In this document: positions 1 through 64,000 of the stretch, in pieces
Numbering within the stretch: the stretch's first letter is position 1
Layout: each line of letters begins with the position of its first letter
Source of the DNA: Halosimplex halophilum
GTDB taxonomy: Archaea; Halobacteriota; Halobacteria; Halobacteriales; Haloarculaceae
Direction: 5' to 3'
NCBI RefSeq assembly: GCF_004698125.1
Contig: NZ_SRHV01000005.1
Coordinates: 496,001 to 560,000, forward strand
DNA: 64,000 nt
Notes under the pieces: model-generated
The model's database searches: none
Told to the model about the DNA's origin: nothing
The model's input: only the letters and a program-made list of their open reading frames with translations
Made by a program: the position numbers and the translations under genes

Positions 1-198
1 GGGACGGTCCTCGAACCCCGCCGGAACGACTCGACCGCACGCGACAGCCTGGGTGTGCAGGACCCCGAAATTGAACACCTCGTGGGCGACAGGTATGCCG
101 TCTTCGCCCACGGTCACGTCGGCCGGCGCGCGCCCCGGTGGCTCCACTACTACGAGGCCACGATATCGATCGGGGCGAACGATTCTAACAGCAAATAG
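1..198 (+). CDS. 3' end of an unidentified protein (5' end outside window)
   Basis: The first forward frame is open from base 1 to a TAG at 196-198, giving 65 codons with mostly G or C in third position, as in the neighbours. The translation contains the stretches DPEIEHLVGDRYAVF and PRWLHYYEAT, which read like real protein, but I do not recognise the family. The opposite strand also has an open frame here, running off the left edge with no stop and no obvious start, so the strand is not certain. The forward frame is preferred because its third-position GC is higher. Confidence 0.35.
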   Translation, partial: GTVLEPRRNDSTARDSLGVQDPEIEHLVGDRYAVFAHGHVGRRAPRWLHYYEATISIGANDSNSK

Positions 199-374
199 CG
201 TCGACTCACAGAAGCGAACAGGGTCGAGGCCGCAGACTTCGCCCGCCTATCTTCCCGGGCCGTTCCCCTCCGCTCGTATCGTCGGAGACGCTCCCTTCGT
301 TCGCGTTTCGCTCCTCTTCACGGCTTCCTGCGGTCGCCGCTCGGTTCAGTGACCGTCGCGTCCGGTCAGGCAAC

Positions 375-1457
375 TCACTCCTCGAACACGAATGTCCCGT
401 CTTCCTGCACGCGCTCGCCGTCGACCTCGATATACGACTCCTCGCTCATGTCGACGATCATGTCGACGTGGACCGCGGAGTCGTTCTGCTCGTTGCCCTC
501 GCCGACGGTGTCGTCGTAGGCGCGCCCGACCGCCATGTGGACGGTGTCGCCCATCTTCTCGTCGAACAGCATGTTGTAGGTGAACTCGTCGATGGCGCGG
601 TTCATCCCGATGCCCAGTTCGCCCAGGCGGTTCGACCCCTCGTCGGTCTCCAGCACGTTCGTCAGGACTTCTTCGTTCTTCCCGGCGGAGTGTTCGACGA
701 CCTCCCCGTTCTCGAACTTGCAGTACACGTCCGTCACCTCGCGGCCCTGGTGGTAGAGCGGCTTGTCGAAGTGGACCTCGCCCTCGACGGAGTCGGGGAC
801 GGGCGCGGTGAACACCTCGCCGCCGGGGAGGTTGCGCTCGCCGTAGTCGTTGAGGGTGGGGTTGCCGGCGACGCTCATGGTCACGTCCGTCGCGTCGCCC
901 GAGACGATCCGCACCTCCTCGGCGTCGTCCATGATCTCGACCATCTGAGCCTGGAACTCGCGCTGTTCGTCCCAGTCGCGGACGATGGCGTCCCAGACGA
1001 AGTTCTCGTAGCCCTCCGTGCTCTGCTGGGCGAGCTGGGCGTTGGCCGGCGCGGGGTACTGGGTGAGACACCACCGCTTCGACAGGCGCTCGTTCAGCAG
1101 GTCGCGGGTGGCCGACTCGTAGGCGGTCGAGACCTCCGGGTCCACGTCGCTGGTCTGGGTGACGTTGTCGCTGCCGCGGATGACGATGTACACGTCCATC
1201 TCCTCGTACAGCGCCATCTGGTGAGCGGGCTGCTCGAAGTCGCCGTCGTGGTTGCGCAGGAACGCCCGACGGAAGCGCTTGCCCGTGCGGTCCTGGATGA
1301 CCAGCGGCCGGGCGCCGCGGTCGGCGATGACCTCGTGCAGCGCCGTCACCAGGTCCTCGGCTTCGGGGTGGGCGTCGATGACGACCTCGTCGCCTTCCTG
1401 CAGGTCGACGGAGTGGTCACAGATGATCTCGGCGTGTTCGCGAACGCGTGCGTCCAT
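375..1457 (-). CDS. Aminopeptidase, M29 family
   Basis: A 360-aa protein resembling the M29 (thermophilic, AmpS/PepS-like) metallo-aminopeptidases, which remove N-terminal residues from peptides in the cytoplasm. The N-terminal half has the alpha/beta pattern of the family (EGDEVVIDAHPEAEDL, then ALYEEMDVYIVIRG). The C-terminal half carries the family's metal-site region, including an HxD motif in SAVHVDMIVDM near residue 340 and the Glu-containing HSAGKNEEVL stretch. The frame is open further upstream, but the ATG at 1457 is chosen because the protein there begins MDARVREHAEII, where family similarity starts. It is divergent from the membrane-protein gene at 1547 and shares an 89-bp intergenic region with it. 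Function is by family; the peptide preference is unknown. Confidence 0.85.
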   Translation of the reverse strand: MDARVREHAEIICDHSVDLQEGDEVVIDAHPEAEDLVTALHEVIADRGARPLVIQDRTGKRFRRAFLRNHDGDFEQPAHQMALYEEMDVYIVIRGSDNVTQTSDVDPEVSTAYESATRDLLNERLSKRWCLTQYPAPANAQLAQQSTEGYENFVWDAIVRDWDEQREFQAQMVEIMDDAEEVRIVSGDATDVTMSVAGNPTLNDYGERNLPGGEVFTAPVPDSVEGEVHFDKPLYHQGREVTDVYCKFENGEVVEHSAGKNEEVLTNVLETDEGSNRLGELGIGMNRAIDEFTYNMLFDEKMGDTVHMAVGRAYDDTVGEGNEQNDSAVHVDMIVDMSEESYIEVDGERVQEDGTFVFEE

Positions 1458-1515
1458 GCCCGAGTCGTCGGCCGCGCGCGTGAAACCGGTTTCGTCGTCC
1501 GGCGGTCGGGACACG

Positions 1516-1523
1516 TTTTATTA
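1516..1523 (+). promoter_or_regulatory. TATA-like box for the gene at 1547
   Basis: TTTTATTA sits 24-31 bp before the ATG at 1547 in an otherwise GC-rich intergenic region. This is the spacing expected for a leaderless haloarchaeal transcript. Confidence 0.45.
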
Positions 1524-1546
1524 CAGTCTGCGTTACATCTGTGTCC

Positions 1547-2512
1547 ATGAGTCGCAGTCGGACCCCCTCCGTTCGCGCCCGCCGCGGCGTCGACCCGCGC
1601 GCGGTCGTCGCCCACCTGGCTGTCGTCGTCGTGCTGCTGGTCGCGCTCGAAGCGTACGTGAACCTGACCGACGCCGCCGTCAGGCCGGTTCAGGACCTCG
1701 TCGCCGCGTCGACCGGCATCAACCCACACCTGATCCGCGCGGTCGTCCAGAGCCTGCTCGTGCTGGGCGGGCTGGGCGCGCTCGCCGCCGTCGCCGTGTC
1801 CGAGCGCGACCTCCGGTTCCCGCTGTCGGTCCCCGAACGGGACGCCGCGGGTCTCGTCGGCGTCGGGGCGCTCGGGGCGGCCGTCCTCGCGGGACTCCAG
1901 ATCCTCCCGGCCGTCGTCACCGGTGCGCTCTCGGGCGGGAACGTCGCGGCGGCGGTGGCGGGACTCCCCGGGCAGCTGGCCGGCCGGACGCTGGTCTTCC
2001 TCGCGGTGTTCGTCGCCGGGATGGCCGTGCTGTATCACGGGCTCGTCCAGGGGCTGCTCCGACGGTCCGTCGGGAGCGAGCGGGCGGTCGTTGCGACGAC
2101 GCTGCTGAGCGCGTACTTCGCGACGCCGCGGTTCGGCCCGTCGACGGGTGGCGTCCGCGGCGGACCGTGGCTGGACGTGTCCCTCACGCGGGCCGCCGTC
2201 GCGGTGCTCGTCGTCGTCGCGCTGGCCGTCGCCGTCTACGCCGTCGAGCGCGTCGACGACCGGCGCGTCCGCGCGGCGGCGGCCGTCCCGGTCGTGGCGG
2301 CGGTCGCGCTCGCGACCGTCTCGTTCTGGCAGGGGGTCGACTTGCCGTGGGAGGCCCTGACGGCGACCTCCCGGGTCGCCCTCGTCGGCGTCGCGGCGTA
2401 CGTCTACGCCGACACCGACTCGCTGCTCGCCCCCGCGGCGGTGTACGGGTCCTACGCGCTCGTGAGCCTCGTCGTCCGGTCGGCCGTCTTCTACGCAGTC
2501 CTCGGTGCCTGA
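1547..2512 (+). CDS. Polytopic membrane protein, possibly a degenerate CPBP relative
   Basis: About 321 aa, largely hydrophobic, with roughly eight predicted membrane segments. I do not recognise a firm family. The segment around FVAGMAVLYHGLVQGLLRR resembles the first signature region of CPBP (CAAX-type) intramembrane proteases, where EExxFRG-type residues are expected, but the double Glu is absent, so if related it is probably not an active protease. A GTG two codons upstream (1541) is in frame, but the ATG at 1547 suits the TATA-like box better. It converges on the TrpRS-like gene with a single base between the two stop codons. Confidence 0.7.
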   Translation: MSRSRTPSVRARRGVDPRAVVAHLAVVVVLLVALEAYVNLTDAAVRPVQDLVAASTGINPHLIRAVVQSLLVLGGLGALAAVAVSERDLRFPLSVPERDAAGLVGVGALGAAVLAGLQILPAVVTGALSGGNVAAAVAGLPGQLAGRTLVFLAVFVAGMAVLYHGLVQGLLRRSVGSERAVVATTLLSAYFATPRFGPSTGGVRGGPWLDVSLTRAAVAVLVVVALAVAVYAVERVDDRRVRAAAAVPVVAAVALATVSFWQGVDLPWEALTATSRVALVGVAAYVYADTDSLLAPAAVYGSYALVSLVVRSAVFYAVLGA

Positions 2513-2513
2513 C

Positions 2514-3602
2514 TCAGTCGCCGGTCGCCCGCCAGCGCTCGGCCAGTTCGACGACGAACTCGGCGTACTCGTCCCGCACCTTCTGCCATTCCTCGCCGCC
2601 GGCCTCGCAGGCCGCCTCCAGCCGATCCAGCCGCTCCGCGCCGTACCGCGACGCCAGACACATCGCCTGGAAGACGGGCGAGGCCGCGGGATCGCCGCCC
2701 GGATCGCTCGCGATCCGTTCGCGGATCTCGTCGGAATCCATCGCCAGCGAGACGCCCGACCCGGGGATCGATTTGGCCATCTTCGGCGTGCCGTCGAAGC
2801 CCGGGAGCATCCGGGTGTACAGCCCCGCAACGTCGCCGTCGACGGGTGCCGCGTCGCGGAACCGCCGCGCCATCCCGGTGAGGTGGTGCTCGTCGACCCC
2901 GAACTGGAGGACCAGCCGCTCGTACTCGCCCGCGTACAGCGGGTGGAGGAAGTCGACGCCGTGGAGGACGGCGCTGTGGATGTCGGCGGCGTCGGAGGTC
3001 GGACCCGGGCGGGCAACCGCGGCGGTCCCCGGCCCGCGGTCCCCCTCGGCCGCTTCGTAGGCTTCCCGGACGGCCCGTTCCCACTCGGTCGGCGGGGGAT
3101 CACCGTTCGAAGGCTCGCTCCCATCCGCCCACGCCTCGGGGTCGTAGTACGGCGCCAGCAGCTGCGCGGTGTGCATCACGTCGCGGGCCTCGCTCTGGGT
3201 GCGGAGCCGCCCGCGCTCGGGATCGAAGCCCAGATCGAGCGCGAACGCGCGGTAGCGCTCGGCGAGCGACCGCACGCGGTCGAGCGGAGCCCCGCTGTGG
3301 TAGGGTTCGAGGTCGGCGAGGACGAACTGCACGTCTAGCCCCGCCTGCTGCAGCGCGGCGGCGGTCAGGAACTGGCCGACGGTCCCCAGGTGGGGCGGGC
3401 CGGTCATCCCGACGCCCGTCGTGACGAGCGTCCCGCTCCGGTCGGCCCCGCCGCTCCGATCGGCCCCGTCGAGGACGCCCTCGTCGTCGACGGCGACGAA
3501 CCGCCGCCGTTCGCGGGCGGGCACCGGCCCGACGGCGCCCGCCACCGGTTCGTAGTCGTTGCGCTCGCGGACGGTCTCGTAGTGGTCGGTCAGTGCGTCC
3601 AC
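2514..3602 (-). CDS. Tryptophanyl-tRNA synthetase-like class I aminoacyl-tRNA ligase
   Basis: A 362-aa class Ic (Trp/Tyr family) aminoacyl-tRNA synthetase. The HIGH-type signature is seen as PHLG at residues 70-73 in TGVGMTGPPHLGTVGQ, and the KMSKS-type loop as KMAKS at 274-278. Between them are the Rossmann elements (DVQFVLADLEPY and LVLQFGVDEHH). Haloarchaea often carry two TrpRS-type genes; this compact form looks like the second type, but whether it charges tRNA-Trp cannot be read from sequence. The start is a GTG giving VDALTDHYETV; further upstream the frame lacks protein-like character, and a TATA-like box lies 29-38 bp away. The second K-M-x-K-S position is Ala rather than Ser. Confidence 0.8.
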   Translation of the reverse strand: MDALTDHYETVRERNDYEPVAGAVGPVPARERRRFVAVDDEGVLDGADRSGGADRSGTLVTTGVGMTGPPHLGTVGQFLTAAALQQAGLDVQFVLADLEPYHSGAPLDRVRSLAERYRAFALDLGFDPERGRLRTQSEARDVMHTAQLLAPYYDPEAWADGSEPSNGDPPPTEWERAVREAYEAAEGDRGPGTAAVARPGPTSDAADIHSAVLHGVDFLHPLYAGEYERLVLQFGVDEHHLTGMARRFRDAAPVDGDVAGLYTRMLPGFDGTPKMAKSIPGSGVSLAMDSDEIRERIASDPGGDPAASPVFQAMCLASRYGAERLDRLEAACEAGGEEWQKVRDEYAEFVVELAERWRATGD

Positions 3603-3630
3603 GGTCGGAACACGTACGCGAAGCGTAAAG

Positions 3631-3640
3631 TGATAATTTG
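3631..3640 (-). promoter_or_regulatory. TATA-like box for the TrpRS-like gene
   Basis: On the minus strand CAAATTATCA lies 29-38 bp before the GTG start at 3602, inside a short AT-rich island. The placement fits a leaderless or very short leader. Confidence 0.45.
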
Positions 3641-3785
3641 TGACTAGGTACCGAACAACACAAACGGTCGCCACGGGTTCCCCGACCCGTCCGACCCACG
3701 GAAAGCGCGGCGGCGATAACCCGCGCCTACCGGGAGTTGGAGGGCTATAACGAAATACGGGTGTCCCCCTACCCGGGAGCGTGCT

Positions 3786-5033
3786 ATGTCCGACCGACCA
3801 CTGCGGAACACGAGACGGACCTTCCTCGCCGCGAGCGCGCTGGGGGCGCTGTCGGCGGTTGCAACGGGCGGGACGGCGGCTGCAACGGACGGGACGGTCG
3901 AGCCGACCCTGACGATCGAGTGTTCGACCGTCAGCGTCGACGACTGGGGCAGTGCCTTCGGCGCGCGGGTAGTCTTCGAAGACGGGAGTTTCGTCAACAT
4001 CGAGGAGGGTGCCCCAGACACCTTCGGCGCGCCCGGGCGCGTGATCGAGTCGGTGACGCTGCACGACGGCGACGGCAACGAGTGGACGCGGACGAACGAC
4101 GCGACCGACTGCGACCCCGGCGGGAAGTCGGTCACGTTCACCGACTCGCGGGCGACCGTCCGGCCGGGGCAGTTCCTGGAGGTCGACACCTACCCCGGCC
4201 GGCTGATCTCGCAGGTCGACCTGCATTTCGTCGACGGGACGAGCCAGGAGAAGGTCCACCTCGACGGCCCCGAGTCGCCCGACGGCATCACCGGCGTCTA
4301 CCGGGGAACCGGCGAGCACGCGGGCAAGGTCGTCGAGGCGATCGAGATGTTCCACGACCTGGGGTACGTGACCCACTACGTCCGCAACCCCGCCGCCGAG
4401 CGATACCTGCTCGGGAAGGCGACCCACCAGGAGCGGCTCGTCGAGGTGATGGGCGCGACGGAGGGCGCCGTCGACTACGAGTTCACCGTCGACGGGCCGG
4501 TCCGCGCCGTGACGCTCTCGGACCGCCGGGAAGCCTCGCCAGGCGGCAACGACGCTATCGCGTCCGGCGAGGACGGGACCACGGTCTCGGGCACGACCGG
4601 GAACCCGGGCTACAGCGACGTGTACGCCGTCGGCGGCCCGATCACCGGGTTCAGCCAGACCGGCGGCGACGGCGACTACGTCCTCCGCGAGGCCGAGTGG
4701 CGAGCCGTCGAGACCACCGCGCCCGCGACGGACCTGCTCGCGGTCGTCGCCACGGAGGACGGCGACGTCGACTACGAGTTCACCGTCGAGGGGACCGTCC
4801 GGAAGGTGACCAACTGCGGCCCGAAGCGTTCGGCCGGGGACAACGACGAGGTCGTCGAGAACGACGACGGCACCGTCACCGTCAGCGGCTTCACCGGCAA
4901 CACCGGCTACGGCGACACCTACGCCGTCACCGGCGACGTGACCGACTTCGCCCGGACGGGCGGCGAGGCGGCCTTCCGCATCGACTACAACGGCCGCGAA
5001 CTGACGCCCGAGGAACTACTCGCGGGAGACTGA
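3786..5033 (+). CDS. Tat-exported protein with a duplicated C-terminal domain
   Basis: 415 aa. The N-terminus has a twin-arginine motif (TRRTFLAAS, residues 9-17) followed by an Ala-rich hydrophobic stretch to about residue 34, so the folded protein is probably exported by Tat; no lipobox Cys is seen. The C-terminal 190 residues hold two copies of a roughly 73-residue module, residues 229-301 and 328-400. Each begins (V)DYEFTV-G-VR-VT and contains a TVSG-TGN-GY-D-YAV core ending in FxxTGG. This looks like a beta-rich domain of unknown function. The N-terminal 190 residues are unrelated to the repeats. A weak AT-rich box (GCTATAAC, 3743-3750) lies 36-43 bp upstream. No enzymatic motif was recognised; a surface or periplasm-like location is inferred from the signal. 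Confidence 0.8.
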   Translation: MSDRPLRNTRRTFLAASALGALSAVATGGTAAATDGTVEPTLTIECSTVSVDDWGSAFGARVVFEDGSFVNIEEGAPDTFGAPGRVIESVTLHDGDGNEWTRTNDATDCDPGGKSVTFTDSRATVRPGQFLEVDTYPGRLISQVDLHFVDGTSQEKVHLDGPESPDGITGVYRGTGEHAGKVVEAIEMFHDLGYVTHYVRNPAAERYLLGKATHQERLVEVMGATEGAVDYEFTVDGPVRAVTLSDRREASPGGNDAIASGEDGTTVSGTTGNPGYSDVYAVGGPITGFSQTGGDGDYVLREAEWRAVETTAPATDLLAVVATEDGDVDYEFTVEGTVRKVTNCGPKRSAGDNDEVVENDDGTVTVSGFTGNTGYGDTYAVTGDVTDFARTGGEAAFRIDYNGRELTPEELLAGD

Positions 5034-5090
5034 GGGCGGTACCCGGACCGTTCGACCAGCTATTTCCCCGCCGACCGCGTACCCGCGGCC

Positions 5091-6101
5091 ATGATCGACC
5101 TGCGCAGCGACACCGTCACGAAACCGGACGAGGCGATGCGCGAGGCCGCCCGCGACGCCGAGGTCGGCGACGACGTGTACGGCGAGGACCCGACCGTCAA
5201 CGAACTCGAAGCACGGGTCGCGGACGTGCTGGGCTTCGCGGACGCCCTGCTGGTCCCCTCGGGGACGATGGGCAACCAGGTCGCCGTCCGCACCCACACC
5301 GAGCGCGGCCAGGAGGCGATCCTCGAACGCGAGAGCCACGTCTACAAGTGGGAACTCGGCGGCGTCGCCCAGCACTCCGGGGTGCAACCCCGGCCCGTCG
5401 AGGGCGACGAGCGCGGCGTGGTCGCCCCCGAACAGGTCCGCGAGGCGCACGTCGAGGCCGACGGCCACCGCGCCGGGACCGGTCTGCTCGCCCTGGAGAA
5501 CACTCACAATAGCAAGGGCGGCACCGCCATCGCGCCCGAGGCCATCGACGCCGCGGCCGAGGTCGCCCGCGAGCGCGACGTGCCCGTCCACCTCGACGGC
5601 GCGCGGCTGTTCAACGCCGCCGCGGCGCTCGATACCCCGGCCGAGCGGTTCACCCGGGCGGTCGACTCGGCGATGGTCTGTCTCTCGAAGGGGCTGGGCG
5701 CGCCGGTCGGCTCGGTGCTCGCGGGCTCCGAGGGGTTCGTCGAGCGCGCCCGCCGCCACCGCAAGCTCATGGGCGGCGGGATGCGCCAGGCGGGGATCAT
5801 CGCCGCGCCCGGCCTCCGGGCGCTGGAGAACCGCGACCGCCTCGCCGCGGACCACGAGCGGGCCCGCCGGCTGGCCGCGGGGCTGGACGCGCTTCCCGGA
5901 ATCGACGCGCCCGAGCCCGAGACGAACATCGTCGTCGCCGAGACCGACGACCCGGCCGAGGCGGTGGTCGCGGCCTGCGAGCGCGAGGGCGTCGGCTGCG
6001 TGGCCTTTGGCGACTACCGCGTGCGCTTTTGCACGCACTGGGACGTGGACGACGAGGATATCGACGCGGCACTCGCGAGCGTCGAGCGGGCGATAGACTG
6101 A
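5091..6101 (+). CDS. ltaE: Low-specificity L-threonine aldolase
   Basis: 336 aa, a PLP-dependent fold-type I enzyme that cleaves L-threonine or L-allo-threonine to glycine and acetaldehyde in the cytoplasm. The opening IDLRSDTVTKP is a family hallmark, followed by GDDVYGEDPTVNELE and VPSGTMGNQVA. The cofactor-binding Lys is K200 in VCLSKGLGAPVGS, and the HLDGARLFNA stretch supplies the Asp that contacts the PLP ring. Length matches the family. The gene stands alone, 57 bp after the Tat-exported protein, and converges on a small membrane-protein gene. The ATG start gives the exact conserved N-terminus. Confidence 0.93.
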   Translation: MIDLRSDTVTKPDEAMREAARDAEVGDDVYGEDPTVNELEARVADVLGFADALLVPSGTMGNQVAVRTHTERGQEAILERESHVYKWELGGVAQHSGVQPRPVEGDERGVVAPEQVREAHVEADGHRAGTGLLALENTHNSKGGTAIAPEAIDAAAEVARERDVPVHLDGARLFNAAAALDTPAERFTRAVDSAMVCLSKGLGAPVGSVLAGSEGFVERARRHRKLMGGGMRQAGIIAAPGLRALENRDRLAADHERARRLAAGLDALPGIDAPEPETNIVVAETDDPAEAVVAACEREGVGCVAFGDYRVRFCTHWDVDDEDIDAALASVERAID

Positions 6102-6118
6102 ACGCCAGCGGGCGGCCG

Positions 6119-6271
6119 CTACTGCCGGCCCTGGTTCATGCCTTCCTTGAACCCCTGTGCGGTCCGGCGGAGGAACAGGTAGAGGAGGAACACGAACGTC
6201 AGGAGGATAGCGACGATGGCGACGAGGACGGGGTCCTCGAAGAACCACGAGACCAGGTCACCGATCTGCAT
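6119..6271 (-). CDS. Small single-pass membrane protein
   Basis: A 50-residue protein starting MQIGDLVSWFF, with one clear transmembrane helix (residues about 14-34, VLVAIVAILLTFVFLLYLFL) and a basic/polar tail ending in MNQGRQ. The start ATG at 6271 is the only one that gives a compact hydrophobic protein; the longer upstream frame is low-complexity Arg/Ala sequence. It converges on the threonine aldolase with an 18-bp gap. The function is not known. The good helix and typical codon use support a real gene. Confidence 0.7.
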   Translation of the reverse strand: MQIGDLVSWFFEDPVLVAIVAILLTFVFLLYLFLRRTAQGFKEGMNQGRQ

Positions 6272-6489
6272 ACGCCGGCCTACCGCGCCCCCGGGCAAAG
6301 AGGTTTCGGCACGGCGACACGCCCGGGAGCGGCCGGCCGGACCCGCCGACCGCGCCGGCCGGACCCGCCGACCGCGCGGGCGCGGGGGCGACGACGGCGC
6401 CGCGAACGTGTCGGATCGCCTCGAGCGGGGGCTAGCGCGTCTGTCAGGTGGTAAGACTGATACTGCAGGGGTGCAAAGCGCGACGTGAG

Positions 6490-7122
6490 ATGTCGCTGCT
6501 GCCCTCCAAACCCGACACCGCGGCGGCCGACGACGCGGAGCCGCGGGTAGTCGGCGTCGAGAGCGACGACGCCGACGACCTCCTCTCTGCGCTCTCCTCG
6601 GAGACCGCCCGTCGCCTCCTCGGTGAGCTCCACGAGTCCCCCGCGCCGCCGGCAGAGCTGGCCGAGCGCGTCGACACCTCGCTGCAGAACGCACAGTACC
6701 ACCTGGAGAACCTCGAGGACGCCGGCGCCGTCGAGGTCGTCGACACGGCCTACTCCCAGAAGGGCCGCGAGATGGACGTCTACGCCCCCGCCGACCAGCC
6801 GCTGGTCATCTTCGCCGGCGACCAGGAGAAGTCCACGAGCATCAGGACCGCCCTCTCGCGGCTGCTGGGCGCGGTCGGCCTGCTCGCGGTCGTCAGCCTC
6901 GTTGTCTCGGCGCTGGCCGGCCGCGGCGTCCCGGTGCTCGGCGGCGAGTCGGCCGGGGCCGGCACCGACGGCGCCGCGGCCGCCGCCCACACCCCGACGC
7001 CCGGCGGCGCGCCCGTCGCCTCGACGGGCGTCGTCGAGGGACTGGGACCGGGCGCCTTCTTCTTCCTGGGGGGCGCCGCCGTGCTCGTCGGCGCCTTCGC
7101 CGTCTGGTACGTCCGGTCGTAG
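6490..7122 (+). CDS. ArsR-type winged-helix regulator with C-terminal membrane anchor
   Basis: 210 aa. Residues about 25-100 form an ArsR-like winged helix: DDLLSALSSETARRLLGELHE, then helix-turn-helix AELAERVDTSLQNAQYHLENL and a wing ending in GREMDVYAPA. After this come a membrane segment (LLGAVGLLAVVSLVVSALA), a Gly/Ala/Thr linker and a second membrane segment (AFFFLGGAAVLVGAFAVWYV). This layout, a cytoplasmic DNA-binding domain tethered by two helices, is common in haloarchaea. The ATG at 6490 is preferred over an in-frame ATG 14 codons upstream because that extension (VRLILQGCKARRE) is not conserved-looking. The target genes are unknown. Confidence 0.8.
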   Translation: MSLLPSKPDTAAADDAEPRVVGVESDDADDLLSALSSETARRLLGELHESPAPPAELAERVDTSLQNAQYHLENLEDAGAVEVVDTAYSQKGREMDVYAPADQPLVIFAGDQEKSTSIRTALSRLLGAVGLLAVVSLVVSALAGRGVPVLGGESAGAGTDGAAAAAHTPTPGGAPVASTGVVEGLGPGAFFFLGGAAVLVGAFAVWYVRS

Positions 7123-7268
7123 TCGGCGCCACGGCGGGGCGGCGGTCGCCCGGGCCGCCGTCCGACACTGAAACGGCCGTTTGAGTTTCCGCCGGCTACT
7201 TTTCCGTCCCCCTCCAAGTAGCGGGTGCACGCCGCCCCGCCCTGCCCCGCTTCGACCCCGGCCCGCCG

Positions 7269-7880
7269 TCACTCCCGCCCGGTGGCGGCGAGGTCGAACT
7301 CGTCGAAGACCTCCCCGTCGGGTGCCACCAGCCGACCGGTCGGGCCCTCCCCGGTCGGTTCCAGTTCCGCGTGGCCCGGACGGTGCCACCGCGGGTCGGC
7401 GTGACTCCCGGGGTTCAGGACCGTGACCGCCCCTACCCGTCGCCACCCTGGCTCGTGGGAGTGCCCGACCACGACGACATCCGCCCGCTCCTGGCGCCCC
7501 AGCAGCGACAGCGACGTGTCGTCGTGCTCGTGGCCGTGGACGACGGCGATCCGGAGGCCGTCGCGCTCGACGGTCCGCTCCGCCGTCAGCCGCTCCCGGA
7601 CCCCCGGGTCGTCGTTGTTCCCGTACACCGCGGCGAACGCCGCGTCCGCCCCGGTTTCGGCCCGCTCGCTCTCGCCGCTGCCCCTGCTCTCGTTTCCGCC
7701 GCCGCTCCCGCTCTCGCCGCCGCTCGCGGCCCCGGCCTCCGCCTCGAACGCGTCGAGCACTGTCTCCGTCGTGAAGTCGCCGGCGTGGACGACGAGGTCG
7801 GCCTCGCGGACCGCTTCGAGGGTCCGGCCTTCGAGTCGGTGCCCGTCGGTGCCGTGGGTGTCCGAGACGACCGTGATCAC
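7269..7880 (-). CDS. Metallophosphoesterase, YfcE/MJ0936 family
   Basis: About 203 aa starting at a GTG (VITVVSDTHGTD). The family motifs are present in order: SDTHG near the N-terminus, VVHAGDFT, YGNNDD (the GNND/E motif), VVHGHEHD and VVGHSHEPG. Together these residues bind two metal ions. Such enzymes hydrolyse phosphodiesters in the cytoplasm; the natural substrate is not evident. Between the second and third motifs there is a Gly/Ser/Glu-rich insert of about 30 residues (ASGGESGSGGGNESRGSG), which is not part of the usual 160-170-residue core. It is divergent from the CDF transporter gene at 7972. Confidence 0.85.
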   Translation of the reverse strand: MITVVSDTHGTDGHRLEGRTLEAVREADLVVHAGDFTTETVLDAFEAEAGAASGGESGSGGGNESRGSGESERAETGADAAFAAVYGNNDDPGVRERLTAERTVERDGLRIAVVHGHEHDDTSLSLLGRQERADVVVVGHSHEPGWRRVGAVTVLNPGSHADPRWHRPGHAELEPTGEGPTGRLVAPDGEVFDEFDLAATGRE

Positions 7881-7971
7881 GGTGGCGGGTTCGACGGCCC
7901 ACCACCTAACGCCTCGGATCCGCCGCGGTCCGGTGCCAAAGCCTTTGACCGACCGGTTCGACCGGACCACA

Positions 7972-8934
7972 ATGGCAGAGAGCAAGTCGGTCGTGATGGC
8001 GGCGCTGATCGCCAACGGCGCCATCGCGATCATGAAGTTCGCCGGGTTCCTGCTGACCGGGAGCGCCGCGATGCTCTCGGAGACCTACCACTCCATCTCC
8101 GACACCGGCAACCAGGTGTTCCTGTTGATCGGCCTCCGCTACGGCGGCCGCGAGGCCGACCGGCGCCACCCCTTCGGCTACGGCAAGGCCCAGTTCTTCT
8201 ACGCCTTCCTCGTCTCCGTGTTCCTGTTCGGCATCGCCGGCTGGGAGTCGGCGAAACACGGCATCAACGCGCTGCTGGGCTCGGGCGGCCACGGCGGGGG
8301 CGGCGAGGCCGTCGAGTTCCTCTGGCTCTCGTTCCAGCCGCCGGGGTTCGACCCGATCCTCGTCAACTACACCGTCCTCCTGCTGGGTATCGCCTTCGAG
8401 AGCTGGGCGTTCAAGAAGGCCTACGCGGGCATGAAGGCCCAGATCGAGGAGAACGACTGGTCCGGTATGCGCGAGGCGTTCCGCAAGACCAGCGACGTGA
8501 CCACGCTGACCGCGCTGACCGAGGACACCATCGCCCTCGTCGGCCTGGTGCTCGCGCTGGCGGGGATCTTCCTCGAACAGCAGACGGGCAACGCCGTCTA
8601 CGACGCGGTCGCCGCCCTGCTCATCGGGGTCATGCTGATGGGCTTCGCGGTCGCGCTCGCCTGGGAGAACAAGCGGCTCATCCTCGGCGAGAGCCTCCCC
8701 AGAGACGAGGAGGAGAAGCTCCGCGCCGTCGTGGAGGGCCGCGAGGAGGTCGACCGGATCGTCGACTTCCGGACCGTCTACTTCGGTCCCGAGCGCATCG
8801 TCGTCTCGACGGACGTGGAGTTCCGTCCCGGGTTCCAGGGAGGTGACCTCGACGCGACCATCACCGAGATCGAGGAGGAGATGAAGTCGGTCAACGCGAG
8901 CGTCCGCACCGTCTACCTCGAACCCGAGGTGTGA
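7972..8934 (+). CDS. Cation diffusion facilitator family transporter
   Basis: 320 aa. CDF proteins export Zn, Fe, Mn or related divalent cations by proton exchange. Membrane segments begin at residue 8, with the metal-site sequence SETYHSISDTGNQ in TM2 (an H and D where the canonical family has HxxxD) and a second site pattern, LTEDTIALVG, in TM5. A conserved RHPFGYGKA motif follows TM2. The C-terminal cytoplasmic domain (VDRIVDFRTVYFGPERIVV) matches the usual CDF dimerisation domain. The ATG at 7972 is preceded by no in-frame protein-like sequence. It is divergent from the phosphoesterase with 91 bp between starts. Metal specificity cannot be assigned. Confidence 0.9.
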   Translation: MAESKSVVMAALIANGAIAIMKFAGFLLTGSAAMLSETYHSISDTGNQVFLLIGLRYGGREADRRHPFGYGKAQFFYAFLVSVFLFGIAGWESAKHGINALLGSGGHGGGGEAVEFLWLSFQPPGFDPILVNYTVLLLGIAFESWAFKKAYAGMKAQIEENDWSGMREAFRKTSDVTTLTALTEDTIALVGLVLALAGIFLEQQTGNAVYDAVAALLIGVMLMGFAVALAWENKRLILGESLPRDEEEKLRAVVEGREEVDRIVDFRTVYFGPERIVVSTDVEFRPGFQGGDLDATITEIEEEMKSVNASVRTVYLEPEV

Positions 8935-9032
8935 GCGGCTGATACGGCGGTCCGTGAGGTCCGTCGAGAACGCGCGAAAGCGGTCAGAACGGTGTCGCGG
9001 TCGTCGGCCGGTGCGGTGTGGTACCGCGGTCG

Positions 9033-9305
9033 TCAGTCGGCGGAGGCGGCGGCCTCGCAGTCGCCGTCGCAGTCGGGCTTGTCGATCTCGTAGAGGTTCT
9101 GGCGGGCGTCGGCGAAGTAGACGTCCTCCTCGACGACGCCGACCTCCTCGAGGCGTTCGAGGGCGTAGCGGACGGTCCGCGCCGAGAGCATCGACTCCTC
9201 GACGATCCCCTTCTGGGTGAGCGGACCGTCGTACTCCAGTACTTTGAAGACGAGTTTCGCGCTCGGCGGCAGGTCGCTGAGGTCGTCCCCGTCTGTCTCG
9301 GGCAT
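9033..9305 (-). CDS. Small winged-helix transcriptional regulator
   Basis: A 90-aa protein made almost entirely of a MarR/TrmB-like winged helix: SAKLVFKVLEYDGPLTQKGIVEESMLSARTVRYALERLEEVGVVEED, followed by a short wing. The tail holds a Cys pair (DCDGDCEAA) that could sense redox or metal, though this is inference. Similar small HTH proteins are widespread in haloarchaea. The start ATG at 9305 is supported by a TATA-like box 25-32 bp upstream. It lies divergently from the EMC6-like/ABCE1 operon with about 235 bp between starts. The target is unknown. Confidence 0.8.
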   Translation of the reverse strand: MPETDGDDLSDLPPSAKLVFKVLEYDGPLTQKGIVEESMLSARTVRYALERLEEVGVVEEDVYFADARQNLYEIDKPDCDGDCEAAASAD

Positions 9306-9329
9306 CGCTCGATGGGTGGGGCGCGCGTA

Positions 9330-9337
9330 CAATAAAG
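9330..9337 (-). promoter_or_regulatory. TATA-like box for the small HTH gene
   Basis: CTTTATTG on the minus strand, 25-32 bp before the ATG at 9305, the only AT-rich patch in the region. Fits a leaderless promoter. Confidence 0.5.
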
Positions 9338-9540
9338 ATTCACACTGGCGACAGCCAAGACCCGGCAGTATCGCCGCCACGGGAGCGCAAACGACGGCCC
9401 CCGACGGGGGGCCGGCGAAGGGCGGCGAGGAGCGACGGGGGTGCGGCGGTAGGAGGGGACGGCGAGGGCGCGGCGGGTTCCGACCCGACGGCGGGGGCGG
9501 GAACGAACGGCTTTTGGGGCCGCGCGGCCGAGACGGAGGT

Positions 9541-9843
9541 ATGGCTACCGAAACCGCCGAGGGGTGGGACGACCACCTGCGGGGGCTGACGGTGACGACG
9601 CTCGCCTCTCTGCTGGGGATCGGCGCCGGCGTGGCCGCCCAGGCGCTGGCGACCGGCCCCAACGACCGGCTGGGCCTGTACCTGCTCGGCGCGGCGGTGC
9701 TCGTCCAGCTTCCGGTCTACATGGCGATCGGCATCGACGTCGACGACTTCGGCCCCAAGGAGTACCTCTACATCGCGTTCATCACCTTCTCGCTGTGGTT
9801 CGTCTCCTGGGGGATCCTGCTGACCGCGGGGACCTCCCTGTAA
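9541..9843 (+). CDS. EMC6-like small membrane protein
   Basis: 100 aa with three predicted helices: VTTLASLLGIGAGVAAQAL, LGLYLLGAAVLVQLPVYMAIG and YLYIAFITFSLWFVSWGILL. Length and topology match the EMC6/Rab5-interacting family, whose eukaryotic members are part of the ER membrane protein complex; I recall that haloarchaeal proteins next to ABCE1 are annotated this way. It is two bases upstream of the ABCE1 gene, so the two are almost certainly co-transcribed. A GGAGGT abuts the ATG with no spacer, too close to act as a normal ribosome-binding site. A role in membrane protein insertion near the ribosome is inference from family and neighbour. Confidence 0.75.
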   Translation: MATETAEGWDDHLRGLTVTTLASLLGIGAGVAAQALATGPNDRLGLYLLGAAVLVQLPVYMAIGIDVDDFGPKEYLYIAFITFSLWFVSWGILLTAGTSL

Positions 9844-9845
9844 CC

Positions 9846-11678
9846 ATGGCCGACGACTCCATCGCGGTCGTCGACCTCGACCGCTGCCAGCCGGACCGCT
9901 GTAACTACGAGTGTGCGAACTTCTGCCCGCCGAACCGCTCGGGCAAGGAGTGTATCGTCACCCGCGAGGAGCGCTTCGAGGAGGGCGAGCCCTTCGAGGG
10001 CGACCCCGACCAGATCCACATCTCCGAGGAGATCTGCCTCGGCGAGTCCTGCGGTATCTGCGTCAACAAGTGCCCGTTCGACGCCATCGAGATCATCAAC
10101 CTCCCGCAGGAACTCGACGACGAGCCCGTCCACCGCTACGGCGAGAACGCCTTCGCCCTCTACGGGCTGCCCGCCCCCCAGGAGGGGCAGGTGACGGGCA
10201 TCCTCGGCCCCAACGGCATCGGGAAGACCACCGCGGTCCGCATCCTCGCCGACGAGATGGCCCCGAACCTCGGCCAGGTGTCGGGCGACCCGCCCGGCTG
10301 GGAGACCGTCATGGACGAGTACCGCGGGACGGAACTGCAGACCTACCTCGAAGAGCTCCGGGCGGGCGACGTGACCGTCGCGCGCAAACCGCAGTACGTC
10401 GACCAGATCCCCGACCAGTTCGACGGGACCACCCGCGAGCTGCTGGAGCGGACCGACGAGCGGGGCGCGCTCGACGAGCTGATCGACCGCGTCGGGATCC
10501 GCCCGGTCGTCGACCAGGACATCGACACCCTCTCCGGCGGCGAGCTCCAGCGGGTCGCCCTGGTGGCGTGTCTCGCCCGCGACGCCGACTTCTACTTCCT
10601 CGACGAGCTGACGCCCTACCTCGACATCGGCCAGCGGATGACCGCCGCGCGACTCGTCCGGGAACTCGCCGACGAGGGCGGCCGCTCGATGCTCGTCGTC
10701 GAGCACGACCTCGCGATCCTCGACCTGCTGGCCGACACCATCCACGTCGCCTACGGCTCGTCGGGCGCGTTCGGCGTCATCACGAGCCCCAAATCGACGA
10801 AAAACGGCATCAACGAGTACCTCGGCGGCTACCTGGAGAACGAGAACATGCGGGTCCGCCAGGAGTCGATCACCTTCGAGGAACACGCCCCGCGGACCAG
10901 CGCCGAGGGCGAGGTCGTCGTCGAGTACCCCGACCTCACCAAGTCCTACGGCGACGGCGAGTTCTCGCTCGACGTTGAGGGCGGCGCGATCCAGGAGAAC
11001 GAGGTGCTGGGCGTCGTCGGGCCGAACGGCATCGGGAAGTCCACCTTCGCCCAGATGCTCGCCGGCCGGCTGGAGCCCGACGAGGGCGAGGTTGACGCGC
11101 GGCTGGACATCGCCTACAAGCCCCAGTACGTCGAGATCGACCAGCCGATGCGCGTCGACGCGTTCCTCTCCTCTATCACCGACGACTTCGGCACCTCCTA
11201 CTGGAACACGGAGATCGCCGACCCGCTGCAGCTCGACCGCGTGATGGAGCAGAACCTGACCGACCTCTCCGGGGGCGAGCGCCAGCGCGTCGCCATCGCG
11301 GCCTGCCTCTCGGAGGACGCCGACCTGTACCTGCTCGACGAGCCCTCGGCGCACCTCGACGTGGAACAGCGGGTCCGCGCCACCTCGGCCATCCGCCGCT
11401 ACGCCGAGAACCACGACGCCACCGCCCTCGTCATCGACCACGACATCTACATGATCGACCTGCTGGCCGACCGGATGCTCGTCTTCGACGGCGAACCGGC
11501 CGCACACGGCCACGCCTCGCCGCCGGTGAGCATGCGTGACGGCATGAACGAGTTCCTCGCGAACCTCGACATCACCTTCCGCCGCGACGAGCGCACCGGC
11601 CGCCCGCGGATCAACAAGCCCGGCAGTCAGCTGGATCGGGAGCAGAAGAACGCCGGCGAGTACTACTACAGCGACTGA
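9846..11678 (+). CDS. rli1: Ribosome recycling ATPase ABCE1 (Rli1)
   Basis: 610 aa, the soluble twin-ATPase that splits ribosomes after termination. The N-terminal ferredoxin-like domain has nine Cys (14, 19, 23, 27, 36, 64, 69, 72, 76), enough for the family's two [4Fe-4S] clusters. Two nucleotide-binding domains follow, each with Walker A (GPNGIGKTT and GPNGIGKST), signature motifs (LSGGELQRV and LSGGERQRV) and Walker B. In NBD1 the Walker B/D-loop reads FLDELTPYLD, with Leu where NBD2 has the usual Pro (LLDEPSAHLD); the catalytic Glu is kept in both. The hinge and C-terminus (MNEFLANLDITFRRD) fit the family. It is the second gene of an operon with the EMC6-like gene. Confidence 0.96.
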   Translation: MADDSIAVVDLDRCQPDRCNYECANFCPPNRSGKECIVTREERFEEGEPFEGDPDQIHISEEICLGESCGICVNKCPFDAIEIINLPQELDDEPVHRYGENAFALYGLPAPQEGQVTGILGPNGIGKTTAVRILADEMAPNLGQVSGDPPGWETVMDEYRGTELQTYLEELRAGDVTVARKPQYVDQIPDQFDGTTRELLERTDERGALDELIDRVGIRPVVDQDIDTLSGGELQRVALVACLARDADFYFLDELTPYLDIGQRMTAARLVRELADEGGRSMLVVEHDLAILDLLADTIHVAYGSSGAFGVITSPKSTKNGINEYLGGYLENENMRVRQESITFEEHAPRTSAEGEVVVEYPDLTKSYGDGEFSLDVEGGAIQENEVLGVVGPNGIGKSTFAQMLAGRLEPDEGEVDARLDIAYKPQYVEIDQPMRVDAFLSSITDDFGTSYWNTEIADPLQLDRVMEQNLTDLSGGERQRVAIAACLSEDADLYLLDEPSAHLDVEQRVRATSAIRRYAENHDATALVIDHDIYMIDLLADRMLVFDGEPAAHGHASPPVSMRDGMNEFLANLDITFRRDERTGRPRINKPGSQLDREQKNAGEYYYSD

Positions 11679-11718
11679 CCGCGTCTCGCCGCGGAGTCGC
11701 GGCGACCAGCCTGTGTTT

Positions 11719-12735
11719 TCACTCCGGTTCGGCCCGGGCGGCCGCCAGCGCCCCGTAGAGGTCGATGTCGTCGCCCAGCGGCGTGATACGGACCGTCGGG
11801 CGGTCGACGAACAGGTAGCGGTCGAGGTGCTCCTCGATCCCGGCGACGATCCACTCGGGGTTGTGCAGCGCGACGCCGCCGCCGAGGGTGACCAGCCCGG
11901 GGTCGACCGCGTTGCAGACCGCCGCGACCCCGGCGGCGTCGTACCGGGCGACCTCGTCGAGACACGCCCCCGCCAGGGCGTCGCCCGCGTCGGCCGCCGC
12001 GAACACGTCCGCGGCCGTCGTCGCCGCGCCGTCGAACCACTCGGGGTCGGCCGGCGCGTCGTCCAGGGTGGAGCCGTCGCCCGATGTGGCCGCGTCGCCC
12101 GGCGCGGCGGACTCGTCCATCGCGGACTCGTCATCCGCCCCGTCGCGGTCCAGACGACGGGCGACGAACTCAGGGATCCCGCGGCCGGACGCGACGGCCT
12201 CCCAGGCGCCGGCGACGCCCGTGCTCTCGAACTCGTGTGGCGCGACCGGCAGCAGGCCGAACTCGCCGGCCTGGTCGTTCTCGCCGCGGTGGAGCCGGCC
12301 GTCCTCGACGACGCCGCCGCCGATCCCGGTCCCGAACGTGAGGTGGGCGAGACAGCGCTCGTCGCGGCGCGCGCCGTAGTACCACTCCCCGAGCGCGGCC
12401 GCGTTGCAGTCGTTGACCAGCGTGACGGGGAGCCCGTGGGCGCGGTCGACTGGCTCGGCGAGTTCGATCCGGTCGAGCGTCTCCCCGGAGGGAGTGTCGA
12501 ATCTGCGGATCGCTCCGTCGGCGTCGTCGACGAGCCCCGTCGTCGAGACGGCGACGGCGTCGAGGTCCTGAGCCGTCGCCCCCCGCAGGTCGTCGACCGC
12601 CGCGACGAGCTGGTCGGCGAGATCGCGAGGCCGCGTCGGTTCGACCGCGGGCTCGGTCAGCAGCTCACCGTCGGTCGCGGCGACGGCCGACCGGAAGTTC
12701 GTGCTCCCGATCCCGAACACGGCGACGTGGTCCAT
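11719..12735 (-). CDS. ROK family sugar kinase (glucokinase-like)
   Basis: 338 aa of the actin/hexokinase fold. The N-terminal phosphate-binding loop is VFGIGSTNFRSAV, the nucleotide-site motif GTGIGGGVV is present, and LVNDCNAAALGEW holds the catalytic Asp of the ROK family. The usual zinc motif CxCGxxGCxE is missing: the corresponding stretch is FESTGVAGAWEAVASGRGIP, with no Cys. A roughly 45-residue acidic insert rich in Asp, Ala and Ser (DDESAMDESAAPGD and onward) sits after that region and is not typical of ROK kinases. The role is phosphorylation of glucose or a related sugar in the cytoplasm; the exact substrate is not determined. Confidence 0.85.
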   Translation of the reverse strand: MDHVAVFGIGSTNFRSAVAATDGELLTEPAVEPTRPRDLADQLVAAVDDLRGATAQDLDAVAVSTTGLVDDADGAIRRFDTPSGETLDRIELAEPVDRAHGLPVTLVNDCNAAALGEWYYGARRDERCLAHLTFGTGIGGGVVEDGRLHRGENDQAGEFGLLPVAPHEFESTGVAGAWEAVASGRGIPEFVARRLDRDGADDESAMDESAAPGDAATSGDGSTLDDAPADPEWFDGAATTAADVFAAADAGDALAGACLDEVARYDAAGVAAVCNAVDPGLVTLGGGVALHNPEWIVAGIEEHLDRYLFVDRPTVRITPLGDDIDLYGALAAARAEPE

Positions 12736-12784
12736 CGGTTCGACGGACGGGCCGGCTCGGATATGAGGGTTCGGATGTCCCGGG

Positions 12785-13537
12785 CTACAGTTCCTCCCAG
12801 ACGCGCCGCACGGTCCGGCCGGGACGCCGGACCAGGGCGACGGCGCTCCGGACCGCCGCCGACGGGTCCCTGCGGAGCGTCCGGACCGCGGGGACCACGT
12901 CGTGTTTCAGGGCCTGTGCGGTCTTGATCAGCGCCGCCGCGCCGATCGCGAGGACCATCGCGGCCGCGACCAGGATGAAGAGGACCGCCTCGACGCCCCC
13001 GTCGCTCAGCAGCGGCCACGGCGTCAGCCACTCGGCGGCCCACAGTCCCGACAGGACGACGAGCGCGCTCGCGGCGAGCTTCAGCGCGCCGTCGGCGCGC
13101 TCGTCCCACGGGTCGGCGCTCAGCCGCTCGCGAACCTCGCGTTCGGTCTCGCCGCGTATCTCCGCGGCGGTCCGGAGGTCGACCCGGTGGAGCGTCGCCG
13201 CGTCGTCGGCCTCGCTCGCCAGGTCCGCGGCCCGCTCGCGCGTCCGGACGGCCAGGTCGTCGCGGTCGTACCCCCGGAGCAGCCGCACCCGCTCGGCGAC
13301 CAGCTGCGCGTCGGCGAGCGCGCGCCGCAGCTCCTCGTCGGAGAGGTCGTCGACGGCGAGTTCGAGCTGGCGGTCCGGGTAGTCGGCGAGCAGCTCGAAG
13401 TCGAGCAGGCCGGCGCGCACGCGCTCGCGGACGCGCTGCTGGTCGCGCCGGACCTTCTCCTCCCCCATGCCGTCGAACCCCTCGCGGATGCGGTCGCGCT
13501 GTTTCTTCGTGAGCAGCGAGGCGGATCTACCACCCAT
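12785..13537 (-). CDS. Membrane protein with long N-terminal helical domain
   Basis: 250 aa, not recognised as a named family. The N-terminal 155 residues are highly charged and probably helical (KKQRDRIREGFDGMGEEK, then DLSDEELRRALADAQLVAER). Two membrane segments follow (LAASALVVLSGLWAAEW and VEAVLFILVAAAMVLAIGAAALI), and the tail is Arg-rich and cytoplasmic. The ATG at 13537 is chosen because the preceding in-frame sequence is promoter DNA with a TATTAA box. It is divergent from the ABC transporter operon at 13768, across an intergenic region that holds a perfect palindrome. Confidence 0.7.
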   Translation of the reverse strand: MGGRSASLLTKKQRDRIREGFDGMGEEKVRRDQQRVRERVRAGLLDFELLADYPDRQLELAVDDLSDEELRRALADAQLVAERVRLLRGYDRDDLAVRTRERAADLASEADDAATLHRVDLRTAAEIRGETEREVRERLSADPWDERADGALKLAASALVVLSGLWAAEWLTPWPLLSDGGVEAVLFILVAAAMVLAIGAAALIKTAQALKHDVVPAVRTLRRDPSAAVRSAVALVRRPGRTVRRVWEEL

Positions 13538-13597
13538 AATTCGGACAGGTTCGCTCTCGCCCTTAATACCACGCGTCCGTTCCGCCACCGGTCCGAC

Positions 13598-13617
13598 GGG
13601 TGTATCGGGATACACCC
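13598..13617. promoter_or_regulatory. Perfect palindrome, candidate operator
   Basis: GGGTGTATC and GATACACCC form perfect 9-bp arms around a 2-bp centre. It lies in the divergent intergenic region between the membrane-protein gene (start 13537) and the ABC exporter (start 13768), just upstream of the TATTAA-like box of the former (about 13563-13570). A related, imperfect half-site (GGGTGTA then CGCCGATACC) occurs near 13685-13701. The structure suggests binding of a dimeric regulator; the regulator is unknown. Confidence 0.45.
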
Positions 13618-13767
13618 ATAGAGCGGTACCTACACCGACGAAATCCGGCCCGGGACCGGACCGATCCGGCCTCGACCGGATCGCGGGTGTACGCCGATAC
13701 CGCGAACCTACCAGATCCTGAACAATGGACGGGGATTAATCAGGGGCGGTCGGTAGCGGCGAGTGCG

Positions 13768-14769
13768 ATGCCCGCCATCGAGACCACCGCCCTGACGAAA
13801 CGCTACGGCGACGTTCGCGCGGTCGAGGGACTCGACCTCGCCGTCGACTCGGGGGAGGTCTTCGGCTTCCTCGGGCCCAACGGCGCCGGGAAGTCGACGA
13901 CCATCGACCTCCTGCTCGGGTTCCGGCGGCCGACCGAGGGGTCGGCGACCGTGCTGGGCCACGACGCGACCGCCGAGGCCCGCGCGGTGCGGGCCCGGAC
14001 CGGGCTCCTCCCCGAGGGCTGCGAGTTCTACGAGAACCTGACCGCCCGCGACCACGTGAGGTCCGCCGTCGAGGCGACGGGCGCCGACGACGACCCCGAC
14101 GCCGTCCTCGACCGCGTCGGGCTGGACCCCGGTGCGGCCCGCCGCCCCGTCGGCGGCTACTCCACGGGGATGACCCAGCGGCTCGCGCTGGCGGTCGCGC
14201 TGGTCGGCGAACCGGACCTGCTCGTCCTCGACGAGCCCTCCAGCGGGCTGGACCCGTCGGGGATCCGGCGGCTCCGGGAGATCGTCCGCGAGGAGGCCGC
14301 CCGCGGCGCGACCGTGTTCTTCTCCTCGCACATTCTGGGGCAGGTCGAACAGGTCTGCGACCGGGTCGGGATCATGGCCGGGGGCGAACTCGTCGCCGTC
14401 GACGCCATCGACGACCTCCGGGCGGAGCTCGGCGCGAACGAGGTCCTCGACGTGACCGTCGCGGAGCCCCCGGAGCCGTCGGCCCTCGACGGGATCGACG
14501 GGGTGGCCGACGTGACGGTCGACGGCGACACCGTCCGCGCGGAGTGCTCCCGGCCCGAGGCGAAGGCCGCCGTCGTCGCCCGGCTGACCGAGCGCACCCG
14601 CGTCCGCGACTTCGGGGTCGAGGACGTCTCGCTCGAATCGGTCTTCGACGAGTACACGTCGGGTACCGGCTCGACCCGGCGCGCGGCCGGCAGCGTCGGG
14701 GCCGGCGAGGCCGCCGTGGAGGGAGACGACGGGAGCAACCGCTCCCTTCCGCTGCTGGGAGGTGGGTGA
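13768..14769 (+). CDS. ABC transporter ATP-binding protein (exporter type)
   Basis: 333 aa. Walker A is GPNGAGKST, the Q-loop region follows, the signature is given as GYSTGMTQRLALA (the G-Y-S-x-G-M variant typical of ABC-2 type ATPases), and Walker B is LLVLDEPSSGLDP with the H-loop in FSSHIL. The last 100 residues are the regulatory tail seen in such ATPases (VEDVSLESVFDEYT). It works with the permease encoded immediately downstream, whose GTG overlaps this stop codon. Start ATG at 13768; the in-frame sequence further upstream is promoter DNA with ATTAATC near 13734. The substrate is unknown; export of a small molecule, lipid or protein is possible. Confidence 0.9.
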   Translation: MPAIETTALTKRYGDVRAVEGLDLAVDSGEVFGFLGPNGAGKSTTIDLLLGFRRPTEGSATVLGHDATAEARAVRARTGLLPEGCEFYENLTARDHVRSAVEATGADDDPDAVLDRVGLDPGAARRPVGGYSTGMTQRLALAVALVGEPDLLVLDEPSSGLDPSGIRRLREIVREEAARGATVFFSSHILGQVEQVCDRVGIMAGGELVAVDAIDDLRAELGANEVLDVTVAEPPEPSALDGIDGVADVTVDGDTVRAECSRPEAKAAVVARLTERTRVRDFGVEDVSLESVFDEYTSGTGSTRRAAGSVGAGEAAVEGDDGSNRSLPLLGGG

Positions 14770-15623
14770 GCGTGGCGACGAACGCCCTCACGGTCGCCCG
14801 CGACGACTTCCTGAACGCGGCGCGGTCGCACGTCGTCCTCGGCGTCGTCGGCGCCTTCGTCGTCAGCGTCGCGCTCGTCTTCCTCGCGGAGATGGACCTA
14901 TTCGCGGACCCCTACCGGACACTGAACGACGTGGCCCTGCTGTTCATCCTCGTCGGTCCGGTCCTGCTGGCGCCGCTGTCGTACCTCGCCGTCGCCGGCG
15001 ACCGCGCCAGCGGGCGGCTGAAGTACGTCATGGGGTTGCCGGCGAGCCGGCCGGGCTACGTCGCCGCCAAGGTGGCCTCGCGGGCGGGCGTCGCGGTCGC
15101 GGCGGTCCTCGCCAGCCTCGCCGTCGGCTTCGCCGTCGCGCTGGCGGCCTTCGAGAACGCGCCCGACCCAGCCGCGTTCGCGCTGTTCGCCGTCGCCTCG
15201 GCGCTGTACGTGGCGACGTTCGTCTGCATCTTCGTCGCCATCTCCGCGAGCGTGACCGGTCGCTCGCGGGCGATGTTCGGCGCCGTCGCCGTCTACTTCG
15301 TCCTGGTCCCCTTCTGGCTCGGGGTCACCCCGCCGCTGACGCTCGGGACGCTCCTCTCTGCCGTCGGCGACCTCCTCGGGACCGGGCTCTCGGCGTCGAC
15401 CCGCGAGTTCGTCGACGCGCTGTCCCCGCTGCGGGCCTACGGGGGGCTGATCAGGCCGGTCTTCGCCCAGGGCGCCGAGAAGTACGAGCGGTTCGCGCAC
15501 ATGGGCGGCGCCCCCGACGCCGTCTACGAACGGGCGTGGTTCCACGTCGCCGTCCTGCTCGCGTGGTCGCTCGGCTCGGTAACCGTCGGCTACCTCCGGT
15601 TCCGCCGCGCCGAACTCGCGTGA
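14766..15623 (+). CDS. ABC-2 type transporter permease
   Basis: About 285 aa with six predicted helices and the layout of ABC-2/NatB-type permeases: an N-terminal amphipathic segment (LTVARDDFLNAARS), TM1, the loop LFADPYRTLNDVA, TM2-TM5 and a last helix near the C-terminus. The sequence GDRASGRLKYVMGLPASRPGYVAAK after TM2 matches the cytoplasmic motif of this group. The GTG at 14766 overlaps the ATPase stop (GTGA), which favours translational coupling; a second GTG two codons later (14772) is an equally possible start. It forms a two-gene operon with the ATPase. Confidence 0.85.
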   Translation: MSVATNALTVARDDFLNAARSHVVLGVVGAFVVSVALVFLAEMDLFADPYRTLNDVALLFILVGPVLLAPLSYLAVAGDRASGRLKYVMGLPASRPGYVAAKVASRAGVAVAAVLASLAVGFAVALAAFENAPDPAAFALFAVASALYVATFVCIFVAISASVTGRSRAMFGAVAVYFVLVPFWLGVTPPLTLGTLLSAVGDLLGTGLSASTREFVDALSPLRAYGGLIRPVFAQGAEKYERFAHMGGAPDAVYERAWFHVAVLLAWSLGSVTVGYLRFRRAELA

Positions 15624-15701
15624 ACTGCCGGTCCGTTCGCCCTGACATCCGACGCCTCGCCGCTCCGGCCCTCCACACGCCGCTCTCGACCCTGCCGTGA
15701 C

Positions 15702-16841
15702 CTACCCGCTGACCGCCGGCCGGTCGGGCCGGGAACCGTCCGCGCCGTCGTCGCTACCGTCGCCCGTGTCGGCCCGCGGTAGCTCGACGACGACGGTCGC
15801 GCCGTCGTCCGTGCCGATGCCCCCGCCGTCGGCGATCCGGAGGTCGCCGCCGTAGCGCTCGACGAGCGTCGCGGCGATGCGGAGCCCGCCGCCCGCCGTC
15901 TCGTCGCCGTGGCGGTAGGCGCTGGGGCGGTCCTCCGACGGGATCCCGGGCCCGTTGTCGCTGACGGTCAGGGTGACGGCGTCGGCGCCGCGCTCGACGG
16001 CCAGCGTGACCCGCGGATCGTCGCTGTCGTTGTGCTCGACGGCGTTCTCGACGAGGTTGTCGACGACCGACCGGAGGCCGGCGTTGGCGACGACCGGCGC
16101 CCGCTCGGGGAGGTCGGTCGCGACGGTCGCGGCGGTGGCCGCCTCGATACTGGCGGCCGCCTCGTCGACCACCGCGGCCAGGTCGACGGGTTCGTAGTCG
16201 GCCTCGCCGGCGACGGTCTTGGCCAGCGAGCCCGCGGTGTGGATGCGCTCGAACGCCTCGTCGGTCTTCTCGCGGACGACCGCCGCGTGCTCGGCGACGC
16301 CGTCGTCGGCCGCGTCGGCGTCCTCGATCTCCCCGGCGTAGGCGCGGATCACCTGCATGTCGTTGCGCAGGTCGTGCCTGACGAGCCCGTTGACGAACGC
16401 CAGCGCGTCGCTGGCCCGCTCGGCCCGGGTGGCGTCGGCGACCGCCCGCGCCCGGTAGTAGCCCGCGACGATGCCCGCAAGCCCGCCGAACGCGGCGGCG
16501 ACCAGCAGCGTGAACGCCGGCTCGGAGACGGCCCTGTCCTCCAGGAACCGGACGGCGATGGTCAGCCCGACCGCGGTCGTGAACACCACGACGCCGCCGA
16601 GCGACCAGACGGCCGCCACCCACCGGTACTCGGCGTCGAGGTCGGTGTGCTCGAGGCGGTAGCCCGCGTACACCAGCCCGACCGCCGGGACCCCGTCGAT
16701 CAGGAGGGCGAGCAGCGGCCCGGGGACCGACTCGAGCGTCGCCACTTCGGACCCGTGGTGGACCAGCGCCGTCGCCGCGAGCACTGACCCCACGGCGGCG
16801 ACCGCCAGCGGCCCGGCCCCCCACCCGCGCTCCGTGTCCAT
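15702..16841 (-). CDS. Membrane sensor histidine kinase
   Basis: 379 aa from the ATG at 16841; ATGs at 16847 and 16865 are also in frame and possible. Four predicted helices occupy residues about 10-130, with short loops and no large extracellular domain. The dimerisation/phosphoacceptor region is FVNGLVRHDLRNDMQVI with His156. The ATPase domain has the N-box VDNLVENAVEHN, the G1 box SDNGPGIP and the G2-type motif GGGLRIAATLVERYGG. No receiver domain or cognate regulator is encoded beside it. It probably senses a membrane or intramembrane signal; the output partner is unknown. Confidence 0.87.
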   Translation of the reverse strand: MDTERGWGAGPLAVAAVGSVLAATALVHHGSEVATLESVPGPLLALLIDGVPAVGLVYAGYRLEHTDLDAEYRWVAAVWSLGGVVVFTTAVGLTIAVRFLEDRAVSEPAFTLLVAAAFGGLAGIVAGYYRARAVADATRAERASDALAFVNGLVRHDLRNDMQVIRAYAGEIEDADAADDGVAEHAAVVREKTDEAFERIHTAGSLAKTVAGEADYEPVDLAAVVDEAAASIEAATAATVATDLPERAPVVANAGLRSVVDNLVENAVEHNDSDDPRVTLAVERGADAVTLTVSDNGPGIPSEDRPSAYRHGDETAGGGLRIAATLVERYGGDLRIADGGGIGTDDGATVVVELPRADTGDGSDDGADGSRPDRPAVSG

Positions 16842-17021
16842 GCCCATCGATCGAATCCGCTCCATTTCAATCAGGTGCCTTACAGGCGACCCTCGCGCCG
16901 CTGGGGGGTCCACGTCGAAAGTGCCGCCGCCGCACCGACGAGGGGTCAGGAGCGAGGAGGGGCCCGCACCGCTCGGAAACAGAGGGACTGTCGCGCTCGC
17001 GACGACCGGGCAGCCGCCCGG

Positions 17022-17219
17022 TCAGTTCGATGCGCCGTCCAGGTCCGCGTCGATGGCGCCGCCGAGTCCGTCGTCGTCCGGCGCGTACTCGTCGTCCTCC
17101 GAGTCCGAGACCTTCTCGCCGTCCGCCTCCTGGGACTCCGTCACGGTGTCGTCGCCGGTGACCGAGACGAACAGTTCACCGAGCTCGCGCGTCCGATCGG
17201 GGTTCTGGGTTTCGCTCAT
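17022..17219 (-). CDS. Small acidic protein
   Basis: 65 aa, starting MSETQNPDRTRELGELF. It has one probable amphipathic helix (RTRELGELFVSVTG) and then a strongly acidic, disordered-looking tail (SDSEDDEYAPDDDGLGG). The pattern resembles short conserved haloarchaeal proteins of unknown function. Codon use fits the neighbours. It lies about 117 bp downstream of the archaemetzincin gene on the same strand, so co-transcription is possible but not required. Confidence 0.65.
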   Translation of the reverse strand: MSETQNPDRTRELGELFVSVTGDDTVTESQEADGEKVSDSEDDEYAPDDDGLGGAIDADLDGASN

Positions 17220-17335
17220 CACTCCCGCTTGGCGGGGACCGGGAATAGCGCTGATGCCTAACCACGTTGGTACCGACACGGAACGGTCGGAGACGGGCGA
17301 CAGCGCCGTTCTGTGTCGGTTTCCGGGGATCGCGG

Positions 17336-17857
17336 TCACATGACCTGTCGCTGACAGGTGCCGCAGAGCGCCTCGTCTTTGATGTCGACCTCGCGGACGG
17401 TGGGCGAGAAGCTCATGACGCAGCGCTTGTTGTCGCAGTGTTCCAGGCCCATGGTGTGGCCGATCTCGTGGATGACCTCCTTGCGGACGCGGTCGGAGAA
17501 CACGTCCTCGTCGGACCGGCGGGAGATGCCGCCGTCGGAGGAGGTGTTGAGCCGGTAGGTGGAGATGACCGACCCCTTGCCGTCGAGGTAGGCGAGCCCG
17601 AAGACGTAGTTGCGGCGGTGGTAGAACAGGTCCTTGGGCGTGATGGCGATGTTCTTGTCGCCGTCGCCGACGCGGGTGGCGAGCTTGATGAACGATTCCG
17701 CGCTGTACTGGTCGCGGCTGCGGTCGTACGCGCCGGAGGGGATCGACTGCGTGTCGTGCATCGTCACGTCGCTCTCGTAGACGGCCCGGAGGCTCGCCGA
17801 GGCCTCGCGTTTGACCTCGGCGCGGACGTCGCCCACCGGCACGATGTCGACGTGCAT
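17336..17857 (-). CDS. amzA: Archaemetzincin (zinc metalloprotease)
   Basis: 173 aa. The archaemetzincin signature is complete: HEIGHTMGLEHC at residues 130-141, with catalytic Glu131 and zinc-binding His130, His134 and His140. The family's second, structural zinc site is formed by C141, C146 (CDNKRCVM), C165 and C168 (CGTCQ). The Met-turn follows in CVMSFS. The length is typical. The protease is cytoplasmic; its natural substrates are not known for the family. The start ATG at 17857 gives the expected strand MHVDIVPVGDV. It is divergent from the UPF0146 gene, an arrangement with 40 bp between starts. Confidence 0.95.
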   Translation of the reverse strand: MHVDIVPVGDVRAEVKREASASLRAVYESDVTMHDTQSIPSGAYDRSRDQYSAESFIKLATRVGDGDKNIAITPKDLFYHRRNYVFGLAYLDGKGSVISTYRLNTSSDGGISRRSDEDVFSDRVRKEVIHEIGHTMGLEHCDNKRCVMSFSPTVREVDIKDEALCGTCQRQVM

Positions 17858-17897
17858 ACGGGACGTTTATGCGTGCCGCCGTGATAAACTCCCCGCT

Positions 17898-18287
17898 GTG
17901 ATCCCCGAGACGCTGGAGGCATTGGTCGCCCGCTTCGCCGAGTTCGACGCCGCCGTCGAAGTGGGGATCGGCCGCCGCACCGTCGTCGCCGAGGCGCTCG
18001 CCGAGGCCGGGACGGACGTGACCGCCACGGACCGCCGACCCCGGTCGGCGCCCGATTCGGTCCGGTTCGTCGTCGACGACGTGACCGACCCCGACCCGCC
18101 GGTGTACGCCGACGCCGACCTCGTGTACGCGCTGAACCTCCCGCCGGAGCTCCACCGGCCGACGCTGGCCGCCGCCCGGGAGGCCGACGCCGCGTTCATG
18201 TTCACCACGCTGGGCACCGACCAGCCGCTCGTCCCCGTCGAGCGGGAGACTATCCCCGCCGAGACGCTGTTCGTCGCACGGGGCTGA
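17898..18287 (+). CDS. UPF0146 family protein
   Basis: 129 aa from a GTG start (VIPETLEALVARF). The family has a Rossmann-like, methyltransferase-related fold: AVEVGIGRRTVVAEALAEAG resembles the SAM-binding loop, VTATDRRP the acidic end of strand 2, and LVYALNLPPELH the loop after strand 4. Members are archaeal and uncharacterised, and whether they bind SAM is not known. Length is typical. It is divergent from archaemetzincin; no operon partner is evident downstream, where about 150 bp of non-coding DNA precedes the HAD gene. Confidence 0.85.
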   Translation: MIPETLEALVARFAEFDAAVEVGIGRRTVVAEALAEAGTDVTATDRRPRSAPDSVRFVVDDVTDPDPPVYADADLVYALNLPPELHRPTLAAAREADAAFMFTTLGTDQPLVPVERETIPAETLFVARG

Positions 18288-18440
18288 TCGCGGCGTGGCA
18301 ACGACCGCAGCGGACAGCGCACGCCACCGCGCCGCTCACTCCCACGTACCGCACACTCCTGCCGCATCGCCACCGCCCTTGCCGAAGTTTCTCCCGAGTC
18401 GGAACGGACTTTTGCACGGAGGACATCCCGGGAGACACGA

Positions 18441-19334
18441 ATGAACGCGGACGCGGTCGTGCTCGACGTCGACGGCGTGCTCGTCGACGTGGCCGACTCC
18501 TACCGCCGGGCGATCGTCGAGTCGGTGTCGCGGGTCTACGGCGACACCATCCCGAAGGACGCCGTCCAGCAGTTCAAGGACGCCGGAGGGTTCAACAACG
18601 ACTGGGAGCTCACCTACGCCGCCGCGCTGTACGTCCTCGCCGACGGGGCGGGGCTGGGGCTGTCGCTCCCTTCCTTCACCGACCGGGTGGCGGCCACCGG
18701 CGGCGGCGTCTCCGCGGCCGAGACGGTCGTCCTCGACGCGCTGGGGCCCGCCGAGCGCGAGCGCGTCATGAACGAGTGGGACCCCGACCGCCTCCGGGAC
18801 GTGTTCCAGCAGCTGTACCTCGGTACCGACCTCTACCGGGAACTGGAGGGCGGCGAGCCCGAGATGGATACCCCGGGGTACATCCACGATGAACCCGTCA
18901 TCCTCGACGGGGAGACGGTCGACGCCCTCCGGGCCCGCTACGACGTGGGCGTCCTGACGGGCCGACCCGCCGCGGAGGCCGACATCGCGCTGGACCGCGT
19001 CGGGCTGGACGTGCCCGACGAGCACCGCTTCACGATGGACGACTGGGAGGAGGGCAAACCCCACCCCCGCGCGCTGGTGACGCTGGCCGAGCGCTTCGAC
19101 GCCGACTCCGTGGTCTTCGTCGGGGACACGCTCGACGACATCAGGACGGCCGTCAACGCCACCGGCGAGGACACCGACCGGGAATACCGCGGCGTCGGCG
19201 TCCTCACCGGCGGGCTGACCGGCGAGGAGGGTCGCCGGAAGTACGAGCGCGCCGGCGCGACCGCGGTGGTCGACTCCGTCAACGACCTGCCGGAACTCCT
19301 GGACGGCGACGACGAGGACGCCGGCGGGAACTGA
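18441..19334 (+). CDS. HAD superfamily hydrolase, TIGR01548-like
   Basis: 297 aa. Motif I is [12 protein letters not shown] with Asp9 as nucleophile, motif II is VGVLTGRPA (Thr of the L-T-G-R pattern), motif III is the Lys of EGKPHP and motif IV is FVGDTLDDI. The long cap (roughly residues 20-150) contains [15 protein letters not shown], a hallmark of the TIGR01548 group of subfamily IA hydrolases. These are probable phosphatases with unassigned substrate. The start ATG at 18441 lies directly before the first strand. It is in the same direction as the F420 oxidoreductase gene, 76 bp upstream of it. Confidence 0.88.
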
Positions 19335-19410
19335 CGCGGGACCGGGGTGGCGCCCCGCCGAGTTCGCCGAATCGCTAACCCTTATCCTGATCTCGGCCTA
19401 CGGGCCCGGT

Positions 19411-20079
19411 ATGGACATCGCACTGCTTGGCGGGACCGGCGACATCGGCGAGGGACTGGCGCTGCGGTGGGCGTACCACACCTCCCACACCGTCGTCGTC
19501 GGCTCCCGGGACGCCGAGCGCGCCGAGAACAAGGCCGAGGAGTACGCGACCGAACTCGACAGCCGCGGGGTCGACGCCGACGTCGCGGGCGCCGAGAACG
19601 CGGCGGCTGCGGCCCGCGCCGACGTGGTCGTCGCCGCGGTCCCCGCGTACCACCTCACCGATACGATCGAGGCGGTCGCCGACGAACTCGACGCCGGCGA
19701 CGTGCTCGTCTCGCCTGCCGTCGGGATGAAACGCGACGAGGAGGGGATGCACTACAACAAGCCGGGCGCCGGGAGCGTCACCGCGCTGGCCGCCGGCGCA
19801 GCGCCGGACGAGGTGGCCGTCGTCGGCGCGTTCCACAACCTCGCCGCCGACCGCCTCGCGAACCTCGACGCCGACCTCGACGTGGACACCCTCGTCGTCG
19901 GCGACGACGAGGACGCCGTCGACACCGTCTCGGCGCTGGCCGAGGGTATCGAGGGGCTGCGGGCCGTCTCCGCCGGCGGCATTGCGAACGCCGCCGAGGT
20001 CGAGGCGCTGACCCCGCTGCTCATCAACATCGCGATGAACAACGAGGGGCTACACGACGTGGGCGTGAAGTTCCACTAG
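19411..20079 (+). CDS. npdG: F420H2:NADP+ oxidoreductase
   Basis: 222 aa. This enzyme moves hydride between reduced coenzyme F420 and NADP+ in the cytoplasm. The N-terminal NADP-binding loop is ALLGGTGDIGEGLALRW, followed by VVVGSRDAERAENKA, whose Ser-Arg accepts the 2'-phosphate. AVPAYHLTDTI and LVSPAVGMKRDEEG are next, and the C-terminal dimer region has ALTPLLINIAMNN. Length and motifs match the family closely. Haloarchaea make F420, so the function is plausible here. It converges on the lumazine synthase gene with a 12-bp gap. Confidence 0.93.
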   Translation: MDIALLGGTGDIGEGLALRWAYHTSHTVVVGSRDAERAENKAEEYATELDSRGVDADVAGAENAAAAARADVVVAAVPAYHLTDTIEAVADELDAGDVLVSPAVGMKRDEEGMHYNKPGAGSVTALAAGAAPDEVAVVGAFHNLAADRLANLDADLDVDTLVVGDDEDAVDTVSALAEGIEGLRAVSAGGIANAAEVEALTPLLINIAMNNEGLHDVGVKFH

Positions 20080-20091
20080 CGACGCCGCCCC

Positions 20092-20508
20092 CTACTCGGC
20101 GGCTTCCGGTAACGCCTCGACCAGGTCGACGGCCGCATCGACGGCGGCCGCTCCCTTGTCGATCCGCTCGCGCGCCTCCGCCGCGCTCATGTTCGGCCCC
20201 TGGACGCCGAAGGTGACCGGCGTGTCCCGGTCGACGCTCACGGCGCTCAACTGCCGCGCGGCCGTGTGCGTGACGACCCTGTCGTGGTCGGTGTCGCCCG
20301 TGATCACGACGCCCAGCACGACGACGGCGTCGACCCCGTCCCGGCGGGCGAGCCGGTCGGCCGCAAGCGGCGCGTCGTAGACGCCCGGAACCGGCACTCG
20401 CTCCGCGACCGTCGCGTCCCGCCGGTCGGCGTTCGTCCGCGCCCGCGCTTCCATCTCTGCCGCCAGTTCCTCGTAGAACTCCGCGACGACGAGGCCGAGC
20501 GTGACCAT
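20092..20508 (-). CDS. ribH: 6,7-dimethyl-8-ribityllumazine synthase
   Basis: 138 aa. It condenses 5-amino-6-ribitylaminouracil with dihydroxybutanone phosphate, the penultimate step of riboflavin synthesis. Motifs seen: VVAEFYEELAAEME (N-terminal substrate strand), RVPVPGVYDAPLAADRL, VVVLGVVITGDTDHDRVV (with the catalytic His after the GDT/H loop) and VTFGVQGPNM. The length is that of the short archaeal form. The ATG at 20508 gives the expected first strand VTLGLVVAEF. Riboflavin is also the precursor route for FO/F420, so the neighbouring F420 enzyme may be coincidental or functionally linked. Confidence 0.92.
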   Translation of the reverse strand: MVTLGLVVAEFYEELAAEMEARARTNADRRDATVAERVPVPGVYDAPLAADRLARRDGVDAVVVLGVVITGDTDHDRVVTHTAARQLSAVSVDRDTPVTFGVQGPNMSAAEARERIDKGAAAVDAAVDLVEALPEAAE

Positions 20509-20630
20509 GGCCTCCGTCCGCCTCCGCTTCGGAAAGTCGTTATCGTTCCCAGGTTCGTTACGAGCGGCTGGACGGCCCGCTACCGCCGGCGCTGTCGGGG
20601 CGGGTGAGAACGGAGATCAGGAAGGGCGCT

Positions 20631-20897
20631 CTACGCGGAGGCCTGCTGGAGGGCGTCCTCGATGTCGTCGGCCTGGGTGACGCCGACGAACCGCTCGACG
20701 ATGCCGTCGTCGTTCTCGACGATGAGGGTGGGCAGCGAGCGGACGTGGTACTCGTTGGCCACGTCCTGCTGTTCGTCGACGTTGATCTTCTCGAACTGCA
20801 CGTCGCCGTACTCCTCCTCGAGGTCGTCGAGAATCGGGTCCTGAGTCTTGCAGGGGCCACACCAGTCGGCGTAGAAGTCCTTGAGCGTGACTGTCAT
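20631..20897 (-). CDS. Thioredoxin
   Basis: 88 aa with the classic active site FYADWCGPCKTQDP near residue 13, the cis-Pro in VRSLPTLIVEN, and the C-terminal FVGVTQADDIEDAL. It is shorter than the roughly 105-residue bacterial protein because the first strand-helix is reduced, a form common in haloarchaea. It acts as a cytoplasmic dithiol reductant. It is flanked by non-coding DNA on both sides, with no evident operon. Confidence 0.93.
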   Translation of the reverse strand: MTVTLKDFYADWCGPCKTQDPILDDLEEEYGDVQFEKINVDEQQDVANEYHVRSLPTLIVENDDGIVERFVGVTQADDIEDALQQASA

Positions 20898-21080
20898 GGG
20901 TCATCGGAAGTTGCGAATCCGCGGGGATAAGGGTTTCCACTACCGCCGTTCGACGGGTTCGCCGGTCGCCCGAGTGACACCTTCGAGGGCGGCATCCGCC
21001 GAGGGGGCGGCCACCGGCGCGGGGTCGCGGGTCAGGGGCAGGGCGAAAGGCTTACGCGGACGGGGGTGGGACGAACAGAC

Positions 21081-21239
21081 ATGAGCAGCAACGACGGCGG
21101 CGGACTGATGTCCAGCGCGGGGCTGGTCCGGTACTTCGACGCCGAGGACCGCAACGCCATCCGCATCGACCCGAAGACGGTCATCGCCTTCGGGGCGATG
21201 TTCGGCTTCCTCGTGCTCGTCCTCCGCGCGACGATCTGA
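21081..21239 (+). CDS. secG: Preprotein translocase subunit Sec61-beta (SecG)
   Basis: 52 aa. The tail-anchored small subunit of the archaeal SecYE-beta channel. It has a Gly/Ser-rich cytoplasmic start, the conserved [14 protein letters not shown] stretch before the membrane, and a single C-terminal helix ([18 protein letters not shown]). The length and the position of the conserved AGLxRYFD motif are diagnostic. A start at 21081 gives exactly the family length. Confidence 0.93.
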
Positions 21240-21355
21240 CCGGCCGACCACCGCGACCACCGCACCGACCGGCGGCTCGCCCCGGCCCGGAGCGGGAACC
21301 ACCGCCGCGGGGCGTGACCGCGACGTTTTCAAGCCCCGCCCGCGAACCCGCGGGT

Positions 21356-21730
21356 ATGCACTTCGACCAGCGGACGCAGGCGGCGCTCCGCGAGGCCGGC
21401 CTCTCTACCGAGGAGATCCGGGCGGCCTCCGAGCGCGTCGTCGAGGCGACCCGCGAGGCCGCCGACGACCTCGAAGCGTTCTTCGCCGACCGCGACGCCG
21501 TGTACTCCGACATGGACCAGGCACACTCGGCCGAGGAGTTCCCCGAACACGCCGTCGACTACCTCGACCTGTTCACCCACGCCGACGACATCCGCGGGTA
21601 CCTCCGGTTCGACTCCTGGGGCGTCCCCGTCACCGGCGGGCGCGTCCTCTCAGAGGACGTGGTCGAACTCTCCCTGGGGCCGACCGTCGACGACCGGGTC
21701 CGCTTCGCCGCCGACCGCGACGCCCTATGA
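21356..21730 (+). CDS. Conserved haloarchaeal-type hypothetical protein upstream of FAU-1
   Basis: 124 aa, not recognised as a named family. It begins MHFDQRTQAALREAGL and is mostly alpha-helical for the first 70 residues (STEEIRAASERVVEATREAADDLEAFF), then contains strands around DIRGYLRFDSWGVPV and VELSLGPTVDDRVRF. No membrane segment, metal motif or catalytic signature is visible. Its stop overlaps the start of the FAU-1 gene (ATGA), so the two are translationally coupled, which suggests a role in the same RNA-related process; that is inference. Confidence 0.75.
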   Translation: MHFDQRTQAALREAGLSTEEIRAASERVVEATREAADDLEAFFADRDAVYSDMDQAHSAEEFPEHAVDYLDLFTHADDIRGYLRFDSWGVPVTGGRVLSEDVVELSLGPTVDDRVRFAADRDAL

Positions 21731-23262
21731 GTGGCGATGACGGAGCGGCGGACGCGAGCGCGGATGCGGCCGGCGACGGGGGCGCCGGCGATGCCGGCGA
21801 AGTTCCGACGGTCCGGGTCCGGGGCATCTACACGACGGCGCTGACCCGGCTGTTCGAGGACGCGGGCCTGTCCGTGGTGCAGGCGTCGCCGCCGATACGC
21901 GACCGCTTCGACGACGAGTTCGCCGTCGCGCCCGCCGGGGCCGCGGTCGCGACGACGGACGACCGGCAGGGGGTCGGGCTCGTCGGCGAACGGGCGGCGG
22001 TCGCGGCGGCGCTCGACGCGGCCCGCGGGGTCGGCACCGACGCGCTGGCGTGGCGCGACCCGACGCCGCGGGGCGCCGTCTACGCCGGCGAGGTGACAGA
22101 GACGCTCGGGAGCGGCGCCGTCGTCGACCTCGGCGACGGCGCAGTCGCGGACGAACAGGCGGAGTCCGGTCCCGCTTCACTGCCCCCGGTCGCCGGCACC
22201 GACCCCGAGGGCTTCCTGCCGTACTCGAAGACGGCCGCACACGTCGAGGAGGGCGACCGGCTGCGCGTCCAGGTGAAAGAGCCCGCCGCGCCCTGGAGCG
22301 ACGGCCGGCCGGTCCTCGACACGACGGTCCGCGTCCAGGCCGGCCTCGCGACGCTCGTCCGCGGCTCGTCGCCGGACAGCAACGGCCCGGAGCTGGCCGA
22401 CCTGCTGCCCGTCGACCCGCCCGAGGGCTGGGGCACCGACTGGGACCGGGCGGCCGACGACGCGGACCTCGATGCTCTCGGTGACGCGCTCGAAGGGGTC
22501 GGCGAGCGCGCCGCGGCGCTCGATTCGGCGTTCGACGACGCGCCCGCGCCGGACGAGGCCGCCCCGTACTGCTACTGGCCGGGCGAGGCGACCGTCTGGG
22601 TCTGGTTCGGCCGCGAGTCGCGGTTCGGGCTCGACGAGCGCCGCCGCGACGTGACGGCGACGATGCCCGGCCACCACCGCACGAAGGCCGCGACCAACAG
22701 TGCCAGCGCGGCCGTCGACTTCGTCGAGGCGGTCTGCCCCGACGCCGGGACCGGCGGGGAGACGGACTTCCCGTTCGACGCCGTTACTCGCCAGTTCGGC
22801 CCGACGGAGGGCGACAGCGTCCGCATCGACCACGGCAAGCCCGACGGCCGGATGTTCTCGCTCGGCAGCGGCGAGGTGACCCGCCGGGACGCCGACGGCA
22901 CCGTCGTCGTCGAGCGGGAGATGTCCGGCCGCGGCACCTACGACGCGCTCGGCGTCGACCAGCAGGCCGGCGACGTGGCCGTGACGAAACTCACGGAGGG
23001 CAAGTGGTGGTACCCGACCGTCTACCGCGGCGACGACGGCGAGAAACGGGGCACGTACGTCAATATCTGCACCCCGGTCGAGGTGTTCCCGTCGGCGGTC
23101 CGCTACGTCGACCTGCACGTCGACGTGGTCAGACACGCCGACGGTCGCGTCGAGCGGGTCGACGACGACGAACTCGACGCCGCCGTCGCGGCCGGCCACG
23201 TCCCCGAGGCGCTCGCGGAGAAGGCTCGCAGCGTCGCCAGCGCCGTCGAGAACGCTCTCTGA
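21727..23262 (+). CDS. FAU-1-type RNA-binding protein (RNase E/G-like with DUF402)
   Basis: 511 aa. The N-terminal half has the layout of FAU-1, whose homologue in Pyrococcus binds AU-rich RNA and has been reported to have ribonuclease activity: the start VRVRGIYTTALTRLFEDAGL, an S1-like region (RGAVYAGEVTETLGSGAVVDLGD, then LPYSKTAAHVEEGDRLRVQV) and an RNase E/G-related middle. The C-terminal 160 residues form a DUF402 domain (VVVEREMSGRGTYDALG, then KWWYPTVYRGDDGEKRGTYVNI, and VRYVDLHVDVV). The Ala/Gly/Asp-rich first 25 residues are probably disordered. It overlaps the upstream small gene by 4 bp. A role in RNA maturation is based on the family. Confidence 0.88.
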   Translation: MSGDDGAADASADAAGDGGAGDAGEVPTVRVRGIYTTALTRLFEDAGLSVVQASPPIRDRFDDEFAVAPAGAAVATTDDRQGVGLVGERAAVAAALDAARGVGTDALAWRDPTPRGAVYAGEVTETLGSGAVVDLGDGAVADEQAESGPASLPPVAGTDPEGFLPYSKTAAHVEEGDRLRVQVKEPAAPWSDGRPVLDTTVRVQAGLATLVRGSSPDSNGPELADLLPVDPPEGWGTDWDRAADDADLDALGDALEGVGERAAALDSAFDDAPAPDEAAPYCYWPGEATVWVWFGRESRFGLDERRRDVTATMPGHHRTKAATNSASAAVDFVEAVCPDAGTGGETDFPFDAVTRQFGPTEGDSVRIDHGKPDGRMFSLGSGEVTRRDADGTVVVEREMSGRGTYDALGVDQQAGDVAVTKLTEGKWWYPTVYRGDDGEKRGTYVNICTPVEVFPSAVRYVDLHVDVVRHADGRVERVDDDELDAAVAAGHVPEALAEKARSVASAVENAL

Positions 23263-23265
23263 GGG

Positions 23266-24930
23266 CTACTCCTCGTCTCCCGGTTCGTCGCTACCGTCGA
23301 GCAACCGCCACGCGCCGATCCCCAGCCCGGCCAGCGCCGCCGCGGGGCCGAACCCCGGGCCGTCGCCCGCGGTCGCGCCCCCCGTTTCCACTGCGTCGGT
23401 TCCGACGCCGCTTCCGCCACCGTCGCCGCTCCCGTCAGCGCCCGCGTTTCCGCCGTCGCCGCCTCCATCCGTCGCCGGGCCACCCGACCCGGTCGGGGCC
23501 GTCGTCGCGCCGGATCGCCCGGGCGTCGGTGTCGGCGTCGCCCGGTCCACGTCGGGGAAGGTGTAGACCCTCGCGGGCGCGTCGGGGTCGGAGGGGTCGT
23601 AGTAGCTGGTGGCGACGACCGTCTCGCCGGGCGCCGCCAGCTGTGCGGTCCAGAAGCTCGTCGTCGACGAGCGCCGGAAGTACCGCACCCGCTCGGGGTC
23701 GGCCGGGTCCGACAGGTCGTGGACGGCCACCCCGCCGCGGTACCACGACGAGTAGAGGTGGCCGGCGGCGAGTTCGAAGTTGTGTGCGGTCGTCCGGACG
23801 CCGTTGACGTTCGGGTCGGCCGTCGGCGGCGGGTCGATGGTCGACAGGTGTTCGGGCGAACGCGGGTCGGCGATGTCGTAGACGGCGATCCCGCTCGGGC
23901 CGCCGGGGTCGTCGGGGCCCGGCGTGGTGCCCTCCTTCCCGAAGTTGGAGTTCCACGACTCCTTGCCGACCGCGAGCAGCGAACTGTCGGGATCGGTCGC
24001 GGCGTAGTGGTCGTTGCCCGGCGGCTCCGAGTACTCCCGGGCGACCGCCAGCCCGTCGAGGGCGGCCAGCGTCTCGGGGTCGCGCTCGCGAACGTCCGCG
24101 ACGTACCCGGGGTCTGCGGGGTCGCTCACGTCGAGGATCCACGTCCCGGCGTCCCAGTAGGCGAGGTAGGCGAAGCCGTCGCGGACGAACACGTCGTGCA
24201 GCGTCCGCAGCTGCTGGGGGACCGTCTCCCAGACCGGGTCGTGGTCCAGCACCGACCAGCGGGCGACCTCCCGTGGCTGGTCGCGGCCCACGTCGACGAC
24301 CAGCAGCGGGTTGGCGTCGCGGTCGCTCCGGGTGAGGTAGGCGTACTCGCCCGCGAGGTCGCAGTTGTGGACCGGGTAGGCCGTCTCGTAGGCCCGGAGG
24401 AACCCGGGGTCGGTCGGGTCGGACACGTCGAACAGTGCGACGCCGTAGAAGCTGTCGGGGTCGTAGCCCGCGGGGCCGCCGACGAGCAGGCGGCCGTCGT
24501 CGTACTTCACGTCCCGGACGCCGCCCATGCGCTGGGTCGTGCCCGGCGGCGAGATGTCGCGCTCGCTCGTGACGACCGTCGGGTCCGCCGGGTCCGTCAG
24601 GTCGAGGACGGCGAAGCCGTCGCCGACCGCGACGAACGCCGTGTCGCCGTCGGGCGTCAGGACCGCTTCCGTCGCGCCCGCGACGGCGACGCTGCCCAGC
24701 GGCTCGTACCCCGAGGTGGGCGTCGCAACCGCGTCCGTCGGTGTCGGCGTGGGCGTCCCGGAGGGAGTCGCCGTCGCAACCGAGCCGTCACGCGTCGCGG
24801 TCGCGTTCGCAACCGGGCTCGCCTCCGACTCCACCCGGCGGGCGTCGCCGTCGCGGGCCGCCAGGGCGGCGGTCGGGAGGGCGGCGGTCCCGGCGACCGC
24901 CCGGAGGAACTGGCGTCGATGCACGTCCAC
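23266..24930 (-). CDS. LVIVD-repeat surface protein with PGF-CTERM tail
   Basis: About 554 aa from a GTG. The N-terminus has a twin-arginine motif (RRQFLRAVAG, residues 5-14) and a short hydrophobic stretch, so export by Tat is likely. A Thr/Pro-rich linker (about residues 55-75) precedes a set of LVIVD-type beta-propeller repeats: FAVLDLTDPADPTVV, VALFDVSDPTDPGFL, TWILDVSDPADPGYV, IAVYDIADPRSPEHL and VAVHDLSDPADPERV. After these comes a Thr/Gly/Asp-rich stalk and the C-terminal GDGPGFGPAAALAGL tail with a hydrophobic helix and acidic end. That tail is a PGF-CTERM signal, which directs archaeosortase-dependent surface attachment. It is a paralogue of the gene at 25071-26810. Function unknown. 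Confidence 0.85.
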   Translation of the reverse strand: MDVHRRQFLRAVAGTAALPTAALAARDGDARRVESEASPVANATATRDGSVATATPSGTPTPTPTDAVATPTSGYEPLGSVAVAGATEAVLTPDGDTAFVAVGDGFAVLDLTDPADPTVVTSERDISPPGTTQRMGGVRDVKYDDGRLLVGGPAGYDPDSFYGVALFDVSDPTDPGFLRAYETAYPVHNCDLAGEYAYLTRSDRDANPLLVVDVGRDQPREVARWSVLDHDPVWETVPQQLRTLHDVFVRDGFAYLAYWDAGTWILDVSDPADPGYVADVRERDPETLAALDGLAVAREYSEPPGNDHYAATDPDSSLLAVGKESWNSNFGKEGTTPGPDDPGGPSGIAVYDIADPRSPEHLSTIDPPPTADPNVNGVRTTAHNFELAAGHLYSSWYRGGVAVHDLSDPADPERVRYFRRSSTTSFWTAQLAAPGETVVATSYYDPSDPDAPARVYTFPDVDRATPTPTPGRSGATTAPTGSGGPATDGGGDGGNAGADGSGDGGGSGVGTDAVETGGATAGDGPGFGPAAALAGLGIGAWRLLDGSDEPGDEE

Positions 24931-25002
24931 GGCCTAGCGGTCGACGGGTATCAGTTTCCCGGTGGGGTCGACGGGACCGGCGGACCGGTGAGTCAGCGAG
25001 GC

Positions 25003-25062
25003 CGGCGAGACCGGCGGGTCGGCGCGACTGGCGGACCGGCGAGACCGGCGGGTCGGCGCGAC
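25003..25062. repeat. Tandem direct repeat, 26-nt unit
   Basis: A 26-nt sequence beginning CGGCGAGACCGG occurs at 25003-25028 and again, identically, at 25037-25062, a period of 34 bp, in the intergenic space between the two LVIVD genes. The flanks also repeat the short motif GGACCGG. It may be a slippage product in GC-rich spacer DNA; no function is evident. Confidence 0.5.
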
Positions 25063-25070
25063 CGGTGCGG

Positions 25071-26810
25071 TCACTCCTCGTCGCGGCGGCCGAGCCGCCA
25101 GGCGCCGATGCCCAGCGCCGCGAGCCCCGACAGGACGCCCAGCCCGGGGCCGTCCCCGCTGGTCGTCGCGTCCGCGTTGCCGGTCGCCGTGTCCCCCTCG
25201 CCGGCCGCGCCGCCCGCCGTCGCGGTCTCGCCGGCCATCCCGCTCGTCGCGGTCCCGCCGGTCGCGGTCGGGGTGTCGGTCGGCGTGGCGGTCGGGGTGT
25301 CGGTCGGCGAAGCCGACGGCGTGGCCGTGGCGGTCGGCGACTCGGTCGGTGTCCCGGCCGGGGTCGCCGTGTCGGTCGGTTCGGGCGTGTCGGTCGGCAG
25401 GTCGATCTCGGCGCCGGAGGGGGTCACCGTCGCCGGGTTATCGGTGGGGTCCGGGAACGTGTAGAACGCGCCGGGGCCGTCCCGCTCGGTCGGGTGGACG
25501 TAGCTCGTCGCGATGAAGAACTCGCCGGGGACGCCGACCCGCGCGGTCCAGAAGCTCGCGCGGTCGCCGTTCTCGTAGTGGGCCAGCTGTTCGGGGTTCG
25601 CCGGGTCGGAGATGTCGTGGACTTTCACTCCGCCGCGGTACCACGACGAGTAGAGGTAGTCGCCGGCGATCTCGAAGTTGTGCGAGGTGGTGTAGTAGCC
25701 GCCCTGTCGCCGGGCGGTCTCGCCCTCCGGCGGCTGGGGCGGTTCGATCTCCGTCAGCCGCTCGGGACTGGCGGCGTCGCCGATGTCGTAGAGGATGATC
25801 CCGCTGGGGCCGCCCAGGTCCTCCTCGTCGGACTCGTCGTCGTCGACGCCCCCTTCGAGGTTCCAGCTCTCCCCGCCGACCGCGAGCAGGTCGCCGTCGT
25901 CGTCGGGCTGGACGTAGTGGGCGTTGCCCTCCGGCTCCATCGCGTACTCGTACACGTCGGTCCCGCTCACGTCCTGCAGTTCCGACAGGGAGTACTCGGC
26001 GGCGTGCCCGACGTATTCGGGGCTCGCGGGGTCGGACACGTCGAGGATCCACGCCCCGCCGTCCCAGTAGGCCAGGTACGCGCGCTCGTCCTGGACGTAC
26101 ATGTCGTGGAGGTTGAGGAGGCTGCCCGACAGTTCCCCGTACCCCGCGTCGTACTCGGCGGGCGACCACTTCGCGACCGACTCGGGCTGGTCGGGCGCGA
26201 CGTGGACGACGTCGAGCTCCCGGCCGGTCGTCAGGTACGCGTACTCCCCGTGGAGGTCGGAGTTGTGGATCGTGTAGGTCGTCTCGTAGGTCTTCATCGG
26301 CCGCGGGTTCAGCGGGTTCGACACGTCGTAGATGGCGATCCCGCGGAACGCCTCTGCGGCCGCGGAGGTCGCCAGCATCAGTCGACCCTGGTTGTACTTG
26401 ATGTCGTAGAAGCCCGTGATGGACCGGCCGCCCGACGCGGTGATCCCGGTGTAGGTCCCGACGACCTCGGGGTTCTCCGGGTCCTGACAGTCGACGACGT
26501 AGAAGCCGTCGATCCGGGAGGCGAACGCGTACCGGCCGGACGGCTCCATCACCGCTTCGGTCGTCTGGAACCCGCCCTGGTCGTTCGACACGTCGAAGCT
26601 GGCCAGCGGGCCGTAACCGTCGCCGGCGTCGGTGCCGGTCGGGGTCGCTGTTGCGGTTTCTGTCGGCCCGGCGGTGGCGGTCGGCGTCGCGGTCGTTCGG
26701 GAGGAGGGCGATGCGTCGTCGTCGCTGCCGGTGGCGGTCAGGGCGCTTCCTGCGATCCCCGCCAGACCGGCAGCGCCGACTGCGGAACGGAGGTATTCAC
26801 GGCGGCGCAT
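25071..26810 (-). CDS. LVIVD-repeat surface protein with PGL-type CTERM tail (paralogue)
   Basis: 579 aa. The N-terminus has a twin-arginine motif (RRREYLRSAVG) and a hydrophobic segment to about residue 27. LVIVD-like repeats follow: FYVVDCQDPENPEVV, IAIYDVSNPLNPRPM, AWILDVSDPASPEYV, IILYDIGDAASPERL and VKVHDISDPANPEQL. Near residues 455-540 is a low-complexity Thr/Pro stalk (PTDTPTATPTDTP), likely a glycosylation site region. The C-terminus GDGPGLGVLSGLAALG plus a helix and basic/acidic end is a variant of PGF-CTERM, with Leu in place of Phe. It is upstream of and in the same direction as the paralogue at 23266-24930; 140 bp separate them. Confidence 0.85.
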   Translation of the reverse strand: MRRREYLRSAVGAAGLAGIAGSALTATGSDDDASPSSRTTATPTATAGPTETATATPTGTDAGDGYGPLASFDVSNDQGGFQTTEAVMEPSGRYAFASRIDGFYVVDCQDPENPEVVGTYTGITASGGRSITGFYDIKYNQGRLMLATSAAAEAFRGIAIYDVSNPLNPRPMKTYETTYTIHNSDLHGEYAYLTTGRELDVVHVAPDQPESVAKWSPAEYDAGYGELSGSLLNLHDMYVQDERAYLAYWDGGAWILDVSDPASPEYVGHAAEYSLSELQDVSGTDVYEYAMEPEGNAHYVQPDDDGDLLAVGGESWNLEGGVDDDESDEEDLGGPSGIILYDIGDAASPERLTEIEPPQPPEGETARRQGGYYTTSHNFEIAGDYLYSSWYRGGVKVHDISDPANPEQLAHYENGDRASFWTARVGVPGEFFIATSYVHPTERDGPGAFYTFPDPTDNPATVTPSGAEIDLPTDTPEPTDTATPAGTPTESPTATATPSASPTDTPTATPTDTPTATGGTATSGMAGETATAGGAAGEGDTATGNADATTSGDGPGLGVLSGLAALGIGAWRLGRRDEE

Positions 26811-26940
26811 GCACCCTCTCCTCCGGGCGGCTGTCGTTTAGTTTTGCTGATCGGACCGATCAGCGATCCGTCGCGCCCGCCCCCGCGGTCCGCCGGGCGC
26901 GAACGCGCTCCTTTTCCACCCGCCCGGTGTAGGACCGCCC

Positions 26941-27558
26941 ATGTTCGAGTCACGCCCGGACCGGGACGCCGAGGTCGTCCTCGTCGGCCGGTCCAACGTC
27001 GGCAAGTCGACGCTCATGCGCGAGCTCACCGGCCACACCTTCGACACCGGCCAGCGCCCGGGCGTCACCCGCTCGCCCAACCACTTCGACTGGGCCGCCG
27101 AGGACTTCGTCATCACCGACCTCCCCGGCTTCGGCTTCATGGAGGGCGTCCCCGAGGACGTGCGCGAACAGACCAAGACCGACATCGTCCGCTACATCGA
27201 ATCGAACGCCGACAAGATCCTGGTCGCCGTCCTCGTCGTCGACGGCAAGGCCGCAATCGACATCATCGACCGCCACTCCGGCCCCGACGAGGTGCCCTAC
27301 GACGTGGAGATGTTCCACTTCCTCCGCGACGTGGACATCCCGGTCGTCGTCGCCGTCAACAAGATGGACAAGGTCGACGACCGCGACGAGCGGCTGAACG
27401 AGCTGTGCGACCGCCTCGGCCTCTATCCCCCCTGGAAGCAGTGGCAGAACACCATCGCTCCCATCTCCGCGAAACGGGGCTCCATCGAACCCATGACCGA
27501 GGCCGTCCGCCACCACCTCCACGAACAGGAACGGGACGACCTGTTCCAGTTCTTCTAA
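26941..27558 (+). CDS. engB: EngB-like GTP-binding protein
   Basis: 205 aa. Bacterial EngB (YihA) is a TrmE-type GTPase needed for large-subunit assembly. All G motifs are seen: G1 [11 protein letters not shown]2 Thr in [11 protein letters not shown]3 [11 protein letters not shown]4 [11 protein letters not shown] and G5 APISAKRGS. Length and order match the family. In archaea, the role in ribosome assembly is assumed rather than shown. The ATG at 26941 places G1 at the usual position. It is followed by the 660-bp non-coding stretch with inverted repeats. Confidence 0.9.
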
Positions 27559-27570
27559 ACCATCTCTTTC

Positions 27571-27621
27571 CCGCCCGGGTTTCCTCGGTCGCCCGCGGCG
27601 ACCTGCGGGGAACCCGGGCGG
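27571..27621 (+). terminator. Long GC-rich inverted repeat after engB
   Basis: Arms CCGCCCGGGTTTCC and GGGGAACCCGGGCGG (one G-T-type mismatch) enclose a GC-rich loop, 12 bp after the engB stop, followed by GCAAAAACATG. The RNA would form a strong stem. No U-tract follows on the plus strand, so termination is a guess from position. Confidence 0.35.
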
Positions 27622-27763
27622 CAAAAACATGAGTGAAAAAGGCCGGACGACTCGGTCGCTGCGCTCCCTCGCGTCCGGTGAACCGGCGCTCCGCCCGGAT
27701 GCTGCCTGCAGGCGTAGCTGTTGCAGTGGGCGGTTGCGGTGCGGTCGGCGCGCGCTGTCGTCT

Positions 27764-27871
27764 CGGAATCGCCTGCGATTCCGATGGGCCGTCAGAGCTC
27801 ACTCTGACGTTGGCGGCCTCCGTGCCGCGACGGAATCGCGCGAGAGATTCGCGACTCGCGTGTCGCGAATC
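27764..27871. repeat. Cluster of three perfect palindromes in non-coding DNA
   Basis: Within 108 bp there are three inverted repeats: CGGAATCGC/GCGATTCCG at 27764-27783 (9-bp arms, 2-nt loop), GTCAGAG/CTCTGAC at 27791-27808 (7-bp arms, 4-nt loop) and GATTCGCGAC/GTCGCGAATC at 27846-27871 (10-bp arms, 6-nt loop). The first and third share the core ATTCGC/GCGAAT-like elements. They lie in a 663-bp gene-free stretch (27559-28221). ORFs there translate to low-quality sequence rich in Arg, Cys and Ala and are not taken as genes. Confidence 0.6.
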
Positions 27872-27946
27872 GGCTGGGGAGGTTCGTGGCCGTCTGCGGT
27901 GCTGTGCGGTTGCGGTGTCGTGCGGTCGCGGTGCTGTCCTGGCGGA

Positions 27947-28063
27947 CTGAAAGGGCGAGGCGCGCTCGCGCCGATAGTCGCCTGAGCGGGCACTATCCGC
28001 GCGGGCGGTGCGGAGAGCGCGGATATCCCGCTCAGCGACCGCGAGCGCGGCGAGGGCTTTCAG
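27947..28063. repeat. Large imperfect inverted repeat (about 50-bp arms)
   Basis: The left arm, 27947-28002, begins CTGAAAGGGCGAGG and contains TGAGCGGG and ATCCGCGC. The right arm, 28017-28063, is its reverse complement with small gaps (ATATCCCGCTCAGCGACC, ending GGGCTTTCAG). The loop is about 14 nt. From memory, haloarchaeal genomes carry dispersed copies of such CTGAAAG...CTTTCAG palindromes in intergenic DNA; I could not check copy number here. It may be a repetitive element related to miniature mobile elements, or a structured RNA. Confidence 0.6.
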
Positions 28064-28221
28064 CGCTTGCTGTCGAGTACGGTCGAGCCGAGTGCGGTCG
28101 CTGCCTCGCTACATTCTTTCAAACCGGTTCGACCAGAGACACCCGATCGACTCACGACGCTATCCGACGATCCTATCGAGCAACAGCTACGCTTAGGTGC
28201 GGGCACGCCCACAGGCGATCC

Positions 28222-28560
28222 ATGCAGGTCGAAGCACACTCGGCGAACGAGACGGTCGAAGTCACCGACGGCGTCCACCTCACACAGCTCGCGGTCGGCG
28301 AGCGGATGAGCATGCAACACGTCCACATCGAGCCGGGGGCGGTCGTTCCGGAGCACAGCCACGAACACGAGCAGGTCGGCTACATCACGAGCGGGTCGGG
28401 CGTGTTCGTCGTCGACGGCGAGGAGTTCCCCGTCAGCTCCGGCGACTCCTACCACCTCGCGAGCGAGGAACCCCACAGCGTCGAGGCGACCGGCGACGAG
28501 CCGCTGGACGGGATCGACGTGTTCGCGCCGCCGCGGGCGAACCCCGACTGGATGGACTAG
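28222..28560 (+). CDS. Cupin domain protein
   Basis: 112 aa, a single cupin barrel. Motif 1 is HVHIEPGAVVPEHSHEHEQVGYITSGSG, with the metal-binding His residues and Glu. Motif 2 is SGDSYHLASEEPHSVEA, with the second His. Small cupins bind a divalent metal and act as dioxygenases, isomerases or binding proteins; the substrate cannot be predicted. The protein ends FAPPRANPDWMD, a tail seen in many haloarchaeal cupins. Its stop codon overlaps, on the opposite strand, the stop of the znuB-like gene (4 bp). Confidence 0.88.
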   Translation: MQVEAHSANETVEVTDGVHLTQLAVGERMSMQHVHIEPGAVVPEHSHEHEQVGYITSGSGVFVVDGEEFPVSSGDSYHLASEEPHSVEATGDEPLDGIDVFAPPRANPDWMD

Positions 28561-29540
28561 ACCGCGCGAGCGGTGCGCCGCCATACGTCGGCGACGCGGC
28601 TCCAGGCGAGCGCGACCACCCGGCTCGCCACGTAGCAGCCGAGCGCGACGAGGACGATCGTCCCGCCGGCGGCGACGCCGAACAGGTACGACAGCGTCGC
28701 GCCGGCGATCGTCGCGACCTGGGCCGCCAGGACGGCCGCGACCAGCGAGCGCCGGAACCCGCGGACCGCGCTCGCCGTCGCGACGGGGACGACGAGGAGT
28801 GCGGCGACGAGGATCACGCCCATGATCTGCATCGCGCCGACCACCACGACGGCGGTCAGCACGACCAGGACGTAGTTGTAGCGGGTCACCCCGATCCCGG
28901 CCGCGCGGGCGGCCGTCTCGTCGAAGGTCGCGTACAGGAGCGGTCGGTAGGCGACGGCGACGACCGCCACCACGAGCACCGTCAGCGCGAGGAGCACGCC
29001 GACGTTCCCCCGGGAGACGGTGGCGAGCGACCCGAAGAGGTAGGCGTCGATGCCGACCGCGATGCCGCCGTCGGTGGCGGTCACGAGGACGCTGCCCAGC
29101 GCGAACCCGCCGGTCAGCACCATCGCCAGCGAGGTGTCGGTGTACAGGCCCAGCCGCTCGACCAGCGTCTGGACGAGGACCGCCGCGATGACGGCGACGA
29201 CCAGCGCCGAGAGCAGCGGCGAGACCGACAGCTCGAAGGCGGCGTTGACGAACAGCCCGAGCGCCACGCCCGCGAACGCCGTGTGGGCCAGCGTGTCGCC
29301 GATCAGCCCCATCTCCCGGTGGACGAGGAAGCTCCCGACGACCGGGCAGATCACCGCGACGCAGACCGCCGCGAGGTACGCCCGCTGCATGAACGGCGAC
29401 GCGAGGATCTCGACGCCGAGCGCCTCGGCCAGCACGCGCATCGCCGCGCCGTAGGCGTCGTCGAGGAACCAGTCGCGCAGCCCCGTCGCCCCCGCGGCGA
29501 CCAGCGGTTCGGACGCGGTCGCGAGTGTCGTTCCGGCCAT
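28557..29540 (-). CDS. znuB: Zinc/manganese-type ABC transporter permease
   Basis: 327 aa with eight to nine predicted helices and the ABC-3 permease layout. FLVHREMGLIGDTLAHTAFAGVALG is the family's conserved cytoplasmic segment, and ETAARAAGIGVTRYNYVLVVLTAVVVVGAM includes the DexA-rAxG-type motif. It is the last gene of a three-gene operon transcribed right to left (substrate-binding protein, ATPase, permease) and starts 2 bp after the ATPase stop. It imports Zn or Mn across the membrane. The first 45 residues are an extra N-terminal extension compared with the typical 270-280 aa. Confidence 0.88.
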   Translation of the reverse strand: MAGTTLATASEPLVAAGATGLRDWFLDDAYGAAMRVLAEALGVEILASPFMQRAYLAAVCVAVICPVVGSFLVHREMGLIGDTLAHTAFAGVALGLFVNAAFELSVSPLLSALVVAVIAAVLVQTLVERLGLYTDTSLAMVLTGGFALGSVLVTATDGGIAVGIDAYLFGSLATVSRGNVGVLLALTVLVVAVVAVAYRPLLYATFDETAARAAGIGVTRYNYVLVVLTAVVVVGAMQIMGVILVAALLVVPVATASAVRGFRRSLVAAVLAAQVATIAGATLSYLFGVAAGGTIVLVALGCYVASRVVALAWSRVADVWRRTARAV

Positions 29541-29542
29541 CG

Positions 29543-30280
29543 TCAGTGCCCGTGTGCGACGACGCGGTGGTCGGTCCCGTAGGCCTCGGCGAGCGCGTCG
29601 GTCTCGACGAAGGTCTCGGGGTCGCCGTGGAAGTACAGCCGCCGGTTGAGGCAGGCGATCTCGGTGGCGTGAGCGGTCACGACGCCGATGTCGTGCTCGA
29701 CGAGCACGACCGTCAGCCCGTCGTCGTTCAGCGAGTCGAGCAGGTCGTAGAACGCCGACCGCGACTCGGCGTCGACGCCGACGGTCGGCTCGTCCAGCGC
29801 GAGCAGGTCCGCCTCGGCCGCCAGCGCCCGCGCGATGAACACCCGCTGGCGCTGCCCGCCGGAGAGCCGGCCGACCCGCCGCTCGGCGAGGTCGGCGATC
29901 CCCACCCGCTCCATGGCGTCCGCGACGGCTCGACGGTCGTCGGCGTCGAACCGCCCGCGGAGCCGCCGGGGGTACCGCCCCATCCGCACCGCCTCCGCGA
30001 CGGTCACGGGCATCGCGTCCCCCGTCCCCGCGGTGTCCTGTGCGACGTACCCGACGCGCTCGCCGTCGGCGCACTCGTGGGCCGGCGAGCCGAACAGCCG
30101 CACCCGCCCGGCGTCGGGCCGACGCAGGCCGATCAGCAGCTCCAGCAGCGTCGTCTTGCCCGACCCGTTCGGGCCGACCAGGCCGAGGAACGCGCCGGGC
30201 TCGACGGTCAGCGAGACCCCGTCGAGGACCGGCCGGTCGCCGTACCCGAACGTGAGGTCGTCGGCTTCGATGACGGTCAT
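29543..30280 (-). CDS. znuC: Zinc/manganese-type ABC transporter ATP-binding protein
   Basis: 245 aa. Walker A GPNGSGKTT, Q-loop in GYVAQDTAG, signature LSGGQRQRV, Walker B ADLLALDEPTVGVD and H-loop VVLVEHDIG. Length matches ZnuC/MntB ATPases. The ATG (30278-30280) overlaps the stop of the binding-protein gene by 4 bp, so the genes are translationally coupled. It powers uptake through the permease encoded next. Metal identity (Zn or Mn) is not decided by this subunit. Confidence 0.92.
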   Translation of the reverse strand: MTVIEADDLTFGYGDRPVLDGVSLTVEPGAFLGLVGPNGSGKTTLLELLIGLRRPDAGRVRLFGSPAHECADGERVGYVAQDTAGTGDAMPVTVAEAVRMGRYPRRLRGRFDADDRRAVADAMERVGIADLAERRVGRLSGGQRQRVFIARALAAEADLLALDEPTVGVDAESRSAFYDLLDSLNDDGLTVVLVEHDIGVVTAHATEIACLNRRLYFHGDPETFVETDALAEAYGTDHRVVAHGH

Positions 30281-31431
30281 TCGACCCCCAGCGCGCGCTC
30301 CAGCGTCGGCAGGTTCACCGACTCCATCACGTCGACGTACCCCCACCCCTCCTCGACCCAGGCGTCGCTCCGGCCGGGGATCGACGTGAGCGGGAGCACC
30401 TCCTCGGCGTCGGTCTCGGCGACCAGCTCCCGGGCCGCCCGCCGGGACTCCAGCGGGTCGGCACAGACGTACCGCAGGTCGTGCTCGTCGATGCGGCGCT
30501 GGGCGCGCTCGATGTCCCGCAGGCTCGGCGAGTCGTCGGGCGAAAGGCCAGTGAGCGTCACGAACTCGATGTCGTAGCGCGCGCCGAGGTAGCCGAAGGC
30601 GTCGTGGCCGGCGACGAGCACCACGTCCGTCGTCGCGCCGGCGAGGCGCGACTCGAACGACTCGTCGAGGGCGGCCAGCCGCTCCCGGTAGGCGCTCGCG
30701 TTGTCGGCGTACCGCGAGGCGCCGTCGGGGTCGACCGCCGCGAACGCCTCCCGGACGCGCTCGACCGCCGCGCTCGCTCGCCGGGGGTCGAGCCAGAAGT
30801 GCGGGTCCACTCCCCCGTGGTCGTGCCCGCCCTCGCGGCCCCCGTGTTCGCCTTCGCCCCCGTCGGTGTGCTGGTCCTCGTGGTGGTCCGTGTGTTCGCG
30901 ACCGTCCTCACCGTGGTCGGTGTGCTCGCCCTCGTGATGCTCTCCGCCCTGTTCGTCCTCGTGGTGCCCGTCGGTGCCTTCGTCCCCGTGATGTTCGTCG
31001 GTGTGTTCGCTCCCGTGGTCGACGCCGAGCAGGTCGACGCCGTCACCGACGGCGACGGGGCGGACCCCCTCGTCGTCGGCCCGCACGTCGCGGACCATGT
31101 CGTCGGCCCACGGCTGGAACCCCTCCATCCCGTAGACGAACAGGTCGGCCTCGGCGACCGCCCGCCGGACCTGCGGCCCGGGTTCCCAGCCGTGACCGTG
31201 CTGGCCGACCGGGACGAGCGTCTCCGCCCGCGCCGCGTCGCCGGCGACCTGCCGGGCGAAGTCGCCGAACACGAAAAACGACGCCCGCGCCACCGGCCGG
31301 TCGTCGGTCTCCGCCGTGGAGCCGGAGTCGTCCCCGCCCGGGCCCGCGCTGCCGATACATCCGGACAGAGCGACCGCAGTGGTCGCTCCCGCCGCCGCTC
31401 CCAGAAACGATCGCCGCGTGTGTCGCGCCAT
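30277..31431 (-). CDS. znuA: Zinc/manganese ABC transporter substrate-binding lipoprotein
   Basis: 384 aa. A twin-arginine signal (RRSFLGAAAG) ends in the lipobox LSGC (residues 22-25), so it is a Tat-exported lipoprotein. The cluster A-I binding-protein fold is clear: ASFFVFGDFARQVAGD, VPVGQHGHGWEPGP, DLFVYGMEGFQPWAD, VDPHFWLDPRRA (metal ligand His211) and VLVAGHDAFGYLGARY. Between the first two metal ligands is a His/Asp/Glu-rich loop (residues about 138-206), with many HH and HxD pairs, a feature of zinc-type ZnuA proteins. It is the first gene of the operon. Confidence 0.92.
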   Translation of the reverse strand: MARHTRRSFLGAAAGATTAVALSGCIGSAGPGGDDSGSTAETDDRPVARASFFVFGDFARQVAGDAARAETLVPVGQHGHGWEPGPQVRRAVAEADLFVYGMEGFQPWADDMVRDVRADDEGVRPVAVGDGVDLLGVDHGSEHTDEHHGDEGTDGHHEDEQGGEHHEGEHTDHGEDGREHTDHHEDQHTDGGEGEHGGREGGHDHGGVDPHFWLDPRRASAAVERVREAFAAVDPDGASRYADNASAYRERLAALDESFESRLAGATTDVVLVAGHDAFGYLGARYDIEFVTLTGLSPDDSPSLRDIERAQRRIDEHDLRYVCADPLESRRAARELVAETDAEEVLPLTSIPGRSDAWVEEGWGYVDVMESVNLPTLERALGVE

Positions 31432-31461
31432 GTTATTATTCTTAACGACTAATCTAATAAC
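31432..31461. promoter_or_regulatory. Candidate operator of the zinc/manganese operon
   Basis: Immediately upstream of the znuA-like ATG, GTTATTA (31432-31438) and TAATAAC (31455-31461) form a perfect inverted repeat with a 16-bp spacer, inside a strongly AT-rich 65-bp island that also holds TATA-like TTAATAATTA (about 31484-31493). The site would cover the transcription start, as expected for a metal-responsive repressor. The regulator is unknown. Confidence 0.45.
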
Positions 31462-31629
31462 AGTTGTGAACTAGAATAAGGTAATTATTAAACGGACGGA
31501 CACAGGTGCCGACGGTTCGAGCGGGGCCAGCGGGGCTCGGAAGGGGCAGGTGGACGGTACGGGGGCGAAGCGGTGACGAACCCGTGAGTCCAAAGGTCTA
31601 AGCCCCGTCGTCGCCAACGTCGAGGTACT

Positions 31630-32004
31630 ATGAGCACAGAGACCGAGGACGGCGACGACCTGCGCGAGCGCATCTCGAACTTCCTGCGGCGGAACTTCCC
31701 GCAGATCCAGATGCACGGCGGGTCGGCGGCCATCGAGGAGATCGACCGCGAGAGCGGCTCCGTGACGATCCAGCTCGGCGGCGCCTGCTCGGGGTGCGGC
31801 ATCTCCCCGATGACGATCCAGGCGATCAAGACCCGCATGACCAAGGAGATCCCCGAGATCGAGACGGTCAACGCCCGCACCGGCGGCGGCATGGGCGGCG
31901 AGGAGGGCATGATGGGCGCCGACACCGGCCCCTCGATGCCCGGCGACTCCCGCGGCGGCGACATCGGCGGCGACGACGACGAAGGCCCCGAAGCCCCGTT
32001 CTGA
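31630..32004 (+). CDS. NifU C-terminal-domain Fe-S scaffold protein
   Basis: 124 aa. A single Nfu domain: LRERISNFLRRNFPQIQMHGG, then the cluster-binding CSGCG motif (Cys53 and Cys56) in GGACSGCGISPMTIQAIKTRM. Nfu proteins carry a [4Fe-4S] or [2Fe-2S] cluster and pass it to target apoproteins. The C-terminal 40 residues are Gly/Met/Asp-rich and probably disordered. It is divergent from the metal importer operon. The start ATG at 31630 has GAGGTACT upstream. Confidence 0.9.
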   Translation: MSTETEDGDDLRERISNFLRRNFPQIQMHGGSAAIEEIDRESGSVTIQLGGACSGCGISPMTIQAIKTRMTKEIPEIETVNARTGGGMGGEEGMMGADTGPSMPGDSRGGDIGGDDDEGPEAPF

Positions 32005-32096
32005 GGCCGTCCCCTCGGTTCACCTTCTCGCGTTTTTCGCGGCGGACAGCCGCGGCGCCGTCGCTTTCGGTGGCGGAGACCGGGACAGACCCCGAG

Positions 32097-33152
32097 CTAC
32101 AGCCCCAGCGCCGTCGTGACCGGGACCCCGGCGGCGACGGCGCCGACGAGGTACCCGCCCAGCACGCCGGCGTTCAGCGGCGGGAGGCCGGCGTGGGCGC
32201 CCTCGACGCGGTGGACGAGATACAGCAGGCCGGCCATCCCGACCAGCCCGCCGACCAGCGCCCCGAGGGCGGGCGCGTTGGCGTTGAGCGCCGGGACGAC
32301 GGTGGGGGCGTCGAGAAAGCGGCCCGCGCTCACGGCGAGCATCCCCGGGATGATCGCGTCGCCCAGTCCCAGCAGCGCGACCTCCGAGCGGGCCGGTGAC
32401 GCGGCGCCCTCGGGCGGCCGGTCGCCGTCGGCCGTGTCGGGCGCGCCGTCCGCTGAACTCTCGTCCCCGCCCATCAGGTCGAACTCGGGGTCGCGCATCG
32501 AGAACGAGCGGGAGTGGGGGACGACGAAGACGATGGGCGCCTTCAGGTCGCCGAGGCCGGCGGCGAGTTCCTGCATGTGGCCGGAGACGTAGACGGCGTA
32601 GGCGTCGTAGCCGGCCCACGCGACCAGCAGGACGACGACCGGGAGCGGCCCGAAGCCGAGGCCGAGCATCGGGATGGCCGCGGCGCCGAACACGACGGCC
32701 GCGATGTCGTTGACGTACCACTCGGGATAGGTCCAGAGGACGGCGAACGTGACCGCGGCGACCGCGATCGAGGCGGGACTGGTCGGCAGTCCCATCGCGA
32801 CGCTCCCGCTCGCGGCGATCTCGCCGACGCCGGTCAGCGCGACGAACGCGACGGCGGTGAGCGTGCTGGCCGACCCCAGCAGGAAGGCGCGGACGAGCGC
32901 CTCGCCGTAGCCGTAGCGGAAGGCGGCGACCATCCCCGCGGTGGCGACCAGCAGTATCGCCGCGAAGACGCCCACGTTCCCCACGTTCCCGGGGTCCTCG
33001 AACATGGCCAGTCCCATCGCGGCGACCTCGTCGGTCAGCGCGAGCCCGAGGACGATGGTCGCGGCGTACAGCGCCACGATCCCGACGTAGGCGTAGGTCC
33101 CCGACGGGATGCCCGTGGTCTCCTCGGCCGCTCCGGCGGGCCGTTCGCTCAT
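32097..33152 (-). CDS. Presenilin-like intramembrane aspartyl protease
   Basis: 351 aa, about nine predicted helices. The two catalytic Asp lie where the presenilin/signal-peptide-peptidase family has them: YD at 182-183 in AWAGYDAYAVY, and GLGD at 262-265 in ALLGLGDAIIPG. Between them is a hydrophilic acidic loop (residues 213-255). The third motif, PAL, appears as PPL (324-326). Such haloarchaeal proteins (PSH type) cleave within the membrane; substrates are unknown. The ATG at 33152 is chosen because the upstream reading frame is Arg/Gly-rich shadow sequence. It is divergent from the sulfatase-fold gene with 190 bp between. Confidence 0.85.
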   Translation of the reverse strand: MSERPAGAAEETTGIPSGTYAYVGIVALYAATIVLGLALTDEVAAMGLAMFEDPGNVGNVGVFAAILLVATAGMVAAFRYGYGEALVRAFLLGSASTLTAVAFVALTGVGEIAASGSVAMGLPTSPASIAVAAVTFAVLWTYPEWYVNDIAAVVFGAAAIPMLGLGFGPLPVVVLLVAWAGYDAYAVYVSGHMQELAAGLGDLKAPIVFVVPHSRSFSMRDPEFDLMGGDESSADGAPDTADGDRPPEGAASPARSEVALLGLGDAIIPGMLAVSAGRFLDAPTVVPALNANAPALGALVGGLVGMAGLLYLVHRVEGAHAGLPPLNAGVLGGYLVGAVAAGVPVTTALGL

Positions 33153-33310
33153 CGGCCGGCCCCCCGGCGGACCGCCGTCGTCGGTTCCCCGCGCGCCGCC
33201 AGCCGTTGCATGGTCGGCGACGAGGGCCACCGCCGGCAAATACTTCCCGGAGTCGGCGTCGGACCGGCGGCCCGCGGCCGGCCGACCAGCGGGCGACCGC
33301 CGGACCACGG

Positions 33311-33318
33311 AGTTTAAT
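33311..33318 (+). promoter_or_regulatory. TATA-like box for the sulfatase-fold gene
   Basis: GTTTAATT lies 25-32 bp before the ATG at 33343, the only AT-rich run in the intergenic region, consistent with a leaderless transcript. Confidence 0.5.
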
Positions 33319-33342
33319 TCCGTGCGTCGCGCTCACCCACCC

Positions 33343-34896
33343 ATGAGCGAGACAGACGGTCCGGGGAACGTCCTGTTCGTCGTCATGGACACGGTCCGCC
33401 AGAGCCACCTCTCGGTGTACGGCTACGACCGGCCGACGACGCCGAACCTGGAGGCCTTCGCCGACGACGCCCGCGTCTTCGAGGAGGCCGTCGCGCCGGC
33501 GCCCTGGACCCTGCCCGTCCACGCCTCGCTGTTCACCGGGCTCTACCCCACCCAGCACGGCGCCACCCAGGAGAACCCCTACCTGGAGGGCGCCACCACG
33601 CTCGCCGAGTCGCTGTCCGCGGCGGGCTACGCCACCGCCTGCTACTCCTCGAACGCCTGGATCACCCCCTACACCAACCTCGCCGACGGCTTCGACGACC
33701 AGGACAACTTCTTCCAGGTCATGCCCGGCGACTTCCTCTCGGGTCCGCTGGCGAAGGTCTGGAAGACGATGAACGACAACGACACCCTGCGGAGCGTCGC
33801 CGACCGCCTGGTGGAACTCGGCAACACCGCCCACGAGTACTTCGCCGAGAGCGGCGGCGGCGACACCAAGACCCCCGAGATCGTCGACCGCGTCCAGGAC
33901 TTCGTCGAGGACAGCGAGGAGTCCGGCGACGAGTGGTTCTCCTTTATCAACCTGATGGACGCCCACCTGCCGTACCACCCGCCCGACGAGTTCGCCGAGG
34001 AGTTCGCCCCCGGCGTCGACTCCACCGAGGTCTGCCAGAACTCCAAGGAGTACAACTCCGGCGCCCGCGACATCGACGACGACGAGTGGGAGGCCATCCG
34101 GGGCCTCTACGACGCCGAGATCGCCCACATCGACCACCACCTCGGCCGGCTGTTCGACTGGCTGCAGGAGACCGACCGCTGGGAGGACACGCTGGTCGTG
34201 GTCTGCGCCGACCACGGCGAGCTGTTCGGCGAGCACGGCCTCTACGGCCACGAGTTCGGCATCTACGACCCGCTGGTCAACGTCCCGCTGCTGGTCAAAC
34301 ACCCCGAGCTGGACGCCGAGCGCGACACGGAGACCCAGGTCGAACTGCAGGACCTCTACCATACAGTCCTCGATCACGCGGGCGTCGACGCCGACGCGGG
34401 CGGCGAACCGTTCGACCGCGCCCGGTCGCTGCTCGATTCCGACTACCGCGAGTTCGCCGGCGTCGACGCGCCCCGTGGGGCCGACTCGCGCTTTTCCGCC
34501 CACGACGCGGGCGAGCTCGACGGCTACGCGTTCGTCGACTACCACCGGCCGGTCGTCGAGCTGAACCAGCTGGAGAGCAAGGCCAGCGCGGCCGGGATCG
34601 AACTCGATACCGACTCGCGGTTCTACTCGCGGATGCGCGCGGCCCGCCGGCCCGACGGCAAGTACATCCGCAACGAGCGCATCCCCGACGAGGCCTACCG
34701 GCTGGACACCGACCCCGACGAACTGGACGACCTCGCCGACACCGACGACGAGGTCATCGCCGCGACCGAGGAGGCCCTCGTGACGTTCGAGTCGGAGATG
34801 GACGGCGAGTGGGCTGACGTGACCGACGAGGACGTGCTCGACGACATGGGCGAGGAGGCCAAAGACCGGCTGTCGGACCTGGGGTACATCGAGTAA
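33343..34896 (+). CDS. Sulfatase-fold hydrolase or transferase without the catalytic Cys
   Basis: 517 aa of the alkaline phosphatase/sulfatase superfamily. The metal-binding start NVLFVVMDTVRQSHLS (Asp16), the catalytic region WTLPVHASLFTGLYPTQHG, a second metal site (VVCADHGELFGEHG) and the C-terminal VPLLVKHPEL region are in order. The sulfatase signature C-x-P-x-R is replaced by T56-L-P-V-H, so formylglycine cannot form; a Thr nucleophile, as in phosphotransferases of this superfamily, is more likely. It has no signal peptide and no obvious membrane segment. It is followed after 2 bp by a UPF0104 membrane protein, probably in an operon. Role in surface glycan or lipid modification is inference. 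Confidence 0.87.
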   Translation: MSETDGPGNVLFVVMDTVRQSHLSVYGYDRPTTPNLEAFADDARVFEEAVAPAPWTLPVHASLFTGLYPTQHGATQENPYLEGATTLAESLSAAGYATACYSSNAWITPYTNLADGFDDQDNFFQVMPGDFLSGPLAKVWKTMNDNDTLRSVADRLVELGNTAHEYFAESGGGDTKTPEIVDRVQDFVEDSEESGDEWFSFINLMDAHLPYHPPDEFAEEFAPGVDSTEVCQNSKEYNSGARDIDDDEWEAIRGLYDAEIAHIDHHLGRLFDWLQETDRWEDTLVVVCADHGELFGEHGLYGHEFGIYDPLVNVPLLVKHPELDAERDTETQVELQDLYHTVLDHAGVDADAGGEPFDRARSLLDSDYREFAGVDAPRGADSRFSAHDAGELDGYAFVDYHRPVVELNQLESKASAAGIELDTDSRFYSRMRAARRPDGKYIRNERIPDEAYRLDTDPDELDDLADTDDEVIAATEEALVTFESEMDGEWADVTDEDVLDDMGEEAKDRLSDLGYIE

Positions 34897-34898
34897 CC

Positions 34899-35927
34899 GT
34901 GAGCGAGACCGGCCGGGACCTGTTCGACTTCGTCGACCGCCAGACCGCCCTGAAGATCGTCGGCGGGTTCGCCATCGCCCTCGTGGCGCTGGGACTGATC
35001 GCCTACGGCATCGGCATCGAGAAGATCCGACAGGAACTCGTCCGCGCCGACCCGGCGTGGCTGGCCGCCGGCTGTCTCTCGACGGCGGTCGGGCTCGTCG
35101 CCTGGGCGAAGGCCTGGCAGGTCGTCCTCCGCGTGGTCGGCTACCGGATCCCGTTCCGGAAGCTCGTCGTCACCTACTACGCGGCGACGTTCGCCAACTA
35201 CGTCACCCCGCTGGGCCAGGCCGGCGGCGAACCCTTTATCGCCTACGTGCTCTCCAGGGACACCGACGCCAGCTACGAGGACTCGCTGGCCTCGGTCGTG
35301 ACCGCCGACCTCCTGAACCTCCTGCCGTTCTTCACCTTCGCCGCGATCGGCACGGTGGTCCTCGTCGTGCGGACGACCCTGTCGGAGCAGATCCGCGGCG
35401 TCGCGGGAATTCTGGTCGTCTTCGCCGTCGGCGTCCCCGTCGCCGCCGTCGTCGGGTGGCGCTCGCGCCGTCGGCTCGGGCGCCTCGCCCTGCGCGTCGT
35501 CGCGCCGGTCGCCCGGCGGACCCGCTTTCTCAGCGTCGAGGGGCTGCGCGAGCGGCTGCGCGAACTCAACACCGCCTTCGAGCGCATCGCCGCCGACCGG
35601 GCGGCGCTGGCCCACGCGCTCGTCTACTCGTTCGTCGGCTGGCTGTTCTTCGCGCTCCCGCTGTACGCCGCCGTCCGCGCGCTCGGGGAGTCGATCTCCA
35701 TCTTCCTCGTCTTCTTCATCGTCCCCGCGAGCACGCTCGCCGGGCTGACTCCCTCCCCCGGCGGGCTCGCCGGCGTCGAGGCGGCGCTGGCCGGCCTGCT
35801 CGGGACGCTCGGCGGCTTCTCCTTCGCGACCGGCCTGTCGATCGCCATCGTCTACCGGCTGGCGAGCTACGTCTTCGCCGTGCTGGCCGGCGGGGCCGCC
35901 GCGGTGTACGTCGTCTCGCGGAACTGA
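34899..35927 (+). CDS. UPF0104 / lysylphosphatidylglycerol synthase transmembrane-type protein
   Basis: 342 aa from a GTG, eight or so predicted helices. The family pattern is clear: TM1-2, then AKAWQVVLRVVGYRIPFRKL, then TYYAATFANYVTPLGQAGGEPFIAYVL (a hallmark motif), and a C-terminal STLAGLTPSPGGLAGVEAALAGLL. These proteins resemble the membrane domain of MprF and AglD, and may flip or move lipid-linked molecules; no catalytic domain is present. The short 2-bp gap to the sulfatase-fold gene suggests one transcript and a common pathway. A second member of the family is encoded at 51644-52660. Confidence 0.87.
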   Translation: MSETGRDLFDFVDRQTALKIVGGFAIALVALGLIAYGIGIEKIRQELVRADPAWLAAGCLSTAVGLVAWAKAWQVVLRVVGYRIPFRKLVVTYYAATFANYVTPLGQAGGEPFIAYVLSRDTDASYEDSLASVVTADLLNLLPFFTFAAIGTVVLVVRTTLSEQIRGVAGILVVFAVGVPVAAVVGWRSRRRLGRLALRVVAPVARRTRFLSVEGLRERLRELNTAFERIAADRAALAHALVYSFVGWLFFALPLYAAVRALGESISIFLVFFIVPASTLAGLTPSPGGLAGVEAALAGLLGTLGGFSFATGLSIAIVYRLASYVFAVLAGGAAAVYVVSRN

Positions 35928-36018
35928 ACGGTGGCCGCGGCGCCCCAGCGCTCGGACGCGGCGGCCGAACGGCGTCGCTCGGCGGGACGAACCGGCAGAA
36001 ACGGACCGTGCCCTCCTC

Positions 36019-36264
36019 TCAGAGGTCGCCGAGCCGGACCTCGTCGTCGGTGACGGACTCGATCCGCTCCTCCTGCAGCGGGTACGTGTCCTCGTCGCTG
36101 TCGCCCCAGCCGAGCTTCGACATGATCGTGTCCGACATGCTCGGGTCGGGGTCGACGTGCGCCGTGCCGTGGCGCACCTCGGCGACGCGACCGAACTCGT
36201 CCCCGTTCGGACCGACGACTCTCTTCCCCTCGTCCGCGTCCGTGAGCTCGATATCTGTCGCCAT
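36019..36264 (-). CDS. PRC-barrel-like small protein
   Basis: 81 aa, starting MATDIELTDADEGKRVVGPNGDEFGRVAEVRHGTAHVDPD. The GKRVVG-NGDEFGRV pattern is that of PRC-barrel domains, small beta-barrels used as adaptors in RNA processing and other complexes. The tail (SDEDTYPLQEERIESVTDDEVRLGDL) completes the fold. The ATG at 36264 is the only start. The gene stands alone, convergent to the UPF0104 gene. The partner is unknown. Confidence 0.8.
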   Translation of the reverse strand: MATDIELTDADEGKRVVGPNGDEFGRVAEVRHGTAHVDPDPSMSDTIMSKLGWGDSDEDTYPLQEERIESVTDDEVRLGDL

Positions 36265-36579
36265 AGCGAGCGAACGTAGGGGCTTCGAGCGCCTGAGCCC
36301 GGCCCTTGCGACTGCAGGCCGACGGCCGGCGCGCCGTCCCCGCTAGGACTCCACGGCGGCCTCGTGACCGCGCCGGCCTCCGGCTCCCGGGCGAGGGCGG
36401 GCAAGTCGAGGCCCTCGCGGGAGTCGAACACGAACCGCTGTTCGAGCGACGAATCCGCCACCACCGGGGCGTATGCGCGCCCGCCGAGAACTGCCGAGGC
36501 GGTGCCGACGGTGGTCGGGGACGGCCCCGCGGCGTTCCCGAGCGGTCGGTATAAACGCCTGGAGCGGCTACTCGGGGGT
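36265..36579. other. Gene-free stretch with MsrB promoter
   Basis: 315 bp between the divergent PRC-barrel and MsrB genes. Open frames here are Arg/Ala-rich and do not look like protein. The only clear signal is GTATAAAC at 36549-36556, 24-31 bp before the MsrB ATG, a good TATA-type promoter. I see no repeat or RNA structure of note. Confidence 0.5.
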
Positions 36580-36987
36580 ATGTCAGAGCACGAGGACGCG
36601 CTGCCGGACTCGGACGAGGAGTGGCGCGAGCGGCTGACCGAGGAGGAGTACAAGATCCTGCGCGAGCGGGGGACCGAACCGAAGTTCAGCGGCGAGTACC
36701 TCGACGTCGACGAGGAGGGTGAGTTCACCTGCGCCGGCTGCGGGACGGAGCTGTTCTCGACGGACCAGCAGTTCGACTCCGGACACGGCTGGCCGAGCTT
36801 CTTCGACGTGGTCGAGGAGGGCAACGTCGAGACGAAACTGGACACCAGCCACGGGATGCGCCGGACCGAAGTGGTGTGTGCGACCTGCGGCGGCCACCTC
36901 GGCCACGTCTTCGACGACGGCCCCGACCCGACCGGCAAGCGCTACTGCATCAACTCGGCCGCGCTCGACTTCGAGGGCGACGAGTAG
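36580..36987 (+). CDS. msrB: Peptide-methionine (R)-S-oxide reductase
   Basis: 135 aa. It reduces the R epimer of methionine sulfoxide in proteins using a catalytic Cys. Motifs: YKILRERGTEPKFSGEY, the first zinc CxxC in TCAGCGTELF, FDSGHGWPSFFDVV, the second CxxC in CATCGGHLGHVFDDGP and the catalytic Cys123 in KRYCINSAALDF. All four zinc-binding Cys are kept. The ATG at 36580 is favoured by the TATA-like box just upstream. Oxidative-stress repair in the cytoplasm. Confidence 0.95.
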   Translation: MSEHEDALPDSDEEWRERLTEEEYKILRERGTEPKFSGEYLDVDEEGEFTCAGCGTELFSTDQQFDSGHGWPSFFDVVEEGNVETKLDTSHGMRRTEVVCATCGGHLGHVFDDGPDPTGKRYCINSAALDFEGDE

Positions 36988-37116
36988 CGACCCGGGCGGC
37001 CGCGGTTGTCGCCCCGGCGGCCCGGATCGCCGTCCCGGGCGGCGGCCGGCCCGGGGACTATCATTTCGATCGAAGCGGGCGGAAGCCTTTTTGAACTGCT
37101 GCGCGCTTGGACGGGT

Positions 37117-37899
37117 GTGAGTTCAGAACACGCGGACGACCCGGGGGGCGAGGAGGCGTCCGGCGACCGGACGGTGTCGGTCCTCGGCACCGAGGTCGTC
37201 CTGGAGGAGGCGTTCGTCGCGTTCCCGTGGCGGGCGGGGATGGCCCGGGCGCCCGGCGCCTTCCTCGCGGTCTTCGTGCTGACGGCCGGGGCCGCCGCCG
37301 TCGGCGGCTTCGGCACCGGGTCGCTCCAGCGGCGGTTCGCGCTGCTCGGCATCGTCGTCTTCAACGCCCACAATATCCCGGCGACGACCGGCATTGTACC
37401 GGAGTTGCTCACCCCGGTGGCCGACCCGGTCATCGCCGTTCCGGGGATCGGCCGGCTCCTGCGCGGACTGTTCACGTTCGGGACCGGCCACGCGGACCCG
37501 CTCGCCCACGTCGGCGGGATCATGGCGGGCGAGACCGACGAGATCGGTCACCTCAATCTCATCGCCCAGCAGGGCGAGACGGACGTGCCGGCGGTCGTCT
37601 ACTACCTGCTCGCGCCGGTCGCACTGGTCGGCGCCGGCTACGAGTTCGCCGACAGCCACTGGTCGGAGACGACCACGGAGTCGTTCGCGGAGGTGGCCCG
37701 GTTCGGCCTCGCCATCGCCGCCGGCTACGTCGTCGTCCTGCTCGTCGGGTCGGTGCTGTTCACCGCGGTACTGGTCAGCCCGCTGGCGGGCGAGGTGACG
37801 ATCCTCCCCGACCGGTACCTGACCGTCGTGTACGGGTTCGCCTACCCGACGATCTTCGCGACGCTCGGGGCCTGGGTCGTCTACCGGGACCGGACCTGA
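37117..37899 (+). CDS. Polytopic membrane protein of unknown family
   Basis: 260 aa from a GTG. An acidic N-terminal 25 residues precede about five predicted helices (FLAVFVLTAGAAAVGGF, FALLGIVVFNAHNI, VYYLLAPVALVGAGYEF, FGLAIAAGYVVVLLVGSVLF and YGFAYPTIFATLGAWVVY). The Asn/His in VVFNAHNIPATTG and the conserved-looking GIVPEL loop are notable, but I do not recognise a family. It converges on the glutaredoxin-like gene with 4 bp between stops. Confidence 0.7.
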   Translation: MSSEHADDPGGEEASGDRTVSVLGTEVVLEEAFVAFPWRAGMARAPGAFLAVFVLTAGAAAVGGFGTGSLQRRFALLGIVVFNAHNIPATTGIVPELLTPVADPVIAVPGIGRLLRGLFTFGTGHADPLAHVGGIMAGETDEIGHLNLIAQQGETDVPAVVYYLLAPVALVGAGYEFADSHWSETTTESFAEVARFGLAIAAGYVVVLLVGSVLFTAVLVSPLAGEVTILPDRYLTVVYGFAYPTIFATLGAWVVYRDRT

Positions 37900-37903
37900 G
37901 AAT

Positions 37904-38143
37904 CTAGGCGTAGCTGGCGTCGAGGTACTCGACGATCTTCTCGGACTCGGCCATCGTGACGCCCCGGTCGTCGTCGACGAGGACGGGGACGCCCCGCTGG
38001 CCGGAGACCTCCTTGACCTCGTTGCGCTCGGAGTGGAGCGCCTCGACCCACACCGTCTCGTAGTCCAGACCCAGTTCGTCCATCCGGTCGGCGACCTTCT
38101 CGCAGTACGGACACCCGTCGAGCTGGTAGAGCGTGAACGCCAT
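37904..38143 (-). CDS. Glutaredoxin-like protein
   Basis: 79 aa with the CPYC redox motif in YQLDGCPYCEKVADRMDEL and the cis-Pro in GVPVLVDDD. The GSH/Trx-fold C-terminal end is AESEKIVEYLDASYA, as in the N-terminal domain of glutathione transferases. Haloarchaea mostly lack glutathione and use gamma-glutamylcysteine, so the natural thiol partner is uncertain. Length is typical for monothiol/dithiol glutaredoxins of this type. Confidence 0.9.
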   Translation of the reverse strand: MAFTLYQLDGCPYCEKVADRMDELGLDYETVWVEALHSERNEVKEVSGQRGVPVLVDDDRGVTMAESEKIVEYLDASYA

Positions 38144-38180
38144 ACCCGGCCTTCGGAAGCGACCGGCAAGTGCGTTGCGC

Positions 38181-39266
38181 CTACCGGTCGAGCTCGACCC
38201 CCGCGAACTCGAAGCGAGCGCCCCGCGGGGTGCCGTCGGTCGGCGTCCGCGCGTCCGTCAGTCGGACGCTCCAGCCGTGGGCGTCGGCGACCTTCCGGAC
38301 GATCGCCAGCCCCATCCCGGTGTTGCCGTCGGCCTCGTTCGTGGAGTAGCCGGCGTCGAACACCTGCTCGCGGTCGCCCGGCGCGACGCCCGGCCCGTCG
38401 TCGGCCACGAAGAAGCCGTCGAACGTGACGCCGACGCTGATCCGGCCGTCGCCCGCGTGTTCGACCGCGTTGCGGAAGAGGTTCTCGAACAGCTGGGCGA
38501 GGAGGCTGGCGTCGGCGACCAGCGCGACCTCGTCGAGCACGTCGAGCGTCGCCGACCCGGTCTCGACGTTCGTCCACGCCGCCCGAGCCACCGTCCCGAG
38601 GTCGACGTGTTCGGTATCGGCGGCGTCGGACCCGCGAGCGAGGACGAGCGCGTCGTCGACGATGTCGTTCATCCGTTCGAGCGACCCGCTGATCGACTCC
38701 GCGTGTTCGGCGACGGCGTCCGCGTCGCCGGGCGTCTCCGCGAGGAGGTCCGCGCGGGCCATCGCGACGTTCAGCGGGTTGCGCAGGTCGTGGCTGAGGA
38801 CGTTCGCGACCGTCGACAGCGTCTCGTTGTTGGCCTCGACGCGGAGCTCGGCCTCCTTGCGGTCGGTGATGTCGACGTGCATGACCAGCGCGTGAGGGGC
38901 GTCGTACTCCGACAGTTCGATCGCCCGCATCAGAAACCAGCGCCGTTCGTCGGGCGAGTGACACGGGTACTCCAGCGAGAACGACGAGCGCTCGCCCGCG
39001 ATGACGGACCGGATGCCGGCGGCGGCCTCGGTCGCCGTCTCGTCGTCGGACCCGTCGCAGACCGCGAGGTAGTCCTCGCCGACCATGTCGACCCCGCCGC
39101 CGAGGTCGTTCGCCGCGCCGAACTCCCGCCAGGCGCGGTTGGTCGCCCGGATCACCCCCTCCGAGTCCACGACGGCGACCTGCGCCGGGAGCGCGTCGAA
39201 CGCCGCTGCGGTGAGCGGCCGCTCCCCGCTCGCCGCCGGCTCTCGGTCGTCGCACTCGGGAGTCAC
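38181..39266 (-). CDS. PAS-domain sensor histidine kinase
   Basis: 361 aa from a GTG. Residues about 20-135 form a PAS domain (FDALPAQVAVVDSEGVIRATNRAWREFG through VMHVDITDRKEAE). The phosphoacceptor is His159 in NVLSHDLRNPLN. The ATPase has N-box FENLFRNAVEHAG, G1 VADDGPGVAPGD, F-box region VFDAGYST and G2 NTGMGLAIVRKVADAHGW. No transmembrane helix is present, so it is cytosolic and senses an internal signal. No response regulator is adjacent. Confidence 0.92.
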   Translation of the reverse strand: MTPECDDREPAASGERPLTAAAFDALPAQVAVVDSEGVIRATNRAWREFGAANDLGGGVDMVGEDYLAVCDGSDDETATEAAAGIRSVIAGERSSFSLEYPCHSPDERRWFLMRAIELSEYDAPHALVMHVDITDRKEAELRVEANNETLSTVANVLSHDLRNPLNVAMARADLLAETPGDADAVAEHAESISGSLERMNDIVDDALVLARGSDAADTEHVDLGTVARAAWTNVETGSATLDVLDEVALVADASLLAQLFENLFRNAVEHAGDGRISVGVTFDGFFVADDGPGVAPGDREQVFDAGYSTNEADGNTGMGLAIVRKVADAHGWSVRLTDARTPTDGTPRGARFEFAGVELDR

Positions 39267-39375
39267 TACCTGATCCCAGGTTCGCGACGGACATAACGGC
39301 CCCGACCGATTCTCATCGGTGAGTCTCGGAGAGCGGTCGGATCGGTCGAGTCGGCCGTTCAGGCGGTCGGTCCCG

Positions 39376-40422
39376 TCACTCGTTCATCAGGCCGTCCTCC
39401 TCGACGCGCATGACGGCCTCGCCGTCGGGGAGGTTCGGGGCGTCGACGAGCTTGACGATGCGCTTGTCGCCCTTGGACTTGCGGAGGTAGATGCGGAACG
39501 TGGAGGTGTGACCGAGGATGTTCCCGCCGATGGGCTGGGTCGGGTCCCCGAAGAAGGAGTCGGGGTTGGAGGCGACCTGGTTGGTGACGACGACGGCGGT
39601 GTTGTGGAGGTCGCCGACGCGCATCAGGTCGTGGAGGTGCTTGTTGAGCTTCTGCTGGCGCTCGGCGAGCTCGCCGCGGCCGACGTACTCGGCGCGGAAG
39701 TGGGCGGTCAGCGAGTCGACGCAGAGCAGCCGGATGGGGAACTCGTCGTCCTGGGTCTCGCTGGCCAGCTCCTGGGCCTGCTCGGCCAGCAGGATCTGGT
39801 GGTTGGAGTTGAACGCCTTCGCGACGTGGATGTTGTCGAGCATCGCCTCGACGAGCTCGTCCAGCAGCGCCTCGTCGGTCGCGTCGGCGTCTTCCTCCTC
39901 CTCGACGATGTCGTGCAGGACCATCGCGTCTTCGAGGACCTCGTCGTCGTGGCCCTTGACCATCTGGTCGATGCGCTCGGGGCGGAACGTGTCCTCGCTG
40001 TCGATGAACATCGCCGACCCCTCCAGGCCGCCGTGCTCGCGGGGAAGCTGGACGTTGACGGACAGCTGGTGGGTGACCTGGGACTTGCCGGCGCCGAACT
40101 CGCCGTACACCTCGGAGATCGACTGGGTCTCGATGCCGCCGCCCAGCAGGTCGTCGACCTCGTCGACGCCCCAGGTGAGCTTGCCGATCTGCTCGCGCCG
40201 TTCCAGGACGGCCGCGCCCGTCTCGAAGCCGCCGATGTCGGCGGCCTCCCGCGCGGCGTTGATGATGTCCGCCGCGCTGGACTCGCCGATGTCCGCCGTG
40301 TTCGACAGCTCGCCCGGCGAGGCGACCGCGATGCCCTGGTAGCCGTCGAACCCGTTCTCCCGCAGCTTCTCGGCCGTCGCCGGACCCACGCCCGGCAGTT
40401 CTTCGAGGTCTTCTGTCGCCAT
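39376..40422 (-). CDS. radA: DNA repair and recombination protein RadA
   Basis: 348 aa. The archaeal RecA/Rad51 recombinase, forming filaments on single-stranded DNA and driving strand exchange. An N-terminal helix-hairpin-helix domain ([19 protein letters not shown]) is followed by the polymerisation linker and an ATPase core. Walker A is at 107-115 (GEFGAGKSQ), Walker B in [17 protein letters not shown], and the DNA-binding L2 region in [16 protein letters not shown] with the [10 protein letters not shown] stretch. No intein. The length matches RadA and not RadB. A TATA-like box lies 23-30 bp upstream of the ATG. Confidence 0.97.
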
Positions 40423-40444
40423 ACCCAGCGGTTGCGCCGCCCGT

Positions 40445-40452
40445 CATATAAA
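40445..40452 (-). promoter_or_regulatory. TATA-like box of radA
   Basis: TTTATATG on the minus strand, 23-30 bp before the radA ATG, at the spacing for a leaderless haloarchaeal promoter. The only AT-rich run near the start. Confidence 0.6.
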
Positions 40453-40565
40453 CCCTCGTTAACACCAGAGTGAAAGTGAAATCGCGGGCCGGCTCGGCGC
40501 TCGGATCGAACCGTTCCGAAGGTTGATACGTCAACGCGCGGTCGCGGCGCGGATGCCCGCCGCGC

Positions 40566-41039
40566 TCAGCCGCGGGCGCCGAGGTAGACGACGGCGAAGA
40601 CGCCGAGGAAGTAGACGGCGGTGAGCCACGACTCGGGGACCGAGAGGACGCGGTGGCCCTGGTGGCCGACGACGACCAGCGCCAGCGCGACGACGGCGAG
40701 GGCGGGGCGAGCGAGCAGGCCGGCGACGAACGCCCGCAGGTTCCAGACGACGCTCTCGGCGAACCGACGCGCCTTTTCACCCAGAGGCCGGTTGCCGTCG
40801 GGGTTGTCGGCCGGCTCGAACCCCGTCAGCGCGTCGCGATCGACGGTTGCAACCTCGCCGGTGTTGACCCGGTGGCCGTCGGCGTCGCCGACCCGCAGGA
40901 GCGTGACCGACGAGTCGGCGGTGCCGACGACGCGGTAGACGCCCGGGGCGAGGTCGGTGTCGGCGTCGTCCGACACGGACGCGCCGCTACCGCCGGGCAC
41001 CCGGACGTGGTCGTAGACGCTGGGGTCGCGGCCGGTCAT
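40566..41039 (-). CDS. Membrane protein with N-terminal beta-rich domain
   Basis: 157 aa, not recognised. The first 85 residues look like a small beta-domain: LAPGVYRVVGTADSSVTLLRVGDADGHRVNTGEVATV, with alternating hydrophobic residues. The C-terminal part holds two helices (ALAVVALALVVVGHQGH and TAVYFLGVFAVVYLGA). Such proteins are common in haloarchaea without assigned function. It lies 143 bp upstream of radA on the same strand, and follows the membrane protein at 41079 after 39 bp; an operon is possible. Confidence 0.65.
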   Translation of the reverse strand: MTGRDPSVYDHVRVPGGSGASVSDDADTDLAPGVYRVVGTADSSVTLLRVGDADGHRVNTGEVATVDRDALTGFEPADNPDGNRPLGEKARRFAESVVWNLRAFVAGLLARPALAVVALALVVVGHQGHRVLSVPESWLTAVYFLGVFAVVYLGARG

Positions 41040-41078
41040 CGATCGCGATTCACGTTCCCCGAGGGACGGCCCGACGGG

Positions 41079-41456
41079 TTAAATCCGTCGGGGGTGGTCC
41101 GACCACGGGGCCACTCCGAGATGGTTGCCGACCGTCAGGGCGGCGAGGACGACGACGAGTCCGCCGGTCGCCAGCCCGGCGGTCCCCGCGACCGTCGCCG
41201 CGTAGGCGAGGCCGTAGACCGCGAACGCGACCGCGAGACCGACGTTGAACGCCCAGCGTTCGCGGACCCCGGGTCGAACGAGGATGGCCACGGCGAACGC
41301 GGAGACGAGCCCGCCGGTCGCGAACACGGCCGTCGTCCCGGCTCGCCAGCTCACCGCCAGCACGGCGACGGCGGCGGCGACCGCGCGGGAGCGCGGGGAG
41401 CAGACCAGCGCTCCGGCCGCGCCCCGCTCGTCGGCGGAGGGATCGGTCGGTGACAC
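41079..41456 (-). CDS. Small membrane protein, unknown
   Basis: 125 aa from a GTG, with four predicted helices (AVAAAVAVLAVSWRAG, AVFATGGLVSAFAVAILV, FNVGLAVAFAVYGLAYAATV, GGLVVVLAALTVG). No recognisable family or motif. Support comes from a good hydrophobicity pattern and codon use like the neighbours. It lies 39 bp before the start of the membrane protein at 40566-41039 in the same direction, and 63 bp after the PspAB gene. Confidence 0.55.
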   Translation of the reverse strand: MSPTDPSADERGAAGALVCSPRSRAVAAAVAVLAVSWRAGTTAVFATGGLVSAFAVAILVRPGVRERWAFNVGLAVAFAVYGLAYAATVAGTAGLATGGLVVVLAALTVGNHLGVAPWSDHPRRI

Positions 41457-41519
41457 CCGTCTCCTGTCGACTGTCGTGAAAGTAAGCCTGTCGCCGCGGC
41501 CGAGCGACGGGGGGCCGAC

Positions 41520-42125
41520 TCACTCCCAGGGGTGGTTCCCGGGTCGGTCGGGCCAGAGCGGGTACCAGTACTCCTTGTCCGGTTCGACGGTCAGCTCGCC
41601 GTCGAGGACGCTCTGGAGCTTGATCTCCGTCTGGTTGTGCCGGTCGTGGTCGCCCTCCGGCGCGAAGGGGTAGTACTTCCCCCGGCGGAACGAGTAGACC
41701 CAGTAGGCCACCCGGTCGCCCTTCTCGAAGGCGAAGACGGCGGCGAGCAGCCGCGAGCCGTAGCCCCGTTCGATGAACTCGTCGGCGGCGAAGTGGATGC
41801 TCGTCACCAGGTCCTCGGGGTCGTCGTCCGCCAGGACGACCCACTCGTAGCCGTGGTCGTCGGTGGTGAACCTGGCTTCGGTGCCGGTCTCGACCTCGCC
41901 GGCTTCGAGGATGGCCTCGACGTTCTCGACGGCGTCCTCGAAGTCCGTGCTGTCGACCTCGGCGAAACAGAGGGCGGCCGCCCCCGCCGGCTCGAACCCC
42001 AGATCGGCCTCCATCGTCATGTAGGCCGTGCTCATCCCGAAGAGATCCTCCGGGTCGGCGTCCCGGGTCGCGTCGGCCTCCGCCTTCATCCCCAGCGCGG
42101 ACTTCAGGCCGTCCAGCAGTCCCAT
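41520..42125 (-). CDS. pspAB: PspA-associated protein PspAB
   Basis: 201 aa, starting MGLLDGLKSALGMKAEAD, with the middle LFGMSTAYMTMEADLGFEPAGAAALCFAEVDSTDFEDA and the end VYSFRRGKYYPFAPEG, all as I recall for the PspAB family. In actinobacteria this gene sits with PspA and HtpX and is thought to take part in the membrane stress response. Here two HtpX-type proteases are encoded about 1-2 kb further along on the same strand, but no PspA is in the window. It is soluble (no helix). The exact role in haloarchaea is not known. Confidence 0.8.
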   Translation of the reverse strand: MGLLDGLKSALGMKAEADATRDADPEDLFGMSTAYMTMEADLGFEPAGAAALCFAEVDSTDFEDAVENVEAILEAGEVETGTEARFTTDDHGYEWVVLADDDPEDLVTSIHFAADEFIERGYGSRLLAAVFAFEKGDRVAYWVYSFRRGKYYPFAPEGDHDRHNQTEIKLQSVLDGELTVEPDKEYWYPLWPDRPGNHPWE

Positions 42126-42227
42126 GCCCGTTCCTTCGGCCGAGCGCCTAAAAGTCGCTTCCCTCCGGCGGTCGCTCGCTGCCGCCGGTCCGACGGTTTC
42201 CCCGCCGGTTCGTCGGGCGCGACCGGC

Positions 42228-43034
42228 CTACTCGTCCCAGGGCGCGCCCTCGAAGTCGATCTCCCGGTGGCCCCGATCCAGCTCGGCGATCCGGTCCAGG
42301 TCCTCGTCGTCCAGATCCACGTCGTAGGCGCCCCAGTTGTCGCGGATGTGCTCGGCGCCGGTGGCCTTCGGGATCGCCGCGACGCTGTCCAGCGACAGGA
42401 ACCACGCCAGCGTCACCTGCGGGACGGTCGCGTCGTGTTTCTCCGCGATGTCCCGGAGCACGGGATCGTCCAGCACCTCCGTCCGCGCCAGCGGCGAGTA
42501 GGCGACGACGGTGTGGCCGTGCTCGCGCGCGTACTCCCGCAGTTCCGCCTGCTGGAGGTACGGGTGCATCTCCACCTGGTTCGCGAAGACCGGCGCGTCG
42601 AGCACCGCCCTCGCTTCGTCGAGGTGGCGCGGTTCGAAGTTCGAGACGCCGACGTGGCGAATCGCCCCCTCGTCGTACAGTTGCTGGAACGCCGAGAGCG
42701 TCCCCTCGGGGTCGTAGGCCTCCGTCGGCCAGTGGACGTACAGGAGGTCGAGGTAGTCGACGCCCAGCCGCTCCAGGCTCTCCTCGGCGGTGGCGAGCAC
42801 GTCGTCGTGCGCGAGGTTTGCGGTGTCGACCTTCGTCGCCAGGAAGACCTCCTCGCGCGGTACGTCGGCCTCGGCGATCCCGCGACCGACGTACTCCTCG
42901 TTCTCGTAGGCCTGTGCGGTGTCGATATTTCGGTACCCGAGTTCCAGCGCGGTCTTCACGCTCTCGGCGCACTGCTCGGGGTCGGTGTTCTGCCAGGTGC
43001 CCAGTCCGAGCCGGTGCAGGTCGAGTTCGCTCAT
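42228..43034 (-). CDS. Aldo/keto reductase
   Basis: 268 aa. TIM-barrel NADPH-dependent reductase. The catalytic tetrad is visible: Asp and Tyr in IDTAQAYENEEYVG, Lys in EVFLATKVDTAN, His in LLYVHWPTEAY. The C-terminal NADP-binding motif is AIPKATGAEHIRDN. Length fits the short AKR form. Substrate not predictable; typical of 2,5-diketogluconate-reductase-like subfamily. It lies between the PspAB gene and the HtpX-like gene on the same strand, with gaps of 102 and 61 bp. Confidence 0.92.
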   Translation of the reverse strand: MSELDLHRLGLGTWQNTDPEQCAESVKTALELGYRNIDTAQAYENEEYVGRGIAEADVPREEVFLATKVDTANLAHDDVLATAEESLERLGVDYLDLLYVHWPTEAYDPEGTLSAFQQLYDEGAIRHVGVSNFEPRHLDEARAVLDAPVFANQVEMHPYLQQAELREYAREHGHTVVAYSPLARTEVLDDPVLRDIAEKHDATVPQVTLAWFLSLDSVAAIPKATGAEHIRDNWGAYDVDLDDEDLDRIAELDRGHREIDFEGAPWDE

Positions 43035-43095
43035 GTATTCCGGATCCCTTGGTCGCCGCGCCCCTAACGGCTGGGGAACCGGCCCGTCTCTCCCC

Positions 43096-43971
43096 CTACG
43101 CCGTCCCTTCCATCTCGGCCGCCAGCTCCCGCAGTTTCCGGATCCGCTTGTGCGTCGGCGGGTGCGTCCCGGGCAGCCCGAGCGAGGGCGACGGGACGAT
43201 GCAGAAGGCGTTGAACCCGGCCATCGAGCGCATGTCCTCGTCGGGCGGCTCCGGCAGGCCGTGCAACTCGGCGAGCGCCTCCGCCAGCGCGACCGGCTTG
43301 CCCGTGATCGCCACGGCGCCGCGGTCGGCGGCGTACTCGCGGTACCGCGAGAGGACGAGCGTCCCCGGCAGGCTCACGACCAGCAGCGGGAGGCTCAAAA
43401 GCGCCAGGAACACCGCAGCGCCGAAGTAGCCCAGCACGATGGCCCAGCCGTTCATCCCCTCCAGGGCCGTCGAGAGCATCGCCAGCGCGACCGTCGCCGG
43501 GAACCCCGCCACGGTCAGCACCGAGGAGTCGCCGTTCTTGACGTGGGCGAGTTCGTGCGCGAGGACGGCCTCCAGTTGCTCGTCGTCGAGCTCCTTCAGC
43601 AGCCCGAGCGTCACGCAGACGACGGTGCGATTGCCCGTGCCGGCGGACATCGCGTTCGGCTCGTCGCTGGGGATCACGGCGACGGGCGGGCGCGGCACGT
43701 CGGCCTGCCTGGAGAGTCGCTCGACGGCGTCGAACAGTTCGGGGTGGTCCTCCCGTTCGATGGCGACGGCCTTCGTCGCGATGTAGGCCAGCCGGTCGGC
43801 CTCGAACACGAGCCCCCCGAGGACCGCCAGGAGGACGCCGCAGACGACCAGCGCGCCGGCGGGCGGGAGGAGCCAGACCACCGGCCCGAGCAGCGCGGCG
43901 TAGCCGAGGAGGGCCAGCCCCAGGGCGAGGGCCATCCGGCGGGTCAGGCGGCTGTCGGTCTGCCACTCCAT
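43096..43971 (-). CDS. HtpX-like M48 membrane metalloprotease (second copy)
   Basis: 291 aa. Two N-terminal helices, the cytosolic zinc motif HELAHVKNGD (HExxH), two further helices and the third zinc ligand Glu in YREYAADRGAVAITGKP. The C-terminal HPPTHKRIRKL motif is characteristic. The core sequence matches the protein encoded at 44082-44963, so the two are paralogues. Bacterial HtpX degrades damaged membrane proteins. The start ATG gives MEWQTDSRLTRRMA, close to the paralogue's MEWKTDWGLRGRM. Proteolytic quality control of the membrane is inferred. Confidence 0.9.
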   Translation of the reverse strand: MEWQTDSRLTRRMALALGLALLGYAALLGPVVWLLPPAGALVVCGVLLAVLGGLVFEADRLAYIATKAVAIEREDHPELFDAVERLSRQADVPRPPVAVIPSDEPNAMSAGTGNRTVVCVTLGLLKELDDEQLEAVLAHELAHVKNGDSSVLTVAGFPATVALAMLSTALEGMNGWAIVLGYFGAAVFLALLSLPLLVVSLPGTLVLSRYREYAADRGAVAITGKPVALAEALAELHGLPEPPDEDMRSMAGFNAFCIVPSPSLGLPGTHPPTHKRIRKLRELAAEMEGTA

Positions 43972-44081
43972 ACGGGACGTTCACTCTCGCTGACTTATGA
44001 GTCTTCGGTCGAACGGGCGACAGTCCCGACGAAAGCGACGATTCGGACGGACACGACGACAAGCGACGGACGGGCGGCCGC

Positions 44082-44963
44082 TCAGGCGGTCTCCATCTCG
44101 CCGGCGAGGTCCTGCAGGCGCTCGACGCGGCGCTCGGTGGTCGGGTGGGTCCGGAAGAGGTTCGCGATGACGCCCGAGTCGATGGGGACGATGAAGAAGG
44201 CGTTCATCTCGGACTGCTCGCGCAGGTCCTCCTTCGGCACGCGGTCCATACGGCTGTCGATGGTCATCAGCGCGGAGGCCAGCGCCGCGGGCTTGCCGGT
44301 GATGGCGGCGCCGCCGCGGTCGGCGGCGTACTCGCGGTACCGCGAGAGCGCGCGGATGAGCAGGAACGAGACGATCCAGACCACCAGCGAGGCGACGACG
44401 GCGACGATGATCCCGCCGCCCCCGCCCTGGCGGTTGCGACCCCCGCCGCCGAACAGGAACCCCCACCGGAGGATGAACATCGCGATGGTCGCCAGGAACG
44501 ACGCGATGGTCATCACCGCCACGTCGCGGTTCTTGACGTGCGCGAGCTCGTGGGCCATCACGCCCTCCAGTTCCTCCTGGTCGAGCGTCTCTAGGAGCCC
44601 CGTGGTCACCGCGACGGTCGCCGACTTCTGCGAGCGCCCCGTCGCGAAGGCGTTGGGCGTGCGGGTGTCCGCGACGGCCACGGTGGGCTTCGGCAGGTCG
44701 GCCTGCTGGGAGAGCCGGCCGACCATCCGGTGTAGCTCGGGGTACTCCTCCTCGGAGACCTCGCGGGCGCCCATGCTCCGCAGCGCCAGCTTGTCGCTGA
44801 AGAAAAACTGCGCGATCAGGAAGACGCTCATGAAGCCGACGATGAGTACGAACGACTGGTTGGTCCACAGCAACACGCCGAGGAAGGCGATGTACAGCGC
44901 CGCGAGCAGGAACATCGTGAAGAACATCCGCCCGCGGAGTCCCCAGTCGGTTTTCCACTCCAT
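44082..44963 (-). CDS. htpX: HtpX M48 membrane metalloprotease
   Basis: 293 aa. MEWKTDWGLRGRM starts the family-typical N-terminus, with two membrane helices, then the zinc motif HELAHVKNRDVAVMTIASFLATIAMF, a Gly-rich loop (GGGGRNRQGGGGG) and the Glu ligand region YREYAADRGGAAITGKP, ending with THPTTERRVERLQDLA. The ATG at 44963 is selected over one ten codons upstream because it matches the paralogue's start exactly. It is the first of a run of five genes on the same strand: HtpX, HtpX-like, AKR, PspAB and a membrane protein. Confidence 0.92.
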   Translation of the reverse strand: MEWKTDWGLRGRMFFTMFLLAALYIAFLGVLLWTNQSFVLIVGFMSVFLIAQFFFSDKLALRSMGAREVSEEEYPELHRMVGRLSQQADLPKPTVAVADTRTPNAFATGRSQKSATVAVTTGLLETLDQEELEGVMAHELAHVKNRDVAVMTIASFLATIAMFILRWGFLFGGGGRNRQGGGGGIIVAVVASLVVWIVSFLLIRALSRYREYAADRGGAAITGKPAALASALMTIDSRMDRVPKEDLREQSEMNAFFIVPIDSGVIANLFRTHPTTERRVERLQDLAGEMETA

Positions 44964-45047
44964 AGGGAAAGTAGGGGCCGGCCGCCATATCAATCACTCG
45001 TGTCACTCGCCGGCACGGCGCCCCGCGAAGGCGATCCCTTCGACCCC

Positions 45048-45878
45048 TCATTCGAGCGAATCGCGGATCGCACCGGCGACGCGTCCCCGGACCGAGAACT
45101 CCGCGCACCGGTCGTCGAACACCTCGCGGGCACTCTCGGCCGCGTCCCCGTCCACCGAGAACTCGACGCCCGGGTAGGTCACGTCCCAGAGGACGAGCGG
45201 GTACGGCGGCGCCGGGGCGACGCCCTCCGGCCCGTCCACGACCGCTTCGCCGAGCACGCGGTCGACCTTCGAGAACTCGGACTCGCCGCGTCCGATCTCG
45301 ACGGCGAGCCCGACGACCCGCCTAACCAGCTGTCGGGCGAACCCACCTGCTCCGAGACGCGCGACGAGAAAATCGCCGTCGCGTTCGACCGTCGCCGACA
45401 GGTTCCGGACCGTCCCGGTCTCGTCCGGCGTGAGGTTGTGGAAGTCGTGTTCGCCGGCGAGCCGGTCGAACGCATCCCGAATCCGACTCTCGTCGATCGC
45501 CCCCTCGTCACCGTCGCGAGGCGCGTACAGGTGATAGCGATAGGTGCGCGACTCGGCGTCGTGCGTGGCGTGAAAGTCCGGATCCACGTCGGCGCCGGCC
45601 CACGCCCGGATCGAGGCCGGGAGTTCGCTGTTGAGCGCCCGCGGCGAGAGCCACCCCGGCGCCGCGAACGCCACCGTCTGCGCGCGCGCCGAGACTCCCG
45701 CGTCGGTCCGCCCCGCCGCGGCGTACCCCTCGGGCTTGTCCGTCCCGTCGTCCAGCACGCCCAGGTCCCGGAGGGCGTCGAACAGGGCGTCCTCGACGGT
45801 TGGCACGTCGGGCTGGCGCTGGAACCCGTGGAACGGCCGGCCGTCGTAGGCGACGCGGTAGGCGCGCAGTTCCGGCAT
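45048..45878 (-). CDS. truA: tRNA pseudouridine(38-40) synthase
   Basis: 276 aa. TruA converts uridines 38-40 of the anticodon arm. The catalytic Asp is in the GRTDAGVSARAQ motif, preceded by AYRVAYDGRPFHGFQRQPDVPTVEDAL. The second family motif is RTYRYHLYAPRDG, and the C-terminal half has FARQLVRRVVGLAVEIGRG. Length is typical for archaeal TruA. The ATG at 45878 gives the expected first strand MPELRAYRVAYDG. It is adjacent to a SHOCT gene upstream (48 bp) in the same direction. Confidence 0.94.
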   Translation of the reverse strand: MPELRAYRVAYDGRPFHGFQRQPDVPTVEDALFDALRDLGVLDDGTDKPEGYAAAGRTDAGVSARAQTVAFAAPGWLSPRALNSELPASIRAWAGADVDPDFHATHDAESRTYRYHLYAPRDGDEGAIDESRIRDAFDRLAGEHDFHNLTPDETGTVRNLSATVERDGDFLVARLGAGGFARQLVRRVVGLAVEIGRGESEFSKVDRVLGEAVVDGPEGVAPAPPYPLVLWDVTYPGVEFSVDGDAAESAREVFDDRCAEFSVRGRVAGAIRDSLE

Positions 45879-45926
45879 CGCTCGCGCTTCGCGGGAGCGG
45901 ACCTTGTCGGTTTCGGGGCGGTTCGG

Positions 45927-46505
45927 TCAGGAAGTTTCGGAGACGCGGTCGGGTACGTCTTCGCCGAGTACGTCCAGCCGGCTGCGGTACTCCTCGTCGT
46001 CGATCTCCCCGCGAGCGTATCGCTCCCGGAGGATCGCCACCGGGTCGCGCTCACCGTCGTCCGGGTTCCCGTCGCCGATGCTCGGGTCGACGGCCCCGGG
46101 ACCGTCCTCGACGACGCGCTCGACGCGGCGCTCGAACTCGTCGAGCGAGAGCGCGCCGGCGGCGTAGCGGGCGCGCAACTCCTCGATCACCACGTCGTCG
46201 TCCGTCACCTCGTAGGCGTCGAGGCGGTCGGCGACCGTGGCGACCAGCCCGAGCAGAACGACGGCGCCGAGACCGCCCATCTGCCAGGGCGCCAGCCCGA
46301 CGACGGTAGGGAAGACGGCCGGGAGAACCGGCCCGACCAGCGTCCAGAGTAGCGCGAGCACCACCAGCGCCGTCAGGTCCGCGTCATCGCGCGAGCCGCG
46401 ACCGCGGACGGCGCTCCGGACGCGACCCCAGTGGAGTGACCCGTCCGGCTCCGTGGCGACGCGACCGACGCGCTGCCAGTCGATCCCGTCCTCGTCGTCG
46501 CCCAT
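45927..46505 (-). CDS. SHOCT-domain membrane protein
   Basis: 192 aa. Two helices (LTALVVLALLWTLVGPVL and MGGLGAVVLLGLVATVA) are followed by two tandem C-terminal SHOCT-like motifs, ELRARYAAGALSLDEFERRVERV and LRERYARGEIDDEEYRSRLDVL. SHOCT motifs are short helical segments at protein ends, thought to mediate oligomerisation or targeting. The N-terminus is acidic and cytoplasmic (GDDEDGIDWQRVGRV). Function unknown. Transcribed toward truA. Confidence 0.82.
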   Translation of the reverse strand: MGDDEDGIDWQRVGRVATEPDGSLHWGRVRSAVRGRGSRDDADLTALVVLALLWTLVGPVLPAVFPTVVGLAPWQMGGLGAVVLLGLVATVADRLDAYEVTDDDVVIEELRARYAAGALSLDEFERRVERVVEDGPGAVDPSIGDGNPDDGERDPVAILRERYARGEIDDEEYRSRLDVLGEDVPDRVSETS

Positions 46506-46624
46506 CGATCGCGGGAACGAACGTCAGTGCAATGACCGTTGTGACTCTCCCCGCGTGGCCGTCCATTCGACTCGCCTCCCGGCCGACCCAATACTGAAGC
46601 GGTCGCGAACCGTTACGGACGGGT

Positions 46625-46792
46625 ATGGGCGAGCGTTCCAGCGATCGTGACGAGAACGAACACTCGCTGTACGGGCTGGTCGGGATGCTGAGCGACGAGG
46701 AGGTCGAACAGTTGCGGGCGGCGTCCGCGCGATTCCGCGAGGATCTCGACGCCGCGATGGAGCGGGCCGACGATCACGCGAACTCGTCGTAG
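46625..46792 (+). CDS. Small helical protein, probable gene
   Basis: A 55-codon ORF (MGERSSDRDENEHSLYGLVGML, then SDEEVEQLRAASARFREDLDAAMERADDH) on the strand opposite hisS. The translation has an acidic composition and a credible amphipathic helix with codon use like real genes. It overlaps the 3' end of hisS by 19 bp (46774-46792). It stands in the space between the SHOCT gene (start 46505) and hisS. The ATG follows GGACGGGT. No homologue is recognised; homology would settle it. Confidence 0.5.
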   Translation: MGERSSDRDENEHSLYGLVGMLSDEEVEQLRAASARFREDLDAAMERADDHANSS

Positions 46793-48084
46793 GTCGGCCG
46801 CTCGCTGTCGCCGGGGAACTCGTCGACCGGCACGTTCGTCTGGTCGCCGCTCTCCATGTCCTTGACCGTCACCTCGTCGTTCTCCAGGTCGCGCTCGCCG
46901 ACGATGACGACCGTCTCGGCGTCGATGGAGTCGGCGTAGTTCATCTGCGCGCCGAACGACCGGTCGCTCACGTCCGTCTCGACGACGTGGCCGCGCTCGC
47001 GCAACTCGCGCGCGATACGCGAGGCCACCGGGCGCACGTCGCCGACCTGCAGGACGTAGTAGTCCGTCGAGATGCCCTCGCCCGGCCAGGCGTCGTGGGT
47101 CTGGAGGAGCAGCGGCAGCGTCGAGTTCATCACGCCGATGCCGACGCCGACCGCCGGCGTGGGCTGGCCGCCGAACTCCTCGATGAGGTGGTCGTAGCGC
47201 CCGCCGCCGAAGATCGAGCGGGAGACCTCGCCTGAGGCGTCGAAACACTCGAAGACGACGCCGGTGTAGTAGTCCAGCCCGCGCGCGGTCGTCAGGCTCA
47301 CGTCGCAGTACTCCCGGACGCCGAAGTCCTCGGCCGCCGCGAGCACGTTCTCCAGGTTCTCGACCGCGGCCGCGAGGTCGTCGCTGTCGGAGAAATCGGT
47401 GAGCGCGGAGAGGTCGTCGTCGCCGGCGACGAGCAGGTCGTCGAACTCCCGGGCCTGGTCGTAGGACAGCCCCGCGTCGGAGAGCAGGCCCAGGTACTCC
47501 TCGCGCTCGACCTTCGCGCGCTTGTCGACGGCGCGGATCGCCTCGGTGGTGTCCACGTCGGCGTCGAACGACCGCAGGAGTTCCCCGAGGATGTCGCGGT
47601 GGGAGACGCGGAACTCGAACTCCGAGCCGTCGAGCCCGAGGTTGGTCAGCGAGTCGGCGGCAAAGGCTAACACCTCGGCGTCCGCTTCGGGTTCCGAGGA
47701 GCCGAAGATGTCGGCGTTGGTCTGGTAGAGCTCGCGAAAGCGGCCCTGCTGGACCTGCTCGTAGCGCCAGAACGGCCGCGTCGAGAACCACTTGATCGGC
47801 TTCGACAGCGCCTGCTGTTTCGCGACGACCATCCGCGCGACGGTGGGCGTCAGTTCGGGGGTGAGCGTGACGTGGCGCCCGCCCTTGTCCTCGAAGTCGT
47901 ACAGTTCGTCGACGATGTCCTCGCCGCTCTTGTCGGTCCACATCTCCGCCGGCTCCAGAGCCGGCGTCGACGTCTCCCGGAAGCCGTAGGCCCGGGCGGT
48001 GTCTTCGATCGTGTCGATGACCTCCCGGAGCGGGGCCATCTCGTCGGGGTAGAAATCGGTGAACCCCTTCAGTCCCTCGTACAT
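46774..48084 (-). CDS. hisS: Histidyl-tRNA synthetase
   Basis: 436 aa. Class II synthetase: MYEGLKGFTDFYPDEM start, motif 1 region (LTPELTPTVARMVVAK), motif 2 (FRELYQTNADIFG), the histidine-binding ARGLDYYTGVVFECFDASG (the RGLDYYTG signature) and motif 3 GIGVMNSTLPLL. The C-terminal anticodon domain covers YYVLQVGDVRPVASRIAREL. The ATG at 48084 is preferred to one ten codons upstream because MYEGLKGF begins the conserved part. The reading frame is intact. Confidence 0.95.
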   Translation of the reverse strand: MYEGLKGFTDFYPDEMAPLREVIDTIEDTARAYGFRETSTPALEPAEMWTDKSGEDIVDELYDFEDKGGRHVTLTPELTPTVARMVVAKQQALSKPIKWFSTRPFWRYEQVQQGRFRELYQTNADIFGSSEPEADAEVLAFAADSLTNLGLDGSEFEFRVSHRDILGELLRSFDADVDTTEAIRAVDKRAKVEREEYLGLLSDAGLSYDQAREFDDLLVAGDDDLSALTDFSDSDDLAAAVENLENVLAAAEDFGVREYCDVSLTTARGLDYYTGVVFECFDASGEVSRSIFGGGRYDHLIEEFGGQPTPAVGVGIGVMNSTLPLLLQTHDAWPGEGISTDYYVLQVGDVRPVASRIARELRERGHVVETDVSDRSFGAQMNYADSIDAETVVIVGERDLENDEVTVKDMESGDQTNVPVDEFPGDSERPTYDEFA

Positions 48085-48162
48085 ACCCCGTGGTTCGGCG
48101 AGGGGTCGCTTCAACCTGTCCGTGTGGGGCGAGCCGTCCGTCGCGTCGAGATCTCCAGCCCG

Positions 48163-48588
48163 TCAGTCACTCGCGTCGGATTCCGCGGAGCTGTCGTACA
48201 TGGTTTCGAACTCCCGTTCGCCGCGGATCAGGTCCTCGACGCCGTCGGCGAGCACGACTTCACCGAAGACGGTCGCTCGGTAGTACGTGTAGAGTCCATC
48301 CTGTCCGCGTTCGGTCCGCTGGCGCTTCTCGACGAGACCCACGTCGACGAGTTCGTTGAGGTGGTAGTGGAGCGTGCTGTCGTCGATATCCATCGCCGCT
48401 TCGAGTTCGGTCGGGCTCATATCCCCTCCATGAACCAGTCGATAGAGGACTTCGTACCGAGTTCTGTGGCCGACAGCGGCGTGCATAGCGAGGTACTCGT
48501 CGAGCGAGAGGACACTGTCCGCCGGCAGCAACTCCTCCGGGTCGTCCGGGAAGCCGTTCTCCGCCCCCGACGTGTGGTCGATCGCCAT
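48163..48588 (-). CDS. ArsR-like winged-helix regulator, divergent to the deoxyribosyltransferase-like gene
   Basis: 141 aa. The DNA-binding domain is HAAVGHRTRYEVLYRLVHGGDMSPTELEAAMDIDDSTLHYHLNELVDVGLVEKRQR, a winged helix of the ArsR/GntR-like haloarchaeal type, with the wing TERGQDGLYTYYRATVFG. The tail LADGVEDLIRGEREF is helical. The start ATG at 48588 is taken; an in-frame extension to 48651 lacks protein-like sequence. Codon use has more A/T at third positions than in the neighbours (hisS, S19e). It is 97 bp upstream of the divergently transcribed gene at 48686, so it may control that gene and itself. Confidence 0.82.
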   Translation of the reverse strand: MAIDHTSGAENGFPDDPEELLPADSVLSLDEYLAMHAAVGHRTRYEVLYRLVHGGDMSPTELEAAMDIDDSTLHYHLNELVDVGLVEKRQRTERGQDGLYTYYRATVFGEVVLADGVEDLIRGEREFETMYDSSAESDASD

Positions 48589-48656
48589 CTCGTGATCGAG
48601 TAGTGGACGAGCGAACTTAGCTGTTCTCAAGCCGACGATCGCTGAAAACACCGTAC

Positions 48657-48664
48657 TTTATAAA
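48657..48664 (+). promoter_or_regulatory. TATA-like box for the gene at 48686
   Basis: TTTATAAA, a strong palindromic TATA box, sits 22-29 bp before the ATG at 48686, in the 97-bp divergent space shared with the HTH gene. Consistent with leaderless transcription. Confidence 0.6.
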
Positions 48665-48685
48665 TTGTGCGGCGGAAAGACGGGT

Positions 48686-49306
48686 ATGTCCGCGGAGATA
48701 ACGCGTGAATCGATCGCCGAGCAGCTGGGGGGCGTGAAATACGACCAATTTCTGTTCTACCTGATGGGGCCGTACAAGTCGTTTAACCTCAACTACGTGC
48801 TTAGCGAGGAGGAACGCGAGGGGATCGATATCGAAGATCTCCCGGGGCCGATACGGCGGCTGTTCCGAAACAGAGACGACATCGACGCAGCACAGCGGCT
48901 CTTGCGACGGGTACAGGGAAAACTCCGGACGGACCCGGGAGTGAACGCGTTTCTGGCGCTCGATATCGGGGTCGATACCGACGACGTGGACGCGGCGACC
49001 CAGAGTATCGAGTTCACGCGATGTAGTAACGCGACGGCATTCGTACTCCCGTTTCTCGGACATAACTTCGGTGTCGGTGAGGAGGCCGGGAGCGTGCTCG
49101 AAGCGCTTTCGGAAACGCACGGGGATCGGCTGGTGTTCGTTCGCGAAGAAGACGTGACGAGCGCCATGATCCGGTCGGCTACGGTACGCTGGGACCTACA
49201 GGTGGAGACCTACGAGACGGAGGCGGAACTCGTCGCGAAGCTGCGGCGGTTCGCCGGGAGGATCATGCAGCGTGAACGCCGCGGTGACCTCGATCGGCTC
49301 GACTGA
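48686..49306 (+). CDS. Uncharacterised protein with nucleoside deoxyribosyltransferase-like features
   Basis: 206 aa, no named family assigned with confidence. The pattern FLFYLMGPYKSFN (residues 22-34) resembles the first strand and loop of the nucleoside 2-deoxyribosyltransferase (NDT) group, whose members start with Y-x-x-G-P; a later stretch ATAFVLPFLGHNFGVGEEAGSVLEALSE (117-142) resembles the second-half motif with a nucleophilic Glu after a small-residue loop (here GVGEE). The middle (residues 40-85) is a charged helical insertion. A short Leu/Arg-rich tail ends it. TIR domains are distant relatives of NDT. DNA or nucleotide processing is inference. GC content is lower than in the flanking genes. 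Confidence 0.75.
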   Translation: MSAEITRESIAEQLGGVKYDQFLFYLMGPYKSFNLNYVLSEEEREGIDIEDLPGPIRRLFRNRDDIDAAQRLLRRVQGKLRTDPGVNAFLALDIGVDTDDVDAATQSIEFTRCSNATAFVLPFLGHNFGVGEEAGSVLEALSETHGDRLVFVREEDVTSAMIRSATVRWDLQVETYETEAELVAKLRRFAGRIMQRERRGDLDRLD

Positions 49307-49331
49307 GAGGCGCCTGGGGCCGGGTATCGGA

Positions 49332-49955
49332 TCAACGGCTCCGCCCACGCACCCGCGACTGAACGTGCTCGGGGAACACGTCGGCGACGGTCCCCTCGCC
49401 GTGCTCGGCGGCCATCAGTGCCCGCAGTTCGGTCTCGTAGTCGCCGGTCGGAAGCCGCTCGCTCGGGCCGGTCTCCACCTCCAGCAGCCGCCCGGTCAGC
49501 TCGTCGATGGCCCCGCGGCCGTAGCCGGCGAGCGGGCGCAGGTAGTCGACGCCGTGGCGGTCCTCCAGGCTCTGTGCGAACGGCCGCTCGATTGCGGGCG
49601 CGCGGTCGTCGCGGCGGGTGCCGTCGGCCACGGCGTCGAATGGGCGGCCGTCGACCTCGTCGCGGCCCGCGACCGTCTCCAGCGCGTGCTCGTGGACCAG
49701 CTGGATCCCCTCGCGGGGGTAGCCGTCGGCGACCATCCGGTCGACGGCCTCGCGGGCGACCGACGCGTCCAGCTCGACGGTCGCCACCGGGAACCCCGCT
49801 CGCTCGCCGGCCTCGCGAGCGGTCCCGGCGACCGACGGGCCCGCGTCGAGGGCGAACGTGCAGCTACAGAGGGTCACGTCGTAGAACGGTTCCAGAACGA
49901 GGGCGGCGAGCGTCGAGTCCTTGCCGGCGGAAAAGAGCGCGGCGACCGTCGGCAT
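49332..49955 (-). CDS. PP-loop ATP pyrophosphatase
   Basis: 207 aa. The N-type ATP-pyrophosphatase P-loop is ALFSAGKDSTLAALVL (SGGxDS-like SAGKDS). Further motifs: LVHEHALETVAG and VADGTRRDDRAPAIE, where the D-x-T-R/D stretch matches the family's ATP-site loop. Such enzymes adenylate a substrate, for example in tRNA thiolation or diphthamide synthesis; substrate not identified. The length is shorter than ThiI or TtuA proteins. Its start (49955) is directly adjacent to the stop of the PDCD5-like gene (49956), so they are in one operon with S19e upstream. Confidence 0.82.
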   Translation of the reverse strand: MPTVAALFSAGKDSTLAALVLEPFYDVTLCSCTFALDAGPSVAGTAREAGERAGFPVATVELDASVAREAVDRMVADGYPREGIQLVHEHALETVAGRDEVDGRPFDAVADGTRRDDRAPAIERPFAQSLEDRHGVDYLRPLAGYGRGAIDELTGRLLEVETGPSERLPTGDYETELRALMAAEHGEGTVADVFPEHVQSRVRGRSR

Positions 49956-50318
49956 CTACCGGCGCTGGATGTCGAAGCTCTTCTTGTCGGGCTGGAGCTT
50001 CTCGAGGAGCTGTTTCATCTTGTCGTCGTCGATCTTCCCCTGGATGCGGCCGCTCTGGGCCAGCGCGAGCACCTGCTGTTCGACCTGCTCGCCGAACTCG
50101 GGCTTGGACATCTGGACGGTGTTGAGCCGCTTGCGCGCCTCGTCGGTGAGGTGCTTGCGCAGCATGGCCTTCTTCTGGGCCTCGCGCTGCTCGCGCTGGG
50201 CCTCCATGGCCTCCTCGTCGACGCCCTGGCCCTGGCCCTGACCGCCCTGTTCCTGTAGCTGCTCCATCTTCTCCTGGCGGAGCTTCTCGAGCTCCTCGTC
50301 GTTCGGTTCGCCGCTCAT
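49956..50318 (-). CDS. PDCD5-like DNA-binding protein
   Basis: 120 aa, mostly alpha-helical. It has the family core [47 protein letters not shown] and the typical charged N-terminal helix. A Gln/Gly-rich insertion ([14 protein letters not shown]) follows the first helix. Archaeal PDCD5 proteins are encoded next to ribosomal protein S19e in many genomes, as here (100 bp gap). A role linked to the ribosome or DNA is not settled. Confidence 0.92.
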
Positions 50319-50418
50319 GGGCGTCCCTTGTCGAGTCGTCGGGAAAACGATTTCGGAGCGGACGGGACGGCGGCCCGGCTACCCGTGGCGGCGAAAGCGA
50401 GAGAACCGGCGGCAGAAC

Positions 50419-50880
50419 CTAGGCGTAGCGTTCGAGTTCCGGACGGTCGAGGTCCTCGAGGACCTCGCCGGCGGTGTCGTCGAGGAGGCTCTGGCCCTCG
50501 GGGGTGATGCGGCGGCCCTCGCCCTCGGCGGTCTGGACGTAGCCGGCCTCTTCGAGCTGCTGGAGCGCGGTGCGGATGATCTTCCCGCTCGCGTCGGTGG
50601 TCTGTTCCGGGCGGACGACGTAGCGATTCGAGCCCTGCTTGGAGTCGCCGTAGGCCGTCCGGAGCGCGCCGACGCCCGTGGGGCCGTCGACGGCGACCTT
50701 CCGGAGGAGGCTGGCGGCCCGCAGCTGCCAGAAGTCCTCCTGCTCCGGCGGGAGCTCGCGGCCGACGCCGGTCTTCGCGAACTTGAACCAGTCGGGTTCC
50801 TGTACGTCGTCTTCCTCGGCGAGGCGCTCGGCGACCGCCTCGTTGAGGTCCTCCGCGGGCACGTCGTAGAGTGTCGCCAT
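50419..50880 (-). CDS. rps19e: Small ribosomal subunit protein S19e
   Basis: 153 aa. MATLYDVPAEDLNEAVAERL start, then PDWFKFAKTGVGRELPPEQEDFWQLRAASLLRKVAVDGPTGVGALRTAYG, and C-terminal IIRTALQQLEEAGYVQTAEGEGRRITPEGQSLLD. All match archaeal/eukaryotic S19e, a 30S head protein needed for maturation of the small subunit. The ATG at 50880 gives the conserved start. Promoter: a TATA-like CTTAAATG lies 24-31 bp upstream. It leads the operon with the PDCD5-like and PP-loop genes. Confidence 0.96.
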   Translation of the reverse strand: MATLYDVPAEDLNEAVAERLAEEDDVQEPDWFKFAKTGVGRELPPEQEDFWQLRAASLLRKVAVDGPTGVGALRTAYGDSKQGSNRYVVRPEQTTDASGKIIRTALQQLEEAGYVQTAEGEGRRITPEGQSLLDDTAGEVLEDLDRPELERYA

Positions 50881-50903
50881 TGCAGGTGTCTTCCGGAGCG
50901 GCT

Positions 50904-50911
50904 CATTTAAG
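50904..50911 (-). promoter_or_regulatory. TATA-like box of the rps19e operon
   Basis: CTTAAATG on the minus strand, 24-31 bp before the S19e ATG. Position fits a leaderless haloarchaeal promoter. Confidence 0.55.
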
Positions 50912-51265
50912 GGCATCGTTCGCCGGACGGGTGCGGGACGGCGACACAGGGAGTGTGGGACCGAACGGAGCGACCCCCTCGGCGGTGCGAGGGGTGGTCC
51001 GAGGGAACCGCGAGCAGCGAGGCCGACTGAAACCTCAGCTCTGCACGTCAGATTTATACTGTCAGCCGGAAACAATGCTGTATGGGTCTCCCCGGTCCCG
51101 GTTTGGGTTTTCATAGACCGGAACAGCACCGCCCCGTGAGAGAGGGATGCTGTCCCTCGGTCGGAGCGTCCGACTAGCTGGCTGACATCGCATCCCGAAC
51201 GTCTTGCGGGCGTCGCCGGCGCGCCTGCGCCGTTGGGTGTCTGTTCCGGTCGTCGATACCCAACC
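50912..51265. other. Gene-free stretch with a second promoter-like site and a stem-loop
   Basis: About 350 bp upstream of the rps19e promoter with no convincing ORF. A plus-strand stem can form from GACCCCCTCG near 50973 and CGAGGGGTGGTC near 50990 (one bulge). GATTTATACTG at about 51050-51060 is a good TATA-type element, usable on either strand. On the plus strand it would start a transcript near 51080, leaving a leader of almost 190 nt before the Cys-rich ORF at 51266, or a short non-coding RNA. On the minus strand it could produce an RNA covering the stem. Confidence 0.35.
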
Positions 51266-51532
51266 ATGACCGCACGAACGTCTCACTGTGCCGGGGACAC
51301 GGAGCGCCAGCACCCGTCGAGCGCCGCCTCGCGGTTCTGGAGGCACTGCGACCGCTATCACGACCTGGCGGAGAGGTTCGCCGAGGACATCGCGATCGTA
51401 CACCCGGACGGAATGTCGGGGCGCCATCCGGGCTGTCCCGGCGACACCGAGTGCTGTGGGTGGTGTCGTACCGGAGTCGTATACTACAAACACATTCCGA
51501 AAGCACGACACAGCGAGGGCGAATGGCTCTGA
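51266..51532 (+). CDS. Small Cys/His-rich protein, possible zinc-binding
   Basis: An 88-aa ORF starting MTARTSHCAGDTERQHP, with a helical middle (FWRHCDRYHDLAERFAEDIAIV) and a Cys-rich second half: GCPGDTECCGWCRTGVVYY. Cys and His residues number about twelve in 88, enough for one or two zinc sites. The composition is not acidic, unusual for a haloarchaeal protein, but the sequence is otherwise protein-like. I do not recognise a family. It is alone, with non-coding DNA on both sides. The reverse strand also has an open frame here, whose translation looks poorer. Confidence 0.45.
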   Translation: MTARTSHCAGDTERQHPSSAASRFWRHCDRYHDLAERFAEDIAIVHPDGMSGRHPGCPGDTECCGWCRTGVVYYKHIPKARHSEGEWL

Positions 51533-51643
51533 CGTTCTGCCGGTAGCGCTCGCTCGCGAGCAACTGAGTGAACGGCGGTCTCGGGGAAGCGGAGGGTGAC
51601 CGGGGAGAACCCGGGAGTGCGACCGGCCGGCAGCAGCGACGCG

Positions 51644-52660
51644 TCAGTCGCCGACGCCGAGGGCGAAGGCGACGCCGCCGCCGACGACGGTCGGGAAGAC
51701 GTAGGTGGCGCCGCGGTGGACGAGGACGGCCGCGCCGGCGACGCCGCCGGAGACGCCGGTCGTCGAGACGAGCAGGGCTATCAGCACGGCGTCGACGCCG
51801 CCGAGACCGCCCGGCAGCGGCGTCATCCCGGCGACGGCCCCCATCGGGACGACGAGCAGGACCGCCGAGAACGGGACCGTGTGTCCCAGCGCGTACACCG
51901 ACAGCCACAGGGAGGTACACATCGCGAGCCACCCGAGCGCCGAGAACCCGATCGCCTCCAGCAGCGTCCGGGGGCTCGTGGCGACCCGTTCGATGGCGCC
52001 GAAGAAACCCTCGATGCGGCGCTCGATGGCGTCGGTCGTCGGCGGCGACTTCCGGGGGACGACCCGACCGAGCGTGCGGACGAGAGGAGTGATCGCGCGG
52101 ACGACGGCCGCCTCCAGCTCGTAGCGGTACTGCCAGCCGAAGTAGGCGGCCGCCGGGATGCCGACCGCGAGGGCGACCAGCGCGGTCGTGGCGAAGACGA
52201 GGTTGCGGCCGAACTCCGCCGCGCCGGCGACCACGAAGGTCAGGCCGACGAGGGCGTAGCCGATGGAGGGGACGAAGTGCAGGGCGTCGACGGAGGCGAT
52301 GGCTGCCAGGCCCGTCTCGTACTCCCGGTCGGTCGCCCGCGAGATGAGGTAGCCGCTGACTGGCTCGCCGCCGGCCTGCCCGAAGGGCGTGACGTTGTTC
52401 GAGAACACCGCGCCGGCGAACACCAGCCCGCTCATGCCCACGGAGATGGGGGCGTCGAGGGCGCTCAGGACCGCGCGCAGGGCCAGTCCCCAGCAGACGA
52501 GCCAGACGACGGCGACGGCGAGGATCACCAGCAGGTACCGGAGTTCGACCCCGCGGAGCTCCGAGAGGATGTCGCCGATGCCGACGATCCACACGAGGAC
52601 GGCGAGGACGACCGCCGCGCCGAGAAACCCGACGACCGTCGCCCACCTGTCCCCGTTCAT
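51644..52660 (-). CDS. UPF0104 / lysylphosphatidylglycerol synthase transmembrane-type protein (second)
   Basis: 338 aa with eight predicted helices. Family motifs: GLVFAGAVFSNNVTPFGQAGGEPVSGYLIS and MTPLPGGLGGVDAVLIALLV. It is related to the protein at 34899-35927 but shares only these landmark stretches, so the two are distinct paralogues. The start ATG at 52660 gives MNGDRWATVVGFLGAAV. It is divergent from ThiL. Presumed role in transport or modification of lipid-linked molecules at the membrane. Confidence 0.86.
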   Translation of the reverse strand: MNGDRWATVVGFLGAAVVLAVLVWIVGIGDILSELRGVELRYLLVILAVAVVWLVCWGLALRAVLSALDAPISVGMSGLVFAGAVFSNNVTPFGQAGGEPVSGYLISRATDREYETGLAAIASVDALHFVPSIGYALVGLTFVVAGAAEFGRNLVFATTALVALAVGIPAAAYFGWQYRYELEAAVVRAITPLVRTLGRVVPRKSPPTTDAIERRIEGFFGAIERVATSPRTLLEAIGFSALGWLAMCTSLWLSVYALGHTVPFSAVLLVVPMGAVAGMTPLPGGLGGVDAVLIALLVSTTGVSGGVAGAAVLVHRGATYVFPTVVGGGVAFALGVGD

Positions 52661-52817
52661 GTCGGGGCCGAAGGGCGTCCGCGGCTTCAACCCTCCGGAC
52701 TGCGCGTGCGGGGAGAGGCGAGCCCGGGGCCACCGATCCCCTCGCCGGCGGGCGACGCCCCCCGCGAGGGCCCGTCGGAACCGCAGGCGGTTTCCCGGGA
52801 GCGGGCGAACGCGGGGT

Positions 52818-53684
52818 ATGGACGAACGGACCGCGCTGGGCATGCTCGGCGACCGCCTGTCGGCGGCGGGCGACGACGCCGCCGTGGTGGACGGGGGGGT
52901 CGTCACCACCGACATGCTCCACGACCGGACGGACTTCCCCGACGGGACGACCCGCTACACCGCCGGCTGGCGCGCCGTCGGGGCCTCCCTCTCGGACGTG
53001 GCCGCGATGGGCGCCGCGGCCACCGCCGCCGTCGCCGTCTACGCCGCGCCCGCGTTCGACGAGACGGAACTCGCCGACTTCGTCGACGGCGCCGCCGACG
53101 TCTGCGAGGCCGTCGCCGCCGAGTACGTCGGCGGCGACCTCGACCACCACGAGGAGTTCACCGTCGCCACAACCGCGCTGGGCGACGCCGACGACCCCGT
53201 GTATCGCTCGGGCGCCGAGGTCGGCGACGCGGTCTGTGTCACCGGCACGCTCGGGCGAAGCGCCGCCGCCCTCCGGCTGTTCGAGCGCGGCGCGGTCGAC
53301 CGAGCGAACGACCTGTTCCGGTTCACTCCGCGAGTCGCGGCCGGGCGGGCGCTGGCCGGCCGGGCGACCGCGATGATGGACTCCAGCGACGGGCTCGCGC
53401 GCTCGCTCCACCAGCTCGCCGAGGCCAGCAACTGCGGGTTCGCCGTCGAGTCGCCCCTGCCGGTCGACCCGGTCGTCGACGAGGTCGCGTCCGACGCAGA
53501 CGAGCGACTGGAGCTGGGCGCCTTCTTCGGCGAGGACTTCGAACTCGTCTGTACGGTCCCCGAAGCGGCCCTGTCGGCCGTCCGCGAGGACCTCTCCGTC
53601 GATCTGACCAGAGTCGGCACAGTCGTCGAGTCGGGCGTCACGCTGGACGGCGAACCGCTCGCCGACCGCGGGTACACGCACTGA
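52818..53684 (+). CDS. thiL: Thiamine-monophosphate kinase
   Basis: 288 aa. ThiL phosphorylates thiamine monophosphate to the diphosphate cofactor. Motifs: GDDAAVVDGGVVTTDMLHDRTDFP (Asp-rich metal/ATP site), AVGASLSDVAAMGAAATAAV, EYVGGDLDHHEEFTVATTALG (GGD), and the C-terminal MMDSSDGLARSLHQLAEASNCGFAVE (SSDGL signature). The sequence begins MDERTALGMLGDRL and is about 25 residues shorter than bacterial ThiL at the N-terminus. Complete otherwise. It converges on an M50 protease gene 40 bp away. Confidence 0.92.
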   Translation: MDERTALGMLGDRLSAAGDDAAVVDGGVVTTDMLHDRTDFPDGTTRYTAGWRAVGASLSDVAAMGAAATAAVAVYAAPAFDETELADFVDGAADVCEAVAAEYVGGDLDHHEEFTVATTALGDADDPVYRSGAEVGDAVCVTGTLGRSAAALRLFERGAVDRANDLFRFTPRVAAGRALAGRATAMMDSSDGLARSLHQLAEASNCGFAVESPLPVDPVVDEVASDADERLELGAFFGEDFELVCTVPEAALSAVREDLSVDLTRVGTVVESGVTLDGEPLADRGYTH

Positions 53685-53724
53685 AACTGCTGTTTTTCGG
53701 GGGATCTTGCGCCATCACGAGCGC

Positions 53725-54903
53725 CTACGCCGCAAGGATCTCGAAGGGGACGGGCGTGAAACAGAGCAGGCCGAGAACGAGCGTAACGGCCCCGAGCGCC
53801 TGCCGGCGGGGACCGATGGGGTCGTCGCGGATCGGCGTGGCGGGGCCGGCGTAGGCCAGGCCGGCGGCGATGACCCCCCAGACGACCCAGAGGACGACCG
53901 CGTTCGTCGCCTCCCGGGCGAAATAGAGGTAGCCGGCGAGGCCGAACAGCGCCGCCGGGACCGCGGCGGCGACGGTCTCCTGGCGGGGGCCGAGGATCGC
54001 GCGGACGATGTGGCCGCCGTCGAACTGGCCCACCGGAAGGAGGTTCAGGAAGGTGACGAACATCCCGACCCAGCCGCCGAAGATCACGGGGTTGGCCGCC
54101 AGCCGCGGGTCCGGGTACGACAGCGGCTGGCCGGTCGCCTCCGCGAGGATCACGAGCAACAGCGGGTCGTTGAACCGGATCGCACCGCCGCCCCCACTGG
54201 CGACGCGCTCGGGGACGGTGATCGGGTCGAGGTACAGGCCGACCACGGTGACGACGACAGTGGCGACCAGACCCGCGAGCGGGCCCGAGACGCCGATGTC
54301 GAACAGCGCCTTGCGGTCGGGGATGCGCCCGCGCATCCGGATGACCGCTCCCATCGTTCCGATGAGCGAGGGGAACGGGATGAAGTAGGGGAGACTCGCG
54401 TCCACGTCGTGATAGCGGATCATGACGTAGTGGCCGAACTCGTGGACGGCGAGCACGCCGAGGATCGCCGCGGTGAACGGCCACGCCTCCAGCAGGGCCA
54501 GCGGGCCGTCGAGCTCGACGTAGTACCAGATCGACCCGACGTACAGCGTCGACAGCACCGTCAGGACGAAGAAGACGAGGTTCGTCCACGGGATCCCGTC
54601 GATGTGCGGCGAGCGGGGTTCGGCGACGAGGACGTACTGGGGGCGGGTCGGCCCGAAGCGGTCCTCGATGGCTGGCCGCTCGTCGAACGGCGCCGACGAC
54701 TGGGCGCGGGTCGTCAGCGACACGTCGTAGCCCGCCTCGCGGAACAGCCCCCACAGCTCCCGTTCGAGGGCCTCGGCGGACGCCAGCGGCGTGCCCAGGT
54801 AGTAGATCGCGTCGTCGTCGCCGACGCGCACGTCGGCCACCTGGAAGACCGACTCGATCTCCTCGACCGGCGGCCCCTCCGCCGGCACGCGACGCTCGTC
54901 CAT
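53725..54903 (-). CDS. Site-2 protease (M50) family membrane metalloprotease
   Basis: 392 aa. The cytosolic N-terminal 100 residues form a domain with VLVAEPRSPHIDG, preceding the membrane part. HEFGH (residues 154-158) supplies zinc ligands, and the third ligand region NLLPVGQFDGGHIVRAIL (D of the LDG-like motif) lies in the C-terminal membrane part. GPLAGLVATVVVT follows the loop between. Site-2 proteases cut membrane-embedded regulators. The ATG at 54903 is preferred over one 14 codons upstream because a TATA-like box lies 25-32 bp before it, and upstream sequence is not protein-like. Confidence 0.9.
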   Translation of the reverse strand: MDERRVPAEGPPVEEIESVFQVADVRVGDDDAIYYLGTPLASAEALERELWGLFREAGYDVSLTTRAQSSAPFDERPAIEDRFGPTRPQYVLVAEPRSPHIDGIPWTNLVFFVLTVLSTLYVGSIWYYVELDGPLALLEAWPFTAAILGVLAVHEFGHYVMIRYHDVDASLPYFIPFPSLIGTMGAVIRMRGRIPDRKALFDIGVSGPLAGLVATVVVTVVGLYLDPITVPERVASGGGGAIRFNDPLLLVILAEATGQPLSYPDPRLAANPVIFGGWVGMFVTFLNLLPVGQFDGGHIVRAILGPRQETVAAAVPAALFGLAGYLYFAREATNAVVLWVVWGVIAAGLAYAGPATPIRDDPIGPRRQALGAVTLVLGLLCFTPVPFEILAA

Positions 54904-54927
54904 CGGTCTCTGGTTGGGTTCTCCCCG

Positions 54928-54935
54928 GTATAAAT
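54928..54935 (-). promoter_or_regulatory. TATA-like box of the M50 protease gene
   Basis: ATTTATAC on the minus strand, 25-32 bp before the ATG at 54903. The only AT-rich run in the 300-bp intergenic stretch. Confidence 0.55.
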
Positions 54936-55052
54936 CCCGGGACACCGCCGGCGACCGACGGACGCCCGTCGGCGGTCAGCCGGCGGACCGGTCGACGCGG
55001 CCGACGACATCGGTCGCGCCGCTGGTCCGCTGGCGCGGAGAGAAAGCGGGGT

Positions 55053-55078
55053 CGGGACGCCCGCGCTCGGGCGTCCCG
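55053..55078 (-). terminator. Perfect hairpin, likely terminator of the small gene at 55212
   Basis: CGGGACGCCCG and CGGGCGTCCCG form perfect 11-bp arms around a 4-nt loop, 134 bp after the stop of the gene at 55212-55460 (minus strand). On the minus strand a pyrimidine-rich run (CGCTTTCTCTC) follows. It may stop transcription before the M50 promoter. Confidence 0.4.
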
Positions 55079-55211
55079 CAGGGGTGTGGTGAACGGCTGG
55101 GGTGGTGTTCGGATGTCGTTCGGGAGTCGGTGCGTGTGGTGGGGTGTGGACGGGGTCGCCGTCCGGGGGTGTGGGGTCTGGGGTCGGAGCGTCGGTGTCG
55201 CGAAGCTCGGG
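55079..55211. other. G-rich spacer with G-quadruplex motif (plus strand)
   Basis: This stretch is very GT-rich on the plus strand. Four runs of at least four G lie at 55152-55155, 55165-55169, 55173-55176 and 55180-55183, with loops of 9, 3 and 3 nt, meeting the usual rule for a G-quadruplex. The minus-strand transcript of the small gene would carry the complementary C-rich sequence. No gene is seen. Confidence 0.45.
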
Positions 55212-55460
55212 TCAGGCGACTTCGACGCGCCACGTGGTCGCGCTCGTGTAGGACCACTTCTCGACCTCGAGGTCCGTGGCCGAGTCGCGGATCTTCACCA
55301 TGAGCGCGCCGATCTCTTTGGGCGACAGGCCGACCTCGTCGGCGATGAACTTGCTCTTGAAGTACATCTCGCCGTCTTCGGCCTTCTGGCGCAGATACGC
55401 CTTGAGTCGCTCTTCTTTCGACGGCGCGTCGTCGTTGGAGGGCTGGAGTATCGAGCTCAT
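55212..55460 (-). CDS. Small conserved haloarchaeal protein (DUF7123-like)
   Basis: 82 aa starting MSSILQPSNDDAPSKEERLKAYLRQKAEDG, then KSKFIADEVGLSPKEIGALMVKI and a C-terminal KWSYTSATTWRV. The middle looks like a winged helix (helix-turn-helix ADEVGLSPKEIGALMVKI). I recall this protein as the DUF7123 family, strongly conserved across haloarchaea; the domain number is from memory. A TATA-like TTTATATG is 36-43 bp upstream. Function unknown; a DNA- or RNA-binding role is suggested by the fold. Confidence 0.85.
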   Translation of the reverse strand: MSSILQPSNDDAPSKEERLKAYLRQKAEDGEMYFKSKFIADEVGLSPKEIGALMVKIRDSATDLEVEKWSYTSATTWRVEVA

Positions 55461-55856
55461 GTTGACACCTCGCTTCCCTCTGGGACCGGTAACCCCATAT
55501 AAAGGGAGGAATCTTCGGGTGGCTTCGTGTCGTTTCACGAACGACCCGGGAGAGGCGGCCGAGTCTCGAACTTTCAAAACGTTTTCTGAGGGGGTTAGAC
55601 ATTTTATACTCTTCTCTGAGGCGCCGAGACGTTTTTGCGTCTCGGTCGCACGGCCGACCGAAAAACCGATGCGAAACGCGGATTCAGTCCGATCTTGAGG
55701 CAACGGTTGCTGGTTCTCGCGGGCGAGCGTCGCCGAGCGTGGGCGCGGACGCGCGGGGTAGCGAGTGGTCGTGGATGGTATCGCGGGGGCGACGGCGGGG
55801 CGCTCGACCGTCGGGCTTGACAACCCTTAAGACGGCATCGCGGCTACGCCGTCCCA
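55461..55856. other. Intergenic region with three promoter-like sites and a palindrome
   Basis: 396 bp between the divergent small gene and pyrH, lower in GC around 55568-55640 than anything nearby. It holds TTTATATG (minus, 55496-55503) for the small gene; TTTTATAC at 55602-55609 (plus); and ACCCTTAAG near 55823-55831, at the right distance for pyrH. The palindrome CCGAGACG/CGTCTCGG at 55624-55645 overlaps the start expected from the second box. No ORF here looks real; one short Arg-rich ORF is rejected. Confidence 0.45.
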
Positions 55857-56573
55857 ATGAAAACAGTCGTCTCTATCGGCGGGAGCGTCCTCGTCCCGTC
55901 GGTCGGCCCCGAGCGGGTCCGGGCCTACGCGGACGCGATCGAATCGCTCGACGCCGACGGGTACACGCTCGGTACCGTCGTCGGCGGCGGGCCGACCGCC
56001 CGCGAGTACATCGAGGCCGCACGCGATCTGGGCGCCAACGAGATCGAACTCGACCAGCTGGGCATCGAGGTCACGCGGCTCAACGGGCGCCTGCTGATCG
56101 CCGCGCTCGACGAGCGGGCGGCCCCGACGCCGCCCGAGAGCTACGAGACCGGGCGCGAGGCCATCCGCCGCGGGGACATCCCGGTCATGGGGGGTACGGT
56201 CGCCGGCCAGACGACCGACGCCGTCAGCGCCGCCTTCGCCGAGTACGTCAACGCCGACCTGCTCGTCTACGCCACGAGCGTCGACGGCGTCTACGACGCC
56301 GACCCGGGCGAGGACCCCGACGCCGCGAAGTTCTCGGAGATCACCGCCGACGAACTCGTCGGCCTGATCGCCGACCTGGAGATGGACGCCGGGAGCAACG
56401 CGCCCGTCGACCTGCTCGCCGCGAAGATCGTCCAGCGGTCGGGCATCAGGACCGTCGTCCTCGACGGGACCGACCCCGAGGCCGTCGAGCGGGCGGTCCG
56501 CACCGGCGACCACGACGGGACCGACGTGGTCCCCGAGGGCCTGAGCGAACCGCCGGCCGAGTGGAGTCACTGA
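55857..56573 (+). CDS. pyrH: UMP kinase (archaeal PyrH)
   Basis: 238 aa of the amino-acid kinase fold. It phosphorylates UMP to UDP with ATP. Motifs: VVSIGGSVLVPSVG (phosphate loop), GTVVGGGPTAREYIEAARDLGA (the GGG loop), PVMGGTVAGQTTDAVSAAFAEYVNADLLVYATSVDGVYDADP with the typical nucleotide site, and MDAGSNAPVDLLAAKIVQRSGI. The archaeal short form is clear. ATG 55857. The next gene, lysS, starts 25 bp after its stop and is likely co-transcribed. Confidence 0.94.
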   Translation: MKTVVSIGGSVLVPSVGPERVRAYADAIESLDADGYTLGTVVGGGPTAREYIEAARDLGANEIELDQLGIEVTRLNGRLLIAALDERAAPTPPESYETGREAIRRGDIPVMGGTVAGQTTDAVSAAFAEYVNADLLVYATSVDGVYDADPGEDPDAAKFSEITADELVGLIADLEMDAGSNAPVDLLAAKIVQRSGIRTVVLDGTDPEAVERAVRTGDHDGTDVVPEGLSEPPAEWSH

Positions 56574-56598
56574 TGAGCGCCCGTCCCCTGGAGACAGC

Positions 56599-58476
56599 AT
56601 GAGCGAGAGCGACTCCGAGGCGACGACCGACGGACCGAGCGCCACCGCGAGCGCCGACGGGACCGACGCGGCCGGCGAGGCGGAGGCGACCGACGACACC
56701 CGGACCGACGAGACCGGCGGCGAGGACCGCTACGCCTTCTGGGCCGACGAGGTCGCCGACGCCGTCGAGGCGCGCGACCCCGAGGAGCCGATCGTGATCA
56801 AGGGCGGCATCTCTCCCTCCGGGGTGCCCCACCTGGGCAACGTCAACGAGATCATGCGCGGCTACTTCGTCGCCGAGGTGCTCCGGGAACGGGGCTGGGA
56901 GGTCCGGCAGGTGTTCACCACCGACGACCGCGACCCGCTCCGGAAGCTCCCCCGGAAACTCGCCGACCTCGACGGGAAGATCGTCGACCTGGGCGACGTG
57001 AACGCCGGCGCCCTCGGCAAGAACCTCGGGCACGCGTACACGGACATCCCCGACCCGTTCGGCTGCTGTGACTCCTACGGCGAGCACTTCTCGACGCTGA
57101 TCGCCGAGTCGGCCGACCTGCTCGACGCCCCCATCGACGTGGTCTCGACGACCGAACTCTACGAGTCCGGCCGGATGGACGACGTGGTCGAACACGTCCT
57201 CGAACACCGCGAGCAGGCCCGCGACGTGCTCTCGGAGTACCAGGACAAGGTCGACGAGGACTACGTCCCGTTCAACCCCTTCTGTTCGGAGTGCGGGAAG
57301 GTGACCGAGACGGTCACCGCGGTCGACGTGGACGCACGCGAAGTCGAGTACCGCTGTACCGACATCGAGGCGGGCAACCGGACCATCGAGGGCTGCGGCC
57401 ACGAGGGGACGGCGACGTTCCGCGAGGGGAAACTGCCCTGGCGCTTCGAGTGGCCCGCCCAGTGGCAGGTGCTGGGCGTGGACTTCGAGCCGTTCGGCAA
57501 GGACCACGCCGAGGGGTCGTGGCCCTCCGGCGTCGACATCGCCGAGAACGTCCTGGACATCGAACCCCCGGAACCGATGGTCTACGAGTGGTTCACGCTG
57601 GACGGCCAGCCGTTCTCCTCCTCGGAGGGCAACATCGTCCTCGTCCACGACGTGCTGGAGATGCTCGAACCCGAGGTCGTCCGCTTCTTCTTCGCGAAGG
57701 ACCCCAACCGGGCCAGGGACTTCAGCGTCGAGCGCCTCGACCAGCTCGTCGACGAGTTCGACCGCGTCGAGCGGCTCTACTACGATGAGGAGTCCGGTAC
57801 CGCGAAGGAACAGCGGCGCGCCGACCGGGTGTACCCGTTCCTGCTCTCGCTGGCGGACGTGCCCCCCGAAGCGCTCGCCGCGAGCGACGTGTTCGCGGTC
57901 GACGGAACCGCCGGCGCCGACGACGCCGCGCAGGTGGCCGCCGACTTCGACCACAACGACCCCGAGGACCGTCGGCGCCGCCGCGAGTTCCTCGACGGCG
58001 AGTTCGCCGACCGGGTGCGCCTGCCGTACACCTTCGCCGCCGTCCTGGGGATGTTCGACGACGCCGAGGCCCGCGCGGCGACCGCGCGCAAGGAGGGCCA
58101 CGTCACCGACGACGACCCCGAGTGGGCCGTCGACGACGCCTTCGGTCGCGTCGCGCTCGCGGGCGAGTGGGCCGACCGCACCGATAACGAGTACAACTAC
58201 ACCGTCTCGCGCTCCGAGTTGCCCGATGTGTCGGTCGACGCGGCGACCGCCGCGGCGCTGGACGACCTCGCCGAGTTCGTCGCCGAGGGGGCGGACGGCG
58301 AGGCCATCCAGGGCGAGATCTACGAGACGGCCAAGCGTCACGACATCGAGATCGGCGAGTTCTTCGGCGTCGGCTACCGCCTCTTTTTCGGCGAGGACGA
58401 GGGCCCGCAGCTCGGGCACTTCCTCGGGGACCTCGACCGGGAGTTCGTCGTCGAGCGGCTTCGACGGGAGCGGTAG
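56599..58476 (+). CDS. lysS: Lysyl-tRNA synthetase, class I
   Basis: 625 aa. Class I LysRS, the archaeal type. The HIGH-type signature is SPSGVPHLGN, and the KMSKS-type loop is FSSSEGN. A zinc-like CSECGK...CxxxxxxxxxxxxxC region (around residues 230-275) matches the metal-binding insert of the family (FCSECGKVTETV, then EGCGHEG). The N-terminal 45 residues are an acidic Asp/Ala/Thr-rich extension (TTDGPSATASADGTDAAGEA), typical haloarchaeal disorder. The C-terminal helical domain runs to the end. It follows pyrH after 25 bp. Confidence 0.95.
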   Translation: MSESDSEATTDGPSATASADGTDAAGEAEATDDTRTDETGGEDRYAFWADEVADAVEARDPEEPIVIKGGISPSGVPHLGNVNEIMRGYFVAEVLRERGWEVRQVFTTDDRDPLRKLPRKLADLDGKIVDLGDVNAGALGKNLGHAYTDIPDPFGCCDSYGEHFSTLIAESADLLDAPIDVVSTTELYESGRMDDVVEHVLEHREQARDVLSEYQDKVDEDYVPFNPFCSECGKVTETVTAVDVDAREVEYRCTDIEAGNRTIEGCGHEGTATFREGKLPWRFEWPAQWQVLGVDFEPFGKDHAEGSWPSGVDIAENVLDIEPPEPMVYEWFTLDGQPFSSSEGNIVLVHDVLEMLEPEVVRFFFAKDPNRARDFSVERLDQLVDEFDRVERLYYDEESGTAKEQRRADRVYPFLLSLADVPPEALAASDVFAVDGTAGADDAAQVAADFDHNDPEDRRRRREFLDGEFADRVRLPYTFAAVLGMFDDAEARAATARKEGHVTDDDPEWAVDDAFGRVALAGEWADRTDNEYNYTVSRSELPDVSVDAATAAALDDLAEFVAEGADGEAIQGEIYETAKRHDIEIGEFFGVGYRLFFGEDEGPQLGHFLGDLDREFVVERLRRER

Positions 58477-58641
58477 CGGACCGCAGTCGACGCGAGCCGT
58501 GGCCGAGCCGCTATCGACGCGGTCCCGGTCGGGTCCGACCGGGCCGGTTCGACGGGAGCGTGCGGCGTGACCGGCCGACCGACAGCCGCCCGAAACCCCA
58601 CAACCAAACCCTCTTGGCGGGGAGGCCCCTGACTCCGGGTA

Positions 58642-60420
58642 ATGGTAAGCCCGCTGTACTGGGTGCTCGCTGCGATCGTCGTCTTCACCGCGGGGACGAT
58701 GGCGCTGCAGGCGCGGGGCAAGCTCCCCGACTCCGTCCGGGTCTCCGGTCCGATCCTGACGCTGCACACGCTCCGGGGCCGACAGTTTCTCACGTGGCTC
58801 GCCGGACCGAAGCGGGCCTGGCGCGCCTGGGGCAACTTCGGCGTCGGGATGGCGCTGGTGACGATGGTGGGGATGTTCGTCGCCGTCTTCAACGCCGGCT
58901 GGCAGGCGATGCAACAGCCGACGCGCCAGCCCGTCCAGAACCCACAGAACGTGCTGGTCATCCCCGGCGTCAACGACTTCCTCCCCCTCGCCGCCGCGCC
59001 GGAGATCGTCCTCGGCCTGCTCATCGGCCTCGTCGTCCACGAGGGCGGCCACGGCCTGCTCTGTCGCGTCGAGGACATCGACATCGACTCGATGGGGCTG
59101 GCCTTCTTCTCCTTCATCCCGGTCGGCGCGTTCGTCGAACCCGACGAGGAGAGCCGCCTCCGGGCGAGCCGGGGGAGCCAGACCCGGATGTTCGCCGCCG
59201 GCGTGACGAACAACTTCCTCGTCGCGTTCGTCGGTTTCCTCCTCCTGTTCGGCCCGGTCTCGGGCGCTATCGCGACCGCCGCGGGCGTCCCGGTCGGCAA
59301 CGCCGCCGCCGGCTCGGCCGCCGACGAGGCCGGCCTGGAGTACGGTGATCTGGTCACGGAGGTCGAGGGCCAGTCCATCGCGAACGTCTCCGAGTTCGAG
59401 GAGCGGCTCGCGGCGATCGAGGAGCGGTCGGTCGAGCTCACGCTGAAGAGCGGCGAGACGACCACGCTCGAACGGAAGCTCGCCCTCGTGCGGTCGGTCC
59501 CGTCGGTGACCGACGGCATCGAGCCCAACCGCCGGAACGCGACGATCGTCGAGGCGGTCGACGGGACCCCCGTCTACACCGAGCGCGGGTTCGCCGAGGC
59601 GATGGCCGGCCGCGAGACGGCCACCATCGAGACCAACCGCGGGACGGCGACCTTCCCCGTCGGCGCCTACGGGCTCGCAGTCGAGAACGGCCCGCTCGCC
59701 AACGCCTCCGTTCCCGCCGACGGGACCGACGTGATCGTCCTCTCGGTCGCGGGTGAGCGCACGCCCAACGCCTCCGCGTACGGCGACGTGGTCGGCGGGC
59801 TCGAAGCGGGCCGGACCGTCGACGTGCGGGCGTCGGTCGGCGGCGAGGTCGACACCTACGGCGTCACGGCCGGCTGGGGCGGGCCCGGTGACGCGCTCGG
59901 GCTCCGCACCCAGCAGGGCTTCAGCGGCATCACGGTGACCGACGCCGGCATCGACGTCTACCCCGCGGCGCAATTTTTGGCCTACCTCGGCGGGTTCAGC
60001 GGCCCCTGGGGCGGGCTGTTCTCCGGGCAGTTCCTCCAGCAGATGTTCGTCGTGCTCCTGCTCCCGTTCCTGAGCACCATCGGCGCGGGCTTCGGTTACA
60101 ACTTCGCCGGGTTCGTCCCCGACGTGGCGAACTTCTACACGGTGACGGGGCCGCTCGAACCGCTCGGCGGCGGCGTGTTCATGCTCGCGAACATCCTGTT
60201 CTGGACGGCGTGGGTGAACCTCAACCTCGGCGTGTTCAACTGCGTGCCCACGTTCCCGCTGGACGGCGGGCACATCCTCCGGGCGTCGGCCGAGTCGCTG
60301 GTCGCCCGCCTCCCCGTCGAGGACGGCCGCCGCGCGACCACCGCCGTCACCGCCTCGATCAGCCTGCTGATGCTCGCCGGCCTCTTCCTCATGCTGTTCG
60401 GGCCGCAGCTGCTGAACTGA
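58642..60420 (+). CDS. Site-2 protease (M50) family protein with PDZ domains
   Basis: 592 aa, a larger M50 protease than the one at 53725. The zinc motif HEGGH lies at 133-137 in GLVVHEGGHGLLCRVEDI. Then follow the membrane segment FFSFIPVGAFV, a PDZ-like region (SAADEAGLEYGDLVTEVEGQSIANVSEFEERL), a second, weaker PDZ-like or soluble part, and the C-terminal membrane part with NCVPTFPLDGGHILRA holding the third ligand Asp. It probably releases membrane-bound regulators or clears signal peptides; the target is unknown. The gene follows a 165-bp spacer after lysS. Confidence 0.9.
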   Translation: MVSPLYWVLAAIVVFTAGTMALQARGKLPDSVRVSGPILTLHTLRGRQFLTWLAGPKRAWRAWGNFGVGMALVTMVGMFVAVFNAGWQAMQQPTRQPVQNPQNVLVIPGVNDFLPLAAAPEIVLGLLIGLVVHEGGHGLLCRVEDIDIDSMGLAFFSFIPVGAFVEPDEESRLRASRGSQTRMFAAGVTNNFLVAFVGFLLLFGPVSGAIATAAGVPVGNAAAGSAADEAGLEYGDLVTEVEGQSIANVSEFEERLAAIEERSVELTLKSGETTTLERKLALVRSVPSVTDGIEPNRRNATIVEAVDGTPVYTERGFAEAMAGRETATIETNRGTATFPVGAYGLAVENGPLANASVPADGTDVIVLSVAGERTPNASAYGDVVGGLEAGRTVDVRASVGGEVDTYGVTAGWGGPGDALGLRTQQGFSGITVTDAGIDVYPAAQFLAYLGGFSGPWGGLFSGQFLQQMFVVLLLPFLSTIGAGFGYNFAGFVPDVANFYTVTGPLEPLGGGVFMLANILFWTAWVNLNLGVFNCVPTFPLDGGHILRASAESLVARLPVEDGRRATTAVTASISLLMLAGLFLMLFGPQLLN

Positions 60421-60526
60421 GGCGGGCGGTTCAGCGCCCTCGCGGGCGCCAGCACCGACTCCTCGTTCGCGGCCGCGACAGCCGGGAAAGACAAGTTTCC
60501 TAAACTGCGACCGGTTACTCCCCGGT

Positions 60527-62575
60527 ATGGTCAGACGCGAGCCGCCGCAGACGGAGGAGGGCTGGTACGCCCTCCACGACCTCAGGACGGTCGACTGGGA
60601 GGCCTGGCGGGACGCCCCCGAGCGCGTCCGCGAACGCGCGCTCGAAGACGCCGTCGAGTTCCTCGGGTCGGCCGAGGCCGTCGCCGACGCCGAGGAGGGC
60701 CAGTCGGCGCTGTACGCCGTCGTCGGGCACAAGGCCGACCTCATGGTCGTCCACCTCCGCCCCTCGCTGGCGGCGGTCGAGCGCCTCGAACGCCGGTTCG
60801 AGCGCACCGAGTTCGCGCGGTTCACCGAACAGTCCTCGTCGTACGTCTCTGTCACGGAGGCGTCGGGCTACTCCGAACGCGCCCGCGAGTACTTCGACGG
60901 CGAGGTCGACGACGACTCCGGGCTCGCCCAGTACATCCAGTCGCGGCTCCACCCGGAGATCCCCGACGCCGAGCACGTCTCCTTCTACCCGATGTCCAAG
61001 CGCCGCGAGCCGGAGCAGAACTGGTACGACCTGCCCTTCGAGGAGCGTGCCGAGCACATGGAGAGCCACGGCGACATCGGCCGCGGCTACGCCGGGAAGG
61101 TCGAGCAGATGATCACCGGGTCGGTCGGCATGGACGACTGGGAGTGGGGCGTCACGCTGTGGGCCGACGACATGACGGACGTGAAGGACCTGCTCTACGA
61201 GATGCGCTTCGACCCCTCCTCCTCGAAGTTCGCCGAGTTCGGCCCCTTCTACGTCGGCCGCCGGTTCCCGCCGGCGGACCTGGGCGCCTACCTCGCCGGC
61301 GAGTCCGTCCCGACCGCCGACGCCGCCGACGCGGGCGAGGGGTCGACCGGCGAGCGCGAGGCCCACGCCAGCGCCTCGAACGCCGGCCACGACGGCCACG
61401 CGGGCGACAGCGCCCACGGGAACGGCGCGCACGGTTCCCGGGGCGACGACGAGTCGGCCGACCCGCCCGCCGAGAGCCACGCCGGCGGGGCGAGCAGCGG
61501 GACGACCGAGACCGTCGACGAGTCGAGCGAGGGCACCGCCGCGAGCGGTGGTCGGCCCGCCGCTGCACAGAAGGAGGTCGACGCCGAACGGCTCGACACC
61601 GACGAGGCGGTCCAGACGCTCGCGAACTTCGGCGTCTACCCCGAGGCGTACGGCGCGGGCGACCACGCGCTGGTCTGTTACGCCGACGCCGACGCCGAGG
61701 CGATCGTCGACGAGGTCGACGGGCTCCGGGGTAACTTCGACCACTACGACACCCACGTCCTGACGAGCGTCCGGGCCAACCAGGGCCAGACGGCGGTCGT
61801 CAGCGTCTGGGAGACGGAGAGCGCCGCCGACACGGCCATCGGCTTCCTGACCGACATCGAGGGCGTCACCCGCAGCGCCCGCGGCCCGCTCGGCGACGCC
61901 GGCGAGGCCGACGGCGGTGAAGGCGCCGACCAGTCGGCCGACGGCGACGCGGCGGCCGCCGAGACACAGGGCGACGACACGACGGCCGCGGACATCCGCG
62001 AGGAACTCGCCGCCGAGGGGGTCTACGCCGGCCAGCCCCACGGCGAGGACGTGTACGCGCTGGTGCTGTACTCGGAGGCCGACCCCGAGACGCTCGACGC
62101 GGAGGTCGCCGACCTGCGCGACGGCTTCGACCGCTACGACACCCACGTCAAGACCGCCGTCTACGGCGACGTGGCCGACGACTCGGACACCACGGCCGTC
62201 GTGAGCCTCTGGGACACCGAGAGCGCGGCCGACACCGCGGCGGACTTCCTCACCGACCTGCCGGAGGTCGTCGGCCGCCCGCAGGACCGGGAGGGCTTCG
62301 GGACGATGGGGATGTTCTACACCGTCAAGCCCGACTACCGCGAGGAGTTCGTCGACACGTTCGGGGAGGTCGGCGGACTCCTCGCGGAGATGGACGGCCA
62401 CCGCGAGACGGCCCTGCTGGCCAACCGCGAGGACGAGACGGACATGTTCATCGCCAGCCGCTGGGACGCGAAGGAGGACGCGATGGCCTTCTTCCGCTCC
62501 GAGGACTTCCGCGAGACCGTCGAGTGGGGCCGCGAGGTGCTGGCCGACCGGCCGCGCCACGTGTTCCTGGCCTGA
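60527..62575 (+). CDS. pitA: Heme-binding chlorite dismutase-monooxygenase fusion (PitA type)
   Basis: 682 aa. Residues 1-260 form a chlorite-dismutase/HemQ (coproheme decarboxylase) domain with Tyr154 (FYPMSKRR) at the position of the catalytic Tyr of HemQ and His181 (MESHGDIGR) as proximal heme ligand; MRFDPSSSKFAEFGPF closes it. Residues 280-320 are a His/Ser/Gly-rich linker. Residues 359-455 and 488-585 are two copies of one module (GVYxxxYG..., YDTHVxT, VSVWETESAADTA). The end (about 593-682, MGMFYTVKPDYREEFVD) is an ABM-type domain. Fusion to ABM is known for haloarchaeal PitA; the internal duplication makes this one longer. Role in heme handling is inferred. Confidence 0.88.
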   Translation: MVRREPPQTEEGWYALHDLRTVDWEAWRDAPERVRERALEDAVEFLGSAEAVADAEEGQSALYAVVGHKADLMVVHLRPSLAAVERLERRFERTEFARFTEQSSSYVSVTEASGYSERAREYFDGEVDDDSGLAQYIQSRLHPEIPDAEHVSFYPMSKRREPEQNWYDLPFEERAEHMESHGDIGRGYAGKVEQMITGSVGMDDWEWGVTLWADDMTDVKDLLYEMRFDPSSSKFAEFGPFYVGRRFPPADLGAYLAGESVPTADAADAGEGSTGEREAHASASNAGHDGHAGDSAHGNGAHGSRGDDESADPPAESHAGGASSGTTETVDESSEGTAASGGRPAAAQKEVDAERLDTDEAVQTLANFGVYPEAYGAGDHALVCYADADAEAIVDEVDGLRGNFDHYDTHVLTSVRANQGQTAVVSVWETESAADTAIGFLTDIEGVTRSARGPLGDAGEADGGEGADQSADGDAAAAETQGDDTTAADIREELAAEGVYAGQPHGEDVYALVLYSEADPETLDAEVADLRDGFDRYDTHVKTAVYGDVADDSDTTAVVSLWDTESAADTAADFLTDLPEVVGRPQDREGFGTMGMFYTVKPDYREEFVDTFGEVGGLLAEMDGHRETALLANREDETDMFIASRWDAKEDAMAFFRSEDFRETVEWGREVLADRPRHVFLA

Positions 62576-62656
62576 GCCGGGCCGTCGAAACCGAGTTGGG
62601 TTTTCGCCGTCCCGCCCGCCGACAGCTACAAGCGGGAGATAGCCGAACGGCGAGCC

Positions 62657-63499
62657 ATGACAGGACGAGTCGCGGACAGCGTGGCGGTCGTGACCGGCGG
62701 CGCCCGCGGCATCGGCGAGGCGACCGCCCGGCGGCTGGCCGAAGAGGGCGCGGACGTGGCCGTCGTCGACGTACTGGGCGACCGGGCCGAGGCGGTCGCC
62801 GACGACATCGCGGCCGAGACCGGCCGGGAGACGCTGGCCGTCGAGTGTGACGTGGGCGACGAGCGCGCGGTCGAGGAGATGGCCGAGCGGGTCGCCGAGC
62901 GGTTCGGCGGTGTCGACGTGCTCGTGAACAACGCGGGGATCCGCGTCGACCCGAAGCCGGTCACCGAGGCCGACGAGGAGAGCTGGGACCGTATCCTCGC
63001 GATCAACCAGAAGGGCGTCGCCTTTTGCGCGAAACATCTGATCCCCCTGATGACCGGGACGGAGGGGGACCGTGAGCCCACCGGCGGACGCGAGGGCAAC
63101 GGCTCGGTCGTCAACGTCGCGTCGATGGGCGCCGAGGTCGGGCGGCCGGAGTGGGCCCAGTACGACTCGACGAAGGGCGCCATCGTCGCGATGACCAAAG
63201 ACATGGCCTGCGACCACGCGCCCGACGGGGTCAGGGTCAACGCCGTCTCGCCGGGCTACGTCGTCACCGAGTACCACCTCCCGGACGATCCCGAGGAGGC
63301 CCGCGAGTACCGCGACGAACAGACGACGCCCAGCGCCGACGGGCCGGGGGTCCTCAAGCGCGCGGCCGAGCCGCGGGAGATCGCCGACGCCGTCGTCTTC
63401 CTGGCCTCCGACGAGGCGTCGTTCGTCACCGGAACCAACCTGCGGGTCGACGGCGGGGTGTCGGCCGTGGGGACGGGCTTCGACTGGGACCCCGCGTAG
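62657..63499 (+). CDS. Short-chain dehydrogenase/reductase
   Basis: 280 aa. Classical SDR: cofactor loop VTGGARGIGEATARRL, VVDVLGDRAEAV (a D-type acid end, so NAD+ preferred), NNAGIRVDPKP, the catalytic Ser in VVNVASMGAE and YxxxK in QYDSTKGAIVAMTK. Close to the dehydrogenases of sugar or acyl chains. The insertion GTEGDREPTGGREGNG near residue 135 is specific to this protein or its close relatives. Substrate unknown. It has an 81-bp gap from the PitA gene and the same direction. Confidence 0.93.
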   Translation: MTGRVADSVAVVTGGARGIGEATARRLAEEGADVAVVDVLGDRAEAVADDIAAETGRETLAVECDVGDERAVEEMAERVAERFGGVDVLVNNAGIRVDPKPVTEADEESWDRILAINQKGVAFCAKHLIPLMTGTEGDREPTGGREGNGSVVNVASMGAEVGRPEWAQYDSTKGAIVAMTKDMACDHAPDGVRVNAVSPGYVVTEYHLPDDPEEAREYRDEQTTPSADGPGVLKRAAEPREIADAVVFLASDEASFVTGTNLRVDGGVSAVGTGFDWDPA

Positions 63500-63529
63500 G
63501 GCGTCAGTCCCCGGCGCCACGAGCGAGCG

Positions 63530-64000
63530 TCACCGGTCGGTGACCCACAGGACGAGCGTCAGCGCCGTCGCGGCGACCAGCGCGGCCGCGAGCAGCTGGA
63601 ACGCGGGGGTGAACCCGGCGGTCTCGGAGAGGTAGCCGACGACCGCGGGCGAGGCGGCGCCGGCGACCATCAGCAGGGTCCTGACGACGCCGAGGCTGCC
63701 GCCGGCGACCGATTCCGGCGTGACCTCCATCATGTAGGCGCCCCGGACCGGGCGGTAGCCGTGGGCGCCCAGCCCCAGCAACACGACGGCGCCGCCGAGC
63801 ACGAGCGGGCCGCCGGTCGCCGAGAACGCCAGCACGGCGACCATCCCGGCGGTGGCGACCGCGAGCGTCAGCGCCAGGATGGGCTCGACGCCCACCCGGT
63901 CGCTGGCCTCGCCGGTGACCAGCTGGACGAGGCTGACCAGGAAGAGCGCGCTGAAAAGCAGGTTCGCCGTCGCCGACGACACCGCGGTCTCCTCGGCGAG
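63530..64000 (-). CDS. MFS transporter, C-terminal part (N-terminus outside window)
   Basis: At least 157 codons, open through the right edge. The visible part has six predicted helices: ATANLLFSALFLVSLVQLV, ILALTLAVATAGMVAVLAF, LVLGGAVVLLGLGAHGY, VRTLLMVAGAASPAVVGYL and FQLLAAALVAATALTLVLWV among them. The intra-cytoplasmic loop EASDRVG and PVRGAYMMEVTPESVAG are typical of the second half of MFS carriers (the VRGAY... stretch at TM10). The frame has no start in the window that is obviously real; a GTG at 63982 is internal. The substrate is unknown. Confidence 0.82.
   Translation of the reverse strand, partial: LAEETAVSSATANLLFSALFLVSLVQLVTGEASDRVGVEPILALTLAVATAGMVAVLAFSATGGPLVLGGAVVLLGLGAHGYRPVRGAYMMEVTPESVAGGSLGVVRTLLMVAGAASPAVVGYLSETAGFTPAFQLLAAALVAATALTLVLWVTDR

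Follow-up and report, generated by a model that had tools for sequence, protein, structure and literature searches.

The question raised by this locus is what a small pair of divergent genes does between hisS on one side and a DUF7411-PDCD5-S19e run on the other, in the 64,000-nucleotide stretch of Halosimplex halophilum DNA analysed here (the window). An earlier note, made from the letters alone, had taken the pair for a deoxyribosyltransferase (NDT)-like enzyme under a private winged-helix regulator, in DNA that looked recently acquired. The open reading frames, their coordinates and the motifs FYLMGPYKSFN and GVGEEAGSVLEAL of the 206-aa protein were as it had described. The regulator, a 141-aa ArsR/HTH_20-like winged-helix protein (PF12840, E 2.4e-12; hereafter HTH), is encoded at 48163-48588 on the minus strand and the 206-aa protein at 48686-49306 on the plus strand, with 97 bp separating the two start codons. 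We found that the 206-aa protein is a full-length match to Pfam PF24349 (DUF7509; 305.6 bits). No use of the name DUF7509 was found in the papers searched, and neither PADLOC nor NCBIfam holds a model for it. The strong TATA box claimed for this gene is TTTATAAA at 48657-48664 on the plus strand, 29 nt upstream of the ATG, a spacing that suggests a nearly leaderless transcript. A longer form of the HTH could start at a GTG at 48651, but the part of this extension that recurs in relatives looks like conserved regulatory DNA. The neighbouring DUF7411 protein (49332-49955), which begins with MPTVAALFSAGKDS, a PP-loop ATP-pyrophosphatase signature, is encoded close to PDCD5 and S19e in a compact gene run and is possibly an RNA-modification or translation-related enzyme.

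The fold of DUF7509 was examined with AlphaFold2 and Foldseek. The model of the window protein, built from a 48-sequence alignment, reached a pLDDT of 82 and a pTM of 0.81, with residues 31-58 as its low-confidence part; a second model, made for a protein of another genome that belongs to a short-loop subfamily, reached a pLDDT of 90.7. Both models show a five-stranded Rossmann-like N-glycosidase fold. Against the PDB, the window model matched MilB (4ohb, E 2e-4) and DNPH1 (9ia6, 3e-4) best, with TIR domains lower, and the second model matched DNPH1 (1.3e-5), TIR-STING (3.8e-5), BcmB and MilB (about 3e-4) and NDT (about 3e-3), in this order. The N-glycosidases DNPH1, MilB and BcmB lead, followed by NDT and TIR domains, and further Rossmann-like proteins in the lists mostly ranked under these matches. 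At the level of sequence, a PDB search with the DUF7509 profile gave nothing significant, and the PF05014 profile gave no significant match, one of the 48 DUF7509 members touching it at E 0.014. An hhalign comparison with haloarchaeal PF05014/DNPH1-like proteins covered 36 columns (E 0.008), a short alignment of low probability, in which E133 falls on their nucleophile Glu. Two short genes, in L127 (1966-2517) and L128 (1979-2575), had been candidates for broken DUF7509 copies; they belong to an intact subfamily devoid of the variable loop (residues 31-58), and were excluded from the count of broken genes.

Nine residues (M27, P29, Y30, D93, Q106, G129, E133, G135 and S159) are invariant in the 48 diverse DUF7509 homologues, and the motifs of the window protein are evidently not due to chance, given this conservation. 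The Glu of GVGEE, which the earlier note had expected at the active-site pocket, is E133, the nucleophile position of a G-x-G-x-E-x-G motif (G129, E133 and G135 in 48/48, G131 in 47/48). Position 25, at the end of strand 1, is Tyr in 43 and Phe in five of the 48, and the key residues of the window protein are Y25, M27-G28-P29-Y30, D93, Q106, E133 and S159. In the hhalign register, and from the DNPH1 sequence around these residues, Y25 presumably corresponds to Y24 of DNPH1 and E133 to its E104. The DNPH1 triad consists of Y24, D80 and E104, with the phosphate held by S98 and S128' (PMC10603095); the strand-1 residue is Y24 in DNPH1 and F17 in MilB, Tyr going with a preference for deoxyribose (PMC10603095). 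The catalytic Asp was not found in DUF7509: the position aligned with D80 is S107 in 47/48 and Thr in 1/48, in a register given by the short hhalign alignment and by equal spacing to the next strand, and in the same register S98 is replaced by N127 or Thr. D93 may belong to the small helix on which DNPH1 has E55/H56, as judged from the order of secondary structure. These replacements make an activity on dNMPs doubtful and a non-catalytic role possible.

Members of the TIR–DrHyd–SLOG clade share a three-layer alpha/beta fold with a five-stranded sheet, conserved polar residues after strand 1 and a catalytic Glu (PMC9503650). DUF7509 has this architecture, an MGPY loop after strand 1 and a conserved E133. 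Since the nucleophile Glu is kept but the catalytic Asp of DNPH1 is replaced, DUF7509 is best classed as a separate, new family within this clade, not as NDT/DNPH1 proper; the NDT-like reading therefore stands for the NDT/TIR-type fold and the nucleophile, and fails for NDT in the strict sense. Divergent members in five loci (L119 and L121-L124) have Phe in place of Tyr at position 25. The same difference separates ribose-preferring MilB from deoxyribose-preferring DNPH1 (PMC10603095), and a shift of substrate in these members is possible.

Of the 391 haloarchaeal genomes sampled from the class, 213 (about half) have DUF7509, as do 66 of 86 genera, with at most four matches per genome; Haloferax volcanii has a copy. 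In the phylum sample, there were no matches outside the window organism's own order. Searches of phage records and of IMG/VR contigs found no homologue, so that a virus-borne gene is unsupported.

We found the HTH gene divergently adjacent to DUF7509 in 108/108 loci of the first scan, which combined two kinds of genome search. In a second set, of divergent DUF7509 copies (24-45% identity), an HTH gene lay beside every intact copy; the only locus that had no DUF7509 call in the first scan is a scarred one, L125. The two genes are co-directional yet still adjacent in L215 and divergent in all other loci examined. Insertions were seen at two loci: a TnpB-like gene between HTH and DUF7509 in L216 (2022-4542), and about 1.8 kb splitting DUF7509 in L126 (1966-4600). 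The two proteins co-diverge, with a Mantel r of 0.94 over 100 loci (best of 999 permutations, 0.28) and of 0.90 within the main clade, a statistic that ignores host relatedness.

The spacer between the genes contains an operator-like element (48616-48649, no strand assigned), which comprises a block conserved in the alignment of upstream regions, CTTAGCTGTTCTCAAGCCGA (48616-48635), and an inverted repeat, GTTCTCAAG (48623-48631) and CTGAAAAC (48642-48649), beside the BRE/TATA region with TTTATAAA. The motif matched 72 of 100 spacers, as compared with 0.2 in shuffles, having been built from the same spacers on which it was scored. A TATA-like box was present in 88 of 100 loci (shuffled, 11), mostly 28-33 nt upstream of the start. 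A search of eight genomes for the half-site, allowing two mismatches, gave exactly one site with 0-1 mismatch in each of seven genomes, always at the HTH gene; these include genomes with the HTH alone (G094, G115) or scarred (G093). The eighth, G070, had no such site, and its solo HTH has lost the element; two-mismatch sites were at control level in the eight genomes. A half-site found near-exact only at the HTH gene fits a private repressor. Together with the presence of an HTH gene beside every intact DUF7509 examined, this strongly bears out the private regulator proposed from the window alone.

The partnership is lost from one side. A census of HTH genes in 146 genomes of one family gave a clean separation of scores, nearly all being at least 169 bits with a few partial or divergent ones below. 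In this family, 69 of the 69 intact DUF7509 genes among the matches listed had an HTH partner, and at least 22 intact HTH genes stood without an intact enzyme gene: in 15 cases DUF7509 was absent, in seven it was broken. Some solo HTH genes sat in genomes devoid of any DUF7509. Six further loci had both genes broken, or the HTH gone along with the intact DUF7509. Because some losses share ancestry, the number of independent events is below 22, perhaps 16-18 by our own estimate. A 30-residue scar of DUF7509 remains in L205. L114 and L201 come from two sister genomes with synteny to the left and right of the locus (87-89%), and L201 lacks DUF7509 only, with the HTH 97% identical. At one site in three Halosimplex genomes (L006, L125 and L195), the cassette is complete, scarred and lost, respectively. 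The best paired relative of a solo HTH usually equals or exceeds its best solo relative in identity, so that the solo copies look like repeated losses. Solo HTH genes are under purifying selection (dN/dS 0.08-0.15), several of them retain the operator and TATA box, and no alternative partner recurs beside them. In L202 (2506-5625; G066), a complete cassette is accompanied, at a distance of about 2 kb, by a second HTH copy that is solo. Orphan antitoxins have been proposed to protect against incoming cassettes (PMC7192599); by analogy, solo HTHs might do likewise, or might do something else.

The HTH-DUF7509 cassette is mobile, as indicated by its differing flanks, by empty or VapBC-filled sites within the genus and by plasmid copies. 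Outside Halosimplex, its flanks differ from those in the window. In Halosimplex itself, the cassette sits at the hisS-DUF7411 junction of three genomes (that of the window, G090 and G091); this junction is taken up by a VapB-PIN pair in G092, which carries the cassette at another site (81% identity), and by unrelated short DNA in others. In G092 the pair, VapB (PF02697) and a PIN-domain protein, occupies the slot of the cassette between hisS and DUF7411 (L152, 786-1426). A single intergenic site thus hosts different two-gene modules in sister species. On plasmids, the cassette adjoins ParA and a TRAM protein (L131, L223), ParA-Orc1/Cdc6 (L133), or UPF0175/DUF3368 genes that resemble a toxin-antitoxin pair (L132). 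The order ParA, small protein, TRAM, HTH, DUF7509 is common to L131 (424-3733) and L223 (433-3740), on plasmids of different genera, as if the cassette belonged to a plasmid-maintenance block.

The compositional dip on which recent acquisition had been argued is real. GC falls from about 0.70 to 0.59-0.61 across 48.25-49.25 kb, about ten points over the pair, and GC3 is 0.75 for DUF7509 and 0.80 for the HTH gene, as compared with 0.93 +/- 0.05 for the 50 coding-like ORFs of the window, among which DUF7509 ranks lowest and the HTH gene in the lowest four. However, the cassette is below its flanks in GC in 45 of 47 other loci and tracks host GC (r 0.87); low GC is therefore typical of it, and the dip is not good evidence of recent arrival. 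The same cassette occupies this site in two other Halosimplex genomes (about 91% protein identity), Halosimplex carlsbadense being a close relative of the window organism (91%). The case for a recent acquisition is thus weak.

Taken together, we consider the cassette to be a toxin-antitoxin-like conflict module with a predicted nucleotide/NAD+ glycosidase effector, with a probability of about 0.55, on the basis of the fold, the invariant Glu, the pairing, the operator-like element, the mobility and the one-sided loss. DUF7509 would be an N-glycosidase-type enzyme of the TIR–DrHyd–SLOG clade with E133 as nucleophile. It would act on a nucleotide, with NAD+ or a (deoxy)nucleoside monophosphate as the probable substrate, and would harm the cell when unrestrained. 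The winged-helix protein would bind the inverted repeat between the two promoters and repress both the DUF7509 gene and its own, and may additionally neutralise DUF7509 as an antitoxin does a toxin. The enzymatic activity, substrate and toxicity of DUF7509, its repression by the HTH and the trigger are what we infer in this reading. An HTH that is kept when the enzyme is lost, and never missing beside an intact enzyme, is expected if DUF7509 is harmful unless controlled; with the fold, the invariant Glu and a mobile, partly plasmid-borne context, a restrained harmful glycosidase is the most economical account. The mobility, the plasmid-maintenance context and the one-sided loss indirectly support a module of the conflict type. 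Against it stand the replaced equivalents of D80 and S98, the divergent order unlike a classical antitoxin-toxin operon, and the fact that the counted losses are not all phylogenetically independent. Nor is there a defence island: recurrent defence genes were not found near DUF7509 loci, none of the 149 Pfam families among 131 neighbours occurring more than four times, and the lack of a PADLOC model and of copies in phages or viral contigs points the same way. Matches to Cas12f among the neighbours are most likely TnpB transposon proteins.

The many copies on main chromosomes and the strong conservation of DUF7509 also suit a useful enzyme, such as a DNPH1-like sanitiser or salvage enzyme of the nucleotide pool whose dedicated repressor senses a damaged or excess nucleotide. 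The nearest folds, DNPH1 and MilB, work on dNMP and CMP (PMC10603095), and the Tyr25 of 43/48 members is the residue that goes with deoxyribose preference in DNPH1 (PMC10603095). A useful enzyme should, however, sometimes outlive its regulator, which was never seen, whereas the reverse is common; with a patchy, mobile and partly plasmid-borne distribution and the missing catalytic Asp and phosphate Ser, we regard this explanation as unlikely. The missing Asp also suits a signalling pair, in which the HTH controls genes elsewhere by reading a ligand derived from a nucleotide, with DUF7509 as the maker or sensor of this ligand; both signal-makers and non-catalytic sensors are known among TIR, DrHyd and SLOG domains (PMC9503650), and the purifying selection on solo HTH genes agrees with this reading. 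Since near-exact half-sites occurred only at the HTH gene in the genomes searched, this motif reveals no further regulon, and no effector gene recurs near DUF7509 loci, which leaves such signalling distinctly improbable. Intact solo HTH genes number at least 15, some of them in genomes devoid of DUF7509, and their dN/dS is near 0.1. This could also mean that the HTH is useful in its own right and DUF7509 a dispensable passenger, in which case the one-sided loss would be uninformative about toxicity. A passenger would hardly keep its active-site positions invariant across 24-45% identity or co-diverge with the HTH, and the identities to paired relatives indicate repeated losses; we give this idea very little weight.

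The preferred reading, a conflict module held in check by its HTH, can be extended to a novel type of toxin-antitoxin or abortive-infection system in archaea, widespread in Halobacteria, in which an NAD+/nucleotide glycosidase of a new TIR–DrHyd family would be countered by the HTH as repressor and antidote, and solo HTHs would guard against incoming cassettes; we put this forward tentatively. To our knowledge, few such toxin or immune-effector systems have been characterised in archaea. The TIR–DrHyd–SLOG placement and a regulator that is never the first to be lost make DUF7509 a testable candidate for one.

Among known systems, DNPH1, MilB and BcmB (NDT superfamily, DrHyd) are closest in structure, sharing with DUF7509 the top Foldseek ranks, Y-x-x-G at strand 1, the nucleophile Glu of GVGxExG, and the same succession of helix, strand and Glu loop. 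Unlike them, DUF7509 has Ser/Thr for the catalytic Asp, no S98-type phosphate Ser, no significant match to PF05014, an extra variable loop (31-60), and an invariant D93 and S159. TIR domains and TIR-like NADases (TIR-STING, AbTir, DUF4062/Swarozyc) are the second-best fold matches and share the single invariant Glu. DUF4062/Swarozyc has been shown to be a TIR-like NADase with kinship to TIR and NDT, and its polypeptide also includes an auxiliary winged-helix domain (PMC13174449), whereas DUF7509 is a stand-alone domain, its NADase activity putative and its winged helix a separate protein of DNA-binding type. Retron-Eco1 (Ec86) has an NDT-like effector that defends via NAD+ hydrolysis (PMC12405507), and NDT and winged-helix parts recur among retron genes (PMC12548924); these cases show that the fold family yields NAD+-hydrolysing effectors. 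The DUF7509 cassette differs from Retron-Eco1 in consisting of only two genes, on opposite strands. The neighbours of the cassette in the window are hisS, DUF7411, PDCD5 and S19e, with none recognised as a reverse transcriptase or msDNA gene, and no reverse transcriptase family was among the 25 most frequent of the 149 neighbour families. A Thoeris ThsA effector (SIR2-SLOG or macro) was likewise not found beside the cassette of the window, and PADLOC gave no match for DUF7509. Type II toxin-antitoxin systems differ in gene order, being operons with a common transcript, whereas the cassette is divergent in all loci examined but the co-directional L215, and the toxin and antitoxin roles assigned here are putative. 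With these systems and their orphan antitoxins (e.g. in Klebsiella, PMC7192599), the cassette nevertheless shares two small, adjacent and co-inherited genes, a partner of DNA-binding type, an operator-like element, a plasmid-maintenance context, an abundant solo partner, and a site that VapBC occupies in a sister species.
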